A stretch of 64,000 nt of DNA, from assembly GCA_037200845.1 (NCBI GenBank), contig JBBCGQ010000001.1, positions 2,965,001-3,029,000 on the forward strand, given 5' to 3'. Shown here piece after piece: positions 1-64,000 of the stretch (the stretch's first letter is position 1; each line of letters begins with the position of its first letter). The position numbers and the translations under genes were made by a program. This DNA is from Bauldia sp. (lineage in GTDB: Bacteria; Pseudomonadota; Alphaproteobacteria; Rhizobiales; Kaistiaceae). Below the pieces are notes generated by a model. It saw only the letters and a program-made list of their open reading frames with translations, was not told the DNA's origin and did not search any database.

Positions 1-1296
1 GTCTCCAACATCGCCAAGAGCGAAGCGGGCGTCGCCCTCGACGACGGCTACCAGGAAAAGATCGTGGCGGTTTCGAAGGCCGAGAACCTCCGCGCCGTCT
101 TCCAGGACAACGCCATCACCGGCGACGACGCCGACGAGATCATCGCCGCGCTGTCGCAGTTGGTCGACGTCAGCCGCCTGCGTCCCGGCCAGAAGATCCG
201 CATCGCCTTCGCCACCGACCCGACGACGTCGGCGCTCGACACGCCCGACAGCGACGCCGATGTCGGCCTCGATTCCGACGGCAAGGCGCCGCAGAGCGTG
301 CTCCGTCCCATCCGCGTTTCGATCTACGAGAACGGCGCCCACCAGGCGACCGTGGCGCGCGCCGACAACAACGTCTTCGTGCGCGCCGACGAGCCGAGCT
401 CGACGCCCGAGCTGCTCGCCTCGGCCGAGCCCGAGCCGCCGGTGCCGGAAGGCGGCCCGCCCAAGCTTTACGACGCCGTCTACCAGACCGCGCTCGAGCA
501 GCAGGTGCCGGCGCCGCTCATCGACGACGTCATCCGCGCCTTCGCCTACGACGTCGACTTCACCCAGCGCGTCTCGCCGGGCGACTCGCTGGAAATCTTC
601 CACTCGATGCCCGACCCGACCGACACCGAGGCGGGCGACGGCGAAATCCTCTACGCGTCGCTGACGCTCGGCGGCGTCCAGAAGCGCCTGTATCGCTACC
701 GCACCGACGACGACAACGTCGTCGACTACTACGACGAGGACGGCCACAGCGCGAAGAAGTTCCTCGTTCGCAAGCCGCTCACCGCGACCAACGTCCGCAT
801 CTCCTCGCAGTTCGGCTGGCGCGTGCACCCGATCCTCGGCTACCGCATCCTGCATGCCGGCGTCGACTACGCGGTTGCGCGCGGAACGCCGATCCTCGCC
901 GCCGGCAACGGCGTCATCGAGCGCGCCGGCCCATCCAAAGGCTACGGCAACTTCACGCTCATCAAGCACAACAACGGCTACGAGACGGCCTATGGCCACC
1001 AGACCGCGTTCGCCAAGGGCATCGTGCCCGGCGTCAGCGTCCGCCAGGGCCAGATCATCGGCTACGTCGGCTCGACCGGCCTCTCCACCGGCCCCCACCT
1101 GCACTTCGAAATCCGCGTCAACGGCAAGCCGGTCGACCCGCTGCGCATCCGCCTGCCGCGCGGCCGCGTGCTGGAGGGCGACTACCTCGCCGGCTTCGAG
1201 AAGGAGCGCCAGCGCATCGACACGCTGCTCGGCAACCAGAACCCGGGCCCGTCGCAGAAGGTGGCAAGCGCCGACACCGCGGCGCTGAGCGACTGA
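1..1296 (+). CDS. M23 family metallopeptidase (5'-truncated by window edge)
   Basis: Zinc endopeptidase of the LytM/M23 type, expected to cut peptidoglycan cross-bridges in the periplasm or to activate amidases. The reading frame is open from base 1, so the true start lies outside the window; the first ATG at 64 is internal. The N-terminal part resembles the LysM/OapA-like region that precedes M23 domains (segment LRPGQKI). The C-terminal third holds the catalytic core: HAGVDYA gives the first His/Asp zinc ligands and GPHLHFE gives the HxH motif. The next gene starts 7 bp after the stop, so the two are probably co-transcribed. Family assignment is firm; the exact substrate is not visible. Confidence 0.93.
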   Translation, partial: VSNIAKSEAGVALDDGYQEKIVAVSKAENLRAVFQDNAITGDDADEIIAALSQLVDVSRLRPGQKIRIAFATDPTTSALDTPDSDADVGLDSDGKAPQSVLRPIRVSIYENGAHQATVARADNNVFVRADEPSSTPELLASAEPEPPVPEGGPPKLYDAVYQTALEQQVPAPLIDDVIRAFAYDVDFTQRVSPGDSLEIFHSMPDPTDTEAGDGEILYASLTLGGVQKRLYRYRTDDDNVVDYYDEDGHSAKKFLVRKPLTATNVRISSQFGWRVHPILGYRILHAGVDYAVARGTPILAAGNGVIERAGPSKGYGNFTLIKHNNGYETAYGHQTAFAKGIVPGVSVRQGQIIGYVGSTGLSTGPHLHFEIRVNGKPVDPLRIRLPRGRVLEGDYLAGFEKERQRIDTLLGNQNPGPSQKVASADTAALSD

Positions 1297-1303
1297 CGGA
1301 GAC

Positions 1304-2122
1304 GTGACCGTGCGCTGGCAATCAGCCCTGGTCGTTGCGGCCCTCGCCGCGCTGCTGACCGCAGTGTCGGCGCCGCCGCCCCAGACCCTGTACCAGTCGA
1401 TGTTCGTCGTGTCGGGCACCAGCCCGGAGCGCCGCGTCGCCGGCTTCGAGGGCGCCCTCCGCCGCCTGATGGTGAAGCTGTCGGGTGACCGCAGCCTCGC
1501 CGACAACAAGACGGTGGCCAAGATGATCGAGCACGCCGCCGACTACGTCGTCGATTTCAGCTACCTCGACCTGAAATTCGGCATCAAGCTCAGCGACGAG
1601 CAGGGATCGTACGACCGCCCGCAATATCTGACGGTCACCTTCGACCAGGCGAAGATCGACAAGGCGCTGAAGGGCCTGCACCGCAAAGTCTGGGCGACGC
1701 GGCCGACGCTGGTCATCTTCCTCGCCGTCCATCGCGACCCGCAGTCGTACGTCGTCAACGCCGACGACGCCCGCGACGCGGCCATGCGCGAGTCCGCCGG
1801 CAACGCCTCGCTGCTCTACAGCGTGCCGATCGCCTTCCCGCCGGAAGCCGCGGTCGCCGCCAGCTTGCCGACCTTCGCCGCGGCACTCCGCGCCAACCCC
1901 GCCGACCTCGACGCCGTCGCCAAGGCCTCGGGCGGCGATGCGGCGCTGGTCGGCACGCTCGACTGGAGCGACGCCGACCACGGCTGGATAGCCGACTGGA
2001 CGATCGCCGGCGACCGCGGCCGGCCGGTGCACTGGCAGAAGAAAGGCATCAGCTTCGACGACGCCTTCCGCGACGGCCTGAGCGGCGCCGCGCTGGCGCT
2101 GTCGGGCAACGGCACGCCGTAA
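1304..2122 (+). CDS. DUF2066 domain-containing exported protein
   Basis: About 272 residues beginning at a GTG just after the M23 gene; a second in-frame GTG six bases downstream is equally possible. The N-terminus is a hydrophobic signal-peptide-like stretch (ALVVAALAALLTAVSA), so the product is probably periplasmic. The body has the DUF2066 pattern: a conserved GALRRLMVKLSGD block near the start and an LVIFLAVHRDP block in the middle. The biochemical function of this family is unknown. It reads as the second gene of an operon with the upstream peptidase and ends convergently to clpB. Confidence 0.85.
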   Translation: MTVRWQSALVVAALAALLTAVSAPPPQTLYQSMFVVSGTSPERRVAGFEGALRRLMVKLSGDRSLADNKTVAKMIEHAADYVVDFSYLDLKFGIKLSDEQGSYDRPQYLTVTFDQAKIDKALKGLHRKVWATRPTLVIFLAVHRDPQSYVVNADDARDAAMRESAGNASLLYSVPIAFPPEAAVAASLPTFAAALRANPADLDAVAKASGGDAALVGTLDWSDADHGWIADWTIAGDRGRPVHWQKKGISFDDAFRDGLSGAALALSGNGTP

Positions 2123-2146
2123 CCGATCCTTCGCCCCCAGCAGAAC

Positions 2147-2253
2147 GCTCATCCCACGAACGCGGGGACCCACGCATCAACGTGACGCGGAACCGAGAGC
2201 CTGAGCACCAATACTATGCCGCGAGCTGGAGCCCCACTGACGCGGGGATGAGC
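2147..2253. repeat. Degenerate REP-like inverted repeat pair (family B)
   Basis: GCTCATCCC at 2147-2155 is matched by its reverse complement GGGATGAGC at 2245-2253. Each arm is joined to a CGCGGGGA-type core like the other family B elements in the window. It lies in the convergent gap between the DUF2066 gene and clpB. Eroded compared with the copies near 7.5 and 35-37 kb. Confidence 0.55.
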
Positions 2254-2271
2254 GGGAGGAGAGATCGGAGC

Positions 2272-2300
2272 AAAAAAAGGCCCGGCGTGACCCGGGCCTT
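2272..2300 (-). terminator. Rho-independent terminator of clpB
   Basis: GGCCCGG (2279-2285) pairs with CCGGGCC (2292-2298) around a 6-base loop. Read on the minus strand the stem is followed at once by a run of seven T. It sits 27 bp past the clpB stop codon. Confidence 0.85.
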
Positions 2301-2326
2301 TCGCATTTCTCCAACAGACGAAGGCG

Positions 2327-4945
<2,619 letters not shown>

Positions 4946-5043
4946 GTGTCGTCCCTTTCCCGGTTTGTTGCCTGCCGTCCGCATTCGCGGCCCGGCCGGC
5001 CCTTTCCGTCGGCCCCCCGAAGGGCGGTCCGTCTTCCGTCACT

Positions 5044-5074
5044 GAAAATAGGAACCCATCATCGCCTCCGGAAG
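5044..5074 (-). promoter_or_regulatory. Candidate heat-shock (sigma-32) promoter of clpB
   Basis: On the minus strand CTTCCG (5069-5074) is followed after 16 bp by CCTATTT (5046-5052). The second element fits the alphaproteobacterial RpoH -10 pattern CYTATNT; the -35 keeps only the leading CTT of CTTG. The site is about 100 bp upstream of clpB. A pattern match only. Confidence 0.42.
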
Positions 5075-5132
5075 GGGCGGCGCGCCTTGTCCTTTGTCAA
5101 TATTTAACGGCCGCCGCCCTAGGCTTTGCGCC

Positions 5133-6584
5133 ATGGCGAGCACCACCCTTCCGGCGGAAGCGCGGCCCGGCATCCTGGCGCCGGCGCTGCCCTTTCTGGT
5201 CGCCGCCGCGCTCTACGTGCTGCTGCTCCTGCTCGGCAACAGCCTCCTCAACGACGCCGACACCTACTGGCACATCGCCGCCGGCAACTGGATCCTGGCG
5301 CATGGCTTCCCACACGCCGATCCGTTCTCCTTCACCTTCGCCGGCAAGCCATGGATCGCCAAGGAATGGCTGTCGCAGATCGCCTACGCCGAGGCTTACC
5401 GGCTGAGCGGCTGGACGGGCGTCGTCGTCATCGCCGCCAGCGCGATCGCGCTGGCCTTCGGCCTCCTGACCTGGGCGCTCCGCGAACGCCTCGCCGCGCT
5501 GCCCGCGGTCGCCTTCATCGCCACCGCCTTCATGCTGATCGCCCCGCACGCCACCGCCCGCCCGCACGCCCTGGCGCTGCCGGTCATGGTCGCCTGGGTC
5601 GCCGGCCTCGTCCGCGCTGCCGACCGCGGCAGGGCGCCGCCCTATGCGCTGGTGTTGCTGATGGTGCTGTGGGCCAACCTCCACGCCGGCTTCACCCTCG
5701 GGCTGCTGCTGACCGCCGCGTTCGGGCTCGATGCCGTCGTCTCGGCGGAGCGGACGGCGCGCCTCCGCATCGGCCTCGCCTGGCTGCGCTTCGGCCTCCT
5801 CGCGCTGGTTGCCGGTTGCGTAACGCCCTACGGCCCGGAATCGATGCTGGTGACGCTGAAGGTGCTGAACCTTGGCCCGGCCCTGTCGATCATCGGCGAA
5901 TGGAAGCCGGCAGATTTCAGTCGCGTGGGTCCGCTCGAAATCGCGATCCTGCTGGGCATCGGCCTTGCCGTCTGGCGCGGCGCGATGCTGCCGCCGGTAC
6001 GCATCCTCATCCTCGCCGGCCTCGTCCATCTGGCGCTGTCGGCCGACCGCAACGCCGAGCTTCTCGGTTTGCTCGCGCCGCTCGCAGTGATGGCGCCGCT
6101 CGCCCGTCAGTTCCCGCACCTCCGCGCCCCGCCCGGCAACTCGCCGTGGGCGCTCGGCGCCATGTTTGCCGCCCTGGTCGTGCCGGCGACCGCGGGCATC
6201 GCGACGCTCGGCATGTACCAGCCGAACCCGGCGACGACGCCGGCCGCCGCGGTCGCGGCGCTGAAGGCGACAAACGCCGGCCCGCTCCTCAACGACTACG
6301 ACTTCGGCGGCTACCTGATCTCCGCCGGCGTGCCGACGTTCATCGACGGCCGCACCGAACTCTACGGCGGCGACTTCACCGCGGCGTATTATCGCGCGGT
6401 CACGCTCGCCGACATCGACGGCTTCGCGCGCATGCTCGACACCTGGAAGATCGGCGCGACGCTGCTCACCGCCGCCACGCCCGCGAACGCGCTGCTCGAC
6501 CGCCTGCCCGGCTGGCGGCGCCTCTACGCCGACGACGTTGCGATCGTCCACATCCGCCTGCCGCTGCGACCCACGCTCCCTTGA
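5133..6584 (+). CDS. Polytopic membrane protein, possible GT-C-fold glycosyltransferase-like
   Basis: About 483 residues, with many hydrophobic helices spread over the whole length and a short soluble C-terminal segment. After the first helix comes a loop with NDADTYWHIAAGNW and a following WIAKEWLSQ segment. An acidic/aromatic first loop of this kind is typical of GT-C-type membrane glycosyltransferases and related uncharacterised proteins. No defined family can be named by eye, so the function stays open. The start ATG at 5133 is preferred over the upstream in-frame codon at 5094, which would add 13 polar residues ahead of the first helix. It is divergent from clpB and followed 31 bp later by the MOSC gene. 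Confidence 0.75.
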   Translation: MASTTLPAEARPGILAPALPFLVAAALYVLLLLLGNSLLNDADTYWHIAAGNWILAHGFPHADPFSFTFAGKPWIAKEWLSQIAYAEAYRLSGWTGVVVIAASAIALAFGLLTWALRERLAALPAVAFIATAFMLIAPHATARPHALALPVMVAWVAGLVRAADRGRAPPYALVLLMVLWANLHAGFTLGLLLTAAFGLDAVVSAERTARLRIGLAWLRFGLLALVAGCVTPYGPESMLVTLKVLNLGPALSIIGEWKPADFSRVGPLEIAILLGIGLAVWRGAMLPPVRILILAGLVHLALSADRNAELLGLLAPLAVMAPLARQFPHLRAPPGNSPWALGAMFAALVVPATAGIATLGMYQPNPATTPAAAVAALKATNAGPLLNDYDFGGYLISAGVPTFIDGRTELYGGDFTAAYYRAVTLADIDGFARMLDTWKIGATLLTAATPANALLDRLPGWRRLYADDVAIVHIRLPLRPTLP

Positions 6585-6615
6585 CGGAACGCGCCGGGCG
6601 GCATCCTTTGCCGCC

Positions 6616-7368
6616 ATGCCGCCGCACGTCGCCGCCATCTACCGCTACCCGGTCAAGGGCCTGTCGCCCGAGCCGCTGCCCGCGGTGACGCTGACGCCCG
6701 GCGAGACGATCCCCTACGACCGCGCCTACGCCATCGAGAACGGCCCCTCCGGCTTCGACCCGGCCGAGCCGAAGACGCTGCCGAAGATTCTGTTCCTGAT
6801 GCTGATACGGAACGAAAGCCTCGCGGAGCTCCACACCAGCTTCGACGACGCGACCTCCGTGCTCACCATCCGCAAGGACGGCGCCATCGCGGCGGAGGGC
6901 AACCTCGCCACCGAGGCAGGCCGCCGCACCATCGAGGCATTCTTCGACGCCTTCTCGGCCAGGGATCTGCGCGGCCCGGCGAAAGTGCTGACCGCTCCCG
7001 GCTTCTCCTTCTCCGACACCTCGAAGAAGGTCGTGTCGCTGATCAACCTCGAGACGGTGCGCGCCATCGGCCGCGAGATCGGCGCCGACGTCCACCCGCT
7101 CCGCTTCCGCGGCAACCTGCACGTCGAGGGAATGGATGCCTGGCAGGAATTCGCGCTGGTCGGCCAGACGCTGATCGTCGGCGGCGTCACCTTCAAGGTG
7201 ACGAAGCGCATCGACCGCTGCGCCGCCACCAACGTCGATCCGCTAACGGCAAAGCGCGACCTGAAAATTCCGGTCAGCCTGCAACGCGCCTACGGCCACG
7301 CCGACTGCGGCGTGTATCTGAAGGTCGTCTCAGGTGGCACGGTGACGGTCGGCGATCAGATCAGGTAG
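6616..7368 (+). CDS. MOSC domain-containing protein
   Basis: About 250 residues. It opens with the beta-barrel MOSC N-terminal motif IYRYPVKGL and carries the characteristic C-terminal block with VTKRIDRCAATNVDP, whose cysteine is the conserved MOSC residue that binds sulfur or molybdenum cofactor in YiiM and mARC-type proteins. Proteins of this type handle molybdenum cofactor or reduce N-hydroxylated compounds; the exact reaction cannot be read here. Translation is taken from the ATG at 6616. The gene ends convergently toward the DUF4167 gene across a repeat-bearing gap. Confidence 0.85.
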   Translation: MPPHVAAIYRYPVKGLSPEPLPAVTLTPGETIPYDRAYAIENGPSGFDPAEPKTLPKILFLMLIRNESLAELHTSFDDATSVLTIRKDGAIAAEGNLATEAGRRTIEAFFDAFSARDLRGPAKVLTAPGFSFSDTSKKVVSLINLETVRAIGREIGADVHPLRFRGNLHVEGMDAWQEFALVGQTLIVGGVTFKVTKRIDRCAATNVDPLTAKRDLKIPVSLQRAYGHADCGVYLKVVSGGTVTVGDQIR

Positions 7369-7420
7369 GGCCGCCCCACCGCCGTCATCCTGGCGCGCAG
7401 CGTCTTACCCCCGCTCGTCA

Positions 7421-7536
7421 CCCCGGCGAAAGCCGGGGTCCGGCGCGAACCTAAAAACGCAAACGGCGGCTCGTAAACGAACCGCCGTCGCACTATTCAG
7501 ACGCCATGACTGGATTCCGGCTCTCGCCGGAATGAC
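7421..7536. repeat. Two REP-like hairpins (family B)
   Basis: CCCCGGC-GAAA-GCCGGGG at 7421-7438 and ATTCCGGC-TCTC-GCCGGAAT at 7514-7533 are near-perfect hairpins. Each sits in the family's flanking context: GTCA before the first, and ATGACTGG before and ATGAC after the second. They face each other in the convergent gap between the MOSC and DUF4167 genes, with the DUF4167 terminator between them. Confidence 0.75.
7452..7488 (-). terminator. Rho-independent terminator of the DUF4167 gene
   Basis: ACGGCGG (7463-7469) pairs with CCGCCGT (7482-7488), extended by TCG/CGA inside the loop. On the minus strand the stem runs into TTTGCGTTTTT. It lies about 65 bp past the DUF4167 stop codon. Confidence 0.75.
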
Positions 7537-7551
7537 GCGACGCGAGGTGCG

Positions 7552-8310
7552 CTACTCGTCGCCCTGCGGCGCGTCGAAGCCGCCTGCCGGCTGCTCCTGC
7601 GGCGCCGCCGGATTGGCGTTGCCGCCGCCGTTGCGATCGCCGCCCGCGTACTGGTCGCGGAAGGGACGCCGGCGCCGGCCGCGGAAGTTGTTGCCGTTGC
7701 CGCCGTTGCGGTCGCCGCCCTGGTTGCCGTTGCCCTGATTATTGTTGTTGTAGGGGCGGTTGTCTTCGCGCGGCTCGTTCTGCTGGCCTTCGAAGGCCGG
7801 CTGCTCGCCGCTGCTGTTTGCGTTGCCCCACACCGAGGACGGACCGGGCTCCGCGTTCTGCCCATTCGGTGCCTGCTGCGGCGCGCCCTGCTGTCCCTGG
7901 GGACCGCCGTTCTGGCCACCCTGGTACGGCTGACGGTTGCCCTGCTGGTAGGGGTTGCCGTTGCCGTTCTGGTTGCCGTTGTAGCCGCCGCCGGCGTTCT
8001 CGTCGTCGCCCTCGTCGTCGCCGTCATCGTTGCGGTAGAACTGCTGCGGCTGCGGCATCTGCGCCTGCGCCGCCGCGACGATGCGGTAGTAGTGCTCGGC
8101 GTGCTGCAGATAATTCTCGCCGGCGACACGGTCCCCGCTCGACTGCGCATCGCGCGCGAGCTGGACGTATTTCTCGGCGACATGCAGCGCCGTGCCGCGA
8201 ATTTTCACATCGCCGCCGTTGCTCTCGTAAGAACGTTGCAGCGGGTTAGGTCCCTTGCGGTTGCGGTTACGGTTGCGCATGCCTTTGTTATTCGGTTGTC
8301 CTTGCCTCAT
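7552..8310 (-). CDS. DUF4167 domain-containing, low-complexity putative RNA-binding protein
   Basis: About 252 residues. The N-terminal 90 residues form the DUF4167 domain: an Arg/Asn-rich lead (MRNRNRNRKG), then a helical core with HVAEKYVQLARDAQSSGDR and ENYLQHAEHYYRI. The remaining 160 residues are almost entirely Asn, Gln, Gly, Arg and Pro, a disordered prion-like tail that alternates acidic (DDGDDEGDDEN) and basic (RGRRRRPFR) patches. The domain is known mainly from Alphaproteobacteria and has no settled function; RNA binding is an inference from composition. It stands alone, with its own terminator and a long unexplained upstream region. Confidence 0.88.
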   Translation of the reverse strand: MRQGQPNNKGMRNRNRNRKGPNPLQRSYESNGGDVKIRGTALHVAEKYVQLARDAQSSGDRVAGENYLQHAEHYYRIVAAAQAQMPQPQQFYRNDDGDDEGDDENAGGGYNGNQNGNGNPYQQGNRQPYQGGQNGGPQGQQGAPQQAPNGQNAEPGPSSVWGNANSSGEQPAFEGQQNEPREDNRPYNNNNQGNGNQGGDRNGGNGNNFRGRRRRPFRDQYAGGDRNGGGNANPAAPQEQPAGGFDAPQGDE

Positions 8311-8681
8311 TGGAAGGCTCTCTTTGAAACGGCCGGATATGTTCCGGCATACAGCCCGCCGCCCGCATCATTGCGGTGTCGTCGGGTAAAGCCTCGGGTT
8401 CCGGCACCGCCGGCCCGCTCTGGCCTCTGTCGAACTTTGACTCACGCGGTCTAAGGTTTCCCCAAGGGGCGGAGTCCCGCCATGCCGCTCCGTTCGGACT
8501 TCGCACCAATGGTCCGAACAGTTGGGACTGATGAGGTTGCGCTTCGTTCGATTGGGCTTGTCTTCCCAGCGCCCGATGCCGCGACCCTAGTCGTCCAATA
8601 AGGACGCTCTCGTCTTGTACGGCGCGAGGAACCTAGCCGGTTCGCCCCTGATTTCCAAGCGCATTTTTGCGCAAGACGAGG
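8311..8681. other. 371-bp gap between the DUF4167 gene and prmC
   Basis: No convincing gene on either strand; the small minus-strand frame at about 8288-8509 overlaps the DUF4167 start in another frame and resembles nothing I recognise. The gap contains an 8-bp perfect inverted repeat, GTTCGGAC at 8492-8499 and GTCCGAAC at 8512-8519, around a 12-base loop, plus several weaker stems. Since both flanking genes read leftward, most of it should be upstream leader or promoter DNA of the DUF4167 gene, or an unrecognised small RNA. Confidence 0.4.
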
Positions 8682-9542
8682 TTAACCAACAGCCGGTTCC
8701 CGCTCGAGAATTGCGACCCTGTCTACGCCGGCTAAATCCCGCCTAAGCGTAATTGCGAAGCCGCGCAGCGCCGCCAGCGCACCCACCGCCTCCGCCTGGC
8801 CGAAACCGACCTCGAGAAACGCGGCGCCGCCTTTGGCGAGCATGCGATCGAGATCGGAAAGGATGGCGCGGTAGGCATCGAGGCCGTCATCGCCGCCGTC
8901 CAAGGCTATATGGGGATCGAAGTCACGAACATCAACCGGCAGGCCGGAGATTTCGCCATGCGCGATGTACGGCGGATTGGACACGACGACGTCGAACCTG
9001 GTCGTCAGCCGCTCGGCCCAACTGCCGACGGCGAACGAGGCGCGCGTTTCGAGCTTCAGCCGGTGCGCATTGGCCGTCGCGGTTTCGAGCGCGTCCGCGG
9101 CAATGTCGACGCCAACGCCCGTGGCCCTGGGCAACTGCGACAGCAGCGAGAGCAGGATCGCACCGCTGCCCGTGCCGAGATCGAGTATTGTCGCCGCACT
9201 CGCCGGATCGACGAAGTCGAGCACCGCATCGACCAGCGTCTCGGTGTCCGGCCGCGGCACCAGCGTCGCCGGCGAGAGACCGAACGTCAGGCCGTAGAAT
9301 TCCTTCTCGCCCAGAATGCGCGCGATCGGCTCGCCGCGCGCCCGCCGCGCTGCGAGTTCGCGCGCCGTCTCCGGCACGCCCGGCTCCGGTTCGAGCTGGT
9401 CGCGAAAGATCACCTGCTCGCGCTCGACGCCCATCGCGTGCGCGACCAGCAGCCGCGCGTCGAGCGCCGCTGTGCCGCTGGTCTTCGCCAGCATGCCCGC
9501 GATCTCGCGCCTGAGGTCCGCGATCGTACGGGGCTCGGTCAC
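8682..9542 (-). CDS. prmC: Peptide chain release factor N5-glutamine methyltransferase PrmC
   Basis: S-adenosylmethionine-dependent methyltransferase that modifies the Gln of the GGQ loop in RF1 and RF2. 286 residues: an N-terminal helical substrate-binding domain (about 1-90), then a Rossmann domain with the SAM motif DLGTGSGAI at about 121-129 and the catalytic NPPY at 189-192. The ATG overlaps the prfA stop codon as ATGA, so its own substrate, RF1, is encoded directly upstream and the two are translationally coupled, the classic prfA-prmC arrangement. Confidence 0.97.
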
Positions 9543-10597
9543 GCTTCTTCGGCGGCGAGCAGACTCGCCTGATGGTCGGTGGTGAGCGCGTCGATAAGCT
9601 CGTCCAGCGCCTCGCCCGACAGCACCTTCTCGAGCTGGTAGATGGTGAGGTTGATGCGATGGTCGGTGACCCGCCCTTGCGGGAAATTGTAGGTCCGGAT
9701 GCGCTCCGAGCGGTCGCCGGTGCCGATCTGGCCCTTGCGCGCCGCCGAACGCTCGCTATCGACCTTGTCGCGCTCCAGTTCGTAGAGCCGCGAACGCATG
9801 ACCTCCAGCGCCTGCGCCCGGTTCTGGTGCTGCGAGCGCGACGAGACGGTCACCGAGATGCCGGTCGGCACATGCGTCATGCGCACCGCCGAGTCGGTGG
9901 TGTTGGCGTGCTGCCCGCCCTTGGACGAGGCCCGCAAAGTCTCGACGCTGAGGTCGGCGGGGTTGAGGTCGACATCGACCTCCTCCGCTTCGGGCAGCAC
10001 CGCCACCGTCGCCGCCGACGTATGGATGCGCCCCTGCGCCTCGGTCGCCGGCACGCGCTGCACGCGGTGCACGCCCGACTCGAACTTGAGCTTGGCGAAC
10101 ACGCCGCGCCCCTCGACCTTGGCGACGATTTCCTTGTAGCCGCCGGCCTCGCCCTCGCTCTCCGACAGCAGCTCGACCTTCCAGCCATGGTTGGCGGCAT
10201 AGCGCTGGTACATGCGGAAAAGATCGCCGGCGAACAGCGCCGCCTCGTTGCCGCCCGTGCCGGCGCGGATTTCGAGGATCGCGCTTTTCTCGTCGGCCGC
10301 GTCCTTCGGGATGAGCAGCAGCCGGATCTTCTCGTTGAGGTCGGCGATCTTCCGGTCGAGCTGCCGCGCCTCGACCACCGCCATCTCGCCCATCTCGGGA
10401 TCGGCCATCAGCAGATCGAGATCGGCGCGCTCCTTCTCGGCCGCAAGCAGTTCGCCGTTGGCGACGCTGACCGGCTCGATCTCGGCGCGCTCGCGCGAAA
10501 GCTTGATGCGCGCCTCGCGGTCGAGCGGCTGCATCAGGCGGTTGTCGATGTCCGCCAGCCGCGTGACGAGGCTGTTGATCTTGTCTCTGGGAAGCAT
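9539..10597 (-). CDS. prfA: Peptide chain release factor 1
   Basis: Class I release factor that reads UAA and UAG and triggers hydrolysis of peptidyl-tRNA on the ribosome. 352 residues. The stop-codon recognition motif of RF1 is the PAT tripeptide at 183-185, and the catalytic GGQ is at 227-229, so this is RF1 rather than RF2. The start at 10597 ([10 protein letters not shown]) fits the family N-terminus; a longer in-frame extension would run into ptsP. It begins 7 bp after the ptsP stop and overlaps prmC. Confidence 0.97.
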
Positions 10598-10604
10598 GGC
10601 GACG

Positions 10605-12866
10605 TTAATACGGGATGCCTTCGGAGTCGGCAAAGGCGGTCAGCGCCGGGCGGAGATGGGTCGAACCGCCCTCCCCGTCAAGCAGCCCGTCGAGCAGCGC
10701 TGCCAGCTTCCCAGCGTCCAGCGCCAGCGTCATCGCCTTCACCGGTCCGATCGCCGCCGGCGACATGGACAACGAACGGTAACCGAGCCCGATCAGCGTC
10801 ATCGCCGCCAGCGGATTCCCCGCCAGCTCGCCGCACAGCGTGACCGGAATCGCCTTGCCGGTAATCCGCGTGATCGAGCGGAGCGCCCGCAGGAACGGCT
10901 TCGACAGCGGATCGAAACGGCCGGAAACCAGCGTGTTGCCGCGGTCGCTCGCCGTCATGAACTGCAGCAGATCGTTGGAGCCGACCGAGATGAAATCGGC
11001 GACGCCGGCAAGCTCGTCGAGCTGCCAGAGCAGCGCCGGCACCTCGAGCATCGCGCCGAGCATCACGCGGCTCGGCGCCGCCCGGCCATGCCGATTCATG
11101 TGCGCCAGCTCGCGGTCGATCATGGCGCGCGTCTTCCGCACCTCGTCGAGCTCGGTGACCATCGGCAGCATGACGCGGAGCTCGCGACCCGCCGCGGCGC
11201 GCATCAGCGCGCGAAGCTGCGTGCCGAGCAGCCCCGGCCGGTCGAGGCCGAGACGAATGGCGCGCCAGCCCATCGCCGGATTTTCTTCTTGCGCCGTCCG
11301 CATGTAGGGCAGCACCTTGTCGCCGCCGATGTCGAGCGTGCGGAACGTCACCGGCCGGTCGCCGACCGCCGCCATCACCGAGGCGTAGAACGCGCTCTGC
11401 TCGGTCAGCTTCGGCAACGTCGATGCGATCATGAACTGCAACTCGGTGCGGAACAGGCCGATGCCCTCCGCCCCGGACTCATCGAGATGCGGCAGATCGA
11501 CCAGCAGGCCGGCATTCATCATCAGCGCGACGCGCGCGCCGTCCTTGGTGATCGGCGCCTTGTCGCGCAGCAGCCGATATTGCTCCTGCCGCTTGGCGCG
11601 GAAGCGCACCTTCTCGGCATAGGCCGACTCGACGTCCGGCCGCGGGCGGACATGCACCTCGCCGGCGATGCCGTCGACGATGATCGCGTCGCCGTTCTCG
11701 ACCAGCGACACGACGTTCTCCGCCCGCCCGACCGAGGCAATGCCGAGCGCCCGCGCCACGATGGCGACATGGCTGGTCGGCCCGCCCTCCTCCAGTACCA
11801 GGCCGCGGATATGCTCGCGGCCGTAGTCGAGCAGTTCCGCCGCGCCCATGGTGCGCGCCACCACGATCGCATCCTTCGGCAAGGTCGCGCCCGGCCCGTG
11901 CTCCTTGCCCATCAGCACACGCAGCAGCCGGTTGGTGAGATCGTCGAAATCGTGCAGCCGGTCGCGCAGGAACGGATCCGACTGGCGCTGCAGGCGCGCG
12001 CGCATGTCGCTCTGCACCTTCTCGACCGCCGCCTCGGCCGACAGGCCGTTGCGGATCGCCTCGTGCATCCGCTTCACCCAGCCGCGGTCGTACGCGAACA
12101 TGCGATACGCCTCGAGCACGTCGCGATGCTCGCCCGTCTCCGCGATGTCGTCACGCGACAGCATGTCGTCGACGAACAGGCGAAGCGACGAGATCGCCTC
12201 GTCGAGCCGCCCCGACTCGTGCTCGACGTCCTCGCCGATCAATGCGGTGACCACAACGCGCGGCTCATGCAGCACGACATGGCCGAGGCCGACGCCTTCG
12301 CCGAGACCGATGCCGGTCAGCGATATCGGCCGCTTGAGATCGATCGAGGTGCCCGGCCGCGACAGCGAGGCGAGCTCGCCGACCGCGATCATTTCGGCGA
12401 GCACCATCGCGGTCGTCTGCAGCGCCTCGACTTCTTCCTCGTGATAGGTGCGCCGCGCCTTATTCTGGACGACCAGAACGCCGAGCGTCCGGCCGGCGCG
12501 CAAGATCGGCACGCCGAGGAACGAGTTGTAGATTTCTTCGCCGGTCTCCGGGAGGTACTGGAACGCCGGATGATGCTGCGCGTCGCTGAGGTTGAGCGGC
12601 AGCGCCTCCTCGGCAATCGTGCCGACAAGGCCCTGCCCGACGCGCAGCGAGGCATGGTGCACGGCTTCGCGCTTCAGGCCCTCGGTGGCGTACAGTTCGA
12701 GCACGCCGTCGGAGCGCAACACGTAGGCCGAGCACACCTCGGCCACCATGTTGGCGGCGATCTGCGTAACAATTTTGTCGAGCCGGGCTTGTGCGCTGAT
12801 CGGCTCCGCCATGATCTCCCTGAGGCGGCGGAGCAGGACGCGCGGCCCGGCGGGGGCTCCCCGCAT
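10605..12866 (-). CDS. ptsP: Phosphoenolpyruvate-protein phosphotransferase PtsP (EI-Ntr)
   Basis: First enzyme of the nitrogen phosphotransferase relay: it autophosphorylates from PEP and passes phosphate to NPr (PtsO) and then EIIA-Ntr, linking nitrogen state to regulation. 753 residues. N-terminal GAF domain (about 25-165) that senses glutamine in studied homologues; then the EI core with the phosphorylated His366 in [13 protein letters not shown]-binding barrel with EGIGLFRTE and the catalytic Cys in VTLCGELAG. The ATG at 12866 has GAGG 10 bp upstream; a TTG nine bases earlier would sit almost on that site. It lies between lysC and prfA, a common alphaproteobacterial neighbourhood. Confidence 0.95.
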
Positions 12867-12887
12867 GTCCGCCAATCCTCAAAGGAG

Positions 12888-12906
12888 CGGCCGGGAAACC
12901 CGGCCG
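12888..12906 (-). terminator. GC-rich hairpin between lysC and ptsP
   Basis: CGGCCGGG (12888-12895) pairs perfectly with CCCGGCCG (12899-12906) around a 3-base loop. On the minus strand only CTCCTTTG follows, without a proper T run. It could be a weak lysC terminator, an attenuator or a processing stem. It ends just before the ptsP ribosome-binding site. Confidence 0.4.
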
Positions 12907-12929
12907 GTAAAATGTGCCCGGAAGCGCCG

Positions 12930-14183
12930 TTAGGCGTTGTCGAGTCCGTATAGCGAATGCAAAGTCCGGACCGCAAGCTCGGTATAGGTCGCGTCGATCA
13001 ATACCGATATCTTGATTTCAGACGTCGTGATGGCGCGGATGTTGATGCCCTTGGCGGCCAGCGCCTTGAAACAGTCCGCCGCGACGCCCGCATGGCTGCG
13101 CATGCCGATGCCTATGACCGAGACTTTGGCGACGTCGGTCGATCCCTGGATGGCCTTGTAGCCGATCTCGGAGCGCGACTGTTCCAGCACCTTGCGCGAG
13201 CGCTCGTAGTCGGCCGTCGGCACGGTGAAGGTCATGTCGGTCTGGGTGCCGTCTTCGGAGATGTTCTGGACGATCATATCGACGTTGATGTTGGCAGCTG
13301 CGAGTGGCCCGAATACGGCGGCGGCGACGCCCGGCTTGTCGGCGACATGACGCAGCGAAATCTGCGCCTCGTCCTTGGAGTAGGCGATGCCCGAGACGAA
13401 CTTCTTTTCCATGATCTCGTCCTCGTCGCAAATGAGGGTTCCCGGCGGATCGCCGCCAGCACTGGAATCGATAGAAGCAGGATCCTCGAAGCTCGAGCGG
13501 ACGAAGGTGCGCACCCCATGCACCATCGCCAGCTCGACCGAGCGAACCTGCAGCACCTTTGCCCCGAGAGACGCCATCTCAAGCATCTCTTCGTAAGAAA
13601 CGCGTGACAGCCGCCGCGCCTTCTGTTCGATGCGCGGGTCGGTCGTATAGACGCCGTCGACGTCGGTGTAGATGTCGCAGCGGTCGGCGTTGAGCGCCGC
13701 GGCAAGCGCCACCGCCGAGGTATCCGACCCGCCGCGCCCGAGCGTCGCGATACGGTGATCCGGCCCGATGCCCTGGAAGCCGGAGACGACCGCGACCTGC
13801 CCCTCGCCGAGGCGGCGGATCAGCTCCGTCCCGTCGATCTGCTGGATGCGCGCCGCGCCATGTGCATTGTCAGTGAGGATCGGGATCTGCCACCCCTGCC
13901 ACGACCGCGCGTTGACGCCGATGTCCTGCAGCGCGATGGCGACGAGGCCGGAGGTAATCTGCTCGCCGGCCGCGACTACGGTGTCGTATTCCCGAGCATC
14001 GTGGAGGGCCGAGGCCTCGCGCGTCCAGGTCACGAGCTGGTTGGTGAACCCCGACATGGCGGAGACGACCACCGCCACCTCATGCCCGGCATCGACCTCG
14101 CGCTTGACGTGACGGGCGACGTTCTTGATGCGCGGGATGTCGGCGACAGACGTTCCGCCGAATTTCATCACCAGTCGTGTCAT
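12930..14183 (-). CDS. lysC: Aspartate kinase
   Basis: Phosphorylates aspartate, the first step toward lysine, threonine, methionine and diaminopimelate. 417 residues. The kinase domain begins with KFGGTSV at residues 7-13 and contains [13 protein letters not shown] around 149-161. The C-terminal third carries two ACT domains (segments [15 protein letters not shown] and [14 protein letters not shown]), the usual site of feedback inhibition by lysine and/or threonine. In related genomes lysC often lies divergently beside ubiG; here an accessory cassette separates them. Confidence 0.97.
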
Positions 14184-14297
14184 TTGAAACGGTCGCTCGC
14201 GTCCGGAAAAGGCGCGCTTTCATAGCGACAGCAATGCCTTGGGGCAATGGCGGCAGATTCCGCGGCGCGGGATGGGGCGCGAGGATGCGAAGGCAGT

Positions 14298-14421
14298 CCC
14301 CCACCCGTTCGGCTTCGCCGGCCACCCTCCCCGCAAGGGGGGAGGGAAGCCTGGCCGCCGCAGCGAGGATTTCGCTCCCCTTGCGGGGAGGGGGGACCGG
14401 CCGAAGGCCGGTGGGTGGGGG
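14298..14421. repeat. GC-rich intergenic inverted-repeat element (family A)
   Basis: About 124 bp that folds back on itself: CCCCCACCCGTTCGGCTTCG at the left end is mirrored by CCGAAGGCCGGTGGGTGGGG at the right, and inside this ACCCTCCCCGCAAGGGG is mirrored by CTCCCCTTGCGGGGAGG. Located upstream of lysC and downstream of the 14442 gene. One of six similar elements in the window. Confidence 0.8.
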
Positions 14422-14441
14422 CGCTTGTTGTTACGGTGCTG

Positions 14442-15146
14442 CTACCACTCCACCCACTGCCCCTTGGGCTTCTGCCAGACGCTGGTATCCGGCATCCCGG
14501 TAAACAGCCCGTCCAGCACATCCATCTCGCCCGGATCGGCATACATCTCCTGCATCCCGGCGGCATCGAACCAGACATCGACGCCGATCGCCTCCAGCGG
14601 CGCCTTCTCGCCCGGGCGGCCGAGGCGGAAGAACCATTCCCGCGACATCAGGCCCTTGGCGCGTGAGATATTGGCGCGCTTGCGGAGCGCCTCGGTGAGA
14701 ATCCTCTCCGCCTTCTCGCGCGACTCGATCGGGCCGCGCGCCAAGCCAACCCAGCGGTCGTCCTTGCCGTACGGCGCCGGCAGGCTGAAGTGCGGCAGGC
14801 CCGGCGTGCGCTCCCAGATCACCGCCTCGCGGTCGCTGTAGACCAGCTTGCCGCCCTGCTGCACCTGCGGATCGGAGAAGAACGTGCCGATGCCGGCCGG
14901 GTTGCTCCAATAGTCGATGATGAGCAGTTCGCCTGCCCCGGCGCCGTTCGGTTTCGCCGGCACGTAGACGGCATGGCTGAGATCGCTGAACGAGCGCGCC
15001 GCCGCGACGCCCTGGTCGGAGCCGGCGGCCATGTTGTGGGCAGCCCGCCCGCCTTCGATATCCTTGGCGGCGAGCGGGCCGCGCACCGTGAATAGGAACT
15101 GCGCCGGGGTCGGGTCGACCATCAGTTTGAAGGGAAGCGTGGTCAT
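14442..15146 (-). CDS. Internally duplicated protein, possibly tandem dimeric alpha/beta-barrel (ABM/YciI-like) domains
   Basis: 234 residues of unknown function. Residues 22-116 and 137-229 align with each other: each begins RGP and contains a D-x-W-x(2,3)-A-G-x(3)-F/Y-x-D-P signature (DYWSNPAGIGTFFSDP at 78-93; DVWFDAAGMQEMYADP at 190-205) and ends with a W-x(3)-P-x-G segment. Repeats of this size with such motifs suggest two ferredoxin-like ABM domains, as in small monooxygenases or YciI proteins, but I cannot name a family with confidence. It is transcribed divergently from a TetR regulator across a perfect palindrome, so it is probably induced by the ligand of that regulator. No signal peptide. 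Confidence 0.7.
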   Translation of the reverse strand: MTTLPFKLMVDPTPAQFLFTVRGPLAAKDIEGGRAAHNMAAGSDQGVAAARSFSDLSHAVYVPAKPNGAGAGELLIIDYWSNPAGIGTFFSDPQVQQGGKLVYSDREAVIWERTPGLPHFSLPAPYGKDDRWVGLARGPIESREKAERILTEALRKRANISRAKGLMSREWFFRLGRPGEKAPLEAIGVDVWFDAAGMQEMYADPGEMDVLDGLFTGMPDTSVWQKPKGQWVEW

Positions 15147-15207
15147 CGTCGGTCTCCTTGTCGCGGCAGGTGCCGCTGTCGTTGGGGACCCTCATAAGAA
15201 GACCATG

Positions 15208-15233
15208 CAAAAGATGTTCAAGAACATCTTTTG
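15208..15233. promoter_or_regulatory. Perfect 26-bp palindromic operator for the adjacent TetR regulator
   Basis: Left arm CAAAAGATGTTC at 15208-15219, spacer AA, right arm GAACATCTTTTG at 15222-15233: twelve matched pairs with no mismatch. It lies in the 126-bp divergent gap between the duplicated protein gene and the TetR gene, 39 bp before the TetR start, and is AT-rich in a very GC-rich genome. Position and symmetry are typical of an autoregulated TetR operator. Confidence 0.85.
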
Positions 15234-15272
15234 AGTTCGGGCTATGGATCGCTCGACCGCAGGAGAACCGCC

Positions 15273-15866
15273 ATGCCCTACACCGCCGAACACAAGCTCG
15301 ACACCCGCACGCGCATCATCAAGAGCGCCCGCCGCCTGTTCAACCAGAACGGTTTCGAGGCCGTCACCATCGGCGAAATCATGGGCGATGCCGGGCTGAC
15401 CCACGGCGGCTTCTACAAGCACTTCTCGGCGAAGGAGGACCTCTACCAGGCCGCGGTGCTCGAATTCATCCGCGGCGAGCCGGAGCACTGGCAGACGAAA
15501 AACTACGACCCCGATGCCAAAGGCGCGGCGATGGCCCGCATGATCGTCGATGCATACCTATCGAAGGAGCACTTCGCCGAGCGCGACGCCTCCTGCCCGA
15601 TGATCGCGCTTCCCTCGGACGTCTCGCGCGGCAACAAGGCCGTGAAGGGCGCCTTCCGCGAAGTCATGGAAATGATGGTCGACGCCTTCGAGGCGAACCT
15701 GCCCGCCGGCAAGGGCCGCACGCAGCGCGAACGCGCGCTGGCGCTGGTTGCCCTCGCCGTCGGCGGCATGGTGCTCGCCCGCGCCATGGACACCAAGGCC
15801 GCGTCGGACGAAGTACGCGACGCCGCCCGCAACCAGGCGCACGACACCTTCGGCTGGATCGACTGA
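15273..15866 (+). CDS. TetR/AcrR family transcriptional regulator
   Basis: 197 residues. The N-terminal helix-turn-helix is clear: RIIKSARRLFNQNGFEAVTI leads into GEIMGDAGLTHGGFYKHFSAKEDLY, the hallmark TetR region. The C-terminal ligand-binding part (ASCPMIALPSDVSRG and following helices) resembles the subfamily often linked to oxidoreductase or efflux genes. The ATG at 15273 is preferred because AGGAG lies 8 bp upstream; an upstream TTG would sit inside the operator. The stop is 3 bp from the convergent MFS gene. Probably represses itself, the divergent 14442 gene and perhaps the exporter. Confidence 0.92.
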   Translation: MPYTAEHKLDTRTRIIKSARRLFNQNGFEAVTIGEIMGDAGLTHGGFYKHFSAKEDLYQAAVLEFIRGEPEHWQTKNYDPDAKGAAMARMIVDAYLSKEHFAERDASCPMIALPSDVSRGNKAVKGAFREVMEMMVDAFEANLPAGKGRTQRERALALVALAVGGMVLARAMDTKAASDEVRDAARNQAHDTFGWID

Positions 15867-15869
15867 GCG

Positions 15870-17600
15870 TTACTCGCCCGGCGCCGGCACCGTCTCCGGC
15901 GGCACCACCTCGTCGTGCACGAAGCGCGCACCGCCCAGCCACGACGCGACCGCCGCCAGCAGATAGAGGATCAGCGAGAACGTGAACGCGAATGTCAGCC
16001 CGTGCATGAACGGCTTGGAGATCAGGTCGGGGAAGAAATGCTTGCCGGTGATCGTCGCCGAATTTTCCGGCGGCAACGCCTTCAGCGTGTCCTCCGGGAT
16101 CAGCTCCGCCATCGGATTGTAGCCGAGGAACGCAGCGAAGAGACTCGCCACCGGCGGCGCCTTGGCCGCACGCTCGGCGATCACCTCCGGCACCCCCTGC
16201 CCGACCAGCGCATCCTTCATCGTCGTCGGCAAGGTCGAGGCGAGCCCGACGATCATCAGCGAGAAGAACACGCCGATCGATAGCACCATGCCGGCGTTCA
16301 TCGTCGTCGCCCGCATGCCGGACGCCTGACCGCGTTCCGACGCCGGCACCGAGTTCATGATCTGCGTCGAGTTCGGCGCGCTGAACAGGCCCGAGCCGAG
16401 GCCATTGAGGAAGATAAGGAACGCGAAGGCCCAGTAGTCGAAATCCGCCGGCAGCAGCATGAGCAGCGCGAAGCTGATAGCGCCGACGATCATGCCGCCG
16501 GTGGCGAAGGGCCGCGCGCCGACGTGGTCCGTCAGCCAGCCCGACACCGGCCCGGCGATGAGGAAGCCGACCGTCAGCGGCAGCATGAAGATGCCGGCCC
16601 ACAGCGGCGTCTCCTCGAAGGTGTAGCCGTGCAGGGGCAGCCAGACGCCCTGCAGCCAGATGATCAGCATGAACTGCAGGCCGCCGCGGCCGATCGCCGA
16701 CAACAGGCTGGCGAGGCTGCCGTACGTGAACGGCCGGATACGGAAAAGCTTCAGGTCGAACATCGGCCGCGCCACGCGCTGCTCGATGAACACGAACGCC
16801 ACCAGCGCCAGCACGCCCGCGATCAGCAGCCCATAGACCGACGGATTGCCCCACGCCATCACCGAGTCGCCATACGGCTGGATGCCCTCGTTGATCGCGA
16901 TGAGGATGAAGATCAGGCCGAAGGCAAAGGTGAGGTTGCCGCCCCAGTCCATCTTCTCGTGCTTCGGCGGACGCATGTCCTTGAGCTTCCAGTACGCCCA
17001 CGCCGTGCCGACGATGCCGAACGGCACGTTGACCCAGAAGATCGCGCGCCAGTCGATGTCGGCGAGCAGGCCGCCGATGATGAGGCCGAGGAACGAGCCG
17101 CCGATGCCGGCGATGGTGTTGATGCCGAGCGCCAGGCCGCGCTGGCGCTGCGGGAACGCGTCGGTGAGGATCGCGCTGGCGTTGGCCATCAGCATCGCGC
17201 CGCCGACGCCCTGGATGATGCGCACGACGATGAGGTACGTCGCCGCCGTGCCGGCTTCGCCCGGAATGTACGACAGCGCCGCCACCGACAGCGTGAAGAT
17301 GAGGAAGCCGAGGTTGTACATGCGCGCCCGGCCGAAGGTGTCGCCGAGGCGGCCGAAGGTCACGACCAGCACCGAGGTCGCGACGAGGTAGCCCATGATC
17401 GTCCACAGCAGGTAGTTGATGTTCTGCGGCAGCAGCGGATCGAGGTTAATGCCGCGGAAAACCGCCGGCAGCGATATCAGCAGGATCGATGAGTTGATGG
17501 TGGCGGCGAGCACGCCAAGCGTCGTATTGCTGAGCGCGATCCATTTATAACCGGCGTCCGCGGCCGGAGCGGGCTGTGTCATGGTCGATTTATCTGTCAT
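15870..17600 (-). CDS. MFS transporter, DHA2 (EmrB/QacA, 14-helix) type
   Basis: Proton-driven drug or metabolite exporter of the inner membrane, about 576 residues. The MFS signature after helix 2 is GRLGDTFGRARMYNLG, and helix 5 carries the DHA motif (GIGGSFLGLIIGG region). There are about 14 hydrophobic helices, separating DHA2 from 12-helix MFS proteins. An extra periplasmic loop near the C-terminus (about 480-535, with LFAAFLGYNPMAELIPEDTL) precedes the last helix, as in EmrB-like proteins. The start could be 17600 or the ATG at 17582; neither has a strong ribosome-binding site. It forms the third member of the TetR cassette; without an EmrA or TolC partner nearby it may act alone. Confidence 0.9.
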   Translation of the reverse strand: MTDKSTMTQPAPAADAGYKWIALSNTTLGVLAATINSSILLISLPAVFRGINLDPLLPQNINYLLWTIMGYLVATSVLVVTFGRLGDTFGRARMYNLGFLIFTLSVAALSYIPGEAGTAATYLIVVRIIQGVGGAMLMANASAILTDAFPQRQRGLALGINTIAGIGGSFLGLIIGGLLADIDWRAIFWVNVPFGIVGTAWAYWKLKDMRPPKHEKMDWGGNLTFAFGLIFILIAINEGIQPYGDSVMAWGNPSVYGLLIAGVLALVAFVFIEQRVARPMFDLKLFRIRPFTYGSLASLLSAIGRGGLQFMLIIWLQGVWLPLHGYTFEETPLWAGIFMLPLTVGFLIAGPVSGWLTDHVGARPFATGGMIVGAISFALLMLLPADFDYWAFAFLIFLNGLGSGLFSAPNSTQIMNSVPASERGQASGMRATTMNAGMVLSIGVFFSLMIVGLASTLPTTMKDALVGQGVPEVIAERAAKAPPVASLFAAFLGYNPMAELIPEDTLKALPPENSATITGKHFFPDLISKPFMHGLTFAFTFSLILYLLAAVASWLGGARFVHDEVVPPETVPAPGE

Positions 17601-17660
17601 GCGAAGCAGAGGGGAGCGCCCGACCCTCTTCCTCATGGTGCGATCTGGTAAGGGGGCCAT

Positions 17661-18404
17661 GTGACGCAGGAGGCCGCAACGTCAACCGTCGACGCCGAAG
17701 AAATCTCCCGCTTCGCCGCGCTTGCCGCGACGTGGTGGGACGAACGCGGCCCGATGGCGCCGCTGCACAAGCTCAATCCGCTGCGTGTTTCGTGGATTAA
17801 GGCTGAGGTCGCGCGACGTTTCAGCCGCGACGGCAAGGCCGCCGACGCCCTGGCGGGCTTGCGAATTCTCGACGTCGGCTGCGGTGCCGGAATCCTTTCC
17901 GAGCCGCTGGCGCGCATGGGCGCCGCGGTCGTCGGCATCGACCCATCCGCTGAGGTCATAGCGGCGGCGAAGCATCATGCGTCTGACGCGGGTCTCGCGA
18001 TCGACTATCGCGCCGCGACCGCCGAGGCGCTGGCCGCGGCGGGAGAAAAATTTGACGTGGTGATGGCCCTGGAGGTGGTCGAGCACGTCACCGGCGTGCC
18101 GGCTTTCGTCGCCACCTGCGGCTCGATGGTGAAGCCCGGCGGCATGATGATCGCCTCGACCATCAACCGCACCATGAAGGCATTCGTGCTGGCGATCGTC
18201 GGCGCCGAGTACGTGCTGCGCTGGCTGCCGCGCGGCACGCACACCTACGACAAGCTGGTGACGCCGCAGGAACTGCGCGCCGCCTTCGCCACCGCGGGCC
18301 TGAAGCCCGCGGCGGAGACCGGCGTCATGTACATTCCGTTCGTCGATGAATTCCGCCTGACGTCGGACCTCGACGTCAATTACATGATGAGCGCGACGCG
18401 CTAG
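17661..18404 (+). CDS. ubiG: Ubiquinone biosynthesis O-methyltransferase UbiG
   Basis: Performs the two O-methylations of the ubiquinone ring. 247 residues starting at GTG with AGGGGG four to nine bases upstream. N-terminal FAALAATWWDERGPMAPLHKLNPLR is the UbiG signature (shown in parts: ATWWDE, LHKLNPLR); SAM-binding motif LDVGCGAGILSEPLARMG at about 70-87; conserved ALEVVEHV and the C-terminal RGTHTYDKLVTPQEL. Length is normal for the family. The stop overlaps that of the convergent YCII-like gene by 4 bp. Confidence 0.96.
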   Translation: MTQEAATSTVDAEEISRFAALAATWWDERGPMAPLHKLNPLRVSWIKAEVARRFSRDGKAADALAGLRILDVGCGAGILSEPLARMGAAVVGIDPSAEVIAAAKHHASDAGLAIDYRAATAEALAAAGEKFDVVMALEVVEHVTGVPAFVATCGSMVKPGGMMIASTINRTMKAFVLAIVGAEYVLRWLPRGTHTYDKLVTPQELRAAFATAGLKPAAETGVMYIPFVDEFRLTSDLDVNYMMSATR

Positions 18405-18772
18405 GCTTCCTCGTCTTCTTCTTCGTCGTCTTCCATCATGTCGTCCATCGACATGACTTCGAGGAGATCGATGACAGCGCCCTCGCCCATCTTGAGATGC
18501 GGGTGGTCCTCGAACAGCTTCGCTGCTTCCTCGAACGAGTCGGCTTCCACGATCGTGTAGCCGGTGAGTTCGTTCTTCGTGTCGGCAACGCCGGCGCCGC
18601 TGATCCGCTTCGTCTTGCCGAGCGGCCCTCCGAGATCGTCGATGACCTCGTCGTTGTCGTCGGACCACTGGGTCCACTCGGCCATGCCCGCCTTCATCTG
18701 CTCCGGCGTCGCCTGCATCATCTGCGCCATCGCGGCAGCCGGCGCCAAATAGATTGCCATGTACTTCGCCAT
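18401..18772 (-). CDS. YCII-related (DGPF-type) domain protein
   Basis: 123 residues with a compact alpha/beta domain that looks YCII-like: MAKYMAIYLA strand, a helix with EQMKAGMAEWTQWSDDN, the loop DLGGPLGKTKRI, and the conserved region GYTIVEADSFEEAAKLFEDHPHL (split here as GYTIVEADSF and EEAAKLFEDHPHL). The last ~15 residues are almost purely Asp, Glu and Met (MSMDDMMEDDEEEDEEA), an unusually acidic tail. ATG at 18772 follows GAGGAG with good spacing. Function unknown; such proteins are often annotated as small enzymes or sigma-factor partners. Confidence 0.82.
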   Translation of the reverse strand: MAKYMAIYLAPAAAMAQMMQATPEQMKAGMAEWTQWSDDNDEVIDDLGGPLGKTKRISGAGVADTKNELTGYTIVEADSFEEAAKLFEDHPHLKMGEGAVIDLLEVMSMDDMMEDDEEEDEEA

Positions 18773-18833
18773 GTAGGTCTCCTCGAGGTGCACCCCTCGC
18801 GGAGTTGACCGGAACAGTGTGTCGGTTGTGCGA

Positions 18834-19262
18834 TCAGTTGGCGTCGTCGGGCAGCGGTGGCAGTGGATGGAAGCCGATACCCTCCTCGGCGAGCTCGCGC
18901 GCCTCCTCCAGCGACGCTTCGCCGTAGATGCCGCGCGCCTCGGCCTCCTCGTAGTGGATCTTGCGCGCCTCCTCGGCGAACTTGTCGCCGACGTAGTCAG
19001 CGCCCTCGGTCACCTTCTTGCGGAACTCGCGGACCGCCTCGCGCATCGCCGCGTTGCGCGGGTCGGGCACCGCGAGACTCATCTTCTCGCCCTTCTTGGT
19101 GCCTGAGACGGCAGGCGCCATCAGCGCCTTTTCGACCGTCGCCGAACCGCAGACGGGGCAGACGTTTTGGCCCTTGTTCGCAGCGCGATCGTAGTCGGCG
19201 CCGGAGCGGAACCACGCCTCGAATTCATGCTCGTGGTCGCAGCGCAGCGTATAGCGGATCAT
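18834..19262 (-). CDS. DUF1178 family protein
   Basis: 142 residues. Opens MIRYTLRCDHEHEFEAWF, with a CxxC pair further on (CPVCGSATVEKALMAP), matching the small zinc-ribbon-like DUF1178 proteins of Alphaproteobacteria and related groups. The C-terminal half is helical and charged, with EARGIYGEASLEEARELAEEGI near the end. Its ATG overlaps the stop of the upstream amidohydrolase as ATGA, so translation is coupled. Function is not established. Confidence 0.9.
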   Translation of the reverse strand: MIRYTLRCDHEHEFEAWFRSGADYDRAANKGQNVCPVCGSATVEKALMAPAVSGTKKGEKMSLAVPDPRNAAMREAVREFRKKVTEGADYVGDKFAEEARKIHYEEAEARGIYGEASLEEARELAEEGIGFHPLPPLPDDAN

Positions 19263-20092
19263 GATGCGGCCACCGGCGGCGTGAACGCGCGGTCGTTGGC
19301 GAGCGACGGCAAGCGCCGTCGCGTCGTCGCACTCGCCTCCGGATCGATCTCCGCGACGATGACGCCAGGCTCCGTGCCGGCCTCCGCGAGAATCTTGCCC
19401 CACGGATCGACGATCATCGAGTGGCCGTAGGTATCGCGCCCGTCCTCATGGTGCCCACCCTGCGCGGCGGCGACAACGAACGCGCCCGTCTCGATCGCCC
19501 GCGCCCGGATCAGCACATGCCAGTGCGCCTCGCCGGTGGTTTTCGTGAACGCCGCGGGGATCGCGATGACCGACGCGCCGGCCTTCGCCAGCGCGCGATA
19601 GAGATGCGGGAAACGCACGTCGTAGCAGATCGACAGGCCGAGCTTCGCCTGCGGCAGGTCGGCGACGGCCGCCGCCGCACCCGGCCGGTAGAGGCGCGAC
19701 TCGCGATAGCTTTCGCCGCCGGCGAGATCGACGTCGAACATATGAATCTTGTCGTAGGTCGCGATCACCTTGCCGTCCGGCCCGATCAGGAACGAGCGGT
19801 TGGCGACGTCCGCCTCGCCGATCCTGATCGCCATCGACCCAATGTGGAGATGGATGCCGAGCTCCGCCGCCAGCCCGCGGAACTGCATCAGCGACGGATC
19901 GGTTGCCTCGGGCGCGATTGCCGCGAGCAGCCGCTCGCGATCCCGGTCGAGGATCGTCGTCATCTCCGGCGTCAGCACGTAGGTCGCGCCCTCCGCCGCC
20001 GCCTGCCGGATCAGCGCCGCCGCCGACGCGACGTTCCGCGCGACGTCGACGCCGCTCCGCATCTGCACGGCCGCTGCCTTGAAGACGCTCAT
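19259..20092 (-). CDS. Carbon-nitrogen hydrolase (nitrilase superfamily, Nit/omega-amidase type)
   Basis: 277 residues with the full Glu-Lys-Cys catalytic triad: E43 in TPEMT, K115 in YDKIHMFDVD, C156 in SICYDVRFPHLYR. This subgroup includes Nit1 (deaminated glutathione amidase) and Nit2 (omega-amidase); linkage to a glutaredoxin gene directly upstream makes the deaminated-glutathione role attractive, but that is inference. The start at 20092 overlaps the grxC stop by 4 bp and the end overlaps DUF1178, giving a tightly coupled run of three genes. Confidence 0.93.
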   Translation of the reverse strand: MSVFKAAAVQMRSGVDVARNVASAAALIRQAAAEGATYVLTPEMTTILDRDRERLLAAIAPEATDPSLMQFRGLAAELGIHLHIGSMAIRIGEADVANRSFLIGPDGKVIATYDKIHMFDVDLAGGESYRESRLYRPGAAAAVADLPQAKLGLSICYDVRFPHLYRALAKAGASVIAIPAAFTKTTGEAHWHVLIRARAIETGAFVVAAAQGGHHEDGRDTYGHSMIVDPWGKILAEAGTEPGVIVAEIDPEASATTRRRLPSLANDRAFTPPVAAS

Positions 20093-20355
20093 GCCTCGGC
20101 CTGGCTGACGAGACGCGCGAGGCGACCCGACGCCTCGAGTTCGAACAGATCGTCGCAGCCGCCGACGTGCTGCCCGTCGATGAAAATCTGCGGGAAGGTC
20201 GTGCCGCCGTTGGCGCGCTGGATCATCTCGGCCCGCATCTCGGCGTTGCCGGTGGCGTCATGTTCGACGAAGGCCAGCCCGTGCCGCTGCAGCAGGCGCT
20301 TCGCCATCGTGCAGTAGGAACAGAACTGGCGCGTATAAATGTCGATCTGGGCCAT
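20089..20355 (-). CDS. grxC: Glutaredoxin 3
   Basis: Small cytosolic glutathione-dependent disulfide reductase, 88 residues, normal for GrxC. A dithiol active site C-S-Y-C at 12-15 (usual form CPYC), the cis-proline segment GTTFPQIFIDG at about 51-61 and the glutathione-binding GGCDDL at 65-70 are all present. The replacement of Pro by Ser inside the active site is a known natural variant. Stop overlaps the nitrilase start; comF ends 14 bp upstream. Confidence 0.95.
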   Translation of the reverse strand: MAQIDIYTRQFCSYCTMAKRLLQRHGLAFVEHDATGNAEMRAEMIQRANGGTTFPQIFIDGQHVGGCDDLFELEASGRLARLVSQAEA

Positions 20356-20369
20356 GCCGAATATGTGGG

Positions 20370-21161
20370 TCACGGTCCGCCGCGGACAACCCGGGCGAAC
20401 ACCAGCACGTCGACCGCCGACGCTCCGGCGCGCAGCAGCGCCCGCGTTGATGCCTTCACTGTCGCCCCGGTCGTGTACACGTCGTCGACCAGCAGCACCC
20501 GCCGGCCCTCGACGGCGATCTTCGCCGCCGCCGGCACCTGGAAGGCACCGCGGACGTTGCGGTCGCGCTGGTCCGCGGTCAGTCCAACCTGCTGCTCGGT
20601 CGCGCGGATGCGGATCAGCGCATCGGTCACAAGCGGCTTGCCGGCAAGCTGGGCAACGCCCCGCGCCAGCAGCACCGACTGGTTGTAGCGCCGCGACCAG
20701 AGGCGCCGGCGATGCAGCGGCACCGGCACGATGACGTCGGCCTCGGCGACGATCTCGCCCCCGGCGCGCCGCATCCACGAGGCCATCCACGCCGCAAGCT
20801 CCAGCCGGTCGCGATACTTGAGGCCGTGCACCAGCGAGCGCGCGATATCGTCGAAGGCAGCCACGGCACGACAGCGCGCGAACGGCGGCGGATCGGCGAT
20901 CGCCTCGGCCGATAACGCGCCGGCCCCGATGTCGTAGGCGAACGGAATGCCGAGCTGCGCGCAATACGGCCGCTCGATCAGCCGCAGCTTGCTCCAGCAG
21001 CGCGCGCAGAGCGCACCGTGGCCGGCGACCGGCGCCTCGCACGACAGACACTGCGGCGGCATGGCGACATCGGCCGCGGCGCGGGCAAGCGCCGCCGCGC
21101 CGGCAATCGCCCGCCTGAGCGGGCGCGGCCTCTCCAGGATCGCGTCGCCATCGATCTCCAT
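20370..21161 (-). CDS. comF: ComF family phosphoribosyltransferase-like protein
   Basis: 263 residues. N-terminal zinc finger with paired cysteines (CLSCEAP and CARCWSKL), a further Cys in PYCAQLG, then the phosphoribosyltransferase core: VIVPVPLHRRRLWSRRYNQS, ATEQQVGLTADQRDRN, and the PRPP-loop motif VLLVDDVYTTGAT. In competent bacteria ComF aids DNA uptake; in Alphaproteobacteria the gene is widespread and its role uncertain. First gene of a leftward set comF-grxC-amidohydrolase-DUF1178 and divergent from a methyltransferase. Confidence 0.93.
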   Translation of the reverse strand: MEIDGDAILERPRPLRRAIAGAAALARAAADVAMPPQCLSCEAPVAGHGALCARCWSKLRLIERPYCAQLGIPFAYDIGAGALSAEAIADPPPFARCRAVAAFDDIARSLVHGLKYRDRLELAAWMASWMRRAGGEIVAEADVIVPVPLHRRRLWSRRYNQSVLLARGVAQLAGKPLVTDALIRIRATEQQVGLTADQRDRNVRGAFQVPAAAKIAVEGRRVLLVDDVYTTGATVKASTRALLRAGASAVDVLVFARVVRGGP

Positions 21162-21244
21162 GGCGCCAGACTAGCCCGGCAGAGCCGGATGCGCCACGAG
21201 GGCCAGTTTTGACGACGCGGCAGGAGCGACCCATAACTCCGCCC

Positions 21245-22126
21245 ATGACCGACGGCCCCCCGCACATCTTCGACCGCGCGCTGCTCGACCGGCGGCGGCA
21301 GCGCGTCGCCGCCGCCGCGGAAGACTTCCTGCTGCGGGCGGTGGCCGACGATCTGCTCGACCGCCTCGCAGCGGTTAAGCGCACCTTTGCGCTGGGCGTC
21401 GATCTCGCCAGCCCGCTGCCGCTGGTCGCCGAGCGTCTCGCCGCGACCGGACAGGCAAGCCGGGTGCTCCGCATCGACCGCATCGGCGCACCCGACATTG
21501 TCGGCGACCCGGAGCTGCTGCCTTTGGCGCCGGCGAGCGCCGATCTCATCGTCTCGGCGCTGGCGCTCCACTGGACGGACGACCTGCCCGGCACGCTGGC
21601 GCAGGTCCGCGTCGCCTTGAAACCGGACGGCCTGTTCCTCGCCGCACTGCTCGGCGGCGAGACGCTGACCGAGCTGCGCCAGTCGCTGGCGCAAGCGGAG
21701 TCCGAGGTGACCGGCGGCGCCTCGCCGCGCGTCTCGCCGTTCGCCGAACTGCGCACCGCCGGCGCGTTGTTGCAACGTGCAGGCTTCGCGTTGCCGGTGA
21801 TCGACGCCGACAAGCGCACCGTCCGCTACAACACCGCGCTCCACCTGATGCGCGACCTGCGCGCCATGGGCGCTACCAACGTGCTGGTCGAGCGCGACCG
21901 CCGTCCGCTCCGTCGCCAGGTGCTGATCCGCGCCGCGTCGATCTACGCCGAACGCTTTGCCGATCCGGATGGGCGGATACGCGCGACCTTCGAGGTCATC
22001 TCGCTGTCGGGCTGGGCGCCGCACGCCAGCCAGCAGCAGCCGCTCCGTCCGGGCAGCGCCAAGGCGCGCCTCGCCGATGCGCTGAACGCGGTCGAGAAAT
22101 CGGCGGGGGAGAAGGCCGGCGGTTAG
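21245..22126 (+). CDS. Class I SAM-dependent methyltransferase, NDUFAF5-like
   Basis: 293 residues. Opens IFDRALLDRRRQRVAAAAEDFLL, split around a conserved basic helix typical of bacterial relatives of human NDUFAF5, which hydroxylates a complex I subunit. The Rossmann core contains ALGVDLASPLPLVAERL and the post-II segment PLAPASADLIVSALALHW(TDDLPG), with the distinctive LHWTDDLPG motif. A BioC-like role is the main alternative, but the LALHW motif and the length favour the NDUFAF5 group. Start ATG at 21245, with an upstream in-frame TTG possible at 21209. Ends in a 4-bp convergent overlap with the small gene at 22123. Confidence 0.85.
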   Translation: MTDGPPHIFDRALLDRRRQRVAAAAEDFLLRAVADDLLDRLAAVKRTFALGVDLASPLPLVAERLAATGQASRVLRIDRIGAPDIVGDPELLPLAPASADLIVSALALHWTDDLPGTLAQVRVALKPDGLFLAALLGGETLTELRQSLAQAESEVTGGASPRVSPFAELRTAGALLQRAGFALPVIDADKRTVRYNTALHLMRDLRAMGATNVLVERDRRPLRRQVLIRAASIYAERFADPDGRIRATFEVISLSGWAPHASQQQPLRPGSAKARLADALNAVEKSAGEKAGG

Positions 22127-22365
22127 CGGTCGAGCATTTCCAGCGCACGCCGCTGATCTTCCGGCGCCGCGATCGCGCCGGTGGTCATCGGGTCAACCTG
22201 GTGGAGACCGGCGACGTTGTCGTCGTGCCGCGCCGAGACGCCGCCGAAGAGAACCGCGCCGACGCCGAGAACGGCGAGCGTGATCGGCACGAATGCCGCG
22301 AGCTTCGAGCGGCCGATGCCGCCGGCGATCGTGCCTGGCGGCAGGATGATGTCGTGGGAAGCCAT
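22123..22365 (-). CDS. Small single-pass membrane protein, unknown function
   Basis: 80 residues beginning MASHDIILPPGTIAGGIG, followed by one hydrophobic helix (LAAFVPITLAVLGVGAVLFGG, residues about 21-41) and a polar tail. The tail includes the phrase PMTTGAI, which recurs in many short Hyphomicrobiales membrane proteins. The gene lies between mutT and a convergent methyltransferase and overlaps the latter's stop. No function is visible. The ATG at 22365 is chosen because it directly precedes the conserved-looking N-terminus. Confidence 0.65.
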   Translation of the reverse strand: MASHDIILPPGTIAGGIGRSKLAAFVPITLAVLGVGAVLFGGVSARHDDNVAGLHQVDPMTTGAIAAPEDQRRALEMLDR

Positions 22366-22420
22366 GGAGAATGTCCCGCTGCCGCGCGATTCGGCGGCTC
22401 CGCGGAACTCTCCCGCCACA

Positions 22421-22825
22421 TCATAAATGATCTATTAACGCCGGGATCAGCGGGATGTCGGCGGCCGGCATGGGATAGTCGCGGAGGTTCGCGGCGCGCA
22501 CCCACTTCAGCGCCTGCCCCTCGCGCCCCTGCGGGATGCCCGACCAGCGCCGGCAGATGTAAAGCGGCATCAGCAGATGGAAGTCGTCATAGGCGTGGCT
22601 GGCAAAGGTCAGCGGCGCCAGGCACGATTCCGAAGTCTCGACGCCGATCTCTTCTTTCAACTCGCGGACGAGGGTCGCTTCCGGTGTCTCGCCGGCTTCG
22701 ATCTTGCCACCGGGAAATTCCCACAGGCCGGCCATCGATTTTCCCTCGGGCCGCTGGGTGAGCAGCACGCGGCGATCGACGTCGACCAACGCGCAGGCGG
22801 CGACGAGGACGATATGGCCGGTCAT
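22421..22825 (-). CDS. mutT: 8-oxo-dGTP diphosphatase MutT (Nudix hydrolase)
   Basis: 134 residues. A complete Nudix box is present at about 40-62: GGKIEAGETPEATLVRELKEE, continuing IGV. The lead LVAACALVDVDRRVLLTQRPEGKSMAGLWEFPGG is the classic MutT N-terminus (parts: LLTQRPEGK, LWEFPGG). It hydrolyses oxidised nucleotides to prevent transversions. It follows argJ in the same direction with a family A repeat element between, a neighbourhood common in Hyphomicrobiales. Confidence 0.94.
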   Translation of the reverse strand: MTGHIVLVAACALVDVDRRVLLTQRPEGKSMAGLWEFPGGKIEAGETPEATLVRELKEEIGVETSESCLAPLTFASHAYDDFHLLMPLYICRRWSGIPQGREGQALKWVRAANLRDYPMPAADIPLIPALIDHL

Positions 22826-22839
22826 AGGGCACGACGTCC

Positions 22840-23005
22840 CCTCGCCCCGGAGGGGAGAGGGCTTCGACTCTTATGAGCGCAGCGAACTAGAGGCGAAGGG
22901 TGAGGGGCGACTGGCAAGGGAAAAGTCGCCTCACCCGGTTTGTCTAGGCTCGCTTCGCTCGCCAAGCCAAACGCGGCCTCTCCCCTTCGGGGAGAGGCGA
23001 CGCCC
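22840..23005. repeat. GC-rich intergenic inverted-repeat element, long variant (family A)
   Basis: About 166 bp between argJ and mutT. The ends pair (CGCCCCGGAGGGGAGAGG on the left; CCTCTCCCCTTCGGGGAGAG on the right). Inner pairs are AAGGGTGAGGGGCGACT with AGTCGCCTCACCC. The centre contains GAGCGCAGCGAACTAGAGGC and GGCTCGCTTCGCTC, as in widely dispersed rhizobial intergenic elements. Confidence 0.75.
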
Positions 23006-23030
23006 TGCGTCCCACAACGCGCTCCCCAAA

Positions 23031-24275
23031 TCACGACCGGTAATCGCCGTTGATCGCGACGTATTCCTTGGTGAGATCGCACGTCCACACCGTGTCGCGC
23101 GCCGTGCCGAGGCCGATGTCGGCGGTGATGACGACGTGGTCCTGCTTCATGTACGCCGAGGCCGCCGCCTCCGAGTAGGACGCATCGCGCTCGCCCTTCA
23201 CCGCAACGCGGATGTCGCCGAAGGAAATCGCCAGCCGGTCGCGGTCGGCGGGTTCCCCGGCCTTGCCGACGGCCATGACGACCCGGCCCCAGTTGGCGTC
23301 CTCACCGGCGATCGCGGTCTTGACCAGCGGCGAGTTGGCGATCGACATCGCGATCCGCCGCGCCGATTTCTTCGAGGTCGCGCCGGTGACACGCACCTCG
23401 ACGAATTTCCGCGCCCCTTCGCCATCGCGCACCACCTGGTGGGCCAGATCGCGCAGGAGATCGTTGAGCGCCGCCTTGAAATGCACCAGTCGCTTGTCGC
23501 CGGCGTTGGTGATCTTGGGCGCCTTCACCGCCCTGCCGGTGGCGAACAGCAGCAGCGTGTCCGAGGTCGACGTGTCGCTGTCGACGGTGATCGCGTTGAA
23601 GCTGCCGGTCACGCCGGCGGCCAGCAGTTGCTTCAGCACCGGCGCCGCGATCGGCGCATCTGTCACCACGAACGACAGCATCGTCGCCATGTCGGGCGCG
23701 ATCATGCCGGCGCCCTTGGCGATGCCGTTGATGGTCACCGTCGCCTCGCCGAGCTTCACCCGCCGCGTCGCGCCCTTGGGGTAGGTGTCCGTCGTCATGA
23801 TCGCCGAAGCCGCGTCGATCCACGGCTCGGCCTCGGCGCGCCTGGCGGTATCGCCGAGCACCGCATCGAACTTGGTGGCGTCGAGCGGCTCGCCGATGAC
23901 GCCGGTGGAAGCGAGGAAGACTTCGTTCGGCTTGCAGCCGACGACCTTCGCGGCAATCGCCGCCGACATCTTGGTCGCCTCGCGGCCCTTCTTGCCGGTG
24001 AAGGCGTTGGCGTTGCCGGAGTTGACCAGGAGCGCCCGCGCCTTGCCCGACTTCAGCGCCGCCTTGCACCAGTCGACCGGCGCCGACGGGCACTTGGAGC
24101 GGGTAAAGACGCCCGCCACCGTCGTGCCCTTGTCGAACAGCGCGAGCAGCACGTCGCGCCGGTTCTTGTAACGGATGCCCGCCTCGGCAACCGCGAAACG
24201 GACGCCGGCGACCGCCGGCAGCGGCGGAAAAGACGCCGGCGCCAGCGGTGACTTCGTCGTCGGCGTCCCGGCCAT
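23031..24275 (-). CDS. argJ: Bifunctional glutamate N-acetyltransferase / amino-acid N-acetyltransferase ArgJ
   Basis: Transfers acetyl from N-acetylornithine to glutamate (and can use acetyl-CoA) in the cyclic arginine pathway. 414 residues. The protein is made as a precursor that cuts itself between Ala197 and Thr198 in the motif [16 protein letters not shown]; Thr198 becomes the catalytic nucleophile of the beta chain. Other family blocks are [13 protein letters not shown] (83-95) and [10 protein letters not shown] (120-129). Lies 2 bp from the parvulin gene's stop, in one minus-strand unit. Confidence 0.96.
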
Positions 24276-24277
24276 GG

Positions 24278-25312
24278 CTACTGCGCCGGAGCCGTCGCCG
24301 GCGGAGTTGTGGTCGCCGCCGGAGGTGTGGTGGCAGCCGGCGGGGTCGTGGCGGCCGGGGGCGTCGTGGCGGCCGGGGGCGTGGCGGCATCGGCCGGCGG
24401 CGCAGCGGCGGCGTCCGGCGGCGGCACCACCTCGATCTTGGCGGTGGCGTGCAGCGCGTCGATCACGGCGAGGATCGTCTCGCGCCCGAGCGTGCGGGCG
24501 AGATCGTCCTTGCGGTCATCGAACGACGGCGGCGCCGACTTGCGCTTCTCCAGCACCTTGATGACGTGGTAGCCGAAGTCGCTCTTCACCGGCGTCTTGG
24601 TGTACTGCCCGGCGCCCAGCGCGAAGGCGGCGTCCTCGAACGCCTTCACCATCTGGCCCTTGCCGAACCAGCCGAGATCGCCGCCCGCCTGGCCGGAGCC
24701 CTTGTCGGTCGACTTGTCCTTGGCGATGGCGGCGAAGTCGCCGCCCTGGTCGAGCTGCGCGATGATCGCCTTCGCCTCGTCTTCGGTGTTCACCAGAATG
24801 TGCACCGCATGGATCTCGTCCTCGGGCACGAACTTGGCGACCTCGGCGTCATAGCGCGCCTTCAGCGCCGCGTCGGTCACCGCGGCCTGCAGCTTGTCCT
24901 GCAGGTAGGCGTTACGCAGCGCCTTGTCGTGGACGTAGGCGAGCGTCGACTCGATCTGCGCGCCCTTGTCCATCTTGGCGGCCTCGGCCGCCTGCGCCAT
25001 CAGGCGGATGTCGATGACGCCCTTCACGAGCGCCGCCATCTGCTGGTCTTCCGGAAACTGGGCGAGCGCCTGCTGCAGGTCGGGCTCGGCCGCGGCAAGG
25101 TCGAGTTCGGTGATCTTCTCGCCGTTGACGACGGCCACGACCCGGTCGGTGGCAACGACGCCCTCAACATCCGGGGCGGGGGCGACGGCAGCCGGCGGAG
25201 CGGCCGGAGGCGTGGCGGGGGCGGCGGCCTCCTGCGCGCCGGCTATGGCGGCGCTGCCCAGCAGCAGGACGGAGGCAAGCAAAGTCGAGCGAAAAGCGTG
25301 GGAAAGGGTCAT
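24278..25312 (-). CDS. Exported parvulin-type peptidyl-prolyl isomerase
   Basis: About 344 residues: signal peptide at 1-27 ([17 protein letters not shown]), an Ala/Pro linker, a SurA/PrsA-like helical chaperone part, and a rotamase domain with [28 protein letters not shown] and [11 protein letters not shown], the standard parvulin blocks. It should fold outer-membrane or secreted proteins in the periplasm. The C-terminal tail consists of four PPAATT repeats encoded by an 18-bp minisatellite. The ATG at 25312 is taken because it starts the signal peptide. Divergent from secA, which fits a shared export role. Confidence 0.9.
24309..24380. repeat. 18-bp minisatellite inside the parvulin gene
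   Basis: Four tandem 18-bp units encode PPAATT repeats. The last two (24345-24362 and 24363-24380) are identical at DNA level, so the array has expanded recently. Copy number is likely to vary between strains. Confidence 0.8.
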
Positions 25313-25401
25313 CAAACTGTTCCGGTTCGGGTGTTGAGTGGGGTGGCGGGATGCGCGTGTTCGATCTGCCGCCCAGCCTGATCGAAGCGCATGTCGCGCC
25401 G

Positions 25402-25430
25402 TTGACATGGGGTATGCCCCCTCTTATCTG
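25402..25430 (+). promoter_or_regulatory. Candidate sigma-70-type promoter of secA
   Basis: Perfect -35 TTGACA at 25402-25407 and a -10-like TATCTG at 25425-25430 with a 17-bp spacer, about 125 bp upstream of the secA start. The region is in the divergent gap with the parvulin gene. Confidence 0.5.
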
Positions 25431-25554
25431 TCTCCAAGCTTGGCGTCAAAGAACGCTTTGAATCCCTAGAGGTGACGGCGGTTTAGAGCACCTGGCTACC
25501 GGTTAGCTCAGGGCCGCGACAGCCTGTCCACCCACTGGTTCCAAGGAACGTCGC

Positions 25555-28320
<2,766 letters not shown>

Positions 28321-28328
28321 CTGAGACT

Positions 28329-28465
28329 CAACCCTCCCCTTGAGCGAGGGTCAAAACCGCGAAGCGGTTTTGGGGAGGGGTCGGAAGCCATCGACAAGCA
28401 CCGCGACCCCCTCGCGAAATCGCCGACGCGATTTCGACCTCCCCTCAAGGGGGAGGTTGGCCGCC
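28329..28465. repeat. GC-rich intergenic inverted-repeat element (family A)
   Basis: About 137 bp in the convergent gap after secA: AACCCTCCCCTTGAGCGAGG at the left pairs with CCTCCCCTCAAGGGGGAGG at the right. It contains the hairpin CAAAACCGC-GAAG-CGGTTTTG and the related arm AAATCGCCGACGCGATTT. It probably doubles as the secA transcription end. Confidence 0.8.
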
Positions 28466-28480
28466 AATAGCCGTCAGCGC

Positions 28481-29662
28481 CTAGCCCGAAGTTCCCGCGG
28501 CGGCTCCCTCGCCGTCGCCCGGCCAGACGAATTTCTTCTTCACGAACTTCCCGACCTCGGGGATGTCCGGAGTCATGTCCGGCGCGATCGTGCCGGTTGC
28601 CGCAGGCGCCGAGACGGACGTCGCGGCCGGCGCCTTGCCCTCGGGCCGCAGCCGCGGCATCGGCACGTTGGCGACGACCTTCGGCGCCGCGCTTGTCGCG
28701 GCCGTCGGCGTAGCATCGGTCGCCGCCGTGTCCTTGGCAGCGGTCGCGGCATTGCCCGTCGCCTTCGCCGCCACGCTGGTGGCAACGTCGGCCGCCCGCT
28801 TTTCCTCGGCCTCAAGCGCCACGACCGCGGCGTTGAAGGCAACGTCGTCGCTCGATTGCTTCTGCGCCAGCGCGTTCACCAGCGCCTGCGGCCGCGTGTA
28901 GTCCGGGCACTTGCCGTTCGGATCGAAGGTCGGGCCGGCGTCGGCATTGAAGACGTAGCCGTGGTCGCAGATGTCGATCTTCGGCGGGCGCAGCGTCAGG
29001 TCGAAATTGTCGGAGCCGACCTTGAGCATCCGCCAGAACGGCATGTTCGCGTCGTCGCGATGCTTGGCGAGATTCTCCGCCGTCATGCGGAAGGGCAGTG
29101 CCTGAATCTGGAACGAGGTCTGCCCGCCGCGGAACGAGTCGCGCGCCAGCGCAAAAATCTCGCCGGCGTCGGCATCGGTCATCGAGTAGCAGCCGGCCGA
29201 CGAGCAGGCGCCGTGCACCATCAGGTTGGAGCCGGTGCGGCCGAGCGAGCGGTCGAACGTGTTCGGATAGCCGATGTTGAACGACAGGTAGTAGTGCGAC
29301 GCCGGATTCATCTGCGCCGGGGTGACGACGTAGACGCCCTCGGGCGCCTGGCGGTCGCCTTCCTTGAGCTTCGGTCCGAGCTTACCGGACCACTTGCAGA
29401 TCTCGTACGTCTTGAGCAGCGCGTAGTCGCCGTTCGTCTGCTGCTTCCAGATTTCGAGCTCCGACGTCTCCTTGTAGAGCCGCACGAAGATCGGCGACGT
29501 CTCCTTCATGTCGAGGAGATTCATCTTGGCGACGAGCGAAGTCGGGACCGGCCGCAGTTCCTTCGGGACGCCCGAGTCCTGGCAGGCGGAAAGCCAAACG
29601 GCGGCGAGCCCAATGGCAAGCCACTGGCCGAGCGCAGCTCTCCTAAACGGCTGAAACCCCAT
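28481..29662 (-). CDS. L,D-transpeptidase family lipoprotein (YafK/DpaA-like)
   Basis: 393 residues. Lipoprotein signal with lipobox LSAC (Cys27), so membrane-anchored in the periplasm. The YkuD domain has the YafK-type catalytic motif HGACSSAGCYSMTD, with His150 and the nucleophile Cys158. YafK/DpaA in E. coli removes Braun lipoprotein from peptidoglycan; the target here is unknown. After the domain comes a long Ala/Thr/Pro-rich low-complexity tail (about 285-370). Start ATG at 29662 fits the signal peptide. It is convergent with secA and downstream of accA. Confidence 0.9.
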   Translation of the reverse strand: MGFQPFRRAALGQWLAIGLAAVWLSACQDSGVPKELRPVPTSLVAKMNLLDMKETSPIFVRLYKETSELEIWKQQTNGDYALLKTYEICKWSGKLGPKLKEGDRQAPEGVYVVTPAQMNPASHYYLSFNIGYPNTFDRSLGRTGSNLMVHGACSSAGCYSMTDADAGEIFALARDSFRGGQTSFQIQALPFRMTAENLAKHRDDANMPFWRMLKVGSDNFDLTLRPPKIDICDHGYVFNADAGPTFDPNGKCPDYTRPQALVNALAQKQSSDDVAFNAAVVALEAEEKRAADVATSVAAKATGNAATAAKDTAATDATPTAATSAAPKVVANVPMPRLRPEGKAPAATSVSAPAATGTIAPDMTPDIPEVGKFVKKKFVWPGDGEGAAAGTSG

Positions 29663-29786
29663 CAGGCTCTCTTATCAGATTCGGTCAGCCAGCCCGTTTC
29701 GCCTTAGACCGGGATTCTCGCAATTCGTCAACCGCCGCTTGGCGTTAAGGAATGTGGCGAACGGAGGCGACAGACGTGCGACGGGC

Positions 29787-30740
29787 TTAGAGCGACCGCC
29801 CGATGGCGAGATATTTTTCCCGCCGCTGCCGGCGGATTTCCTCCGGCGGCAAATTGTCCATCGAGTCGAGCGCCTCGGCGATGGCGTCGCCGGTGGCGGC
29901 GATCGTGACCTCAGGCTCGCGGTGCGCCCCGCCGACCGGCTCGGTGACAACCTTGTCGATCACGCCGAAGCGCACGAGGTCCTCGGCGGTGATCTTCATG
30001 CCGGTCGCCGCATCCTGCGCCCGGCTGGAATCGTGCCACAGGATCGACGCCGCGCCCTCCGGCGAGATCACGGTGTAGATCGAGTGCTCCAGCATCATCA
30101 CCTTGTTGGCGGTGGCGATGGCGATGGCCCCGCCCGAGCCGCCTTCGCCGATGACGACGGCGACGTTGGGCACGCCGAGCTTGAGGCAGGCTTCCGTCGA
30201 GCGCGCGATCGCCTCGGCCTGGCCGCGGGCCTCCGCGTCGATGCCGGGATAGGCGCCGGCCGTATCGACCAGCGCCACCACCGGCAGGCCGAACTGGTCG
30301 GCGAGGTGCATGATGCGGATCGCCTTGCGGTAGCCTTCCGGCCGCGCCATGCCAAAGTTGTGCTTGAGGCGGCTTTCGGTGTCGTTGCCCTTTTCCTGGC
30401 CGATGACGGCGACCCGCCGACCACGGAAGAAGCCCAGGCCCGCAACGATCGCCTCGTCCTCGCCGAACGAGCGGTCGCCGGCGAGCGGCGTGAAATCCTC
30501 GATCAGGCCTTTGACGTAGTCGCCGAAATGCGGCCGGTCGGGATGGCGCGCAACCTGAGTCTTCTGCCACGGCGTCAGCTTGGCGTAGATCTCGGCCAGC
30601 GCCTGCGCCGCCTTGCTCTCGAGCTTGGCGACTTCCTCGCCGATGGCGACGGCGTCGCCGTTATCGCCGAGCGAGCGCAGTTCCTGGACCTTGCCCTGCA
30701 GGTCGGCGACGGGCTTTTCGAAGTCGAGGTAGCTGCGCAA
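29787..30740 (-). CDS. accA: Acetyl-CoA carboxylase carboxyltransferase subunit alpha
   Basis: Part of the carboxyltransferase that moves CO2 from biotin to acetyl-CoA to form malonyl-CoA. 317 residues, normal length. Diagnostic segments: N-terminal YLDFEKPVADLQ, HPDRPHFGDYV, RVAVIGQEKG, FGMARPEGYRKA, DTAGAYPGIDAE, and GEGGSGGAIAI, the oxyanion-hole glycines. The start appears to be TTG at 30740, since no ATG or GTG lies at the family's N-terminus and the frame reads MRSYLDFEK from that codon. Downstream of xerD on the same strand. Confidence 0.96.
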   Translation of the reverse strand: MRSYLDFEKPVADLQGKVQELRSLGDNGDAVAIGEEVAKLESKAAQALAEIYAKLTPWQKTQVARHPDRPHFGDYVKGLIEDFTPLAGDRSFGEDEAIVAGLGFFRGRRVAVIGQEKGNDTESRLKHNFGMARPEGYRKAIRIMHLADQFGLPVVALVDTAGAYPGIDAEARGQAEAIARSTEACLKLGVPNVAVVIGEGGSGGAIAIATANKVMMLEHSIYTVISPEGAASILWHDSSRAQDAATGMKITAEDLVRFGVIDKVVTEPVGGAHREPEVTIAATGDAIAEALDSMDNLPPEEIRRQRREKYLAIGRSL

Positions 30741-30807
30741 TCCGTAACTCTTGGGTGGCCAAAACGAGGGAGAGTGATGCCTTTAGGCGGCTTTGCGAGT
30801 CAAGGCT

Positions 30808-31743
30808 TCAGGCGGCCGGTTTGCGGGCCAGCGGGTGATGCTCGGTAACCAGCGCCCGGAGCCGCTCCTCCAGCACATGCGTGTAGATCTGGGTCGTCGA
30901 GATGTCGGCATGGCCGAGCAACTGCTGCACGACGCGGAGATCGGCGCCGTTCTGCAGCAGATGGCTGGCGAAGGCGTGGCGCAGCACATGCGGCGAGACC
31001 TTGGCCGACGCGATGCCGGCGAGCGCCGCCAGATCCTTGAGATCGCGCGCGAATGCCTGCCGGGTGAGATGCCCGCTGTCGGCCGGCGACGGGAACAGCC
31101 ACGGGCTGTCGGCCGTCGGCGAATCCTTGCGGTGGATCAGATAGACGCTCGCCGCCGCATGCGCCTTGTCGGTGAGCGGCACGACGCGCTCATGCCCGCC
31201 CTTGCCCTTCACCGTCAGGAACCGCACCTCGCGGCGCGCCGCCGAGGCCGGCAGCGCCACCAGCTCGGATACGCGCAGCCCGGTGGCATAGAGCAGCTCC
31301 ATCAGCGCGTGCATGCGCAGCGCGCGGAGCCGGGCGCCGGCGGAAAGGTCGGGGCGCCGGGTTTCTGCCGCCGCCGTCTCGATCAGCTTCTCGACCTCGG
31401 CCTCGGACAGAATCTTGGGCAGCCGCTGACCCTTCTTCGGCCCGGAAATGATGCCGGTCGGATCGTCGGCGCGCATCTGTTCCGACACCATGAACTGGTG
31501 GAACTGCTTCACCGCCGAAAGCCGCCGCGCCGCGGAACTCGCCGCAAACCCGCGATCGTCGAGATCGGAAAGATAGGTGCGCACCACCGCCGCATCGGCC
31601 TCGGCAAAGCCGATACCGCGTTTGGCGAGGAAGACGCCGTAATCCTCGAGGTCGCGCCGGTACGACGCCAGCGTGTTCACGGCCGCGCCCCGTTCGGCGC
31701 TCATCATCTCGAGGAAGGCTTCGACCTGATGCCCGCCGGTCAC
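30808..31743 (-). CDS. xerD: Site-specific tyrosine recombinase XerD
   Basis: Resolves chromosome dimers at dif together with XerC under FtsK control. 311 residues from a GTG start. SAM-like N-terminal DNA-binding domain (about 1-95), then the catalytic domain with the full set Arg157 (GLRVSEL), Lys179, His252 and Arg255 ([12 protein letters not shown]), His278 and Tyr287 ([14 protein letters not shown]). The short N-terminal lead and the accA/aroK neighbourhood fit XerD rather than XerC. GAGAGG precedes the GTG, and that GTG overlaps the stop of the small upstream gene as GTGA. Confidence 0.95.
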
Positions 31744-31889
31744 TTCGGCCTCTCGAATTTCGCGTCGGGGATGCGGATTGTCATTTCGCGGCTGCCCGGG
31801 TGGACGAAAAACGCCAGATAGACGGTCGCGGCCGCGACAAGGGCGGCCAGAATCACCACCACGACAAGGAATCGGACAAGACTGGGCAT
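31740..31889 (-). CDS. 49-residue single-pass membrane protein upstream of xerD
   Basis: Short gene below the length usually listed. It reads [20 protein letters not shown] then a few residues of helix and an extramembrane tail ending DAKFERPK. One transmembrane helix occupies about residues 6-28. Its TGA overlaps the GTG of xerD (GTGA at 31740-31743), so the two are translationally coupled. Support is the ATG, an uninterrupted helix, and the exact overlap. Function unknown; it may only couple xerD expression or be a small envelope protein. Confidence 0.7.
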
Positions 31890-31977
31890 GGGTCGGCAAT
31901 AATTGCAGGTTTTTCCGAATGCGCCGTTACTATTCCTGAGGATAGCGGCGGCAAGGCGGAAGCATCCGACGCAATCC

Positions 31978-32006
31978 TTGACAGAATAGGCCGAAAGCGG
32001 TTCTAC
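31978..32006 (+). promoter_or_regulatory. Candidate promoter of the aroK-aroB operon
   Basis: Consensus -35 TTGACA at 31978-31983, 17-bp spacer, weak -10-like TTCTAC at 32001-32006. Start of aroK follows about 40 bp downstream. The -10 match is only partial, which is common in Alphaproteobacteria. Confidence 0.5.
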
Positions 32007-32047
32007 CCTCCCTCAACACCCCATACCGCCCCAGAAGGACGTTGAAA

Positions 32048-32650
32048 GTGGCCAGGACCGGCTCTGCCAGGGACGTTAGCGAACCTGTCGAAACGAAGGT
32101 GTCGCGGCTCCTGGCCGGGCGCACCATCGTCATGGTCGGCATGATGGGCGCCGGCAAATCCTCGATCGGCCGCCGTCTGGCGACCCGCCTCGGCATGGCC
32201 TTCGCCGATGCCGACACCGAGATCGAGCAGGCCGCCAACCAGTCGATCCCCGATATTTTCGACCAGCACGGCGAGGCCTATTTCCGCGACGGCGAGCGCC
32301 GCGTCATCCAGCGCCTGCTCGACGGCAAGCCCAAGGTGCTGGCGACCGGCGGCGGCGCCTTCATCCAGGCCGACACCCGCGCCGCGATCCAGGAGGCCGG
32401 CATCTCGATCTGGCTCAAGGCCGACCGCGACCTGCTGCTCTCCCGCGTCAAGCGCCGCAACAACCGTCCGCTGCTGCGCGGCGGCGACCCCGCCGAGATC
32501 ATCGAGCGGCTGATCGCCGAGCGCTACCCGATCTACGCCGAGGCTGCGATCCACATCCAGTCGCGCGACATCGCGCACGACGCCGTCATCGACGACATCC
32601 TCGCCGCCCTCGCCGACTATCTGAGCCGCGAGGCGGTGGCAGAGGCCTGA
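32048..32650 (+). CDS. aroK: Shikimate kinase
   Basis: Phosphorylates shikimate with ATP, fifth step of the chorismate pathway. 200 residues. P-loop GMMGAGKSS at about 33-41, substrate-binding DADTEIE, the conserved GGGAF loop, and the lid region RRNNRPLL. The GTG at 32048 is preferred because GAAGGA is spaced 9 bp upstream; a TTG six bases earlier would be too close to it. Five bases separate it from aroB, so they form an operon. Confidence 0.95.
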   Translation: MARTGSARDVSEPVETKVSRLLAGRTIVMVGMMGAGKSSIGRRLATRLGMAFADADTEIEQAANQSIPDIFDQHGEAYFRDGERRVIQRLLDGKPKVLATGGGAFIQADTRAAIQEAGISIWLKADRDLLLSRVKRRNNRPLLRGGDPAEIIERLIAERYPIYAEAAIHIQSRDIAHDAVIDDILAALADYLSREAVAEA

Positions 32651-32655
32651 CCGCC

Positions 32656-33789
32656 ATGGCCGACGTGGCAGCGCCCACGCGCACGCCGGTTACCGTCAAG
32701 GTCGAACTCGGCCCGCGCTCGTACGACATCCTCATCGGCCGCGGCCTGATCAAGCGCGTCGGCGACGAGATCCTGAAGCGACTGCCGGGCGTGCGCGCCG
32801 CGATCGTCACCGACGAGACGGTGGCCAAGCTCCACCTGCCCGAGTTGCAGGCGAGTCTCCGCGCCAAGGGCATCGACCAGACGACGATCGTCGTGCCGGC
32901 CGGCGAAGAATCGAAAAGCTTCGCGCAGCTCACCAAGGTCGTGGACGCCATCCTCGCCAGCCGCGTCGAGCGCAACGACATCGTCATCGCATTGGGCGGC
33001 GGCGTCGTCGGCGACCTCGCCGGCTTCGCCTCGGCAATCGTCCGCCGCGGCATGCGCTTCGTCCAGGTGCCGACCACGCTGCTGGCGCAGGTCGATTCCT
33101 CCGTCGGGGGCAAGACCGGCATCAACTCGGCGCGCGGCAAGAATCTCGTCGGCGCCTTCCATCAGCCGTCGCTGGTCATGGCCGACTCGGCGCTGCTCGA
33201 CTCGCTTCCCCCCCGCGTGTTCAACGCCGGTTACGCCGAGGTCGCCAAGATCGGCCTCATCAACGACGCCGGCTTCTTCAAGTGGCTGGAGGGCAACTGG
33301 CGCGCCATGGCCGCCGGCTGGCCCGAGCGCGACCAGGCCGTCGCCATCGCCTGCAAGGCCAAGGCGGTGACAGTGGCCGCCGACGAGCGCGACGAGGGCG
33401 TGCGCGCACTGCTCAATCTCGGCCACACATTCGGTCACGCGCTGGAAGCCTCCGCCGGGTACTCCGATCGCCTGATGCACGGTGAGGCGGTCGCCATCGG
33501 CACGGTGCTGGCCCACGAATTCTCGGCGAGCCTCGGCCTCTGCCCGCCCGAGGACGCCGAGCGCGTCATCGCGCACTACCAGGAAGTCGGCCTGCCGACG
33601 CGCATCCAGGACATTCCCGGCGAGCCGATGGTCGCGGCGCGCCTGATGGAGCTGATCCATCAGGACAAGAAGGTGACGCGCGGTAAGCTGACCTTCATCC
33701 TCACCCACGGCATCGGCAGGGCGTTCATCGCCAACGACATCCCGGCGACCGCCGTCACCGATTTCCTCGACAAGAAGACGCGCGGATGA
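32656..33789 (+). CDS. aroB: 3-dehydroquinate synthase
   Basis: NAD- and metal-dependent cyclisation of DAHP to 3-dehydroquinate, the second shikimate-pathway step. 377 residues. NAD-binding ALGGGVVGDLAGF, PTTLLAQVDSSVGGKTGIN, the substrate loop KNLVGAFHQP, and metal ligands in AEVAKIG (Glu), LNLGHTFGHALE (His) and LMHGEAVAIG (His) are all visible. Its ATG follows aroK by 5 bp and its end overlaps the next gene as ATGA, giving a three-gene transcription unit. Confidence 0.97.
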   Translation: MADVAAPTRTPVTVKVELGPRSYDILIGRGLIKRVGDEILKRLPGVRAAIVTDETVAKLHLPELQASLRAKGIDQTTIVVPAGEESKSFAQLTKVVDAILASRVERNDIVIALGGGVVGDLAGFASAIVRRGMRFVQVPTTLLAQVDSSVGGKTGINSARGKNLVGAFHQPSLVMADSALLDSLPPRVFNAGYAEVAKIGLINDAGFFKWLEGNWRAMAAGWPERDQAVAIACKAKAVTVAADERDEGVRALLNLGHTFGHALEASAGYSDRLMHGEAVAIGTVLAHEFSASLGLCPPEDAERVIAHYQEVGLPTRIQDIPGEPMVAARLMELIHQDKKVTRGKLTFILTHGIGRAFIANDIPATAVTDFLDKKTRG

Positions 33790-35126
33790 GCGGCTCCGCC
33801 CTCAACCTGCTGCTCGCGTTCTTCCTGCTCGCGGCCAACGGCTTCTACGTCGCCGCCGAATTCGCGCTGGTGAAATCGAAGGGCTACCGCATCGATTCGA
33901 TGGCGGACGAGAACCGCTTCGCCGCGAAACTGACGCAGCGCATGCTGCGCAACGTCGAGGCTTATCTCGCCTGCTGCCAGCTCGGCATCACCATGGCGTC
34001 CCTCGGCCTTGGCTGGGTCGGCGAGCCGACGGTCGCCGCGATCCTCGAGCCGCTGCTCCTGCCGCTCGGCCTGCCGGTGTCGGCGGTGAATTTCACCGCC
34101 TTCTTTGTCGGCTTCCTCGTCTTCTCCTCGCTGCACATCGTGCTGGGCGAGCAGGTGCCGAAGACGCTGGCGATCCGCGAACCCGAGCCGGTGGCGCAGT
34201 GGATCGCCTACCCGCTGCACGTCTCGTTCGTGATTTTCTATCCGTTGAACTGGCTGCTCAACAACGCCGCCGGCGGCATCCTCGCGATGCTCGGCGTGCG
34301 CGAAGGCTCGCACCAGGAAATCCTCGAGACGGACGAGATCGAGGGCCTGGTCGACGTCTCCGCAGAGCACGGCAAGGTCGAGGAGGTGCAGGCCGAGTAC
34401 ATCCACAATCTCTTCCGCTTCGGCGAGCTCGAAGTCGCCGACGTGATGGTCCATCGCACCAGCATGCAGACCATCAACGTCGGCGACCCGATCGAGAAGA
34501 TCGTCGATGAGGTGGTGGCGAGCGCCTACACGCGCGTGCCGGTGTGGGAAGAGAAGCCGGAGAACATCATCGGCGTCCTCCACGCGAAGGATCTGCTCTC
34601 CCGCATGAAGAACGTCGGCGGCGATCTTTCGCAGATCAACATCCGCACGATCATCAAGAAGCCGTGGTTCGTCCCCGACACCACGAGCCTGACCGACCAG
34701 CTCAACGCGTTCCTGAAGCGCAAGCTGCACATCGCACTCGTCGTCGACGAGTACGGCGAGGTGCAGGGCCTGCTGACGCTGGAAGATATTCTGGAGGAGA
34801 TCGTCGGCGACATCGCCGACGAATACGACGTCACCGCCGAAGGCATCCGCCGCCAGCCCGACGGCTCGGTCAACGTCGACGGCTCGGTGCCGATCCGCGA
34901 CTTGAACCGCGTCATGGGCTGGAGCTTGCCCGACGAGGAAGCGACCACCATCGCCGGCCTCGTCATCCACGAAGCCCGCATCATCCCGGAACCGGGGCAG
35001 GCGTTCACCTTCCACGGCTTCCGCTTCCAGGTGCTCCGCCGCAACCGCAACCGGATCACGGCGCTCAGGATCACGGCGGTCGATCAGGTGAAGCCGAAGG
35101 CACAGGCGACGGCCGCGGCCTCCTAG
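33786..35126 (+). CDS. HlyC/CorC-family protein with CNNM transmembrane, CBS pair and CorC_HlyC domains
   Basis: 446 residues. The N-terminal CNNM/DUF21 region (about 1-195) has three to four helices with FALVKSKGYRID and QLGITMASLGLGWVGEPT. Then come two CBS motifs (VADVMVHRTSMQTI to LLSRM, and IIKKPWFVPDTTSLTDQLNAF to GLLTLEDILEEIVGDI, both listed in parts) and a C-terminal CorC_HlyC transporter-associated domain. The family is associated with magnesium or cobalt efflux, despite the historic hemolysin name. The overlap with aroB (ATGA) shows translational coupling in an aroK-aroB operon, an arrangement usual in this group. Confidence 0.93.
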   Translation: MSGSALNLLLAFFLLAANGFYVAAEFALVKSKGYRIDSMADENRFAAKLTQRMLRNVEAYLACCQLGITMASLGLGWVGEPTVAAILEPLLLPLGLPVSAVNFTAFFVGFLVFSSLHIVLGEQVPKTLAIREPEPVAQWIAYPLHVSFVIFYPLNWLLNNAAGGILAMLGVREGSHQEILETDEIEGLVDVSAEHGKVEEVQAEYIHNLFRFGELEVADVMVHRTSMQTINVGDPIEKIVDEVVASAYTRVPVWEEKPENIIGVLHAKDLLSRMKNVGGDLSQINIRTIIKKPWFVPDTTSLTDQLNAFLKRKLHIALVVDEYGEVQGLLTLEDILEEIVGDIADEYDVTAEGIRRQPDGSVNVDGSVPIRDLNRVMGWSLPDEEATTIAGLVIHEARIIPEPGQAFTFHGFRFQVLRRNRNRITALRITAVDQVKPKAQATAAAS

Positions 35127-35150
35127 TCTCCCCCGCGAATAATAGTTTTC

Positions 35151-35367
35151 CGCTTTCCCCGCGCAGGCGGGGACTAGGTGCCAACCCGAACACACCGCCT
35201 CGCTTCGCACACGACCTGGACCCCCGCCTCCGCGGGGAAGCAGAGCAGAGTTGGGGAGAGGCCGTTGCCTCCCCGCTTTCCCCGCGAAGGCGGGGACCCA
35301 GGTGCCGACCCGAACTCGCGACCTCGCTTAGCGCGCTACCTGGACCCCCGCTTTCGCGGGGGAAGCG
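35151..35367. repeat. Two tandem copies of a bipartite REP-like element (family B)
   Basis: Unit 1 at 35151-35243 and unit 2 at 35274-35367 share the same plan: CGCTTTCCCCGCG...GGCGGGGAC at the left, AGGTGCC and ACCCGAAC inside, then ACCTGGACCCCCGC...CGCGGGG at the right, so each unit begins and ends with opposed hairpins. They fill the 337-bp gap between the CBS protein and the flavoprotein. Apart from these units the gap holds only about 95 bp of upstream DNA for the flavoprotein gene. Confidence 0.85.
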
Positions 35368-35463
35368 GAGTGTGTGTGGCCGCCACCGCTTCGCCGCAAC
35401 GCCAGCGAAAATCAGCCGCAATCCCGAGGTGAAATCTCCCCATCCAAACTGGGGGCGACTCTC

Positions 35464-36612
35464 ATGCAATTCGATGTCGTAATCGTCGGCGCGAGCTTCG
35501 CGGGCCTCGCCGCCGCCAAGACCGCCGCCTCGCGCGGCCTGTCCGTCGCTGTGATCGAGGCCAAGCGCGAAGCCGGCGCCCGCGTCCACACGTCCGGCAT
35601 CCTCGTCCGCGAAGCGATGGAAGAAATCGACATCCCGCACCGCCTGACACGGCGCGTGCCGGGCGTCCGCCTCTACGCACCCAATCTCAAAAGCATCGAT
35701 CTCTTCTCGCCGGGCTACGCCTTCTTCACCACCGACACCGCCGAGTTGCTCCGCTGGATGGCGTGCGAGGCGCGCGAGGCCGGCGCACAGATCCTCTACG
35801 CCACGCGCTTCACCGGCGCGACGCGGGAAGGCACCATCATCCACCTCAACGACATCGACATAAGCACGCGCTACCTGATCGGCGCCGACGGCGCCCGTTC
35901 GCGCGTCGCCGAAGCCTTCGGCCTGTCGCAAAACCGCCGCTTCCTCACCGGCCTCGAAGTCGAGCTGGAGCCCAACGACTCCATCGACCCGCGCTTCCTC
36001 CACTGCTTCGCCGACTCGAAACTGGCGCCGGGCTACATTGCCTGGGCCGCACCCGGCCCCGACATCATCCAGTTGGGCCTCGCCGTCAGCCACGGCGTGA
36101 AGCCCGACCTCGCCGGCTTCATGGCGCGGACGGAGAAAAATTTTGGCTGGAGCAAACTGCGCGTCGTCGGACGCCGCAGCGGCCTGATCCCGTGCGGCGG
36201 GCCGCTGGCCCGCACCTCGGCGCCCGGCGTGCTGCTCGTCGGCGATGCCGCCGGCTGGGTCTCGCCGATGACCGGCGGCGGCATCCGCCTCGCCTTCAAG
36301 TACGGCCGCCGCGCCGCATCGCTGATCGCCGATCATCTCCAGATCGGCGGTGCCGCGCCGGAGGTGGCACTCGCCCGCGAGGTGCCCCGCTTCGCCGCCA
36401 AGCGCGCGCTGCGCTACGCCCTCGACCTCGCGCCGCCGAATTTCCTCATCAACATGGCGCTCGCCTCCGCCCCGATGCGGCGCATCGCCGAGCGGCTCTA
36501 TTTCCACCGCCGCAACGACGCCGGCATCGACCGCGAGGCGTATCTGCGTTGGATCGAAGAACAGCGTCAGCATCCCCCCGCTGTCATGCCCGCGAAGGCG
36601 GGCATCCAGTAA
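35464..36612 (+). CDS. FAD-dependent oxidoreductase, geranylgeranyl reductase-like
   Basis: 382 residues. FAD-binding dinucleotide fold at the N-terminus (VVIVGASFAGLAAAKTAASRG), second FAD motif YLIGADGARSRVAEAFG, and the third motif GVLLVGDAAGWVSPMTGGGIR, all as in geranylgeranyl reductases and digeranylgeranylglycerophospholipid reductases. These reduce isoprenoid double bonds; the substrate here is not evident, since no bacteriochlorophyll or carotenoid genes are nearby. The last nine codons (VMPAKAGIQ) and the T of the stop codon come from an inserted palindromic repeat, so the original C-terminus has been replaced. ATG at 35464. Confidence 0.85.
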   Translation: MQFDVVIVGASFAGLAAAKTAASRGLSVAVIEAKREAGARVHTSGILVREAMEEIDIPHRLTRRVPGVRLYAPNLKSIDLFSPGYAFFTTDTAELLRWMACEAREAGAQILYATRFTGATREGTIIHLNDIDISTRYLIGADGARSRVAEAFGLSQNRRFLTGLEVELEPNDSIDPRFLHCFADSKLAPGYIAWAAPGPDIIQLGLAVSHGVKPDLAGFMARTEKNFGWSKLRVVGRRSGLIPCGGPLARTSAPGVLLVGDAAGWVSPMTGGGIRLAFKYGRRAASLIADHLQIGGAAPEVALAREVPRFAAKRALRYALDLAPPNFLINMALASAPMRRIAERLYFHRRNDAGIDREAYLRWIEEQRQHPPAVMPAKAGIQ

Positions 36613-36674
36613 CGACGCCCGGGCGTCTGACGCACAGCCAGCGACTACTGGGCCCCGCCTTCGCGGGGACGACG
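36583..36674. repeat. Inverted pair of REP-like hairpins (family B), one inside a coding end
   Basis: First copy: GTCATGCCCGCG-AAG-GCGGGCATCCAGT-like element at 36583-36610. Second, inverted copy: ACTGGGCCCCGCCTTCGCGG to GAC at about 36646-36674. Between them is the exact palindrome GACGCCC|GGGCGTC at 36614-36627. The first copy overlaps the 3' end of the flavoprotein gene. Confidence 0.85.
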
Positions 36675-36731
36675 TGGAGTGAGATGCGACGCATCTTTTC
36701 CATCCGGAGCCCGTCGCGTAACATCGCTCCC

Positions 36732-37238
36732 ATGCCTGAGACATGGGAAACGTACTACCTGATGGTGGGCTCGTCGGCCGGCGCGCTGATCGGCCTGCTG
36801 TTCGTCGTCATCACGCTGTCGGGCGAGGCCGAGACCGCCCGGGTGACGGCAGTCCAACGGACGTTTCTGTCGCCCACCGTGTTCCACTTCGTCACGGTGC
36901 TGGTGATCAGCTGCGCCGCGGTAGTGACCACGCTGCCGGCGCCGGCGATGGCCTTGACGATCGCCGTTCCAACCGTCGTCGGGATCATGAGTGCGGTCGC
37001 CGCATTCTACCGTCTGGCAAGCGGCAAGCTCACGGCCACGCACTGGAGCGACTACGTCTTTTACGGAGTGTTGCCGGCAATCGGCCACGTCTGGCTGTTC
37101 GTCACGGCATGGATGGTGTGGCAGCAGACCGCCTTCGCCGAATATGGCGTCGCGCTGGGAGCGATGGCGCTGCTGCTTCTGGGCATCCGCGACGCGTGGG
37201 ACCTCGCCACCTGGCTGGTCTACAACAAGAAGGGCTAG
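36732..37238 (+). CDS. Four-helix membrane protein of unknown function
   Basis: 168 residues from the ATG at 36732 (MPETWETYYLMVGSSAGALIG); an in-frame ATG at 36684 has a better ribosome-binding site (GGAGTGAG) and would add 16 residues, so the start is uncertain. Four hydrophobic helices are evident: about 10-29, 47-72, 76-92 and 113-145. The opening WETYYLMVGSSAGALIGLLFV is a pattern seen in many uncharacterised alphaproteobacterial membrane proteins. No catalytic motif is visible. Convergent with bolA, with a 4-bp stop overlap. Confidence 0.7.
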   Translation: MPETWETYYLMVGSSAGALIGLLFVVITLSGEAETARVTAVQRTFLSPTVFHFVTVLVISCAAVVTTLPAPAMALTIAVPTVVGIMSAVAAFYRLASGKLTATHWSDYVFYGVLPAIGHVWLFVTAWMVWQQTAFAEYGVALGAMALLLLGIRDAWDLATWLVYNKKG

Positions 37239-37507
37239 GCGCCCGCCTCCGGCGCCTTCGCTACGATCGCCAAGGCGTGCAGTCCCTCGGCAATTTCGCC
37301 CTTGAGGGCGTCGTAAACCATGCGGTGCGCCGCCACCCGGGTCTTGCCGCGGAACGCCTCGGCCGTGATCCTCACGCGGAAATGACTTTCGCCTTCCGGC
37401 CGGTGTCCGGCGTGGCCCTTGTGCAGATGGGACTCATCCACCACTTTGAGCTCTACCGGGCGAAAAGCCTCGGTTAACTTCCCCGTGATCCTCTCAGCGA
37501 CCGTCAT
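37235..37507 (-). CDS. bolA: BolA family protein
   Basis: 90 residues with the whole BolA fold: LTEAFRPVELKVVDESHLHKGHAGH, then HFRVRITAEAFRGKTRVAAHRMVYDAL (given as the segments ESHLHKGHAG and RVAAHRMVYDAL). BolA proteins team with monothiol glutaredoxins around [2Fe-2S] clusters and influence cell shape and stress responses. The conserved cluster-ligand His in the RVAAHRMVY segment is present. Divergent from the J-domain gene by 56 bp, the same neighbourhood as in many Hyphomicrobiales. Confidence 0.95.
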   Translation of the reverse strand: MTVAERITGKLTEAFRPVELKVVDESHLHKGHAGHRPEGESHFRVRITAEAFRGKTRVAAHRMVYDALKGEIAEGLHALAIVAKAPEAGA

Positions 37508-37563
37508 TGCGCTCTCCTTGCGGGCGCCTTGTCGGAGGCGCCAACGGCGACCATAATCCGGCG

Positions 37564-38187
37564 ATGAATCTGAACTCCAAGTATTTCGACCGCATCCGGA
37601 TCAGCCCGGAGGAAGGTCCTGCCGTGGCAGCGGACACCCGTCCCTGCGAATGGCACGGCTGCGGCAATCTTGGAGGCTACCGGGCGCCCAAGGGCCGCGA
37701 CCGCGAAGGCCAGTACTACAACCTCTGCCTCGACCATGTGCGCGAGTACAACAAGTCCTACAACTACTTCGCCGGCATGAAGGACGACGACGTCGTCGCC
37801 TACCAGCGCTCGGCCAACATAGGGCACCGGCCGACCTGGACGATGGGCGTCAACGCCGACAGCGTCGAGGCGCAGAAATTCCACCCCAACCGCGCCTGGG
37901 CGGCGGCGTTTTCCGACCCGTTCGGCGTCTTTGGCGGGAGTGGCGACCGGCGCGCCCGCGAGCAGAAAGTGGAACCGGAGAGCCGGCCGCTGCGTAATCT
38001 TGAACGGCGGTCGTTCGCGACGCTGGATCTGGAAGGCGGCGAAAGCGGCACCGAGATCAAGGCCCGCTACAAGGCGCTGGTGAAGCAGCTCCACCCGGAT
38101 GCCAACGGCGGCGACCGCTCGTCGGAGGACCGCCTGCGACAGATCATCCAAGCCTACCACTACCTGAAAGCCGCCGGTTTCTGCTAA
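37564..38187 (+). CDS. J-domain (DnaJ-like) protein
   Basis: 207 residues. The J domain is at the C-terminus (about 145-207) and is short: FATLDLEGGESGTEIKARYK, then LVKQLHPDANGGDR with the HPD tripeptide needed to stimulate DnaK, then LRQIIQAYHYLKAAG. The N-terminal 140 residues carry cysteines (CEWHGCGNLG, YYNLCLDHVREYNKSYNYF), possibly a metal site. Not DnaJ itself, as it lacks the Gly/Phe and zinc-finger central regions. It lies directly upstream of cobS. Confidence 0.9.
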   Translation: MNLNSKYFDRIRISPEEGPAVAADTRPCEWHGCGNLGGYRAPKGRDREGQYYNLCLDHVREYNKSYNYFAGMKDDDVVAYQRSANIGHRPTWTMGVNADSVEAQKFHPNRAWAAAFSDPFGVFGGSGDRRAREQKVEPESRPLRNLERRSFATLDLEGGESGTEIKARYKALVKQLHPDANGGDRSSEDRLRQIIQAYHYLKAAGFC

Positions 38188-38253
38188 TACGGCGGCTAAT
38201 CGCGCCATTTTCCTTGAAACCCACGTCGCGCCTGACGGCGCATCGGATGTGCC

Positions 38254-39234
38254 ATGACTGAAGTTGCCGCCTCGCCCCTGCCTGACATGAAGATTTCGGT
38301 CCGCCAGGTCTTCGGGCTCGATACCGACCTCGAGGTTCCGGCCTATTCCGAGCCGGACGAGCACGTTCCGGATACCGATCCGGACTACCTGTTCGACCGC
38401 GAGACCACGCTTGCCATCCTCGCCGGTTTCGCCCGCAACCGCCGCGTGCTGGTCACCGGCTACCATGGCACCGGCAAGTCGACGCACATCGAGCAGGTCG
38501 CCGCCCGCCTCAACTGGCCGATGGTGCGCGTCAACCTCGACAGCCACATCAGCCGCATCGATCTGGTCGGCAAGGACGCCATCGTCCTCAAGGAAGGCCG
38601 GCAGGTCACCGAGTTCCGCGACGGCATCCTGCCGTGGGCGCTCCAGCACAACATCGCGCTCTGCTTCGACGAATACGACGCCGGCCGCCCCGACGTGATG
38701 TTCGTCATCCAGCGCGTGCTGGAAGTTTCCGGCCGCCTGACGCTACTCGACCAGAACAAGGTCATCCGCCCGCACCCGAGCTTCCGCCTGTTCGCCACGG
38801 CCAACACCGTCGGCCTCGGCGATACCTCCGGCCTCTATCACGGCACGCAGCAGATCAACCAGGGCCAGATGGACCGCTGGTCGATCGTCACGACGCTCAA
38901 TTACCTGCCGCACGACCGAGAGGTCGACATCGTCGCCGCCAAGGTGCCGAAGTGGCGCGACGACAAGGGCCGCGCCGTCATCGCCAAGATGGTGCGCGTC
39001 GCCGACATGACCCGCAACGCCTTCATCAACGGCGACATCTCGACCGTGATGAGCCCGCGCACGGTCATCACCTGGGCCGAGAACGCCGAAATCTTCGGCG
39101 ACGTCGGCTTCGCCTTCCGCGTCACCTTCGTCAACAAGTGCGACGAGCTGGAACGGAGCCTGGTCGCCGAATTCTACCAGCGCTCGTTCAACGCGGAGCT
39201 GCCCGAGTCGACGGCGAACGTGGTGATGAGCTAA
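38254..39234 (+). CDS. cobS: Cobaltochelatase AAA+ subunit CobS
   Basis: AAA+ ATPase that with CobT and CobN inserts cobalt into hydrogenobyrinic acid a,c-diamide in aerobic B12 synthesis. 326 residues. Walker [10 protein letters not shown] at about 68-76, Walker [11 protein letters not shown], sensor [18 protein letters not shown] and arginine-finger region QGQMDRWS. The catalytic subunit cobN is not in the window, so the complex must be completed from elsewhere. CobT follows about 320 bp downstream, separated by an antisense small gene. Confidence 0.96.
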
Positions 39235-39240
39235 GTGGAC

Positions 39241-39492
39241 CTAGTCGGCTTTTTCGAGATCGGCGAGTCGCTTTTCAAGCGACTCGAGACGCTGCTCGAC
39301 ATCCGCGACCGCATAACGCCCAAGAATGCTTTCGCCGTTGAGCGCCTGCCAGATATTCCCAAGGCGGGCCTCGACCTTCCCGAAGCGGGCGTCGACCGCT
39401 TCAAAGCCGGATGTCGTCTTGCGATCCAGGCCCTGCAAGGCAGCACGGATTTCGCGCAGGATGTGAAGCGTTTGATTTTCCGGCTCAGCCAC
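39241..39492 (-). CDS. Small coiled-coil protein, antisense between cobS and cobT
   Basis: 83 residues from a GTG with a clean AGGAG 7 bp upstream. Sequence is helical and heptad-like throughout: HILREIRAALQGLDRKTTSG, then FEAVDARFGKVEARLGNIWQ, then VADVEQRLESLEKRLADLEK. Proteins of this build are frequent in Hyphomicrobiales as short accessory proteins of unknown function. Its stop is 6 bp from that of cobS (tail to tail) and its start faces the cobT start across 60 bp. Ribosome-binding site and heptads support it as a true gene rather than a shadow frame. Confidence 0.72.
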   Translation of the reverse strand: MAEPENQTLHILREIRAALQGLDRKTTSGFEAVDARFGKVEARLGNIWQALNGESILGRYAVADVEQRLESLEKRLADLEKAD

Positions 39493-39552
39493 GAGATTGC
39501 TCCTGTCGCATCAATATAAGCTCCTACCCTAGTCGAATAAAGCACGACCGAA

Positions 39553-41457
39553 ATGGCCATCCCGAACGATCCCGCGCCCCGTACCAAACCGCAGGAAGGA
39601 CCGAGCGAGCCCTTCAAGCGGGCCGTGGTCGGCTGCGTGCGCGCCATTGCCGGGAAGCCCGAGCTTGAGGTGACGTTCGCCGCCGACCGGCCGCTGCTGT
39701 CCGGCCTGAAGGCGCGCATTCCGGAGCCGCCGCGCAAGCTCACCGCCGCCGACGTCGCCATCACCCGCGGCATCGGCGATTCCCTCGCGCTGCGCCTCGC
39801 CTGCCACGATCCCGCCGTGCATCGCCAGAACGCGCCGCAGGGCAAGAACGCCCGCGCCGTCTTCGATGCCGTCGAGCAGGCGCGCGTCGAGGCGCTGGGC
39901 TCGATCCGCATGGCCGGCGTCGCCAAGAACCTCACCGCGATGCTCGAGGAGCGTTACCACCGCGGCAACTACCAGGAAGTCACCGACCGCGCCGATGCAC
40001 CGCTGGAAGACGCCGTCGCCCTGATGGTGCGCGAGCGCCTGACCGGCGATGCGCCGCCCCCATCCGCGAAAAAGATCGTCGACCTCTGGCGTCCGTGGAT
40101 CGAGGAACGCGCCGGCCGCGACCTGGCGCAGTTGACCGGCGCCATCGACGACCAGCCGCGCTTCGCGGACGCCGTCCGCGAAATTCTTACGGCGCTCGAG
40201 ATGGGCGAGGAGCTCGGCTCCGAGAAGGGCGACGACTCCGAGGAGGGCGAGGAGAACGACCAGCCGCAAGACGACGCCGAGGGCGCCTCCGATTCATCGG
40301 AAGGTTCCGACTCGTCGAGCGCCGAGGAAGTCGATGCCTCCGCCGAGGAAACCGACGCCGGCGAAGGCGAGGCCGGCGAGGCGGAAGCCGAGGAGATGAT
40401 CGACGACTCCGAGATGACCGAGGCGCGCGAGGCCGGCGAGGCCCGCCGCGCCGAGACGCCGTGGTCGAACCTGCCGCCGATGATCGACTACCACGCCTTC
40501 ACCACCAAGTTCGACGAGACGGTGAAGGCCGAAGAGCTGTGCGACATCGCCGAGCTCGACCGTCTGCGTTCCTATCTCGACAAGCAGCTCGCGCATCTGC
40601 AATCCGCCGTCGGCCGCCTCGCCAACCGCCTGCAGCGCCGCCTGATGGCGCAGCAGAGCCGCGCCTGGGACTTCGACCTCGAGGAAGGCGTCATCGACGC
40701 CGCCCGCCTGTCGCGCGTCGTCACCGACCCGATGCATCCGCTGTCGTTCAAGGCGGAACGCGACACCGACTTCCGCGACACCGTAGTGACGCTGCTGCTC
40801 GACAATTCCGGCTCGATGCGCGGGCGCCCGATCACGGTCGCCGCCACCTGCGCCGATATTCTGGCGCGCACGCTGGAGCGCTGCGGCGTCAAGGTCGAGA
40901 TTCTGGGCTTCACCACGCGCGCCTGGAAGGGCGGGCAGTCGCGCGAGGCATGGCTGCAGGCCGGCAAGCCGGGCAATCCCGGCCGCCTCAACGATCTCCG
41001 CCACATCGTCTACAAGGCCGCCGATGCGCCCTGGCGCCGCGCCCGCCGCAATCTCGGCCTGATGATGCGCGAGGGGCTGCTCAAGGAGAACATTGACGGC
41101 GAGGCGCTGACCTGGGCCCACGCCCGCCTCGTCGCGCGGCCCGAGCAGCGCAAGATTCTGATGATGATTTCGGATGGCGCGCCGGTCGACGACTCGACGC
41201 TGTCGGTCAACGCGGGAAATTATCTGGAACGCCACCTCCGCCACGTCATCGAGGAGATCGAGACTCGCTCGCCGGTCGAGCTGATCGCCATCGGCATCGG
41301 CCACGACGTCACGCGCTACTATCGCCGCGCCGTCACCATCGTCGACGCCGAGGAGCTGGCCGGCGCGATGACCGACAAGCTCGCCGAGCTGTTCGACGAG
41401 CGCACTGCTGCGCCCACCCGCGCTCCATCGCGTCCACGCCGCGCCACGCTGCAATGA
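39553..41457 (+). CDS. cobT: Cobaltochelatase subunit CobT
   Basis: Partner of CobS in the aerobic cobalt chelatase; forms the ring-shaped CobST chaperone. 634 residues: N-terminal CobT domain (about 1-215), a strongly acidic low-complexity linker (220-300, mostly Asp, Glu, Ser), and a von Willebrand factor A domain with the metal-ion-dependent adhesion site DNSGSMRG (Asp417, Ser419, Ser421). Layout and length match characterised CobT. Its stop overlaps the following gene as ATGA. It must have its own promoter or rely on read-through across the antisense gene upstream. Confidence 0.96.
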
Positions 41458-42476
41458 AACACATCGTAGCGGTCGCCGCCGTCCTTGCCGCGACGGCCAT
41501 CGCCGCCGCCGCGCCCGAGATCACGCCGCCCGGCTTCCATGCCCTCGACGTCCGCACGGTGCCGATCCCGCGCTTCAAGCTCAGCACCGGCGAAACCCGC
41601 TTCGGCGCACTCGAATATCGCGGCGGTTTCGCCATGTATTCCACCGACGGCAACTTCGGCTCGTGGTCGGGCCTCGACTTTGCCGCCGACGGCCGCATCG
41701 TCGCCATCGCCGATACCGGCTTCTGGCTGACCGCGCGGCTGGTCGAGGACGGCGACGAACTGGTCGACCTCGCCGAGCCGAAGATCGGCGTGATGCTGGG
41801 CGACAACGGCCAGCCCGCGCCGAACAAAGTCTCGACCGATGCCGAGAGCCTGCGCATCGTCAACCGCGCGGGGCGCGAGACGGCGCTCGTCTCCTTCGAG
41901 CAGAAGGCCGCGGTCCGCCGCTATGCCGGCCCCGACTTCGCCGCCGCCACGCCGACCCATCCGCCGCTGCCGAAATTCGTCGCGGGCCTCCGGCGCAACC
42001 AGGGCCTGGAAGCCCTGGCCGTGGCGCCCGCCGCCAGTTCGCTGGCCGGCGCGACGATCGCGATTGCCGAGCGCTCGCTGGACGGCGCCGGCAACCATCG
42101 CGGCTTCATCCTCGACGGCGCCCGGCCCGGCCCGTTCCAGATCCGCCGCTCGGACGACTTCGACATCTCCGATGCGAACTTCCTGCCGAACGGCGACCTG
42201 CTCATCCTCGAGCGGCGCTTCTCGTACATGGGCGGCTTTGCCATGCGCATTCGCGAGATCGCGGCGGCGAGCATCAAGCCGGGCGCCACCGTCGACGGCA
42301 CGACGCTGATCGTCGCCGACAACACCTTCCAGATCGACAACATGGAAGGCCTGGCGGTGCGCACGTCGGCGACCGGCGACACGCTGCTCGACATCGTCTC
42401 CGACGACAACCACGGCTTCCTACAGCGCTCGATCCTGCTGCAGTTCAAGCTCGTGGCGCCCACCGCCACGCAGTAG
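41454..42476 (+). CDS. Esterase-like activity of phytase family protein (exported)
   Basis: 340 residues with a clear signal peptide ([20 protein letters not shown]). The beta-propeller-like body has the family's recurring motifs: [57 protein letters not shown] and [14 protein letters not shown]. These proteins are named for sequence similarity to phytase-like esterases; the substrate is unknown. ATGA overlap with cobT suggests a shared transcript, although a role in B12 synthesis is not implied. Confidence 0.87.
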
Positions 42477-42719
42477 CCGATCACGCTCTTGTGTGTCCGC
42501 CACACGGACAAGTGGCGCGCGAGCCACAGGCTGGCGCAGGTCGCAGAAAGGCGCGGCGGCCGCGGCGATAACACGTCGGTTTCGAGCCCACCGAGCACAG
42601 CAAGACTCGCGATGGTTGCCACCTTGTCAGAACTGCCCGTGCGGATGGGTGTTGCGATCTCAGCATTAATTTACTTTTCATCGCCAACATCCACCGCAGG
42701 ATTCTCCGGAGGCAATGCG

Positions 42720-43424
42720 ATGAAGAGTTGGATCGTGGCAGCAGCATCAGTCGTGCTGTCTGGCGCAGCGGCGCACGCCGCCGACCTTGGTACCTTCGAG
42801 CCAGCACCGACACCTCCGCCCGCCGCGGCCTATAGCTGGACCGGCGTCTACGTCGGCCTGCAGGGCGGCTACTCCTGGGGCTCGGCGCCGCAGACCTATG
42901 ACAACGCCTTGATTCTCTTGCCCATCAACACCCAGAATCCGCACGGCTGGGGCGGCGGCATCGAAGTGGGCGCCAACTACCAGTACAACAGCGGCCTCGT
43001 CGTCGGCCTGGAAGCGGATGCCACATTCGCCAACATCACCGACACGGTCGATGACAACTTGGGCAACGCCAATTTCCCGCCGCCGCCCAACAACACCGTG
43101 ACCGCCACCGTCGATCTCGCCGCCAACCTTCGCGGCCGCGTCGGCTTCGCTTTCGATCGCACGCTGTTGTTTGCCGCCGGCGGCGTCGCCGTGGCGCACA
43201 ACAAGGTCGATGTGACCGCAGGCGATCTTCACGATCAGGCGACGCTGTGGGGCTGGACCGCAGGCGGCGGCATCGAGCAGGCCGTTACGAACAAGATCAG
43301 CGTGAAGGTCGAGTACCTCTACACCCAGCACGGACCCCACACCTGGTTTGCCGGGCAGCCCTTCTCGTCAACGGGCAGCGACTCCGGCAGCACCGTCCGC
43401 GCGGGGCTCAACCTGCATTTCTAG
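42720..43424 (+). CDS. Outer membrane beta-barrel protein (Omp25/RopB-like)
   Basis: 234 residues with signal peptide (IVAAASVVLSGAAAHAAD) and a barrel of alternating residues. It has the motifs YSWTGVYVGLQGGYSWG, NYQYNSGLVVGLEAD, LRGRVGFAFDRTLLFAAGGVAVA and a C-terminal GLNLHF ending in Phe, needed for BAM-mediated insertion. This is the porin-like family common in rhizobia and Brucella. ATG at 42720 has CCGGAGG 8 bp before it. The 243-bp upstream gap holds an AT-rich stretch near 42658-42680 that may be its promoter. Confidence 0.9.
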   Translation: MKSWIVAAASVVLSGAAAHAADLGTFEPAPTPPPAAAYSWTGVYVGLQGGYSWGSAPQTYDNALILLPINTQNPHGWGGGIEVGANYQYNSGLVVGLEADATFANITDTVDDNLGNANFPPPPNNTVTATVDLAANLRGRVGFAFDRTLLFAAGGVAVAHNKVDVTAGDLHDQATLWGWTAGGGIEQAVTNKISVKVEYLYTQHGPHTWFAGQPFSSTGSDSGSTVRAGLNLHF

Positions 43425-43448
43425 CCGGCTCGCATATCCGAAAACGAA

Positions 43449-43473
43449 AAACGGCGCCCGCGAGGCGCCGTTT
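43449..43473. terminator. Bidirectional terminator between the porin-like gene and rpmB
   Basis: AAACGGCGCC (43449-43458) pairs perfectly with GGCGCCGTTT (43464-43473) around a 5-base loop. T runs follow on both strands. It lies 24 bp from each convergent stop codon and can serve both genes. Confidence 0.88.
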
Positions 43474-43497
43474 GCAATTTCCAGCCGTTGCCGATGC

Positions 43498-43797
43498 TTA
43501 CGAGGCCGCGGCGACCGCCTCGGTCTTCTTCGCGATCTGCCGCTTCAGCTTCAGCGCCTTCGCTGACAGATCGGTGTCGCGCGCCTTGAGCAGGAACGCA
43601 TCGAGCCCGCCGCGCGCCTCGACCGAGCGCAGCGCGTGCGAGGTGATCCGCAGGTGCACGTTCTGCTTCAGCGCGTCCGAGATGAGCGTCACCTGGTTGA
43701 GGTTCGGCAGGAAGCGGCGGCGCGACTTGTTGTTCGCGTGGCTGACGGTGTTGCCCGTCAGGACCGCCTTGCCGGAAAGTTCGCAACGCCGTGACAT
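43498..43797 (-). CDS. rpmB: 50S ribosomal protein L28
   Basis: 99 residues, the long alphaproteobacterial form. Starts [29 protein letters not shown] (shown as [15 protein letters not shown] and [11 protein letters not shown]), the universal L28 N-terminus, followed by [20 protein letters not shown] and [21 protein letters not shown]. The ATG at 43797 is fixed by homology. It is preceded by a strong promoter match and followed by a shared terminator, so it is a monocistronic unit. Confidence 0.97.
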
Positions 43798-43876
43798 CTC
43801 GAATAATCCTCGTTTTCCAAGGGATTGCGCCTCGGAGGCGCGGCAAAGCCGCCAAATCCCGCCGGAAGGCTGCGTT

Positions 43877-43905
43877 CGTATAGTGATGCCGGCATTCCGC
43901 GTCAA
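43877..43905 (-). promoter_or_regulatory. Strong candidate promoter of rpmB
   Basis: On the minus strand TTGACG (43900-43905) and TATACG (43877-43882) are separated by exactly 17 bp, about 80 bp before the rpmB start. This is close to the vegetative sigma consensus. A short GC-rich leader with possible hairpins separates it from the start codon. Confidence 0.65.
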
Positions 43906-44048
43906 GGAAATTGGCCGTGGACGGCTCCGCTCCGCCGGGGTGACGGCCTCGGCGAACTGGCCTAAGTATGACCCTGTTACCCCCGTTGCGGTTAGGGGTA
44001 AGGGGAGAAGCCGGGAGAAGCCGGCTGAACAATAAGCAGTTGGGGTCT

Positions 44049-44904
44049 ATGGCGCGAGGGCAATTCCCGCGATCGCCGCAAAGGGCGGTCGCATCCTTGC
44101 CGGGGGGGCTTTTGCTCCTTGCCACGCTTGGCGCCCCCGTATCCGCGTCGTCCGGCGCCGGGGTGACGCTCCAGGCCACCTATATGATCGCCATCTCGGG
44201 GATCAATATCGGCCGCGCCGACGTCAAGGCGCGCTTCACCGACAAGGGCTACGCCGCCGCCATCGCCGGCTCGACCTATGGCGTCAGCCGCTTCGTTTCC
44301 GACGCGCGCGCACGCTAGCCCGGCTCCGGCCGCATCAGCGGCAACAGCGTCCTGCCGGCGTCCTATAACCTCGAGACCAGCGAGAGCGGCTTCGCCACCA
44401 GCGTCTCGATGACCCATGCGCGGCGGCGCCATCGTCGGCCTGCAGGCGATACCGAACCTGCCCAAGGCCTCCGACCGCGTGCCGCTCACTGCGCAAAGCC
44501 CGGCAGAACGTCGTCGATCCCGTCGGCGCCTTCGTCGTGGCGATGGACAAGCCGTCCGATGCGCCCGACGGCAACCGTGCCTGCAACCGCGTCGTGCACG
44601 TTTTCGACGGCTGGAAGCGCTTCGACATCCGCCTGTCCTACAAGGAGACGCGGAACGGCAATGGCGACGGCAAGGTTCTGTCTGCGCCGCCCGCTACGTG
44701 CCGGTCGCCGGCCACCGCACCGGCGACGACGACGTCGCCTACATGGCCGACAACCAGCGCCTCGAGATCTGGCTGTCGCCGGTTGCCGGCACCCGCTACC
44801 TCGTGCCGACGCGCATCCTCATCGGCACCAAGGTCGGCGACCTCGTCATCAGCGCGCGCAGTTTCGACGTCACCGCCGGCGAGCAGCAGGCGAACGCCGG
44901 TTAA
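44049..44904 (+). pseudogene. DUF3108 domain gene, disrupted by a stop codon and three frameshifts
   Basis: The pieces reconstruct a DUF3108 periplasmic protein: ATG at 44049, signal peptide (LPGGLLLLATLGAPVSA) and QATYMIAISGINIGRADVKA; in-frame TAG at 44316-44318; then GRISGNSVLPASYNLETSE; an extra base near 44413 shifts to MRGGAIVGLQAIPNLPKASD; another near 44484 shifts to RKARQNVVDPVGAFVVAMD and CNRVVHVFDGWKRFDIRLSY; a missing base near 44680 shifts to CAARYVPVAGHR and RILIGTKVGDLVI, ending at TAA 44904. Order relative to rpmB and the helicase is the normal one. Either recent decay or sequencing errors; four lesions in one gene and none detected elsewhere favour decay. Confidence 0.88.
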
Positions 44905-45280
44905 GACTTATCCACAAGTTATCCACAGGCTTTCCACAGCGAGTCGCGGCACGCGGTGAGGCCGCGTCAACCGCACCGGCAGCTTAACGGAACCCAGGAA
45001 ATCCAAGGCGAAGACAGACGTTCATCGTGACCGGAGTCTTGTCTCCGGTAACCGCCCACCACATGTGGGGGAGAACGGATCGGGACTCATCGCGCGGTCC
45101 AGATCGTTTTCGCCTGAGTGAGAGCCCGACTCGCTGAGGATTAACAGCGCACAGGCGACCGTGAATTTCGCCCCGATCGTGTGTCGCTATGGTACAGGAG
45201 AGGCGCGGTCGCACTCGCACTTGCCGTCTTGAGGGGCTCAGGCGGCAGAGACACGGAACCCGCGTTAGTTTTCGGTCAGC
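44905..45280. other. 376-bp gap with three phased DnaA-box-like sites and hairpins
   Basis: Two perfect TTATCCACA boxes (44908-44916, 44919-44927) and a third, degenerate CTTTCCACA (44930-44938) lie in the same orientation with starts exactly 11 bp apart. Downstream are four GANTC sites (about 44941, 45035, 45080, 45130), the hairpin ACCGGAG-TCTTGT-CTCCGGT (45030-45049) and a CACATGTG palindrome (45060-45067). No gene on either strand is convincing. It forms the upstream region of the helicase gene. Confidence 0.6.
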
Positions 45281-48200
45281 ATGAATCTTTCCGATAAGCC
45301 CGAGAGTGCGGGCGGCCGCAACGTGGTCGCGGTGCTTGGGCCCACCAACACCGGCAAGACCCATCTCGCCATCGAGCGGATGCTGGCGCACGCCTCCGGC
45401 GTGATCGGCCTGCCGCTGCGCCTGCTCGCGCGCGAGGTCTACAACCGTGTCGTGCAGCGCGTCGGCGTCGAGCAGGTCGCGCTCATCACCGGCGAAGAAA
45501 AGATCATCCCGCCGAACGCGCGCTTCAAGGTGTGCACTGTCGAGGCGATGCCCGAGCGGACCGACGCCTCGTTCCTGGCGATCGACGAGATTCAGTTAGC
45601 CGGCGATCTCGAACGCGGCCACGTCTTCACCGATCGCATGCTGAACCTTCGCGGCCGCGACGAGACGCTGCTGCTCGGCGCCGCCACCATGCGCGGCATC
45701 ATCGAGAATCTCCTGCCCGGCGTGAACGTCGTGACGCGCCCACGCATGTCGCTGCTCACCTACTCCGGCTCGAAGAAGATAACGCGCCTGCCGAGCCGCT
45801 CGGCGGTGGTCGCCTTCTCCGCCGACGAGGTCTACGCCATCGCCGAGCTGATCCGCCGCCAGCGCGGCGGCGCCGCGGTCGTGCTGGGCTCGCTCTCGCC
45901 GCGCACGCGCAATGCCCAGGTCGAGCTGTTCCAGTCCGGCGATGTCGATTTCCTCGTCGCCACCGACGCCATCGGCATGGGCCTCAACCTCGACGTCGAT
46001 CACGTCGCCTTCGCCTCGGATCGCAAGTTCGACGGCTATCAGCACCGCCGTCTTTCCTCCGCCGAACTGGCGCAGATCGCCGGCCGCGCCGGCCGCCACA
46101 TGCGCGACGGCACCTTCGGCGTCACCGGCCGCGCCGAGCCGTTCGAGGATGCGCTGGTCGAGTCGCTGGAGAGCCACCGCTTCGATGCGGTCAAGGTCGT
46201 GCAGTGGCGGAACCGCGATCTCGACTTCTCTTCGCTCGCCGCGCTGAAGGCGAGCCTCGACGTCGCGCCGCAGCGCCAGGGCCTCACTAAGGCGCCGCCG
46301 TCGGTCGACGTCGATGCGCTGGACCGCGTCGTGCGCGATGTCACGATCGCCGACATGGCCGTCGGCCGCGACCGCGTCGCGATGCTCTGGGACATCTGCC
46401 AGATCCCCGACTACCGCAAGATCGCACCCGCCAACCACGCCGAGCTGGTGTCGACATTGTTCACTTTCATGGTCAAGGAAGGCGCCATCTCGGATAGCTG
46501 GTTCGAGAGCCAGGTCGCCTTCGCCGACCGTACCGACGGCGACATCGACACCCTCGCCAACCGCATCGCCCACATCCGCACCTGGACTTTCGCGGCTAAC
46601 CGTCCGAACTGGCTGCGTGACCCGCACCATTGGCAGGAGCGCACGCGCGCGATAGAGGATCGTCTGTCGGATGCCCTCCATGAGCGGCTGACCGCCCGTT
46701 TCGTGGACAGGCGGACCAGCGTGCTGATGCGGCGCCTGAAAGAGAACGCGATGCTGGAAGCCGAGATCACGACGACCGGGGACGTGATGGTGGAGGGGCA
46801 GCACGTCGGAAACCTCGACGGTTTCCGCTTTGCGCCCGACCCGAATGCCACCGACGGCCCCGAGGCAAAGGCGCTGCGCGCCGCCGCCCAGAAGGCGCTC
46901 GCCGGCGAGATCGCCAACCGCGCCGACAAGGTCGCCACCGCCAACAACGGCGACCTCGTGCTCGCCGGCGACGGCGCATTGCGCTGGCAGGGCGCGATCA
47001 TCGCCAAGCTCACCGAGGGCGACGACGCACTGAAGCCGCGCCTCATCCTGCTCGCCGACGAGGCGCTGCCCGCCCCACAGCGTGAGCGCGTCCAGGCGCG
47101 CATCGATCTGTGGATCGCCAATCACATCGAGACGCTGCTGAAGCCGCTCGTCGATCTCCGCAACGCCGAGACGCTGCCGGCACCGGCGCGCGGCATCGCG
47201 TTCCGCCTGTCGGAAAATCTCGGCGTCATCGAGCGCAGCGACATCGCCGACGAGGTGAAGGCGCTCGACCAGGAGACGCGCGCCGGCCTGCGCAATCTCG
47301 GCGTCCGCTTCGGCGCCTATCACATCTACGTGCCGGCGCTGCTCAAGCCGGCGCCGAGCGCGCTGCTTGCGACGCTGTGGGCGCTGAAGAACGGCGGCCT
47401 CGATGTCGCCGGCCTGCCCGAGCTGTCGCGCCTCGCCGCCTCCGGCCGCACCAGCGTGCCGGTCGATACGGCGATCACCCGGCCGCTCTACCGCGTCGTC
47501 GGCTACAAGGTTGCCGGAAACCGTGCGGTACGCATCGACATCCTCGAGCGCCTCGCCGATCTCATCCGCCCGCTCATCGCGTGGCGCCCGACAACCGAGC
47601 AGCCGGAGCCGCCGCCCGGCGCGATCCACGGATACGGCTTCACCGCGACGGTATCGATGACGTCGCTGCTCGGATGCTCCGGCGAAGATTTTGCATCGGT
47701 GCTCCGCTCGCTGGGCTACCGCGTCGAGCGCAAGCCCGTCCAGCCGAAGCCCGCCGCTGAAGCCGCGCCCGCTGCAGAAGCGACGCCGGCCGAAGGCATG
47801 CCGCCGGAGGCCGCGCCAGTCGCGGAAGCGGCGCCTGTCGTGGAGACGCTGGCCGCCGAGCCGCCGGAGTCGGCCGCCGCGGAAGCCGCCGTCGCCGAAC
47901 CGATCGACGCTGCGCCCGTCGTTGCCGACGCGCCGGTCGCCGAAGAGGTGGCTGCTGTCGCGGAGGCTCCCGCCGTCGAGACTCCAGCCGAGCCGCAGTT
48001 CATCGAGATCTGGCGCCCCGGCCGCAAGGATCGCGACCAGCAGCCGCCGCGCCATCGCCGTCCACAGCGCCGCGACGCGAAGGTCGAGGCGAAGCCTGCG
48101 GCCGATGCCGCCTCGCCGGCCCCGGCCGACGCCGCGACACCGGCAACCAACGGCGAGACACGCCCGCCGCGTCCGCAGCACCACGCCCGCCCCGACCGCA

Positions 48201-48445
48201 AGGACGGCGAGGCTGAGCGCAGCAACAACCGCCGGCCGCGTCCCGAGGGTCGCCGCGAGCGCAACGACGGCGGTCGCGACCGCGGCGATCGTCCGCGCCG
48301 CGAGCCGCGCTCGGCCGAGCCGATGCGCTTCTCGACCGAGCCGCCAGCCGGCGATAAACGCAACAAGCCGATCGATCCGACCTCGCCGTTCGCCGCACTC
48401 GCCGCGCTCAAGGCCGCGCTCGAGGCGAAGGAGCGCGGCGGCTGA
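45281..48445 (+). CDS. SUV3-like ATP-dependent RNA helicase
   Basis: 1054 residues, DExH/D superfamily 2. Walker A GPTNTGKT at 20-27, motif II DEIQ at 102-105 (the SUV3 form), motif V ATDAIGMGLNLD, motif VI QIAGRAGR at 265-272. Mitochondrial SUV3 unwinds RNA for degradation; the bacterial group includes MgpS of rhizobia. After about residue 820 comes an Ala/Glu/Pro-rich stretch, then a strongly basic low-complexity end (RRPRPEGRRERND, RDRGDRPRREPRS), probably an RNA-binding disordered tail. ATG at 45281. The next gene, an S4 protein, overlaps its stop. Confidence 0.92.
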   Translation: MNLSDKPESAGGRNVVAVLGPTNTGKTHLAIERMLAHASGVIGLPLRLLAREVYNRVVQRVGVEQVALITGEEKIIPPNARFKVCTVEAMPERTDASFLAIDEIQLAGDLERGHVFTDRMLNLRGRDETLLLGAATMRGIIENLLPGVNVVTRPRMSLLTYSGSKKITRLPSRSAVVAFSADEVYAIAELIRRQRGGAAVVLGSLSPRTRNAQVELFQSGDVDFLVATDAIGMGLNLDVDHVAFASDRKFDGYQHRRLSSAELAQIAGRAGRHMRDGTFGVTGRAEPFEDALVESLESHRFDAVKVVQWRNRDLDFSSLAALKASLDVAPQRQGLTKAPPSVDVDALDRVVRDVTIADMAVGRDRVAMLWDICQIPDYRKIAPANHAELVSTLFTFMVKEGAISDSWFESQVAFADRTDGDIDTLANRIAHIRTWTFAANRPNWLRDPHHWQERTRAIEDRLSDALHERLTARFVDRRTSVLMRRLKENAMLEAEITTTGDVMVEGQHVGNLDGFRFAPDPNATDGPEAKALRAAAQKALAGEIANRADKVATANNGDLVLAGDGALRWQGAIIAKLTEGDDALKPRLILLADEALPAPQRERVQARIDLWIANHIETLLKPLVDLRNAETLPAPARGIAFRLSENLGVIERSDIADEVKALDQETRAGLRNLGVRFGAYHIYVPALLKPAPSALLATLWALKNGGLDVAGLPELSRLAASGRTSVPVDTAITRPLYRVVGYKVAGNRAVRIDILERLADLIRPLIAWRPTTEQPEPPPGAIHGYGFTATVSMTSLLGCSGEDFASVLRSLGYRVERKPVQPKPAAEAAPAAEATPAEGMPPEAAPVAEAAPVVETLAAEPPESAAAEAAVAEPIDAAPVVADAPVAEEVAAVAEAPAVETPAEPQFIEIWRPGRKDRDQQPPRHRRPQRRDAKVEAKPAADAASPAPADAATPATNGETRPPRPQHHARPDRKDGEAERSNNRRPRPEGRRERNDGGRDRGDRPRREPRSAEPMRFSTEPPAGDKRNKPIDPTSPFAALAALKAALEAKERGG

Positions 48446-48819
48446 GCGAAGACCGCCAGCGCCTCGACAAGTGGCTGTGGTTCGCCCGCATCGCCAAAAG
48501 TCGCACGCTGGCCCAGAAGCTGATCGTCGACGGCCGCGTCCGCATCAACCGCGAGCGCCGCGACACGGCGAGCGACCTGGTCAAGCCGGGCGACACGCTG
48601 ACCGTCACCCTCGACCGCACCATCCGCGTGCTGCGCGTTGTCGGATGCGGCGAACGCCGCGGCCCGGCGACCGAGGCGCGGCTGCTCTACGAGGACCTGA
48701 CGCCGCCCGAGGTGCCGACGCCCACCGCGCCACGCGACGGCGGCGCCGGCCGGCCGACCAAGCGCGACCGGCGGGCGATCACGGCGCTGAAGCGTGGGGA
48801 CATGGAGGATGAGAGGTAG
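48442..48819 (+). CDS. S4 domain RNA-binding protein (Hsp15-like), apparent CTG start
   Basis: 125 residues. The S4 domain fills the first 65: DRQRLDKWLWFARIAKSRTL then AQKLIVDGRVRINRERRD then LVKPGDTLTV, the Hsp15/HslR pattern, which binds free 50S subunits carrying stalled tRNA or rRNA. The tail is basic. The frame has no ATG, GTG or TTG between an upstream TAA (48355-48357) and the S4 domain; the only plausible start is CTG at 48442, eight bases after GGAG and overlapping the helicase TGA (CTGA). The next ordinary start, GTG at 48628, would delete the domain. Confidence 0.85.
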   Translation: MSEDRQRLDKWLWFARIAKSRTLAQKLIVDGRVRINRERRDTASDLVKPGDTLTVTLDRTIRVLRVVGCGERRGPATEARLLYEDLTPPEVPTPTAPRDGGAGRPTKRDRRAITALKRGDMEDER

Positions 48820-48825
48820 GCACCC

Positions 48826-48958
48826 CTCCCCAAAACGCCTTCGGCGTTTTGACCCTCCCGCAAAGGGGAGGGTTCGCCGCGCTGCGCGACCGGGACTCCA
48901 CTTGAGCCCTCCACTTGCGGGAGGGCCAAAACCGCATCGCGGTTTTGGGGAGGGGTGT
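48826..48958. repeat. GC-rich intergenic inverted-repeat element (family A)
   Basis: About 133 bp between the S4 and ferredoxin genes. ACCCCTCCCCAAAACGCC at the left is matched by GGTTTTGGGGAGGGGT at the right; inner pairs are ACCCTCCCGCAAAGG with TTGCGGGAGGG. It includes the hairpins AAAACGCC-TTC-GGCGTTTT and AAAACCGC-ATC-GCGGTTTT. Confidence 0.8.
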
Positions 48959-49077
48959 CTCTCCTCCTCACCGCCTCCGACACAAAGAGCGCCCCAGACG
49001 AAACGCCAAACCTTGCGCCCATCACCCGAACCGGCTAACCGAAACCCGCGCCTTTTCCGGCCGTTCCGAGACCCGCC

Positions 49078-49416
49078 GTGACCTACGTCGTCAACGAAAA
49101 CTGCATCAAGTGCAAATTCACCGACTGCGTCGAGGTGTGCCCCGTCGACTGCTTCTACGAGGGCGAGAACATGCTCGTCATCCATCCCGACGAATGCATC
49201 GACTGCGGCGTGTGCGAGCCGGAATGCCCGGTCGACGCGATCAAGCCGGACACCGAGCCAGGCCTGGAGAAATGGCTGAAGGTCAACGCCGACTTCGCCA
49301 AGCAGTGGCCGAACATCACTGCCAAGAAGGACGCCCCGCCCGACGCCAAGGAGTTCGAGGGCCAGCCCGACAAGTTCGAGAAGTTCTTCTCGCCCAACCC
49401 CGGCGAGGGCGATTAG
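49078..49416 (+). CDS. fdxA: Seven-iron ferredoxin FdxA
   Basis: 112 residues from a GTG start. It holds both clusters: [17 protein letters not shown] (Cys9, 12, 17, 21, 25) and [12 protein letters not shown] (Cys40, 43, 46, 50), the pattern of [3Fe-4S][4Fe-4S] FdxA with the C-terminal extension [19 protein letters not shown] small cytosolic electron carrier; partner enzymes are not identified. It precedes carD after a 416-bp gap. Confidence 0.96.
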
Positions 49417-49832
49417 CCGCGGTTGTACCGGCGGACAGGGAAAACCGCAGAAATGCGCCGGCGGGCATTAATGACGCACCGCAGCATATCCGCAGGTTAT
49501 TTACCGTCGGGCCTGTAACCCATTGAAATTTCCGTATTTTGTGTTATCTTGAACACACTGTCGGAACAAAACGAGCCTGTTGCTCGCGTCCCCCGCGCGA
49601 AATTCCTAAGCGTGACCAAAATTAAGGCGTTCCAGCGCCCGGCCGAGCCTCGATAGGCTTGTCGGGCTGTCGCTGCCGATACGCCGGGTCGTGCCAGGGT
49701 AGCGCCCGCCGGTTCGGCGGATCAAAGGGTGGGCCAGCGTCGTTTTCTCCGGCAGGGAGGCAAGGCGGAAAAACCCGCCGGCACCCGCGAACCACTCGCG
49801 GCGCGCGTACCTAACGGAGTTCGACAAGGCCC
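49417..49832. other. 416-bp gap upstream of carD
   Basis: No gene is supported on either strand; the minus-strand frames have shadow-like composition. An AT-rich stretch at 49500-49560 carries the candidate carD promoter. The remaining ~280 bp to the carD start would form a long untranslated leader with GC-rich stems (for instance around 49700-49720, CGCCGGTTCGGCGG). Confidence 0.55.
49523..49550 (+). promoter_or_regulatory. Candidate carD promoter
   Basis: TTGAAA at 49523-49528 and TATCTT at 49545-49550, 16 bp apart, within the only markedly AT-rich part of the fdxA-carD gap. It would give a leader of about 275 nt before the carD ATG. Confidence 0.45.
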
Positions 49833-50414
49833 ATGGCTGCTGCAACCAAGAAGTCCGCCACCACCCGTTCCGGCTTCAAGACCGGCGAGTTCATCGTCTA
49901 TCCGGCGCATGGCGTCGGCAAGATCGTGGGCATCGAGACGCAGGAAGTGGCCGGCATCAAGCTCGACCTGTTCGTCATCTCCTTCATCAAGGACAAGATG
50001 ACGCTCCGGGTGCCCACCGTTAAGGCGACCAGCGTCGGCATGCGCAAGCTCGCCGACCCGGCGACCGTGAAGCGTTCGCTCGAGACGGTGCGTGGCCGCG
50101 CCCGCATCAAGCGCACCATGTGGAGCCGCCGTGCGCAGGAATACGAAGCCAAGATCAATTCCGGCGACCTGATCTCGATCGCCGAGGTCGTCCGCGACCT
50201 GTTCCGCTCCGACACGCAGCCCGAGCAGTCGTACTCCGAGCGTCAGCTCTACGAGGCCGCGCTCGACCGCATGTCGCGTGAGATTTCATCGGTGAACAAG
50301 ATCTCGGAGACCGAAGCGGTCCGCCAGATCGAGCAGAACCTCGCCAAGAGCCCGCGCCGCGGCGCCCCGGCCGCCGGCGAGAAAGACGCCAAGGCCGACG
50401 CCAAGGCGGCCTGA
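49833..50414 (+). CDS. carD: CarD/CdnL-type RNA polymerase-binding transcription regulator
   Basis: 193 residues. N-terminal RNA polymerase interaction domain of the CarD/TRCF type (GFKTGEFIVYPAHGVGKIVGIE) followed by the helical C-terminal domain with LRVPTVKATSVGMRKL and SRRAQEYEAKINSGDLISIAEVVRDL (in parts), where the conserved Trp of MWSRRAQEYE contacts the promoter fork. CdnL in Alphaproteobacteria stabilises open complexes at rRNA and biosynthetic promoters. The Ala/Lys-rich tail is disordered. A good terminator follows, so carD is monocistronic; rpoH lies downstream. Confidence 0.95.
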   Translation: MAAATKKSATTRSGFKTGEFIVYPAHGVGKIVGIETQEVAGIKLDLFVISFIKDKMTLRVPTVKATSVGMRKLADPATVKRSLETVRGRARIKRTMWSRRAQEYEAKINSGDLISIAEVVRDLFRSDTQPEQSYSERQLYEAALDRMSREISSVNKISETEAVRQIEQNLAKSPRRGAPAAGEKDAKADAKAA

Positions 50415-50439
50415 TCGCGCTACCGACTTTCGTAATTTT

Positions 50440-50480
50440 CGAAGGCGTCCGGTGGCAACACCGGGCGCCTTCGCCGTTTC
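50440..50480 (+). terminator. Rho-independent terminator of carD
   Basis: CGAAGGCG-T-CCGGTG (50440-50454) pairs with CACCGG-G-CGCCTTCG (50459-50473) around a GCAA tetraloop, then CCGTTTCT. A 14-bp stem 25 bp after the carD stop. Confidence 0.8.
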
Positions 50481-50510
50481 TGGGGTGAACAGATTCCAAA
50501 CCGAGACAAT

Positions 50511-50534
50511 CACAATCGCTATCAACAGATTGTG
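50511..50534. promoter_or_regulatory. Inverted repeat upstream of rpoH
   Basis: CACAATC (50511-50517) and GATTGTG (50528-50534) form a perfect 7-bp inverted repeat with a 10-bp spacer, 85 bp before the rpoH start. Centre-to-centre distance of the arms is 17 bp. It may be an operator; no regulator is known for it. Confidence 0.35.
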
Positions 50535-50619
50535 TGACTCCGCACCCGGATCGCGGGTCTAGTGTTTCGGTGTTGGACGATTCCTCGGTGGCCCTTGAAG
50601 CCACATGGAGGTCAGGCCG

Positions 50620-51492
50620 ATGGCAACGACTGCAGCAGCATCAAATCGTGATTTCGTGCGCGCCGCGATGCGCGCTCCCTACCTCGAGCGCGAGGAGGAG
50701 CACGACCTCGCCGTCCGCTGGCGCGAGAAGAAAGACCAGGTCGCGCTCGACCGGCTGACCTCGGCGCACATGCGCCTCGTCATCGCGGTGGCCGCCCGCT
50801 TCCGCAACTTCGGCCTCAACATGGGCGACCTCATCCAGGAAGGCCACGTCGGCCTCTTGGAAGCCGCCGCGCGTTTCGAGCCCGCCCGCGAGGTCCGCTT
50901 CTCGACCTACGCGACGTGGTGGATCCGCGCCTCCATCCAGGACTACATCCTGCGCAACTGGTCGATCGTCCGCAGCGGCACCTCGTCGGCGCAGAAGGCG
51001 CTGTTCTTCAACCTGCGTCGCCTGCGCGCCCGGTTGGCGCAGACCAACGACAACCGCCCGCGCCGCGTCGTCTTCGGCGAGATCGCCGAGGCCTTGGGCG
51101 TCTCCATCGCCGACGTCGAGACGATGGACTCGCGCCTCGGCGCGCCGGACACATCGCTGAACGCGCCGCTGCACGAAGGCGACGGCGGCGAAAGCTCGAA
51201 CCGGCAGGACTTCCTCGTCGATCCGGTCTCGCTGCCCGACGAATCGGTCGGCGAGCAGATCGACACCGAGCGCCGCACGACGTGGCTGCGCTCGGCGCTG
51301 ACGGTGTTGAACGAGCGCGAACTGCGCATCGTCAAGGAGCGCCGCCTCAAGGACGAAGGCGCGACGCTGGAGTCGCTCGGCGAAAGCCTCGGCATCTCGA
51401 AGGAGCGTGTCCGCCAGATCGAGAACCGCGCGCTGGAGAAGCTCCGCGAGGCGCTGCTCAAGGACCACCCCGACACCGCTTCGTTCGTCTAG
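50620..51492 (+). CDS. rpoH: RNA polymerase sigma-32 factor RpoH
   Basis: Heat-shock sigma factor, 290 residues. Region 2: AHMRLVIAVAARFRNFGLNMGDLIQEGHVGLLEAAARFEP, given here as its parts RLVIAVAARFRNF and DLIQEGHVGLLEAA; FSTYATWWIRASIQDYILRN is the core-binding and -10 recognition part. The RpoH box segment (SAQKALFFNLRRLRARL) is diagnostic. Region 4 ends SLGISKERVRQIENRALEKLR. ATG at 50620 has GGAGG nine bases upstream; an upstream ATG at 50605 would overlap that site. Rhizobia often carry several rpoH genes; only one is in this window. Confidence 0.95.
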   Translation: MATTAAASNRDFVRAAMRAPYLEREEEHDLAVRWREKKDQVALDRLTSAHMRLVIAVAARFRNFGLNMGDLIQEGHVGLLEAAARFEPAREVRFSTYATWWIRASIQDYILRNWSIVRSGTSSAQKALFFNLRRLRARLAQTNDNRPRRVVFGEIAEALGVSIADVETMDSRLGAPDTSLNAPLHEGDGGESSNRQDFLVDPVSLPDESVGEQIDTERRTTWLRSALTVLNERELRIVKERRLKDEGATLESLGESLGISKERVRQIENRALEKLREALLKDHPDTASFV

Positions 51493-51499
51493 CTCCGCT

Positions 51500-51629
51500 T
51501 CAACCCTCCCCTTGCGGGCGGGTCAAAACCGCGAAGCGGTTTTGGGGAGGGGCCGGGCTCGGTCGGCAGGCGCCGCAACCCCCTCCCGAAGTCGCTGACG
51601 CGATTTCGACCTCCCTCAAGGGGAGAGGT
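51500..51629. repeat. GC-rich intergenic inverted-repeat element (family A)
   Basis: About 130 bp in the convergent gap between rpoH and the M48 gene. It is nearly the same as the element after secA: AACCCTCCCCTTGCGGG at the left, the hairpin CAAAACCGC-GAAG-CGGTTTTG, then AGTCGCTGACGCGATTT and CCTCCCTCAAGGGGAGAGGTT at the right end. Confidence 0.82.
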
Positions 51630-51644
51630 TAAGCGCAGTGCGTT

Positions 51645-53108
51645 TTACCGATCGTCCACAATCTTCAGCTTCGTCCCGGCGACGATCGCCTCGCCCGGGT
51701 CGAGATCGTTCAGCGCGCGGAACAGTTCGCGCGGCCGGTCGACGCCGCGCATGCGGCGCGCCACGATCGCCTCGGTGTCGCCGGCGGCCGCCGTCACGAT
51801 GTGGACGTGCAGTGCCTTCAGCGCGGCGAGCTCCTGCGGCGTCACGGTGCGGAAGCTCGCCGTCGTCGCCTGCGCCTCGCGATGGAAGGCGTCGCTCGCC
51901 GCCTCGTTGGCGAAGATGAAGCGGTAGGTCGCCGCGCCCGCCGCCTTGATCACCGCGATCTGGAAGAACCAGCCCTTGGCCTGCGCCTCGGCCGACGCCG
52001 CCTGCAGGCCGTTGACCGAGAAGCTCTGGATGCTGTTCTCGTCGAGCCCGTTGATCCAGCCTGATTTCAGATACTCGACGAGATCGGTGCCGGTCGCGAG
52101 CCCGACCGCGTCGAAGCGCAGCGCCGTGCCATCGACGCCGGTCGCCAGCACCGCGTCGCTGGTGTTGTCGATGACGAAGCCTTCCGGCACCGTGAAGCCG
52201 ATGGCGAGCCCGGGATGGATGAACGTGCGGTCGCGCACGAAGCCCTGGCCGGGATCGTCGCCGAACACCATGCCGTCGATGCCGGCGAGATAGCGGTCGC
52301 GGTCGGTCTCGCCGATGCCCGGCGCACCGAACTGGCGCGCCGCCTGCTGGGCGAAGCCGACACGCTCCGGCGTCGAGGGATGCGTGGCGAGGAAGTCCGG
52401 CGCCTTGTCGCGCAGCGTCTGCGACGCGCGGAAGTCTGAGTAGTGCGCCATCGCGGTGAGGAAGCGCGCCGCCGCGAACGGATCGTAGCCGGCCTTGCCG
52501 ATGGTGCGCACGCCGATCGCGTCGGCCTCCAGTTCCTGCTGGCGCGAGAAGCTGGCGAGATTGCGCTGGCTCGACGCCAGGGCGAGCTGGCCGCTGTTGT
52601 CGTCGTTCAGCACTTCCGACACCGCCTTCGACACCACCAGCGCCTCACGCGCCTTCTCCTGGCGCGCCTGCGCGTGGTTGGCGGTGATGTGGCCCATCTC
52701 GTGCGCCAGCACCGCGGCGACCTCGGACGAATCGCTGGCAAGCGCGAGCAGGCCGCGCGTCACGTAGAGATAGCCGCCGGGGAGCGCGAACGCGTTGATC
52801 GCCGGCGAGTTCAGGATGGTGATGCGGTACGCCTGGTCGGGCCGGTCGGACGAGGCGACAATGCGCGACACGATCGGCACCAGCGTCTGCTCGACGTTGG
52901 CATCGTGGTAGATGCCGCCATACGCCGCGACGATGCGCGAATGTTCCTGCGTATCGACGGCCGGGGTGTTGGCGCCCGGCGCATCGGCACCGAAGATCGC
53001 CGCGGTCGGGCTATTGCGGCCGGCGGTGCTGCAGCCGGCGACGAGCATCGCCGCCAGCGCCACCGCCGCCACCCTGCCCCAGCCCTGATCAGCGCGGAGC
53101 GCCCACAT
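51645..53108 (-). CDS. M48 family metalloprotease lipoprotein with LysM-like C-terminus
   Basis: 487 residues. Lipobox LVAGC (Cys26) anchors it in the envelope. Zinc protease motif HEMGH (His136, Glu137, His140), with the third ligand in QQELEADAIGVR. The C-terminal third contains GDTEAIVARRM and VAGTKLKIV, a LysM-like peptidoglycan-binding pattern. It belongs to the YfgC/BepA-YcaL group that clears misassembled outer-membrane proteins. The start at 53108 has AGGA six bases upstream; an ATG at 53126 is also possible. Either way it overlaps the upstream nuclease-like gene. Confidence 0.9.
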   Translation of the reverse strand: MWALRADQGWGRVAAVALAAMLVAGCSTAGRNSPTAAIFGADAPGANTPAVDTQEHSRIVAAYGGIYHDANVEQTLVPIVSRIVASSDRPDQAYRITILNSPAINAFALPGGYLYVTRGLLALASDSSEVAAVLAHEMGHITANHAQARQEKAREALVVSKAVSEVLNDDNSGQLALASSQRNLASFSRQQELEADAIGVRTIGKAGYDPFAAARFLTAMAHYSDFRASQTLRDKAPDFLATHPSTPERVGFAQQAARQFGAPGIGETDRDRYLAGIDGMVFGDDPGQGFVRDRTFIHPGLAIGFTVPEGFVIDNTSDAVLATGVDGTALRFDAVGLATGTDLVEYLKSGWINGLDENSIQSFSVNGLQAASAEAQAKGWFFQIAVIKAAGAATYRFIFANEAASDAFHREAQATTASFRTVTPQELAALKALHVHIVTAAAGDTEAIVARRMRGVDRPRELFRALNDLDPGEAIVAGTKLKIVDDR

Positions 53109-53904
53109 CGTCGTCCTGACCGTCATCGTCCAACAATTCGATCTCGGCCGGATCGTTCAATCTTATCGCCGGGCCGTTGCTTTCCTCGATCACGCCACGC
53201 ACGCGCACCCGCCGCTCTGCGAAGCCATCGACCGGACGCCCGGCTGCAGCCAGCGCCTCGCCGACGGCCGGCGACACCATGACGGTGAAATCGCGCCGGA
53301 TGTCGTGGCCGAAATCGAGGAAGATCATGCGCGACCCGTGACCGACCGAGACCACCCGACCTTCGACGAGGTGATATAAGCCGTTTCGGGTGCCAAGCGA
53401 AGGATCATTGGCCTCCAGGGTTGCGTATTCCGGCTGGCCCCACAGCCCGCGTTTCGCCTGCCGCGCCGCCTTTTCCGCCGCCAGAAAGGCCGGAAAACAG
53501 CCATTCTCGTTCGGAAACCAGCGCGCCCGCGCATAGCCCTCGCCAATCAGCGCCTCGGCGAGCGCCCGCCCGTCGGCCAAAAATGCATAGGCATGCGCCC
53601 GCCCATACCGATCAGGCGCGTCGCCGGCTTCCGCCAGGGCGACGCTTTTCCCGGCGGCGAGTTGCGCCAGGGCCGCCCGCGCCGCCTCACCCGCCGACCA
53701 CGCCGCCCCGGCCGCCAGCGCCAAAGGCCGCGCCGGAGCCTCGATGCCGGCGAGACGAATCTCGGCACCATCGGCGAGGCGCAACGTGGCGCCGTCGATG
53801 ACCTCAGCGACCACGGCCGTATCCGAGCCCGCGGCAGGACATTCGGCCGCCAATGCCGAGCCCGTCAGCATCAACGACAAGACCAGAATTATCCCGCCCT
53901 TCAC
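53089..53904 (-). CDS. Thermonuclease (SNase)-like exported protein, probably altered active site
   Basis: 271 residues from a GTG (53904), which begins a good signal peptide (IILVLSLMLTGSALAA). An SNase-like OB fold follows: EVIDGATLRLADGAEIRLAGIEAP and DRYGRAHAYAFLADGR with GEGYARARWFP. The active-site arginines seem present (R50, R102), but the glutamate that follows the proline in active SNases (APE/TPE) is Ala57 here, so nuclease activity is doubtful. The C-terminal part (SVGHGSRMIFLDFGHDIRRDFTVMV) is a second OB-like domain. Its 3' end overlaps the M48 gene by about 20 bp. Confidence 0.82.
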   Translation of the reverse strand: MKGGIILVLSLMLTGSALAAECPAAGSDTAVVAEVIDGATLRLADGAEIRLAGIEAPARPLALAAGAAWSAGEAARAALAQLAAGKSVALAEAGDAPDRYGRAHAYAFLADGRALAEALIGEGYARARWFPNENGCFPAFLAAEKAARQAKRGLWGQPEYATLEANDPSLGTRNGLYHLVEGRVVSVGHGSRMIFLDFGHDIRRDFTVMVSPAVGEALAAAGRPVDGFAERRVRVRGVIEESNGPAIRLNDPAEIELLDDDGQDDDVGAPR

Positions 53905-53942
53905 ATTCCGCCGCCTATGGCTATCTTGGCGCCGCACCGGCA

Positions 53943-54019
53943 GTCCCCGTAGCTCAGCCGGATAGAGCACCGGTTTCCTAAACCGGGGGTCGCGTGTTCG
54001 AGTCACGCCGGGGACACCA
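53943..54019 (+). tRNA. tRNA-Arg, anticodon CCT
   Basis: Complete cloverleaf: acceptor GTCCCCG (53943-53949) with CGGGGAC (54009-54015); D stem GCTC/GAGC; anticodon stem CCGGT/ACCGG with loop TTCCTAA, anticodon CCT; T arm GCGTG-TTCGAGT-CACGC; discriminator A and encoded CCA to 54019. It reads AGG. The end lies 3 bp from the stop of the convergent rfbD. Confidence 0.96.
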
Positions 54020-54022
54020 GCT

Positions 54023-54901
54023 TCACATCCGCCCCTGCTTGGCGAAGAGCAGATTGACCGCGTGCTCGATGGCTTCCCGCCAGTCGCCCGGCGCGTAGCC
54101 GAAGGTCGCCGCGAATTTCGACGAGTCGAGCGCCGAGTTGGCCGGGCGGCGCGCCGCGTCCGGTGAAACGGCGATCACCTCGATCGGCGGCGCGCGGTGG
54201 GTGAAGCGTTCCTGCGCCGCGACGATCGCCGTCGCCATGCCGTGCCGCGACGTCGCGCCCTGTCCCGCGACGTGATACGTGCCCCACGGCGCGGTGCCTT
54301 TGGCGATGGTGTCGGCGGCGGTGAGGATCGCCTTCGCCAGCTCCGCTGTCGAGGTCGGCGTGCCGCGCTGCGCGGCGACGAAGCCCAGCGTGTCGCGCTC
54401 GGCGGCAAGCTTCACCACCGTCTTCAGGAAATTCGAGCCGTGCACGCCGTAGAGCCAGCTCGTCCTCAGGATCAGGTGCTGCGGATGACTGTTGCGGACG
54501 CCCTCCTCGCCCTTCTCCTTCGTCCGGCCGTAGGCGCTGAGCGGCCCGACCGGATCGGTCTCGACGTAGGCGCCGGTCTTCTCGCCGTCGAAGACGTAGT
54601 CGGTCGAGATATGGATGATCGGCAGCCCGGCGCGCTTCGCCGAGGCTGCCGCGACCGAGGCGCCGAGCGCATTGGTGCGCTCCGCCTGCGCCACCTGGCT
54701 CTCCGCCTTGTCGACGTTGTTGTAGGCGGCGGCGTTGACGATCAGCGTCGGGCGATATTTCGCGACCGCGCGCGCGATCGTCTTCGGGTCGGCGACGTCG
54801 ACTTCCGCGTGGCCGGCCGCGACGAGCGGCACGCCCGCTTCGCCTGCCTTGACGACCAGCTCGCTGCCGAGCTGCCCGTGTCCGCCGAGAACCAGAATCA
54901 C
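54023..54901 (-). CDS. rfbD: dTDP-4-dehydrorhamnose reductase
   Basis: Reduces dTDP-4-keto-L-rhamnose to dTDP-L-rhamnose for O-antigen or exopolysaccharide. 292 residues, short-chain dehydrogenase fold: nucleotide motif ILVLGGHGQLGSEL, conserved NAAAYNNVDKAE, STDYVFDG, catalytic Tyr124 and Lys128 in YGRTKEK, and LRTSWLYGVHGSNF. Usually part of an rfbABCD cluster; here it stands alone, so the other rhamnose genes must be elsewhere. A flippase and an acyltransferase gene lie 3-6 kb away. Confidence 0.94.
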   Translation of the reverse strand: MILVLGGHGQLGSELVVKAGEAGVPLVAAGHAEVDVADPKTIARAVAKYRPTLIVNAAAYNNVDKAESQVAQAERTNALGASVAAASAKRAGLPIIHISTDYVFDGEKTGAYVETDPVGPLSAYGRTKEKGEEGVRNSHPQHLILRTSWLYGVHGSNFLKTVVKLAAERDTLGFVAAQRGTPTSTAELAKAILTAADTIAKGTAPWGTYHVAGQGATSRHGMATAIVAAQERFTHRAPPIEVIAVSPDAARRPANSALDSSKFAATFGYAPGDWREAIEHAVNLLFAKQGRM

Positions 54902-55006
54902 GGCTCAGCCTTGCGTGGGGACGACGATCGAGGACATTCCCGAAACAGTCTGGCGCGGTTACCGGCGGAAGGCACCAAGATTCCGCGTCTCGCCTCTGCG
55001 GCGTGG

Positions 55007-55660
55007 TTACCGTTTCGTTTTCCGCCCGGCCAGCACCTGCAGCACCTCGGCGATGGTTTCCTCGTGCAGCGCCGGGGCGTTGTCCATGTTGAGGTGGCCG
55101 TATTCCGGCCGGTCCTCGATGTCGATGACGCCGCCGAAGCCGTAGCCGCCGGTGACCGCGATGTGCGCGCCGATCGCCGCCTTCGAGCGCAGGTTGATCA
55201 CGTGCTTTACGTTTGCCGGGACGACCACCGGGTCGGTCGAATCGTAGAGCACCATCAGCGCCACCGGCGTGCTCGTCTTGGCGAGTTCCCGCGCCATGAG
55301 CACGGCGCCGAGCACGCCCCACGAGTGGCCGACCAGAACGATCGGGGCGTGGTTGGCGACATAGCGCTGGCGCGCGTCGGCGGCGAGCTCGCGCCACTGC
55401 GCGTGGCCGTAGGAGCGGGCATCGACGCCGCGCGCCCTGAGCTTCGCGGCGAGCTCGTCCATGCCGGTCGAGAAGATGTTGAAGCCGCCGCGCAGGAGAT
55501 AGACCTCGCCGGCACCGACGAGCGGCCCGGTGGGCGCGATATCGGCAAGCTTCTCCTTGCCGGTGATCTCCGGCAGGTCGGCGCAACCGCCGAGCGCCAG
55601 TACGCCGGCTAACGTCAGCGCGGCGCAAATTGCCTTAACTCGGGATACACTTACGGCCAT
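55007..55660 (-). CDS. Exported alpha/beta-hydrolase-like lipoprotein (paralogue 1)
   Basis: 217 residues. Lipobox ALGGC (Cys26). The nucleophile elbow is GHSWG (Ser113); Asp140 in LYDSTD and His189 in YGHLN are correctly placed to complete a Ser-Asp-His triad. It is clearly paralogous to the next gene: shared blocks are YLLRGGFNIFS/YLMRGLANIFS, KLRARGV/KLQARGV, GHSWG/GHSFG, KHVINLRS/KHLINFYE and GHLNMDNAPALH/GHLNIEKNAALH. A short thioesterase- or lipase-like hydrolase of unknown substrate. Start ATG at 55660; an in-frame ATG at 55672 is also possible. Confidence 0.82.
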   Translation of the reverse strand: MAVSVSRVKAICAALTLAGVLALGGCADLPEITGKEKLADIAPTGPLVGAGEVYLLRGGFNIFSTGMDELAAKLRARGVDARSYGHAQWRELAADARQRYVANHAPIVLVGHSWGVLGAVLMARELAKTSTPVALMVLYDSTDPVVVPANVKHVINLRSKAAIGAHIAVTGGYGFGGVIDIEDRPEYGHLNMDNAPALHEETIAEVLQVLAGRKTKR

Positions 55661-55728
55661 CCCGGCAACCATACCCGAAAACCGCCGCAAAGAGCCAATG
55701 CGGCGGAACGCGATTCCTGGGGGAAAAC

Positions 55729-56319
55729 CTAGTGTCCGAGAACGCCCAGCGTCGCCGCGATCGCCTTGGCGTGCAGCGCGGCGTTCTTCTCGATGTTGAG
55801 GTGGCCGATGGTCGTATCGGTCTTCGACAGGTCGATGTTGTCGAGCCGGCCCTTGAAGCCCGGCGGCGCCTCGAGCTTGCGGCCGTTGCCGGCCGATTCG
55901 TAGAAATTGATCAGGTGCTTGATGTTCTTGGGCACCGGGATGTTGCTGACCACATCGAACTCGACGACCAGCGCGACCGGGATGTTGTGCTTGGCGAGCT
56001 CCGCCGAAAGCAGCAGCGTCGCATCGGCGCCGAACGAATGGCCCATGACGACGACCGGCAGGGCGTTCTTGTCGGTCTTGTAGCGCGCGACGATGTCGGC
56101 CGCGATCTCCGGCCAGCTCGAATAGTTGAGCACCACCGAGTTGACGCCGCGCGCCTGCAGCTTGGTGTTCAGGTCGTCGAGGCCGAGCGAGAAGATGTTG
56201 GCGAGGCCGCGCATCAGATAGATGCTGCCCTTCGGCGTCTTCGCCGACGCCTCCGACAGGAGCGGGTAGATCAGCGCCAGCGAAGCCAGCAGCGCAATCA
56301 CGGTGCGCTTGAAAATCAT
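55729..56319 (-). CDS. Exported alpha/beta-hydrolase-like protein (paralogue 2)
   Basis: 196 residues. Ordinary signal peptide rather than lipobox (VIALLASLALIYPLLSEASA). Triad candidates Ser95 (GHSFG), Asp122 (VEFDVV), His173 (IGHLN), at the same spacing as in paralogue 1. The ATG at 56319 follows GGGGGAATTCCC. The gene lies 68 bp upstream of its paralogue on the same strand, an arrangement that implies a tandem duplication followed by divergence in targeting (lipoprotein versus soluble). Substrate unknown. Confidence 0.83.
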   Translation of the reverse strand: MIFKRTVIALLASLALIYPLLSEASAKTPKGSIYLMRGLANIFSLGLDDLNTKLQARGVNSVVLNYSSWPEIAADIVARYKTDKNALPVVVMGHSFGADATLLLSAELAKHNIPVALVVEFDVVSNIPVPKNIKHLINFYESAGNGRKLEAPPGFKGRLDNIDLSKTDTTIGHLNIEKNAALHAKAIAATLGVLGH

Positions 56320-56440
56320 GGGAATTCCCCCGGGATCGCCCCGACCCGTACGATATGCACGCCACCGACCGGCACAAGCCGAAATGGGCCGAAACCGCCC
56401 GATTCGTCGAAATTGTCGCACTCTTACAACACCTTGCCGC

Positions 56441-57028
56441 TCAGTAGAGCCACGGAACGATGCGCGCCGTGCGCCGCATATAGGCCCGGTATTCATCGCC
56501 GAAGGATTCGGTCATCAGCGCCTCCTCCTTGTCGATCCGGTAGAAGAACAGCACGGCGATGCCGACGATGCCCGACAGCCCGGCGACCCAATTGGGCAGC
56601 AGCAGCGCCTGGGCGATCGCCAGCAGCAGGAACGACGAATACATCGGGTGGCGTACGTATCCGTACAGGCCGTCGGTGACCAGCTCATGCCTGGTCCGCG
56701 TTTCCAGCGTCACCGACCAGTTCCGCCCGAGCTGCTTGTGGGTGACGCGGAACAGCGCCAGCGCCGCGATCAGCACCACGAGGCCGAGCCAGGTCAGCGG
56801 CGGCTGGAACGGATAGTCGGCAAACGCCGGCTGGCCGCTTACGACGTAAATGGCCGGCACGACGAACTGCCCGATGGCCGAGATGGTGAGGGCGACGCGG
56901 TCGCCAGTGCCCCCTGCCGACCGGGCAACGCCGTTCTTGGCGGCATGGCGCTGGAAGGGATAGCGGATCGCGTACCAGGCGACGATTCCGAGAAGCCAGA
57001 TTATCTTGGCGGCCACGACTGTCATCAT
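56441..57028 (-). CDS. ICMT/PEMT-type membrane methyltransferase
   Basis: 195 residues with five or so helices and the C-terminal signature of isoprenylcysteine carboxyl methyltransferase-like proteins: LGRNWSVTLETRTRHELVT, DGLYGYVRHPMYSS, and further on RIDKEEALMTESFGDEYRAY. The RHP and the Glu-rich terminal helix form the SAM site. In bacteria the methyl acceptors are mostly unknown. Both ATGs at 57028 and 57025 are possible starts. It is divergent from the CAP lipoprotein and codirectional with the hydrolase pair. Confidence 0.9.
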   Translation of the reverse strand: MMTVVAAKIIWLLGIVAWYAIRYPFQRHAAKNGVARSAGGTGDRVALTISAIGQFVVPAIYVVSGQPAFADYPFQPPLTWLGLVVLIAALALFRVTHKQLGRNWSVTLETRTRHELVTDGLYGYVRHPMYSSFLLLAIAQALLLPNWVAGLSGIVGIAVLFFYRIDKEEALMTESFGDEYRAYMRRTARIVPWLY

Positions 57029-57150
57029 GGGCAGTGACTAGCCGATGCGCGCCGCCGCTGCCAAGCGCCGATTGGCCCTCTTGCGCTTCCCCCAATTCCG
57101 ACGCATTGCACCGGGAAATCTCCCTTCCCTCACCGATTGACGGACCTTCG

Positions 57151-57720
57151 ATGCGCGCCCCTGCCCTCGCTTTCGCCTTTGCCGCCGCCGTGGCGCTCGC
57201 CGCCTGCACGACCGGCGGCTCGTCGGGGGCGAACTTCCAGACCGCGCTCGCCACCAAGGCGGGCACGGTAGACGCCGCCGAGGCCGCGGCCCTGATCTCG
57301 CAATACCGCCGGGCGAATGGGAAATCGGCCGTGGCCGTCGATCCGACGCTGATGGCGATCGCGCAAGTGCACTCCGATCGCATGGCGGCCGCCGATACGA
57401 TGACGCATGTGCTGCCGGGCGAAGGCAGCTTCCTTGATCGCCTCAAGGCCGGCGGCTACCAGGCCGGCATGGCGGCCGAGAACGTCGCGGTCGGCCAGAC
57501 GACGCTAGCCGAGGTGCTGCAGGCCTGGCAGAATTCGCCGAGCCACAACGAGAACCTGCTCGAGGAGCACGTCGATGAGATCGGCATCGCGGTCTCGATC
57601 GCCTCGGGCGGCAAGTACAAATATTTCTGGACGCTGGTGCTCGGCAAGAAGCGGCCCGTCGGCATGGGCGGCCCGGCCGGCATCACGACCGAAAACGGCA
57701 CGACGCTGACGATCAACTAG
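57151..57720 (+). CDS. CAP (SCP/PR-1) domain lipoprotein
   Basis: 189 residues. Lipobox LAAC at about residues 16-19 followed by TTGGSSG. The CAP domain has ISQYRRANGKSAVAVDPTLMAIAQVHSDRMA (in parts), the signature HSDRMAAADTMTH, ENVAVGQ and WQNSPSHNENLL, which contain the conserved His and Glu residues of the family. Function in bacteria is unclear; suggested roles include proteolysis-like or sterol/lipid binding activity. Start ATG 57151. Confidence 0.9.
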   Translation: MRAPALAFAFAAAVALAACTTGGSSGANFQTALATKAGTVDAAEAAALISQYRRANGKSAVAVDPTLMAIAQVHSDRMAAADTMTHVLPGEGSFLDRLKAGGYQAGMAAENVAVGQTTLAEVLQAWQNSPSHNENLLEEHVDEIGIAVSIASGGKYKYFWTLVLGKKRPVGMGGPAGITTENGTTLTIN

Positions 57721-57734
57721 CCGCGGAGGCAGTG

Positions 57735-57856
57735 GCGCCCCTCCACCGTGCTTCGCACGGTCCCCCTCCCCCGTTTCACCGGGGAGGATCACCCAACCCT
57801 ACCTCCGGTGCTCCCACGTTTACGGGGGAGTTGTCGGCGAAGCCGACTGAGGGGGC
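57735..57856. repeat. GC-rich intergenic inverted-repeat element (family A, divergent copy)
   Basis: About 122 bp in the convergent gap between the CAP and GNAT genes. CCCCTCCACCGTGCTTCGCACGG to CCCCCTCCCCC at the left; at the right GGGGGAGTTGTCGGCGAAGC and CGACTGAGGGGGC. It runs directly up to the stop codon of the GNAT gene. Arms are less regular than in the other copies. Confidence 0.65.
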
Positions 57857-59023
57857 TTAGCCGCGCAGGCGCTTGAGCGTCGCCCGCGCCGAGATTTCGG
57901 CGCGCGCTGCGGCAAGGCCGATGCGGTGCAGCGGGCTGCCGCCCGGCGGACCGACGACCAGCGTGCCGATCGCCAGCCGCCCGCTCCACAGCGCGTCGAT
58001 CATCGGGTGGTCGGCGCTGGCGCAGGAATCGATGCGCATCAGCGTCGGGTCGCTGAACAGCGCCTTCGGCACCTCCAGCATCAACTGGACGCCGGGCGAG
58101 AAACGCGCCCGCTCCTCGTCGTAGGCGATCTTCCACGTGTAGGCAGTCGAGCCGGCCGCGAACGTCACCACCATGGCGATCGGGTTGCCGCCGAGGTCGA
58201 TCGAATCGACGCGCGCGGCCCCCGCTTCGGCGCGGTTGGCGACGACCTCGCGCGCGAATTCCGCCGTCCCGGCATGCGAGATGAGCGCCGTGCCGCGCTT
58301 GCCCTTCCACCCCGCCGCCTCGAGCTGCATGAAAATCTCGAAGCCCGCGCGCACCTCCTGCGGTTCGATCGCAGCGGTGAACTTGACCTCGCCGACATCG
58401 GCAAGCCGCCGCAGCTGACGCCCGATTTCCTTCCGCCGTTTCGCCGGTAGCGCCGCGCGCGGGTCGGTGGCTCCGGACTCGCTCCGCACCAGCGCGGCGC
58501 GCACGTGGCCGTCGAGGACGTCGACCGGGCGCGACTGGCGGAGCGCCGCGGCAACCAGCGCCTTGGCGACCGGCCCCTCGATCGGCAGGTCGGCGGCGAT
58601 CAGGCTGGCGCCGCCTTCGGCCGGCGCGAGGCCGTCGAGCAGCGCGGCGGTCGCCGCCGTCACCGCATCCTCGTCGACCAGCGGCAGGCCGAGCGGCGCG
58701 TAGTCGTGCGCCCACAGCCGGGCCGCCGGAGCGATGCGCCCAAGGCGCACGCGCGTGAACGGCGCCAGCGCCGCCAGCCGGCGATCGGCGTGGCGAACGA
58801 TCGCCAGCGAAACGCCGGCGCCGAGATGGCGCATCGCCGGCAGCGCGAAATCCGGATGGAAGAAGAGATTGTCGCCGACGGCGCGGCCGGAGAGCGCCGA
58901 CCATTCGGGCAGCAACGCCATCGCGCCGTCGAGCGGCGCGACCGCGAACTCCAGACCCGGGCGCGGCGGCGGCGCGCGGCGTGCGCTGCGGATGGCGGTA
59001 TCGAGGATGCCGCTGGCGCTCAT
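57857..59023 (-). CDS. GNAT/FemAB-like acyltransferase (CelD/BioF2 domain type)
   Basis: 388 residues. Two GNAT-like lobes; the C-terminal one contains ALPAKRRKEIGRQLRRLADV, EIFMQLEAAGWKGKRGTAL and TAYTWKIAYDEERARFSPGVQLMLE, which are the diagnostic blocks of the GNAT_6/CelD group that acylates sugars or amino groups in polysaccharide synthesis. The start overlaps nothing: the flippase stop lies 1 bp upstream, so the two are one transcription unit, supporting an exopolysaccharide or O-antigen modification role. Confidence 0.87.
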   Translation of the reverse strand: MSASGILDTAIRSARRAPPPRPGLEFAVAPLDGAMALLPEWSALSGRAVGDNLFFHPDFALPAMRHLGAGVSLAIVRHADRRLAALAPFTRVRLGRIAPAARLWAHDYAPLGLPLVDEDAVTAATAALLDGLAPAEGGASLIAADLPIEGPVAKALVAAALRQSRPVDVLDGHVRAALVRSESGATDPRAALPAKRRKEIGRQLRRLADVGEVKFTAAIEPQEVRAGFEIFMQLEAAGWKGKRGTALISHAGTAEFAREVVANRAEAGAARVDSIDLGGNPIAMVVTFAAGSTAYTWKIAYDEERARFSPGVQLMLEVPKALFSDPTLMRIDSCASADHPMIDALWSGRLAIGTLVVGPPGGSPLHRIGLAAARAEISARATLKRLRG

Positions 59024-59024
59024 A

Positions 59025-60449
59025 TCACGCCGTCTGCGCCGGCGCCGGACGCTGGGGCGTGAAGGCCGTGAAGATCGAGCAGCGGATGCCGAGACGCGTC
59101 GCAGTGATCGTATAGAGCGCGATCGTCTCGGCGGTCAGCGCCAGCGACATGGCGCTCGCCGCGCCTACCAGACCGAAGCGCGGGATGAGCACGAGGTTGA
59201 GGGTGACACAGAACGCGAACGTCAGCGTGTAGACGATCGCGGCGATGCCCTGCTGGCCGGCCATCATCAGCAGCGTCTCGGCCGGCCCGATCGTGGCGCG
59301 GACGAGAATGCCGACCATGAGGATGAAAAGCAGCGGATAGCCGGAGGCGAAGCTTTCGCCGAACAGCGACAGCAGCGGACGGCCGAAGATGAGCAGGAAC
59401 GCCGCCATCGCCAGCGACGGCCAGAAGGTCCAGTGGATCGTGTCGCGCAGGAACGCGACCAGCTTGGTGCGATCGCCGTTGGAGTAATACTGCGAGAAGC
59501 GCTGGGCGCTCCCCGACTTCACCGCGTAGTAGACGAAGTGCACCAGCACCAGCGTCTTGGCGGCGGCGTAGTACACGCCAACACGGTCGGGCTCCATGAA
59601 ATGGCCGACCATGATGATGTCGACGTTGGTGAGCAGGTTGAAGAAGCCCTCGACCAGGAAGATCGGCAGCGCGATCGCCATCCACTGCGCCGGCGCATAA
59701 GCGCGCGGGCCGGGCGGCACCGCCTTGCGCATGCGCCGCGCCAGCGAGACGAGCTGGCCGATCGAGGTGATGTACGTCGCGATGATCACCGCCGCCATGC
59801 CGGTCACCGCATTCGGCTTCCAGCCGAAATGCACCGCCAGCCACATGATCAGCAGGATGAGCAGCGGCCGCACGATGAACGTCGGCCACAGGCTGAGGTC
59901 GGCCCAGTTGAAGGCGCGCGAGAGATTGTCCTGGATCTCCGACAGCGCCATCATCGGCAGCACGATGGCGCCGAGATAGAGCGGGATCAGATAGTAGCCC
60001 TCGACGTTGTCGCCGAAGAAGTAGAGGCCGCCGGCGCCGACGACGGCGAGCACGGTCGCCGCGAGGAATCCCTGGATGCGGCTGCCGATGATGACGCCGC
60101 GCACGAGCTGCACGTCGCCGCGCTGCGTGTACTCCGGCACGAAGCGCAGGATCGCGGTCTGGATGCCGAGGCAGGCGAGGCTGCCGACGATCACCGCGCC
60201 GACCCACACAACGACGAAGACGCCGTATTCGAAATCGCCCATCCAGCGCGCCAGCAGCACCTGGCTGATGTAGGCGATGACGCCGGACATGATGCGCACG
60301 GTGAAGGTGATGAGGGCGATGCGCCGCGACACCGCGCGGTCGTCGCTGTCGTAGAGGATCGAGTCGATCGCCTGCGCCAGCGGCAGGATACGCGACAGCA
60401 ACCTACCCGGGAAAATCCGCTCTACCGCGGCAACCAGTGAAAACCGCAC
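59025..60449 (-). CDS. Polysaccharide flippase (Wzx/MOP superfamily, PST type)
   Basis: About 474 residues with twelve to fourteen hydrophobic helices. N-terminal SRRIALITFTVRIMSGVIAYISQVLLARWMG is the typical first helix pair of MOP flippases (shown as VRIMSGVIAYISQVLLARWM), followed by GDFEYGVFVVVWVG and LGIQTAILRFVPEYTQRGD. It should move lipid-linked sugar units across the inner membrane. The start is uncertain: GTG at 60449 has GGAG with seven-base spacing and is preferred; GTG at 60464 and TTG at 60518 are alternatives. Tightly linked to the acyltransferase downstream. Confidence 0.88.
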   Translation of the reverse strand: MRFSLVAAVERIFPGRLLSRILPLAQAIDSILYDSDDRAVSRRIALITFTVRIMSGVIAYISQVLLARWMGDFEYGVFVVVWVGAVIVGSLACLGIQTAILRFVPEYTQRGDVQLVRGVIIGSRIQGFLAATVLAVVGAGGLYFFGDNVEGYYLIPLYLGAIVLPMMALSEIQDNLSRAFNWADLSLWPTFIVRPLLILLIMWLAVHFGWKPNAVTGMAAVIIATYITSIGQLVSLARRMRKAVPPGPRAYAPAQWMAIALPIFLVEGFFNLLTNVDIIMVGHFMEPDRVGVYYAAAKTLVLVHFVYYAVKSGSAQRFSQYYSNGDRTKLVAFLRDTIHWTFWPSLAMAAFLLIFGRPLLSLFGESFASGYPLLFILMVGILVRATIGPAETLLMMAGQQGIAAIVYTLTFAFCVTLNLVLIPRFGLVGAASAMSLALTAETIALYTITATRLGIRCSIFTAFTPQRPAPAQTA

Positions 60450-60583
60450 CGCCACACTCCGCACCGACCATGACCCGTGGTCGAAGAGTCCAATAAGTGC
60501 TGGCCAATGCTTTGACAATTATCGGGAAATTAGGACTCTCATAAAGGTTAACAAAGGCTTAACCGCACCGGCGAAAGCCGCAA

Positions 60584-61582
60584 CTATTGCCCGCTGCGCG
60601 CCGAGAATCCGGCTATCGCGAGGGGATTAGCCATAAGTGCATCCCGGTCGGGCATGTCGATGCGCGCCTCGCCCAGGAACGCATCGAGGTAGCCCTCGAA
60701 CATCGCCCGGTCGAGGCCATGCGCCACAACCGCGAAGCGCGTCCGGCCGCTCGGCCGGTCGAGGATCGCCGGCGGGTAGAAGAAGCCGCCGATGCCTTCG
60801 ACGATGACGGTATCCTCCGGCGAGGTCGCAACGGCGCCGCGCACGCGGATCAGGTTCGGCCCCTGCAGCATCGCGAGATACTCGAGGAACCGGTCGAGCG
60901 CCGCGAACGGTATCGCGCGCTCGCGCACCGTGGCGAAGGCGTGCACGTCGCCCGCATCGCCCGATCGGATCGCGAGCCACGCATCCAGGTCGCCGCCCTC
61001 GGCATCGAATGCGCGGTGGCCGATGACGTCCGCAACGCCGACGTCGCTCGCATCGACGACGCGCGCATTCAACGCCGTCGCTTCGGCAGACACACCGCGG
61101 GTCGAGACAACCACATCGGCCATCGCCACCTGCCGCACCGTCTCCGGCCGCGCCGCGAAACGCGCCGTCGCATCGACCACGCCGACGATGCCGTCCGGCA
61201 CAAAGCGCAGCGACAGATACGGATGGCGGAGAATCGCGCCGACGATCGCCGCCGGGTCTGCCGCCTCGTCCGCCTCGATGACGACGCGGCCGATCGCGGC
61301 GACGCGTCCGTTGTCGAGATCGCGCAGCAGATTTTCGAGGCTGTCGGTGAGCGCGCCGCGCACGGAGCAGCAGACGCAGCCCGAGCTCAGCGCGATATAT
61401 CCGTCCGCCGCCGTCTCGACGATGCTGCCGGCGAGCGCCACCTCGCCGAAGTCGTTAACGATCACCGCCGTGTTGGCAAACCCCGGCTCGCCGAGCAGCC
61501 GGTTGATCAGCGTCGTCTTGCCGGCGCCGCGAGGACCCGCGACGACGGTGACGGGGATGGGCTTCTTGCGCGCCCGCGCCAT
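60584..61582 (-). CDS. COG0523 (CobW/YeiR)-like P-loop protein with atypical G motifs
   Basis: 332 residues. Walker A GPRGAGKT at 16-23 and the metal-binding CVCC at 69-72 (CxCC of COG0523) are intact, as is the C-terminal CobW_C-like domain (RFAVVAHGLDRAMFEGYLDAF). Two family features differ: the usual ETTG-x-ADP is VIEADEAADP (101-110), and the NKxD/TKxD motif is absent, the position reading VVSTRGVSAE (158-167). The usual role is metal insertion using GTP; altered nucleotide specificity or loss of hydrolysis is possible. It ends 11 bp from dacA's stop in the same unit. Confidence 0.82.
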   Translation of the reverse strand: MARARKKPIPVTVVAGPRGAGKTTLINRLLGEPGFANTAVIVNDFGEVALAGSIVETAADGYIALSSGCVCCSVRGALTDSLENLLRDLDNGRVAAIGRVVIEADEAADPAAIVGAILRHPYLSLRFVPDGIVGVVDATARFAARPETVRQVAMADVVVSTRGVSAEATALNARVVDASDVGVADVIGHRAFDAEGGDLDAWLAIRSGDAGDVHAFATVRERAIPFAALDRFLEYLAMLQGPNLIRVRGAVATSPEDTVIVEGIGGFFYPPAILDRPSGRTRFAVVAHGLDRAMFEGYLDAFLGEARIDMPDRDALMANPLAIAGFSARSGQ

Positions 61583-61593
61583 GGAGTTTGCCT

Positions 61594-62760
61594 TTACGGC
61601 TTCGCCTGGATGACCGTCGGCGATTCTATAGGTTTATCAGGCGCATACGCCGTCGGCGCATTGCCGATCGCGTCGCTCGCCCGCGGCCTTAGATGGGGCA
61701 GCGGCATCTTCGCGGCAAGCTTGGCCGCTGCCTGCGCGGCGTCGGCCGGGCTGAGGTCGGCGCGGCCGGTAAACACCGGCACCGGATCCATCAGCACGAA
61801 GCGCGGGCCGAGCGCCGATTTCACCACGCTGTCGCCGGAAGCCGTCTCGTCGGTCGGCTCCTCCTCGCCCGCGTCCGGATGCTTGCCGCAGATGAGGTCG
61901 TGCAGATCGGCCGGCGCGCCGAGCGTCGGGTTCGCCTGGAAGGTCGCGAGATCGGGCTTGCTGCCGACGAACCAGTTGGCGAAGCCCTCGTCGAGGAGAC
62001 GCGCCCCCGTCTCGTTGCGCTCGTCGGCCGAAGCGGCGCCGAGCACCACCGCGACCAGCGTCCGCCCGTCGCGCTTCGCCGCCGCGACGAGATTGTAGCC
62101 CGACGAGCAGATGAATCCCGTCTTCATCCCGATCGTGCCGCGGTAGCGCTCGAGCAGCGCGTTCTGCGAGCGCAGGACGCGCTTGCCGGCCTTGATCGCC
62201 GGGATGCCGAAATAATCGCGGTACTGCGGAAACTCCGTGAGGATCGCGCGCGCCAGCACCGCAAGGTCGCGCGCCGTCGTGAGCTGGCCGGAGTCGGGCA
62301 GGCCGTTGGCGTTGTCGTAGTGGGTCGATGCCATGCCGAGGCTGGCCGCCGCGGCATTCATCTTCGCCGCGAACTTGGGCTCGCTGCCGCCGACCGTCTC
62401 GGCGACCGCCACGGCGATGTCGTTCGCCGACTTCACCAGCATCATCTTCAGCGCGTTGTCGACGTTGAGAACGGTGCCGACCTTGAAGCCCATCTTGGCC
62501 GGCGCCTGGGCCAGCGCGTGCGCCGAGACCTTCACCGGCGACGTCGGCTTGAGCTTCTCGTCCTTCAGCGCCTGGAAGGTGAGATACGCGGTCATCATCT
62601 TGGTGAGCGATGCCGGATACCAGAGCGCGTCGGACTGGTTGCTGCTCAGCACCTTGCCGGTTTCGACGTCGATCAGGATGGTCGCCGGCCCGTTGGCCGC
62701 GCGCGCCGGCAAGGCCGCAAGGATCAGGAAAATCGCGAATAGCGGCAGCAACCGGCGCAA
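61594..62760 (-). CDS. dacA: D-alanyl-D-alanine carboxypeptidase (S11, DacA-type)
   Basis: Trims the terminal D-Ala from peptidoglycan stems in the periplasm. 388 residues. Signal peptide at 1-22 (LLPLFAIFLILAALPARA); penicillin-binding motifs SLTK (Ser51, Lys54), SAN (110-112) and KTG (212-214) are complete. The C-terminal part has CGKHPDAGEEEPTDE and a Pro/Ala-rich tail rather than a clear amphipathic membrane anchor, as common in Hyphomicrobiales. The start seems to be TTG at 62760, with GAGGGG about 9 bases upstream; no ATG is available near the signal peptide. Confidence 0.94.
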   Translation of the reverse strand: MRRLLPLFAIFLILAALPARAANGPATILIDVETGKVLSSNQSDALWYPASLTKMMTAYLTFQALKDEKLKPTSPVKVSAHALAQAPAKMGFKVGTVLNVDNALKMMLVKSANDIAVAVAETVGGSEPKFAAKMNAAAASLGMASTHYDNANGLPDSGQLTTARDLAVLARAILTEFPQYRDYFGIPAIKAGKRVLRSQNALLERYRGTIGMKTGFICSSGYNLVAAAKRDGRTLVAVVLGAASADERNETGARLLDEGFANWFVGSKPDLATFQANPTLGAPADLHDLICGKHPDAGEEEPTDETASGDSVVKSALGPRFVLMDPVPVFTGRADLSPADAAQAAAKLAAKMPLPHLRPRASDAIGNAPTAYAPDKPIESPTVIQAKP

Positions 62761-62992
62761 CAGCCCAGACCCCTCGTTGGCGGCAGATCGGCCGCGCTCG
62801 GTTTCGTCTCCCCGCGGCCCTTCCTAACCGATTTTCCGGCGCCTTTGCAAAGCACCGAAATGTGTCGGCTGGTGCTTTCCTCGGCAAGTGCGACAATAAT
62901 CGGCAGGCGCCCGGAAATGGCGGTTCCGTGCGCCGTGCGGGGCAGACTGGCGCCAACCTTGCATTGCCGGCCGGGAAAGAGACGATCGCCTG

Positions 62993-63844
62993 ATGAGCCT
63001 CGCCGAGATAGCCGACCCACCCCCAGCCGCCGCCCGCCCGACGCTGGAACGCGTACGCGGGGCGGCGCGAATTGCGTTCAACGCCGACGGCGGCGTGACG
63101 CGGCTCGCCGAAAATTTCCAGTCGGGCTCGGCCAAGGCAAGATTCCCGAGGTCGCGTCCGGGCGAAGCCCCGCAGGTCGTGCTGCTCAACACCGCCGGCG
63201 GCGTCACAGGCGGCGATCGCCTGAGCTTCGCCGTCTCGGTCGGCCCGCACGCCAGCGGCGTCGCCACGACGCAAGCCGCGGAGCGCATCTACCGCCGCAG
63301 CGACGGCGTCGCCCACATCGACACGATGCTGACCGTTGCGGACGGCGCCTCGCTCGACTGGCTGCCGCAGGAGACGATCCTCTTCGACCGCTCCGCGCTG
63401 AAGCGGACACTCACCGCGGACGTGCACCCGACCGGCCGCCTGCTGGCGGTGGAGGCGATCCTGCTCGGCCGCACGGCGATGGGCGAGCAGATCCGTAACG
63501 CCGCGCTCGCCGATAGCTGGCGCATCCGCCGCGGCGGCAAGCTCGCCTTCGCCGATGGCCTCCGCTTCGACGGCGACAGCGTCGCCATCCTCGCCAACGG
63601 CGCCACCGGCGGCGGCGCTGTTGCCGTCGCGACGCTGGTGCTGATCGCGCCCGACGCGGAAGCGGCAATAGACACCGCACGCGCCGCCCTCGCCGATGCC
63701 AGAAGCGAAGCCGGCGCCTCGGCCTGGAACGGCATCCTCGTCGCCCGCCTCGCCGCGCCCGATGGACAAACGCTGCGCGCCGATCTCATCCGCTTGATCG
63801 AGGCGCTCCGCGGCGTCACGATGCCCGGCAACTGGCTGTGCTGA
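62993..63844 (+). CDS. ureD: Urease accessory protein UreD
   Basis: First component of the UreDFG complex that delivers nickel to apo-urease. 283 residues; family blocks are [62 protein letters not shown] and [12 protein letters not shown] near the end. Start ATG at 62993. It opens a urease operon with ureA 10 bp downstream, and is divergent from dacA across a 232-bp gap that should hold its promoter. Confidence 0.95.
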
Positions 63845-63854
63845 GGGGGATGGA

Positions 63855-64000
63855 ATGAATCTGACGCCGCGCGAGAAGGACAAGCTGCTGATCGCCACCG
63901 CCGCGATGGTCGCGCGCCGGCGGCTGGAGCGCGGCGTCAAGCTCAACCATCCCGAAGCCATCGCCCTCATCTCCGACTTCGTCGTCGAGGGCGCCCGCGA
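63855..64000 (+). CDS. ureA: Urease subunit gamma (3'-truncated by window edge)
   Basis: The visible part encodes [20 protein letters not shown], then [20 protein letters not shown] and DFVVEGAR, the unmistakable start of UreA. ATG at 63855 follows GAGGGGGA. The gene runs off the window with about half its length present. Urease hydrolyses urea to ammonia and CO2; ureBC and ureEFG are expected just beyond. Confidence 0.97.

Follow-up and report, generated by a model that had tools for sequence, protein, structure and literature searches.

Two adjacent genes on the minus strand of the window, by which we mean the whole 64,000-nucleotide stretch of DNA that was analyzed, encode a pair of predicted exported hydrolases. 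P1 (P0001; 55729..56319) specifies a putative exported minimal alpha/beta hydrolase of 196 amino acids and P2 (P0002; 55007..55660) its predicted lipoprotein paralogue of 217 amino acids; P1 comes first in the reading direction, 68 bp separate the two, and the start and stop codons of both were verified. No terminator was listed within 55007–56441, in scans whose overall yield was about that of shuffled sequence. The products are 42% identical over 166 amino acids in a sequence comparison (E = 1e-38), and each carries a GHSxG motif, an Asp 27 residues past the Ser, and a late His. The corresponding minus-strand codons are those of Ser95 (56035–56037), Asp122 (55954–55956), and His173 (55801–55803) in P1 and of Ser113 (55322–55324), Asp140 (55241–55243), and His189 (55094–55096) in P2. 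A preliminary description had proposed a tandem pair of reading frames with common catalytic blocks at 55007–56319, and this reading holds: both frames are present, and the putative triad positions are conserved across the family. The source genome is a single 3.15-Mb contig, 99.5% complete, and P1 and P2 were the only family members found in it.

The two proteins differ in predicted targeting, as had been described. By inspection, P1 begins with a predicted Sec/SPase I-type signal (MIFKRTVIALLASLALIYPLLSEASA, followed by K; residues 1–26, A-S-A site), and P2 has a predicted lipobox, LGGC, whose last residue is Cys26 (codon 55583–55585, minus strand) and which was also recovered by a regular expression. 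The predicted mature proteins have about 170 (P1) and 192 (P2) amino acids. The earlier figure of about 190 mature residues fits P2 but not the smaller P1, and the size class, then called unusually small, is already known from the lipase of Bacillus subtilis: chains of 179–180 amino acids are among the structural matches of P1, one of them titled "a minimal alpha/beta hydrolase enzyme."

Directly upstream of P1 and on the same strand lies a gene for an ICMT-family integral membrane methyltransferase of 195 amino acids (56441..57028), which passes both PF04140 (62.3 bits, cut-off 24) and NCBIfam NF040696 (259.3 bits, cut-off 160). The link of the small hydrolase to a methyltransferase of this family, and to a third protein that we call MEMB, is conserved and had escaped the preliminary description.

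Fold and Active Site

Structures of both proteins were modeled with AlphaFold from a 61-row alignment. The mean pLDDT is 89 for the P1 model, where 151 of 196 residues reach at least 90, and 79 for the P2 model, where it drops to about 65 across residues 161–180, ahead of His189. Six strands are predicted for P1, in the order beta3-alphaA-beta4-alphaB-beta5-Ser95-alphaC-beta6-Asp122-beta7-beta8-His173-alphaF, and no large lid insertion is visible. The nucleophile elbow would be GHSFG at 93–97 in P1, where Ser95 stands right behind strand 89–94 of the model, and GHSWG at 111–115 in P2. The acid comes directly after beta6 in both models (Asp122 behind strand 117–121 and Asp140 behind strand 135–139), a layout found in type I thioesterase domains. 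The strand and helix order of both models, the His past the last strand, and Z scores that reach 15.1 for P1 and 15.4 for P2 against known hydrolases agree with the alpha/beta hydrolase fold; judged by topology, P1 is a predicted minimal alpha/beta hydrolase with a Ser-Asp-His arrangement. As far as topology shows, the modeled chains appear to bring the three residues together, as the preliminary description had expected.

Among 1,000 chains ranked by Foldseek, the best structural match of P1 was TesA (Z = 15.1, 150 residues, rmsd 3.0); for P2, likewise among 1,000, it was the Pks13 thioesterase (PDB 5v3w; Z = 15.4 over 159 residues, rmsd 3.0), in a tie with 2qjw, an uncharacterised hydrolase, and with others. 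The Pks13 triad, which we take to be S1533-D1560-H1699, has the same Ser–Asp spacing of 27 residues as P1 and P2, and the likeness to this domain and to PF00975 (Thioesterase) consists in the alpha/beta-hydrolase fold and the acid after beta6. In contrast to the 270-residue Pks13 domain, P1 and P2 are predicted to be exported, are single-domain proteins about 80–100 residues shorter, have no large lid insertion in the model, and score under the PF00975 cut-off (15.0 and 20.2 bits, cut-off 26.4). Of 61 family members, 50 nonetheless match this profile with an E value no higher than 0.01 (best 7.3e-9), and a weak alignment (E = 0.29–0.30) pairs Asp140 of P2 with the Asp in a segment of the pikromycin thioesterase. 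B. subtilis lipase A (1i6w/1isp) resembles both models in size class and minimal core (Z = 14.1–14.6), but it is 11–15% identical and its acid sits after beta7, not after beta6 as modeled in P1 and P2.

The structural neighbors of P1, 50 rows at Z = 13.6–15.1, comprise thioesterases, carboxylesterases, lipases, a cutinase-like protein, and feruloyl esterases. Rows within 1 Z unit tie and include carboxylesterases and lipases, so the neighbors give the fold and not the substrate; a substrate class read from them was rejected, activities being mixed within 1.5 Z units. Membership in the class 3 lipases (PF01764, Lipase_3) was also rejected, with 17.3 and 12.0 bits for P1 and P2 under a cut-off of 22. 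Where the preliminary description found no evident family name, there is one at superfamily level: P2 passes PF12697 (Abhydrolase_6; 28.1 bits, cut-off 26.3; P1 not listed). P1 passes no Pfam cut-off. Both the fold and the methyltransferase family are already known.

Twelve positions (R37, G38, S44, G46, D48, G93, H94, S95, G97, D122, N138, and H173) were invariant in all 54 rows of an alignment that contains P1 and P2 and was gathered through P1 or the family profile and no motif scan, the profile itself having been built largely from motif-selected sequences. In a set of 132 rows, Ser95, N138, and His173 were invariant throughout; the Ser in the other 78 rows proves little because those loci were found through GHS. 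The family-wide conservation of the putative Ser, Asp, and His positions is far beyond chance. Asp122 is replaced by Ala in 11 of the 132 homologues (L066, L070, L077, L080, L082, L084, L085, L087, L088, L090, and L093), with Ser and His retained. All 11 lie in cassettes of the kind described below, and they belong mostly to one clade of Brucella/Ochrobactrum, Rhizobium, Aureimonas, and Ahrensia; judging from the alignment, their catalytic acid is either elsewhere or missing. In eight of these 11 proteins, two Arg residues stand together near the start of the signal, a twin-Arg-like pattern by a crude rule.

A Recurrent Gene Cassette

We picked related loci by the pattern GHS[LF]GA and used the best 80 of at least 92. 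Clustering of their open reading frames gave two recurrent neighbors of the hydrolase, the ICMT-family methyltransferase and MEMB, a membrane hydrolase-like protein of about 410 amino acids. By profile searches, all three genes were present in 33 of these best 80 loci, and one further locus, at a contig edge, had the methyltransferase and hydrolase without MEMB; the hydrolase was found without either partner in 46, among them loci truncated where a contig stops. The order in the 33 loci was most often co-directional MEMB-methyltransferase-hydrolase (18 loci, and 2 more with two hydrolases) or convergent (9); more rarely, the hydrolase lay between divergent MEMB and methyltransferase genes (3) or was divergent from MEMB (1). 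The existence of four gene orders, five if the doubled hydrolase is counted apart, argues for selection on the linkage and not for an inherited order. Three Bradyrhizobium cassettes (L068, at 6671–7213, L073, and L083) have an extra gene between the small hydrolase and the methyltransferase, a GDSL-type hydrolase by Pfam in L068.

A profile of the cassette methyltransferase, built from 17 rows with the window gene itself among them, gave the latter 306 bits in the source genome and the next paralogue 88. It matched the archaeal Ma MTase 4a2n end to end (E = 6.1e-53) and the eukaryotic ICMT 5vg9 in part (E = 2.6e-16). To our knowledge, bacteria do not prenylate CaaX proteins, and the name "isoprenylcysteine" therefore tells no substrate.

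Hydropathy was computed for 12 of 20 aligned MEMB proteins, and in 12 of 12 the hydrophobic segments lie within residues 112–225; all 20 rows share a GxSxG-like motif and invariant downstream Asp and His residues. Of two MEMBs scanned, that of L080 passes the Abhydrolase_6 cut-off at 28.1 bits and that of L054 gave no match. An hhalign comparison of MEMB with the small hydrolase aligned just 39 columns (probability 92.7) and gave no support for homology past the nucleophile region. MEMB occurs in most cassettes and not in the source genome, where a profile search at E = 1 found none; because this profile does detect the gene in three relatives from the family of the source genome, it is probably truly absent there. 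At the place that MEMB takes in co-directional cassettes elsewhere, the window has a gene for a CAP-domain protein (57034–57720, plus strand; PF00188, 72.7 bits), divergent from the methyltransferase gene. A phage-defence module was considered and rejected, as P1, P2, the methyltransferase, and the MEMB of L054 had no PADLOC matches at E = 0.01.

Across 249 Rhizobiales genomes, the hydrolase was found in 30 and MEMB at E = 1e-10 in 42, with both in 19; 23 of the 42 genomes with any MEMB match were without the hydrolase. Cassette-type MEMB, at 360 bits or more, was present in 20 genomes, 19 of which also had the hydrolase. Likewise, 20 genomes scored at least 260 bits for the methyltransferase, 17 of them with the hydrolase and 15 of those with it within 2 kb (both thresholds were chosen after the lists were seen, and the distances were calculated manually from the match positions). 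The MEMB match stops 34–97 bases upstream of the methyltransferase match in 17 of these 20 methyltransferase genomes; the source genome (G000), G157 (contig end), and G187 are the exceptions. Fisher tests by genome gave P values, inflated by relatedness, of 7.6e-20 for MEMB at 360 bits, 5.8e-10 for MEMB at E = 1e-10, and 1.3e-15 for the methyltransferase; by genus, which corrects for relatedness only partly, the values were 1.3e-10 for MEMB and 3.9e-7 for the methyltransferase. The locus and genome counts are not independent because the 80-locus set and the whole-genome set overlap (L038 and L149 are, judged by length, the same contig). The hydrolase can also occur without the methyltransferase, since 13 of the 30 hydrolase genomes have none at 260 bits and 46 of the 80 loci show neither partner.

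The small hydrolase family is found mainly in Rhizobiales. In a draw of 289 genomes from the class, at least four of them from the order when the source genome is counted, the source genome was the only one with the small hydrolase. Two records in a plasmid collection have it, and in an annotated plasmid record the trio is labeled lipase, protein-S-isoprenylcysteine O-methyltransferase, and lipase. No paper on the set of hydrolase, methyltransferase, and MEMB genes was found in the open-licence literature, judged by titles and abstract beginnings.

Tandem Copies and Anchoring

Hydrolase pairs within cassettes also occur in L033, Bauldia (L038), and Phreatobacter-type genomes (L169–L171). For the phylogeny of homologues, a check proposed in the preliminary description, the tree was reduced from 134 to 132 rows by omitting L102 and the contig-end fragment L097, both short. 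The tandem paralogy of P1 and P2 stands. Their placement as sisters was allowed (p-AU = 0.498 with 25 rows and 0.9 with 132 rows), with both on long branches and no starred support. A single clade of the five proximal copies was rejected (p-AU = 0.000176), and so was one of the five distal copies (p-AU = 4.5e-6), which argues that doubling inside the cassette arose more than once. On the same grounds we rejected an ancestral tandem pair with fixed roles.

The difference in anchoring had been taken to suggest a division of labor on the same or related substrate. We compared ten adjacent pairs from about six lineages (the window, L011, L012, L013, L018, L021, L033, L038, L051, and L170), leaving out Bradyrhizobium-type pairs about 4–7 kb apart. 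Both members were lipoproteins in four pairs, all Phreatobacter-type, and non-lipoproteins in five, and the window pair was the only split one. On a quick 132-row tree, itself shown not to be the best tree, the lipobox state changes at least five times; the calls were made by a regular expression and a start-codon heuristic, with L059, L103, and L109 relabeled as lipoproteins by eye. With split targeting in 1 of 10 adjacent pairs, division of labor by targeting does not generalize: anchoring is predicted to change within pairs, yet the pairs do not conserve a split into one lipoprotein and one soluble member. Two Bradyrhizobium-type second copies (L018:2299–3258 and L021:555–1049) have a C-terminal extension of about 90–100 residues. 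The L018 extension holds a C-terminal LysM domain (28.2 bits, cut-off 20.9), on its sequence another way in which members of a pair would differ in anchoring.

Proposed Role of the Cassette

We consider the evidence evenly poised on the reading that P1 and P2 are exported serine hydrolases forming the periplasmic arm of an envelope cassette, together with an ICMT-family methyltransferase and, mostly, MEMB, and that they act on amphiphile esters. What the sequences and models show is the tandem paralogy, the predicted fold topology, the conserved Ser-Asp-His positions, the predicted export signals, and the linkage to the methyltransferase gene. Gene linkage alone does not show a common substrate.

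A precedent is the ICMT-family enzyme RhlM of Paraburkholderia, proposed from deletion mutants and methionine labeling to make rhamnolipid methyl esters. It is reported to methylate the rhamnolipid carboxylate, and in producers of these esters it is encoded together with rhlA, downstream of that gene (PMC11069360). The article describes ICMT-family methyltransferases as widespread in bacteria, with RhlM the only one whose substrate is known and the functions of the family otherwise unexplored according to its authors (PMC11069360). The cassette resembles RhlM and RhlA in that an ICMT-family methyltransferase gene lies beside one for an alpha/beta-hydrolase-type enzyme, and its substrate would be an amphiphilic carboxylic compound, as that of RhlM is (PMC11069360). 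It differs in that the hydrolase is predicted to be exported, whereas RhlA works as a synthase in the cytoplasm, and in having MEMB as a membrane protein of its own.

In the envelope-cassette reading, the Ser would attack the carbonyl of an ester, less likely of a thioester, activated by His173/189 and Asp122/140, and the oxyanion would be held close to the invariant Arg37-Gly38 loop. A candidate substrate is a carboxylic, amphiphilic lipid, free or esterified, that crosses the inner membrane. The ICMT-type enzyme of the inner membrane would methylate, and thereby cap, the amphiphile carboxylate; MEMB, where present, would act at the membrane; and P1 and P2 would then, in the periplasm, cleave either the methyl ester or an acyl ester, with acyl transfer as a further option. 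P1 would act as a soluble enzyme and P2 at a membrane face, probably at the outer membrane because an Ala follows the lipobox Cys (the +2 rule of enterobacteria for lipoprotein sorting).

It is unlikely, in our assessment, that P1 and P2 are instead generic exported lipases or esterases scavenging environmental lipids, with the methyltransferase neighborhood incidental and the pair a gene-dosage duplication. The 46 of the best 80 loci without a cassette partner fit such enzymes, as do the label "lipase" of one annotated relative, the weak Lipase_3 matches, and the lipases among the structural neighbors. Four orders of the same three genes and the genus-level co-occurrence are, however, hard to square with incidental synteny, and an invariant polar loop (R37, S44, and D48) with no lid insertion visible in the model is unlike classical lipases.

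We think it quite improbable that the two proteins are acyltransferases or transesterases, like RhlA or a thioesterase-type cyclase, building an ester lipid that the ICMT-type enzyme caps. The joint encoding of rhlA and rhlM in rhamnolipid methyl ester producers speaks for this arrangement (PMC11069360). So do the Asp-after-beta6 layout and the structural matches to synthase thioesterase domains, but P1 and P2 carry predicted export signals. Because acyl-CoA and acyl-ACP donors are confined to the cytoplasm, acyl transfer in the periplasm would require a lipid as the donor.

Least credible, and in our view very unlikely, are periplasmic protein deacylases (thioesterases) working on acylated envelope proteins, P1 on soluble targets and P2 on membrane-bound ones: APT1 and SOBER1 are among the structural neighbors of P1 and most family members match the Pfam Thioesterase profile, but the neighbors span many unrelated activities, which makes the match unspecific, and both proteins stay under the Thioesterase cut-off.

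The reading of an envelope cassette acting on amphiphile esters has a bolder form, to which we give little credence. The cassette would be a bacterial counterpart of the eukaryotic ICMT/methylesterase pair: an envelope lipid or a secreted amphiphile would have its carboxylate methylated by the ICMT-type enzyme of the inner membrane, P1 and P2 would undo or remodel this from two places in the envelope, and MEMB, in genomes that have it, would work at the inner membrane. If true, a reversible methyl-ester cycle would tune the charge of a Rhizobiales surface lipid. More broadly, the cassette of hydrolase and methyltransferase is a lead on the role of bacterial ICMT-type methyltransferases: it adds a second, readily assayed enzyme near the same putative substrate, and the question can then be put to the test through lipidomics of strains that each lack one gene. 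Two hydrolases without a family name are moreover placed in a definite set of genes, whose tandem copies and anchoring have changed repeatedly.

Related Loci with Other Gene Content

More distant MEMBs (214–352 bits) were seen in L159–L164 and L166–L168; these genomes have no small hydrolase, and the stretches read have no methyltransferase. L165 has MEMB and the methyltransferase and no hydrolase. Legionella-type loci (L103–L105 and L107–L112) hold relatives that are 29–31% identical to P1, most of them with a lipobox; L108, on a contig labeled Bacteroidetes that may be mis-binned, groups inside them. The Legionella-type relatives adjoin not a methyltransferase but an FMO-like flavoprotein (PF00743, 278 bits in L112).
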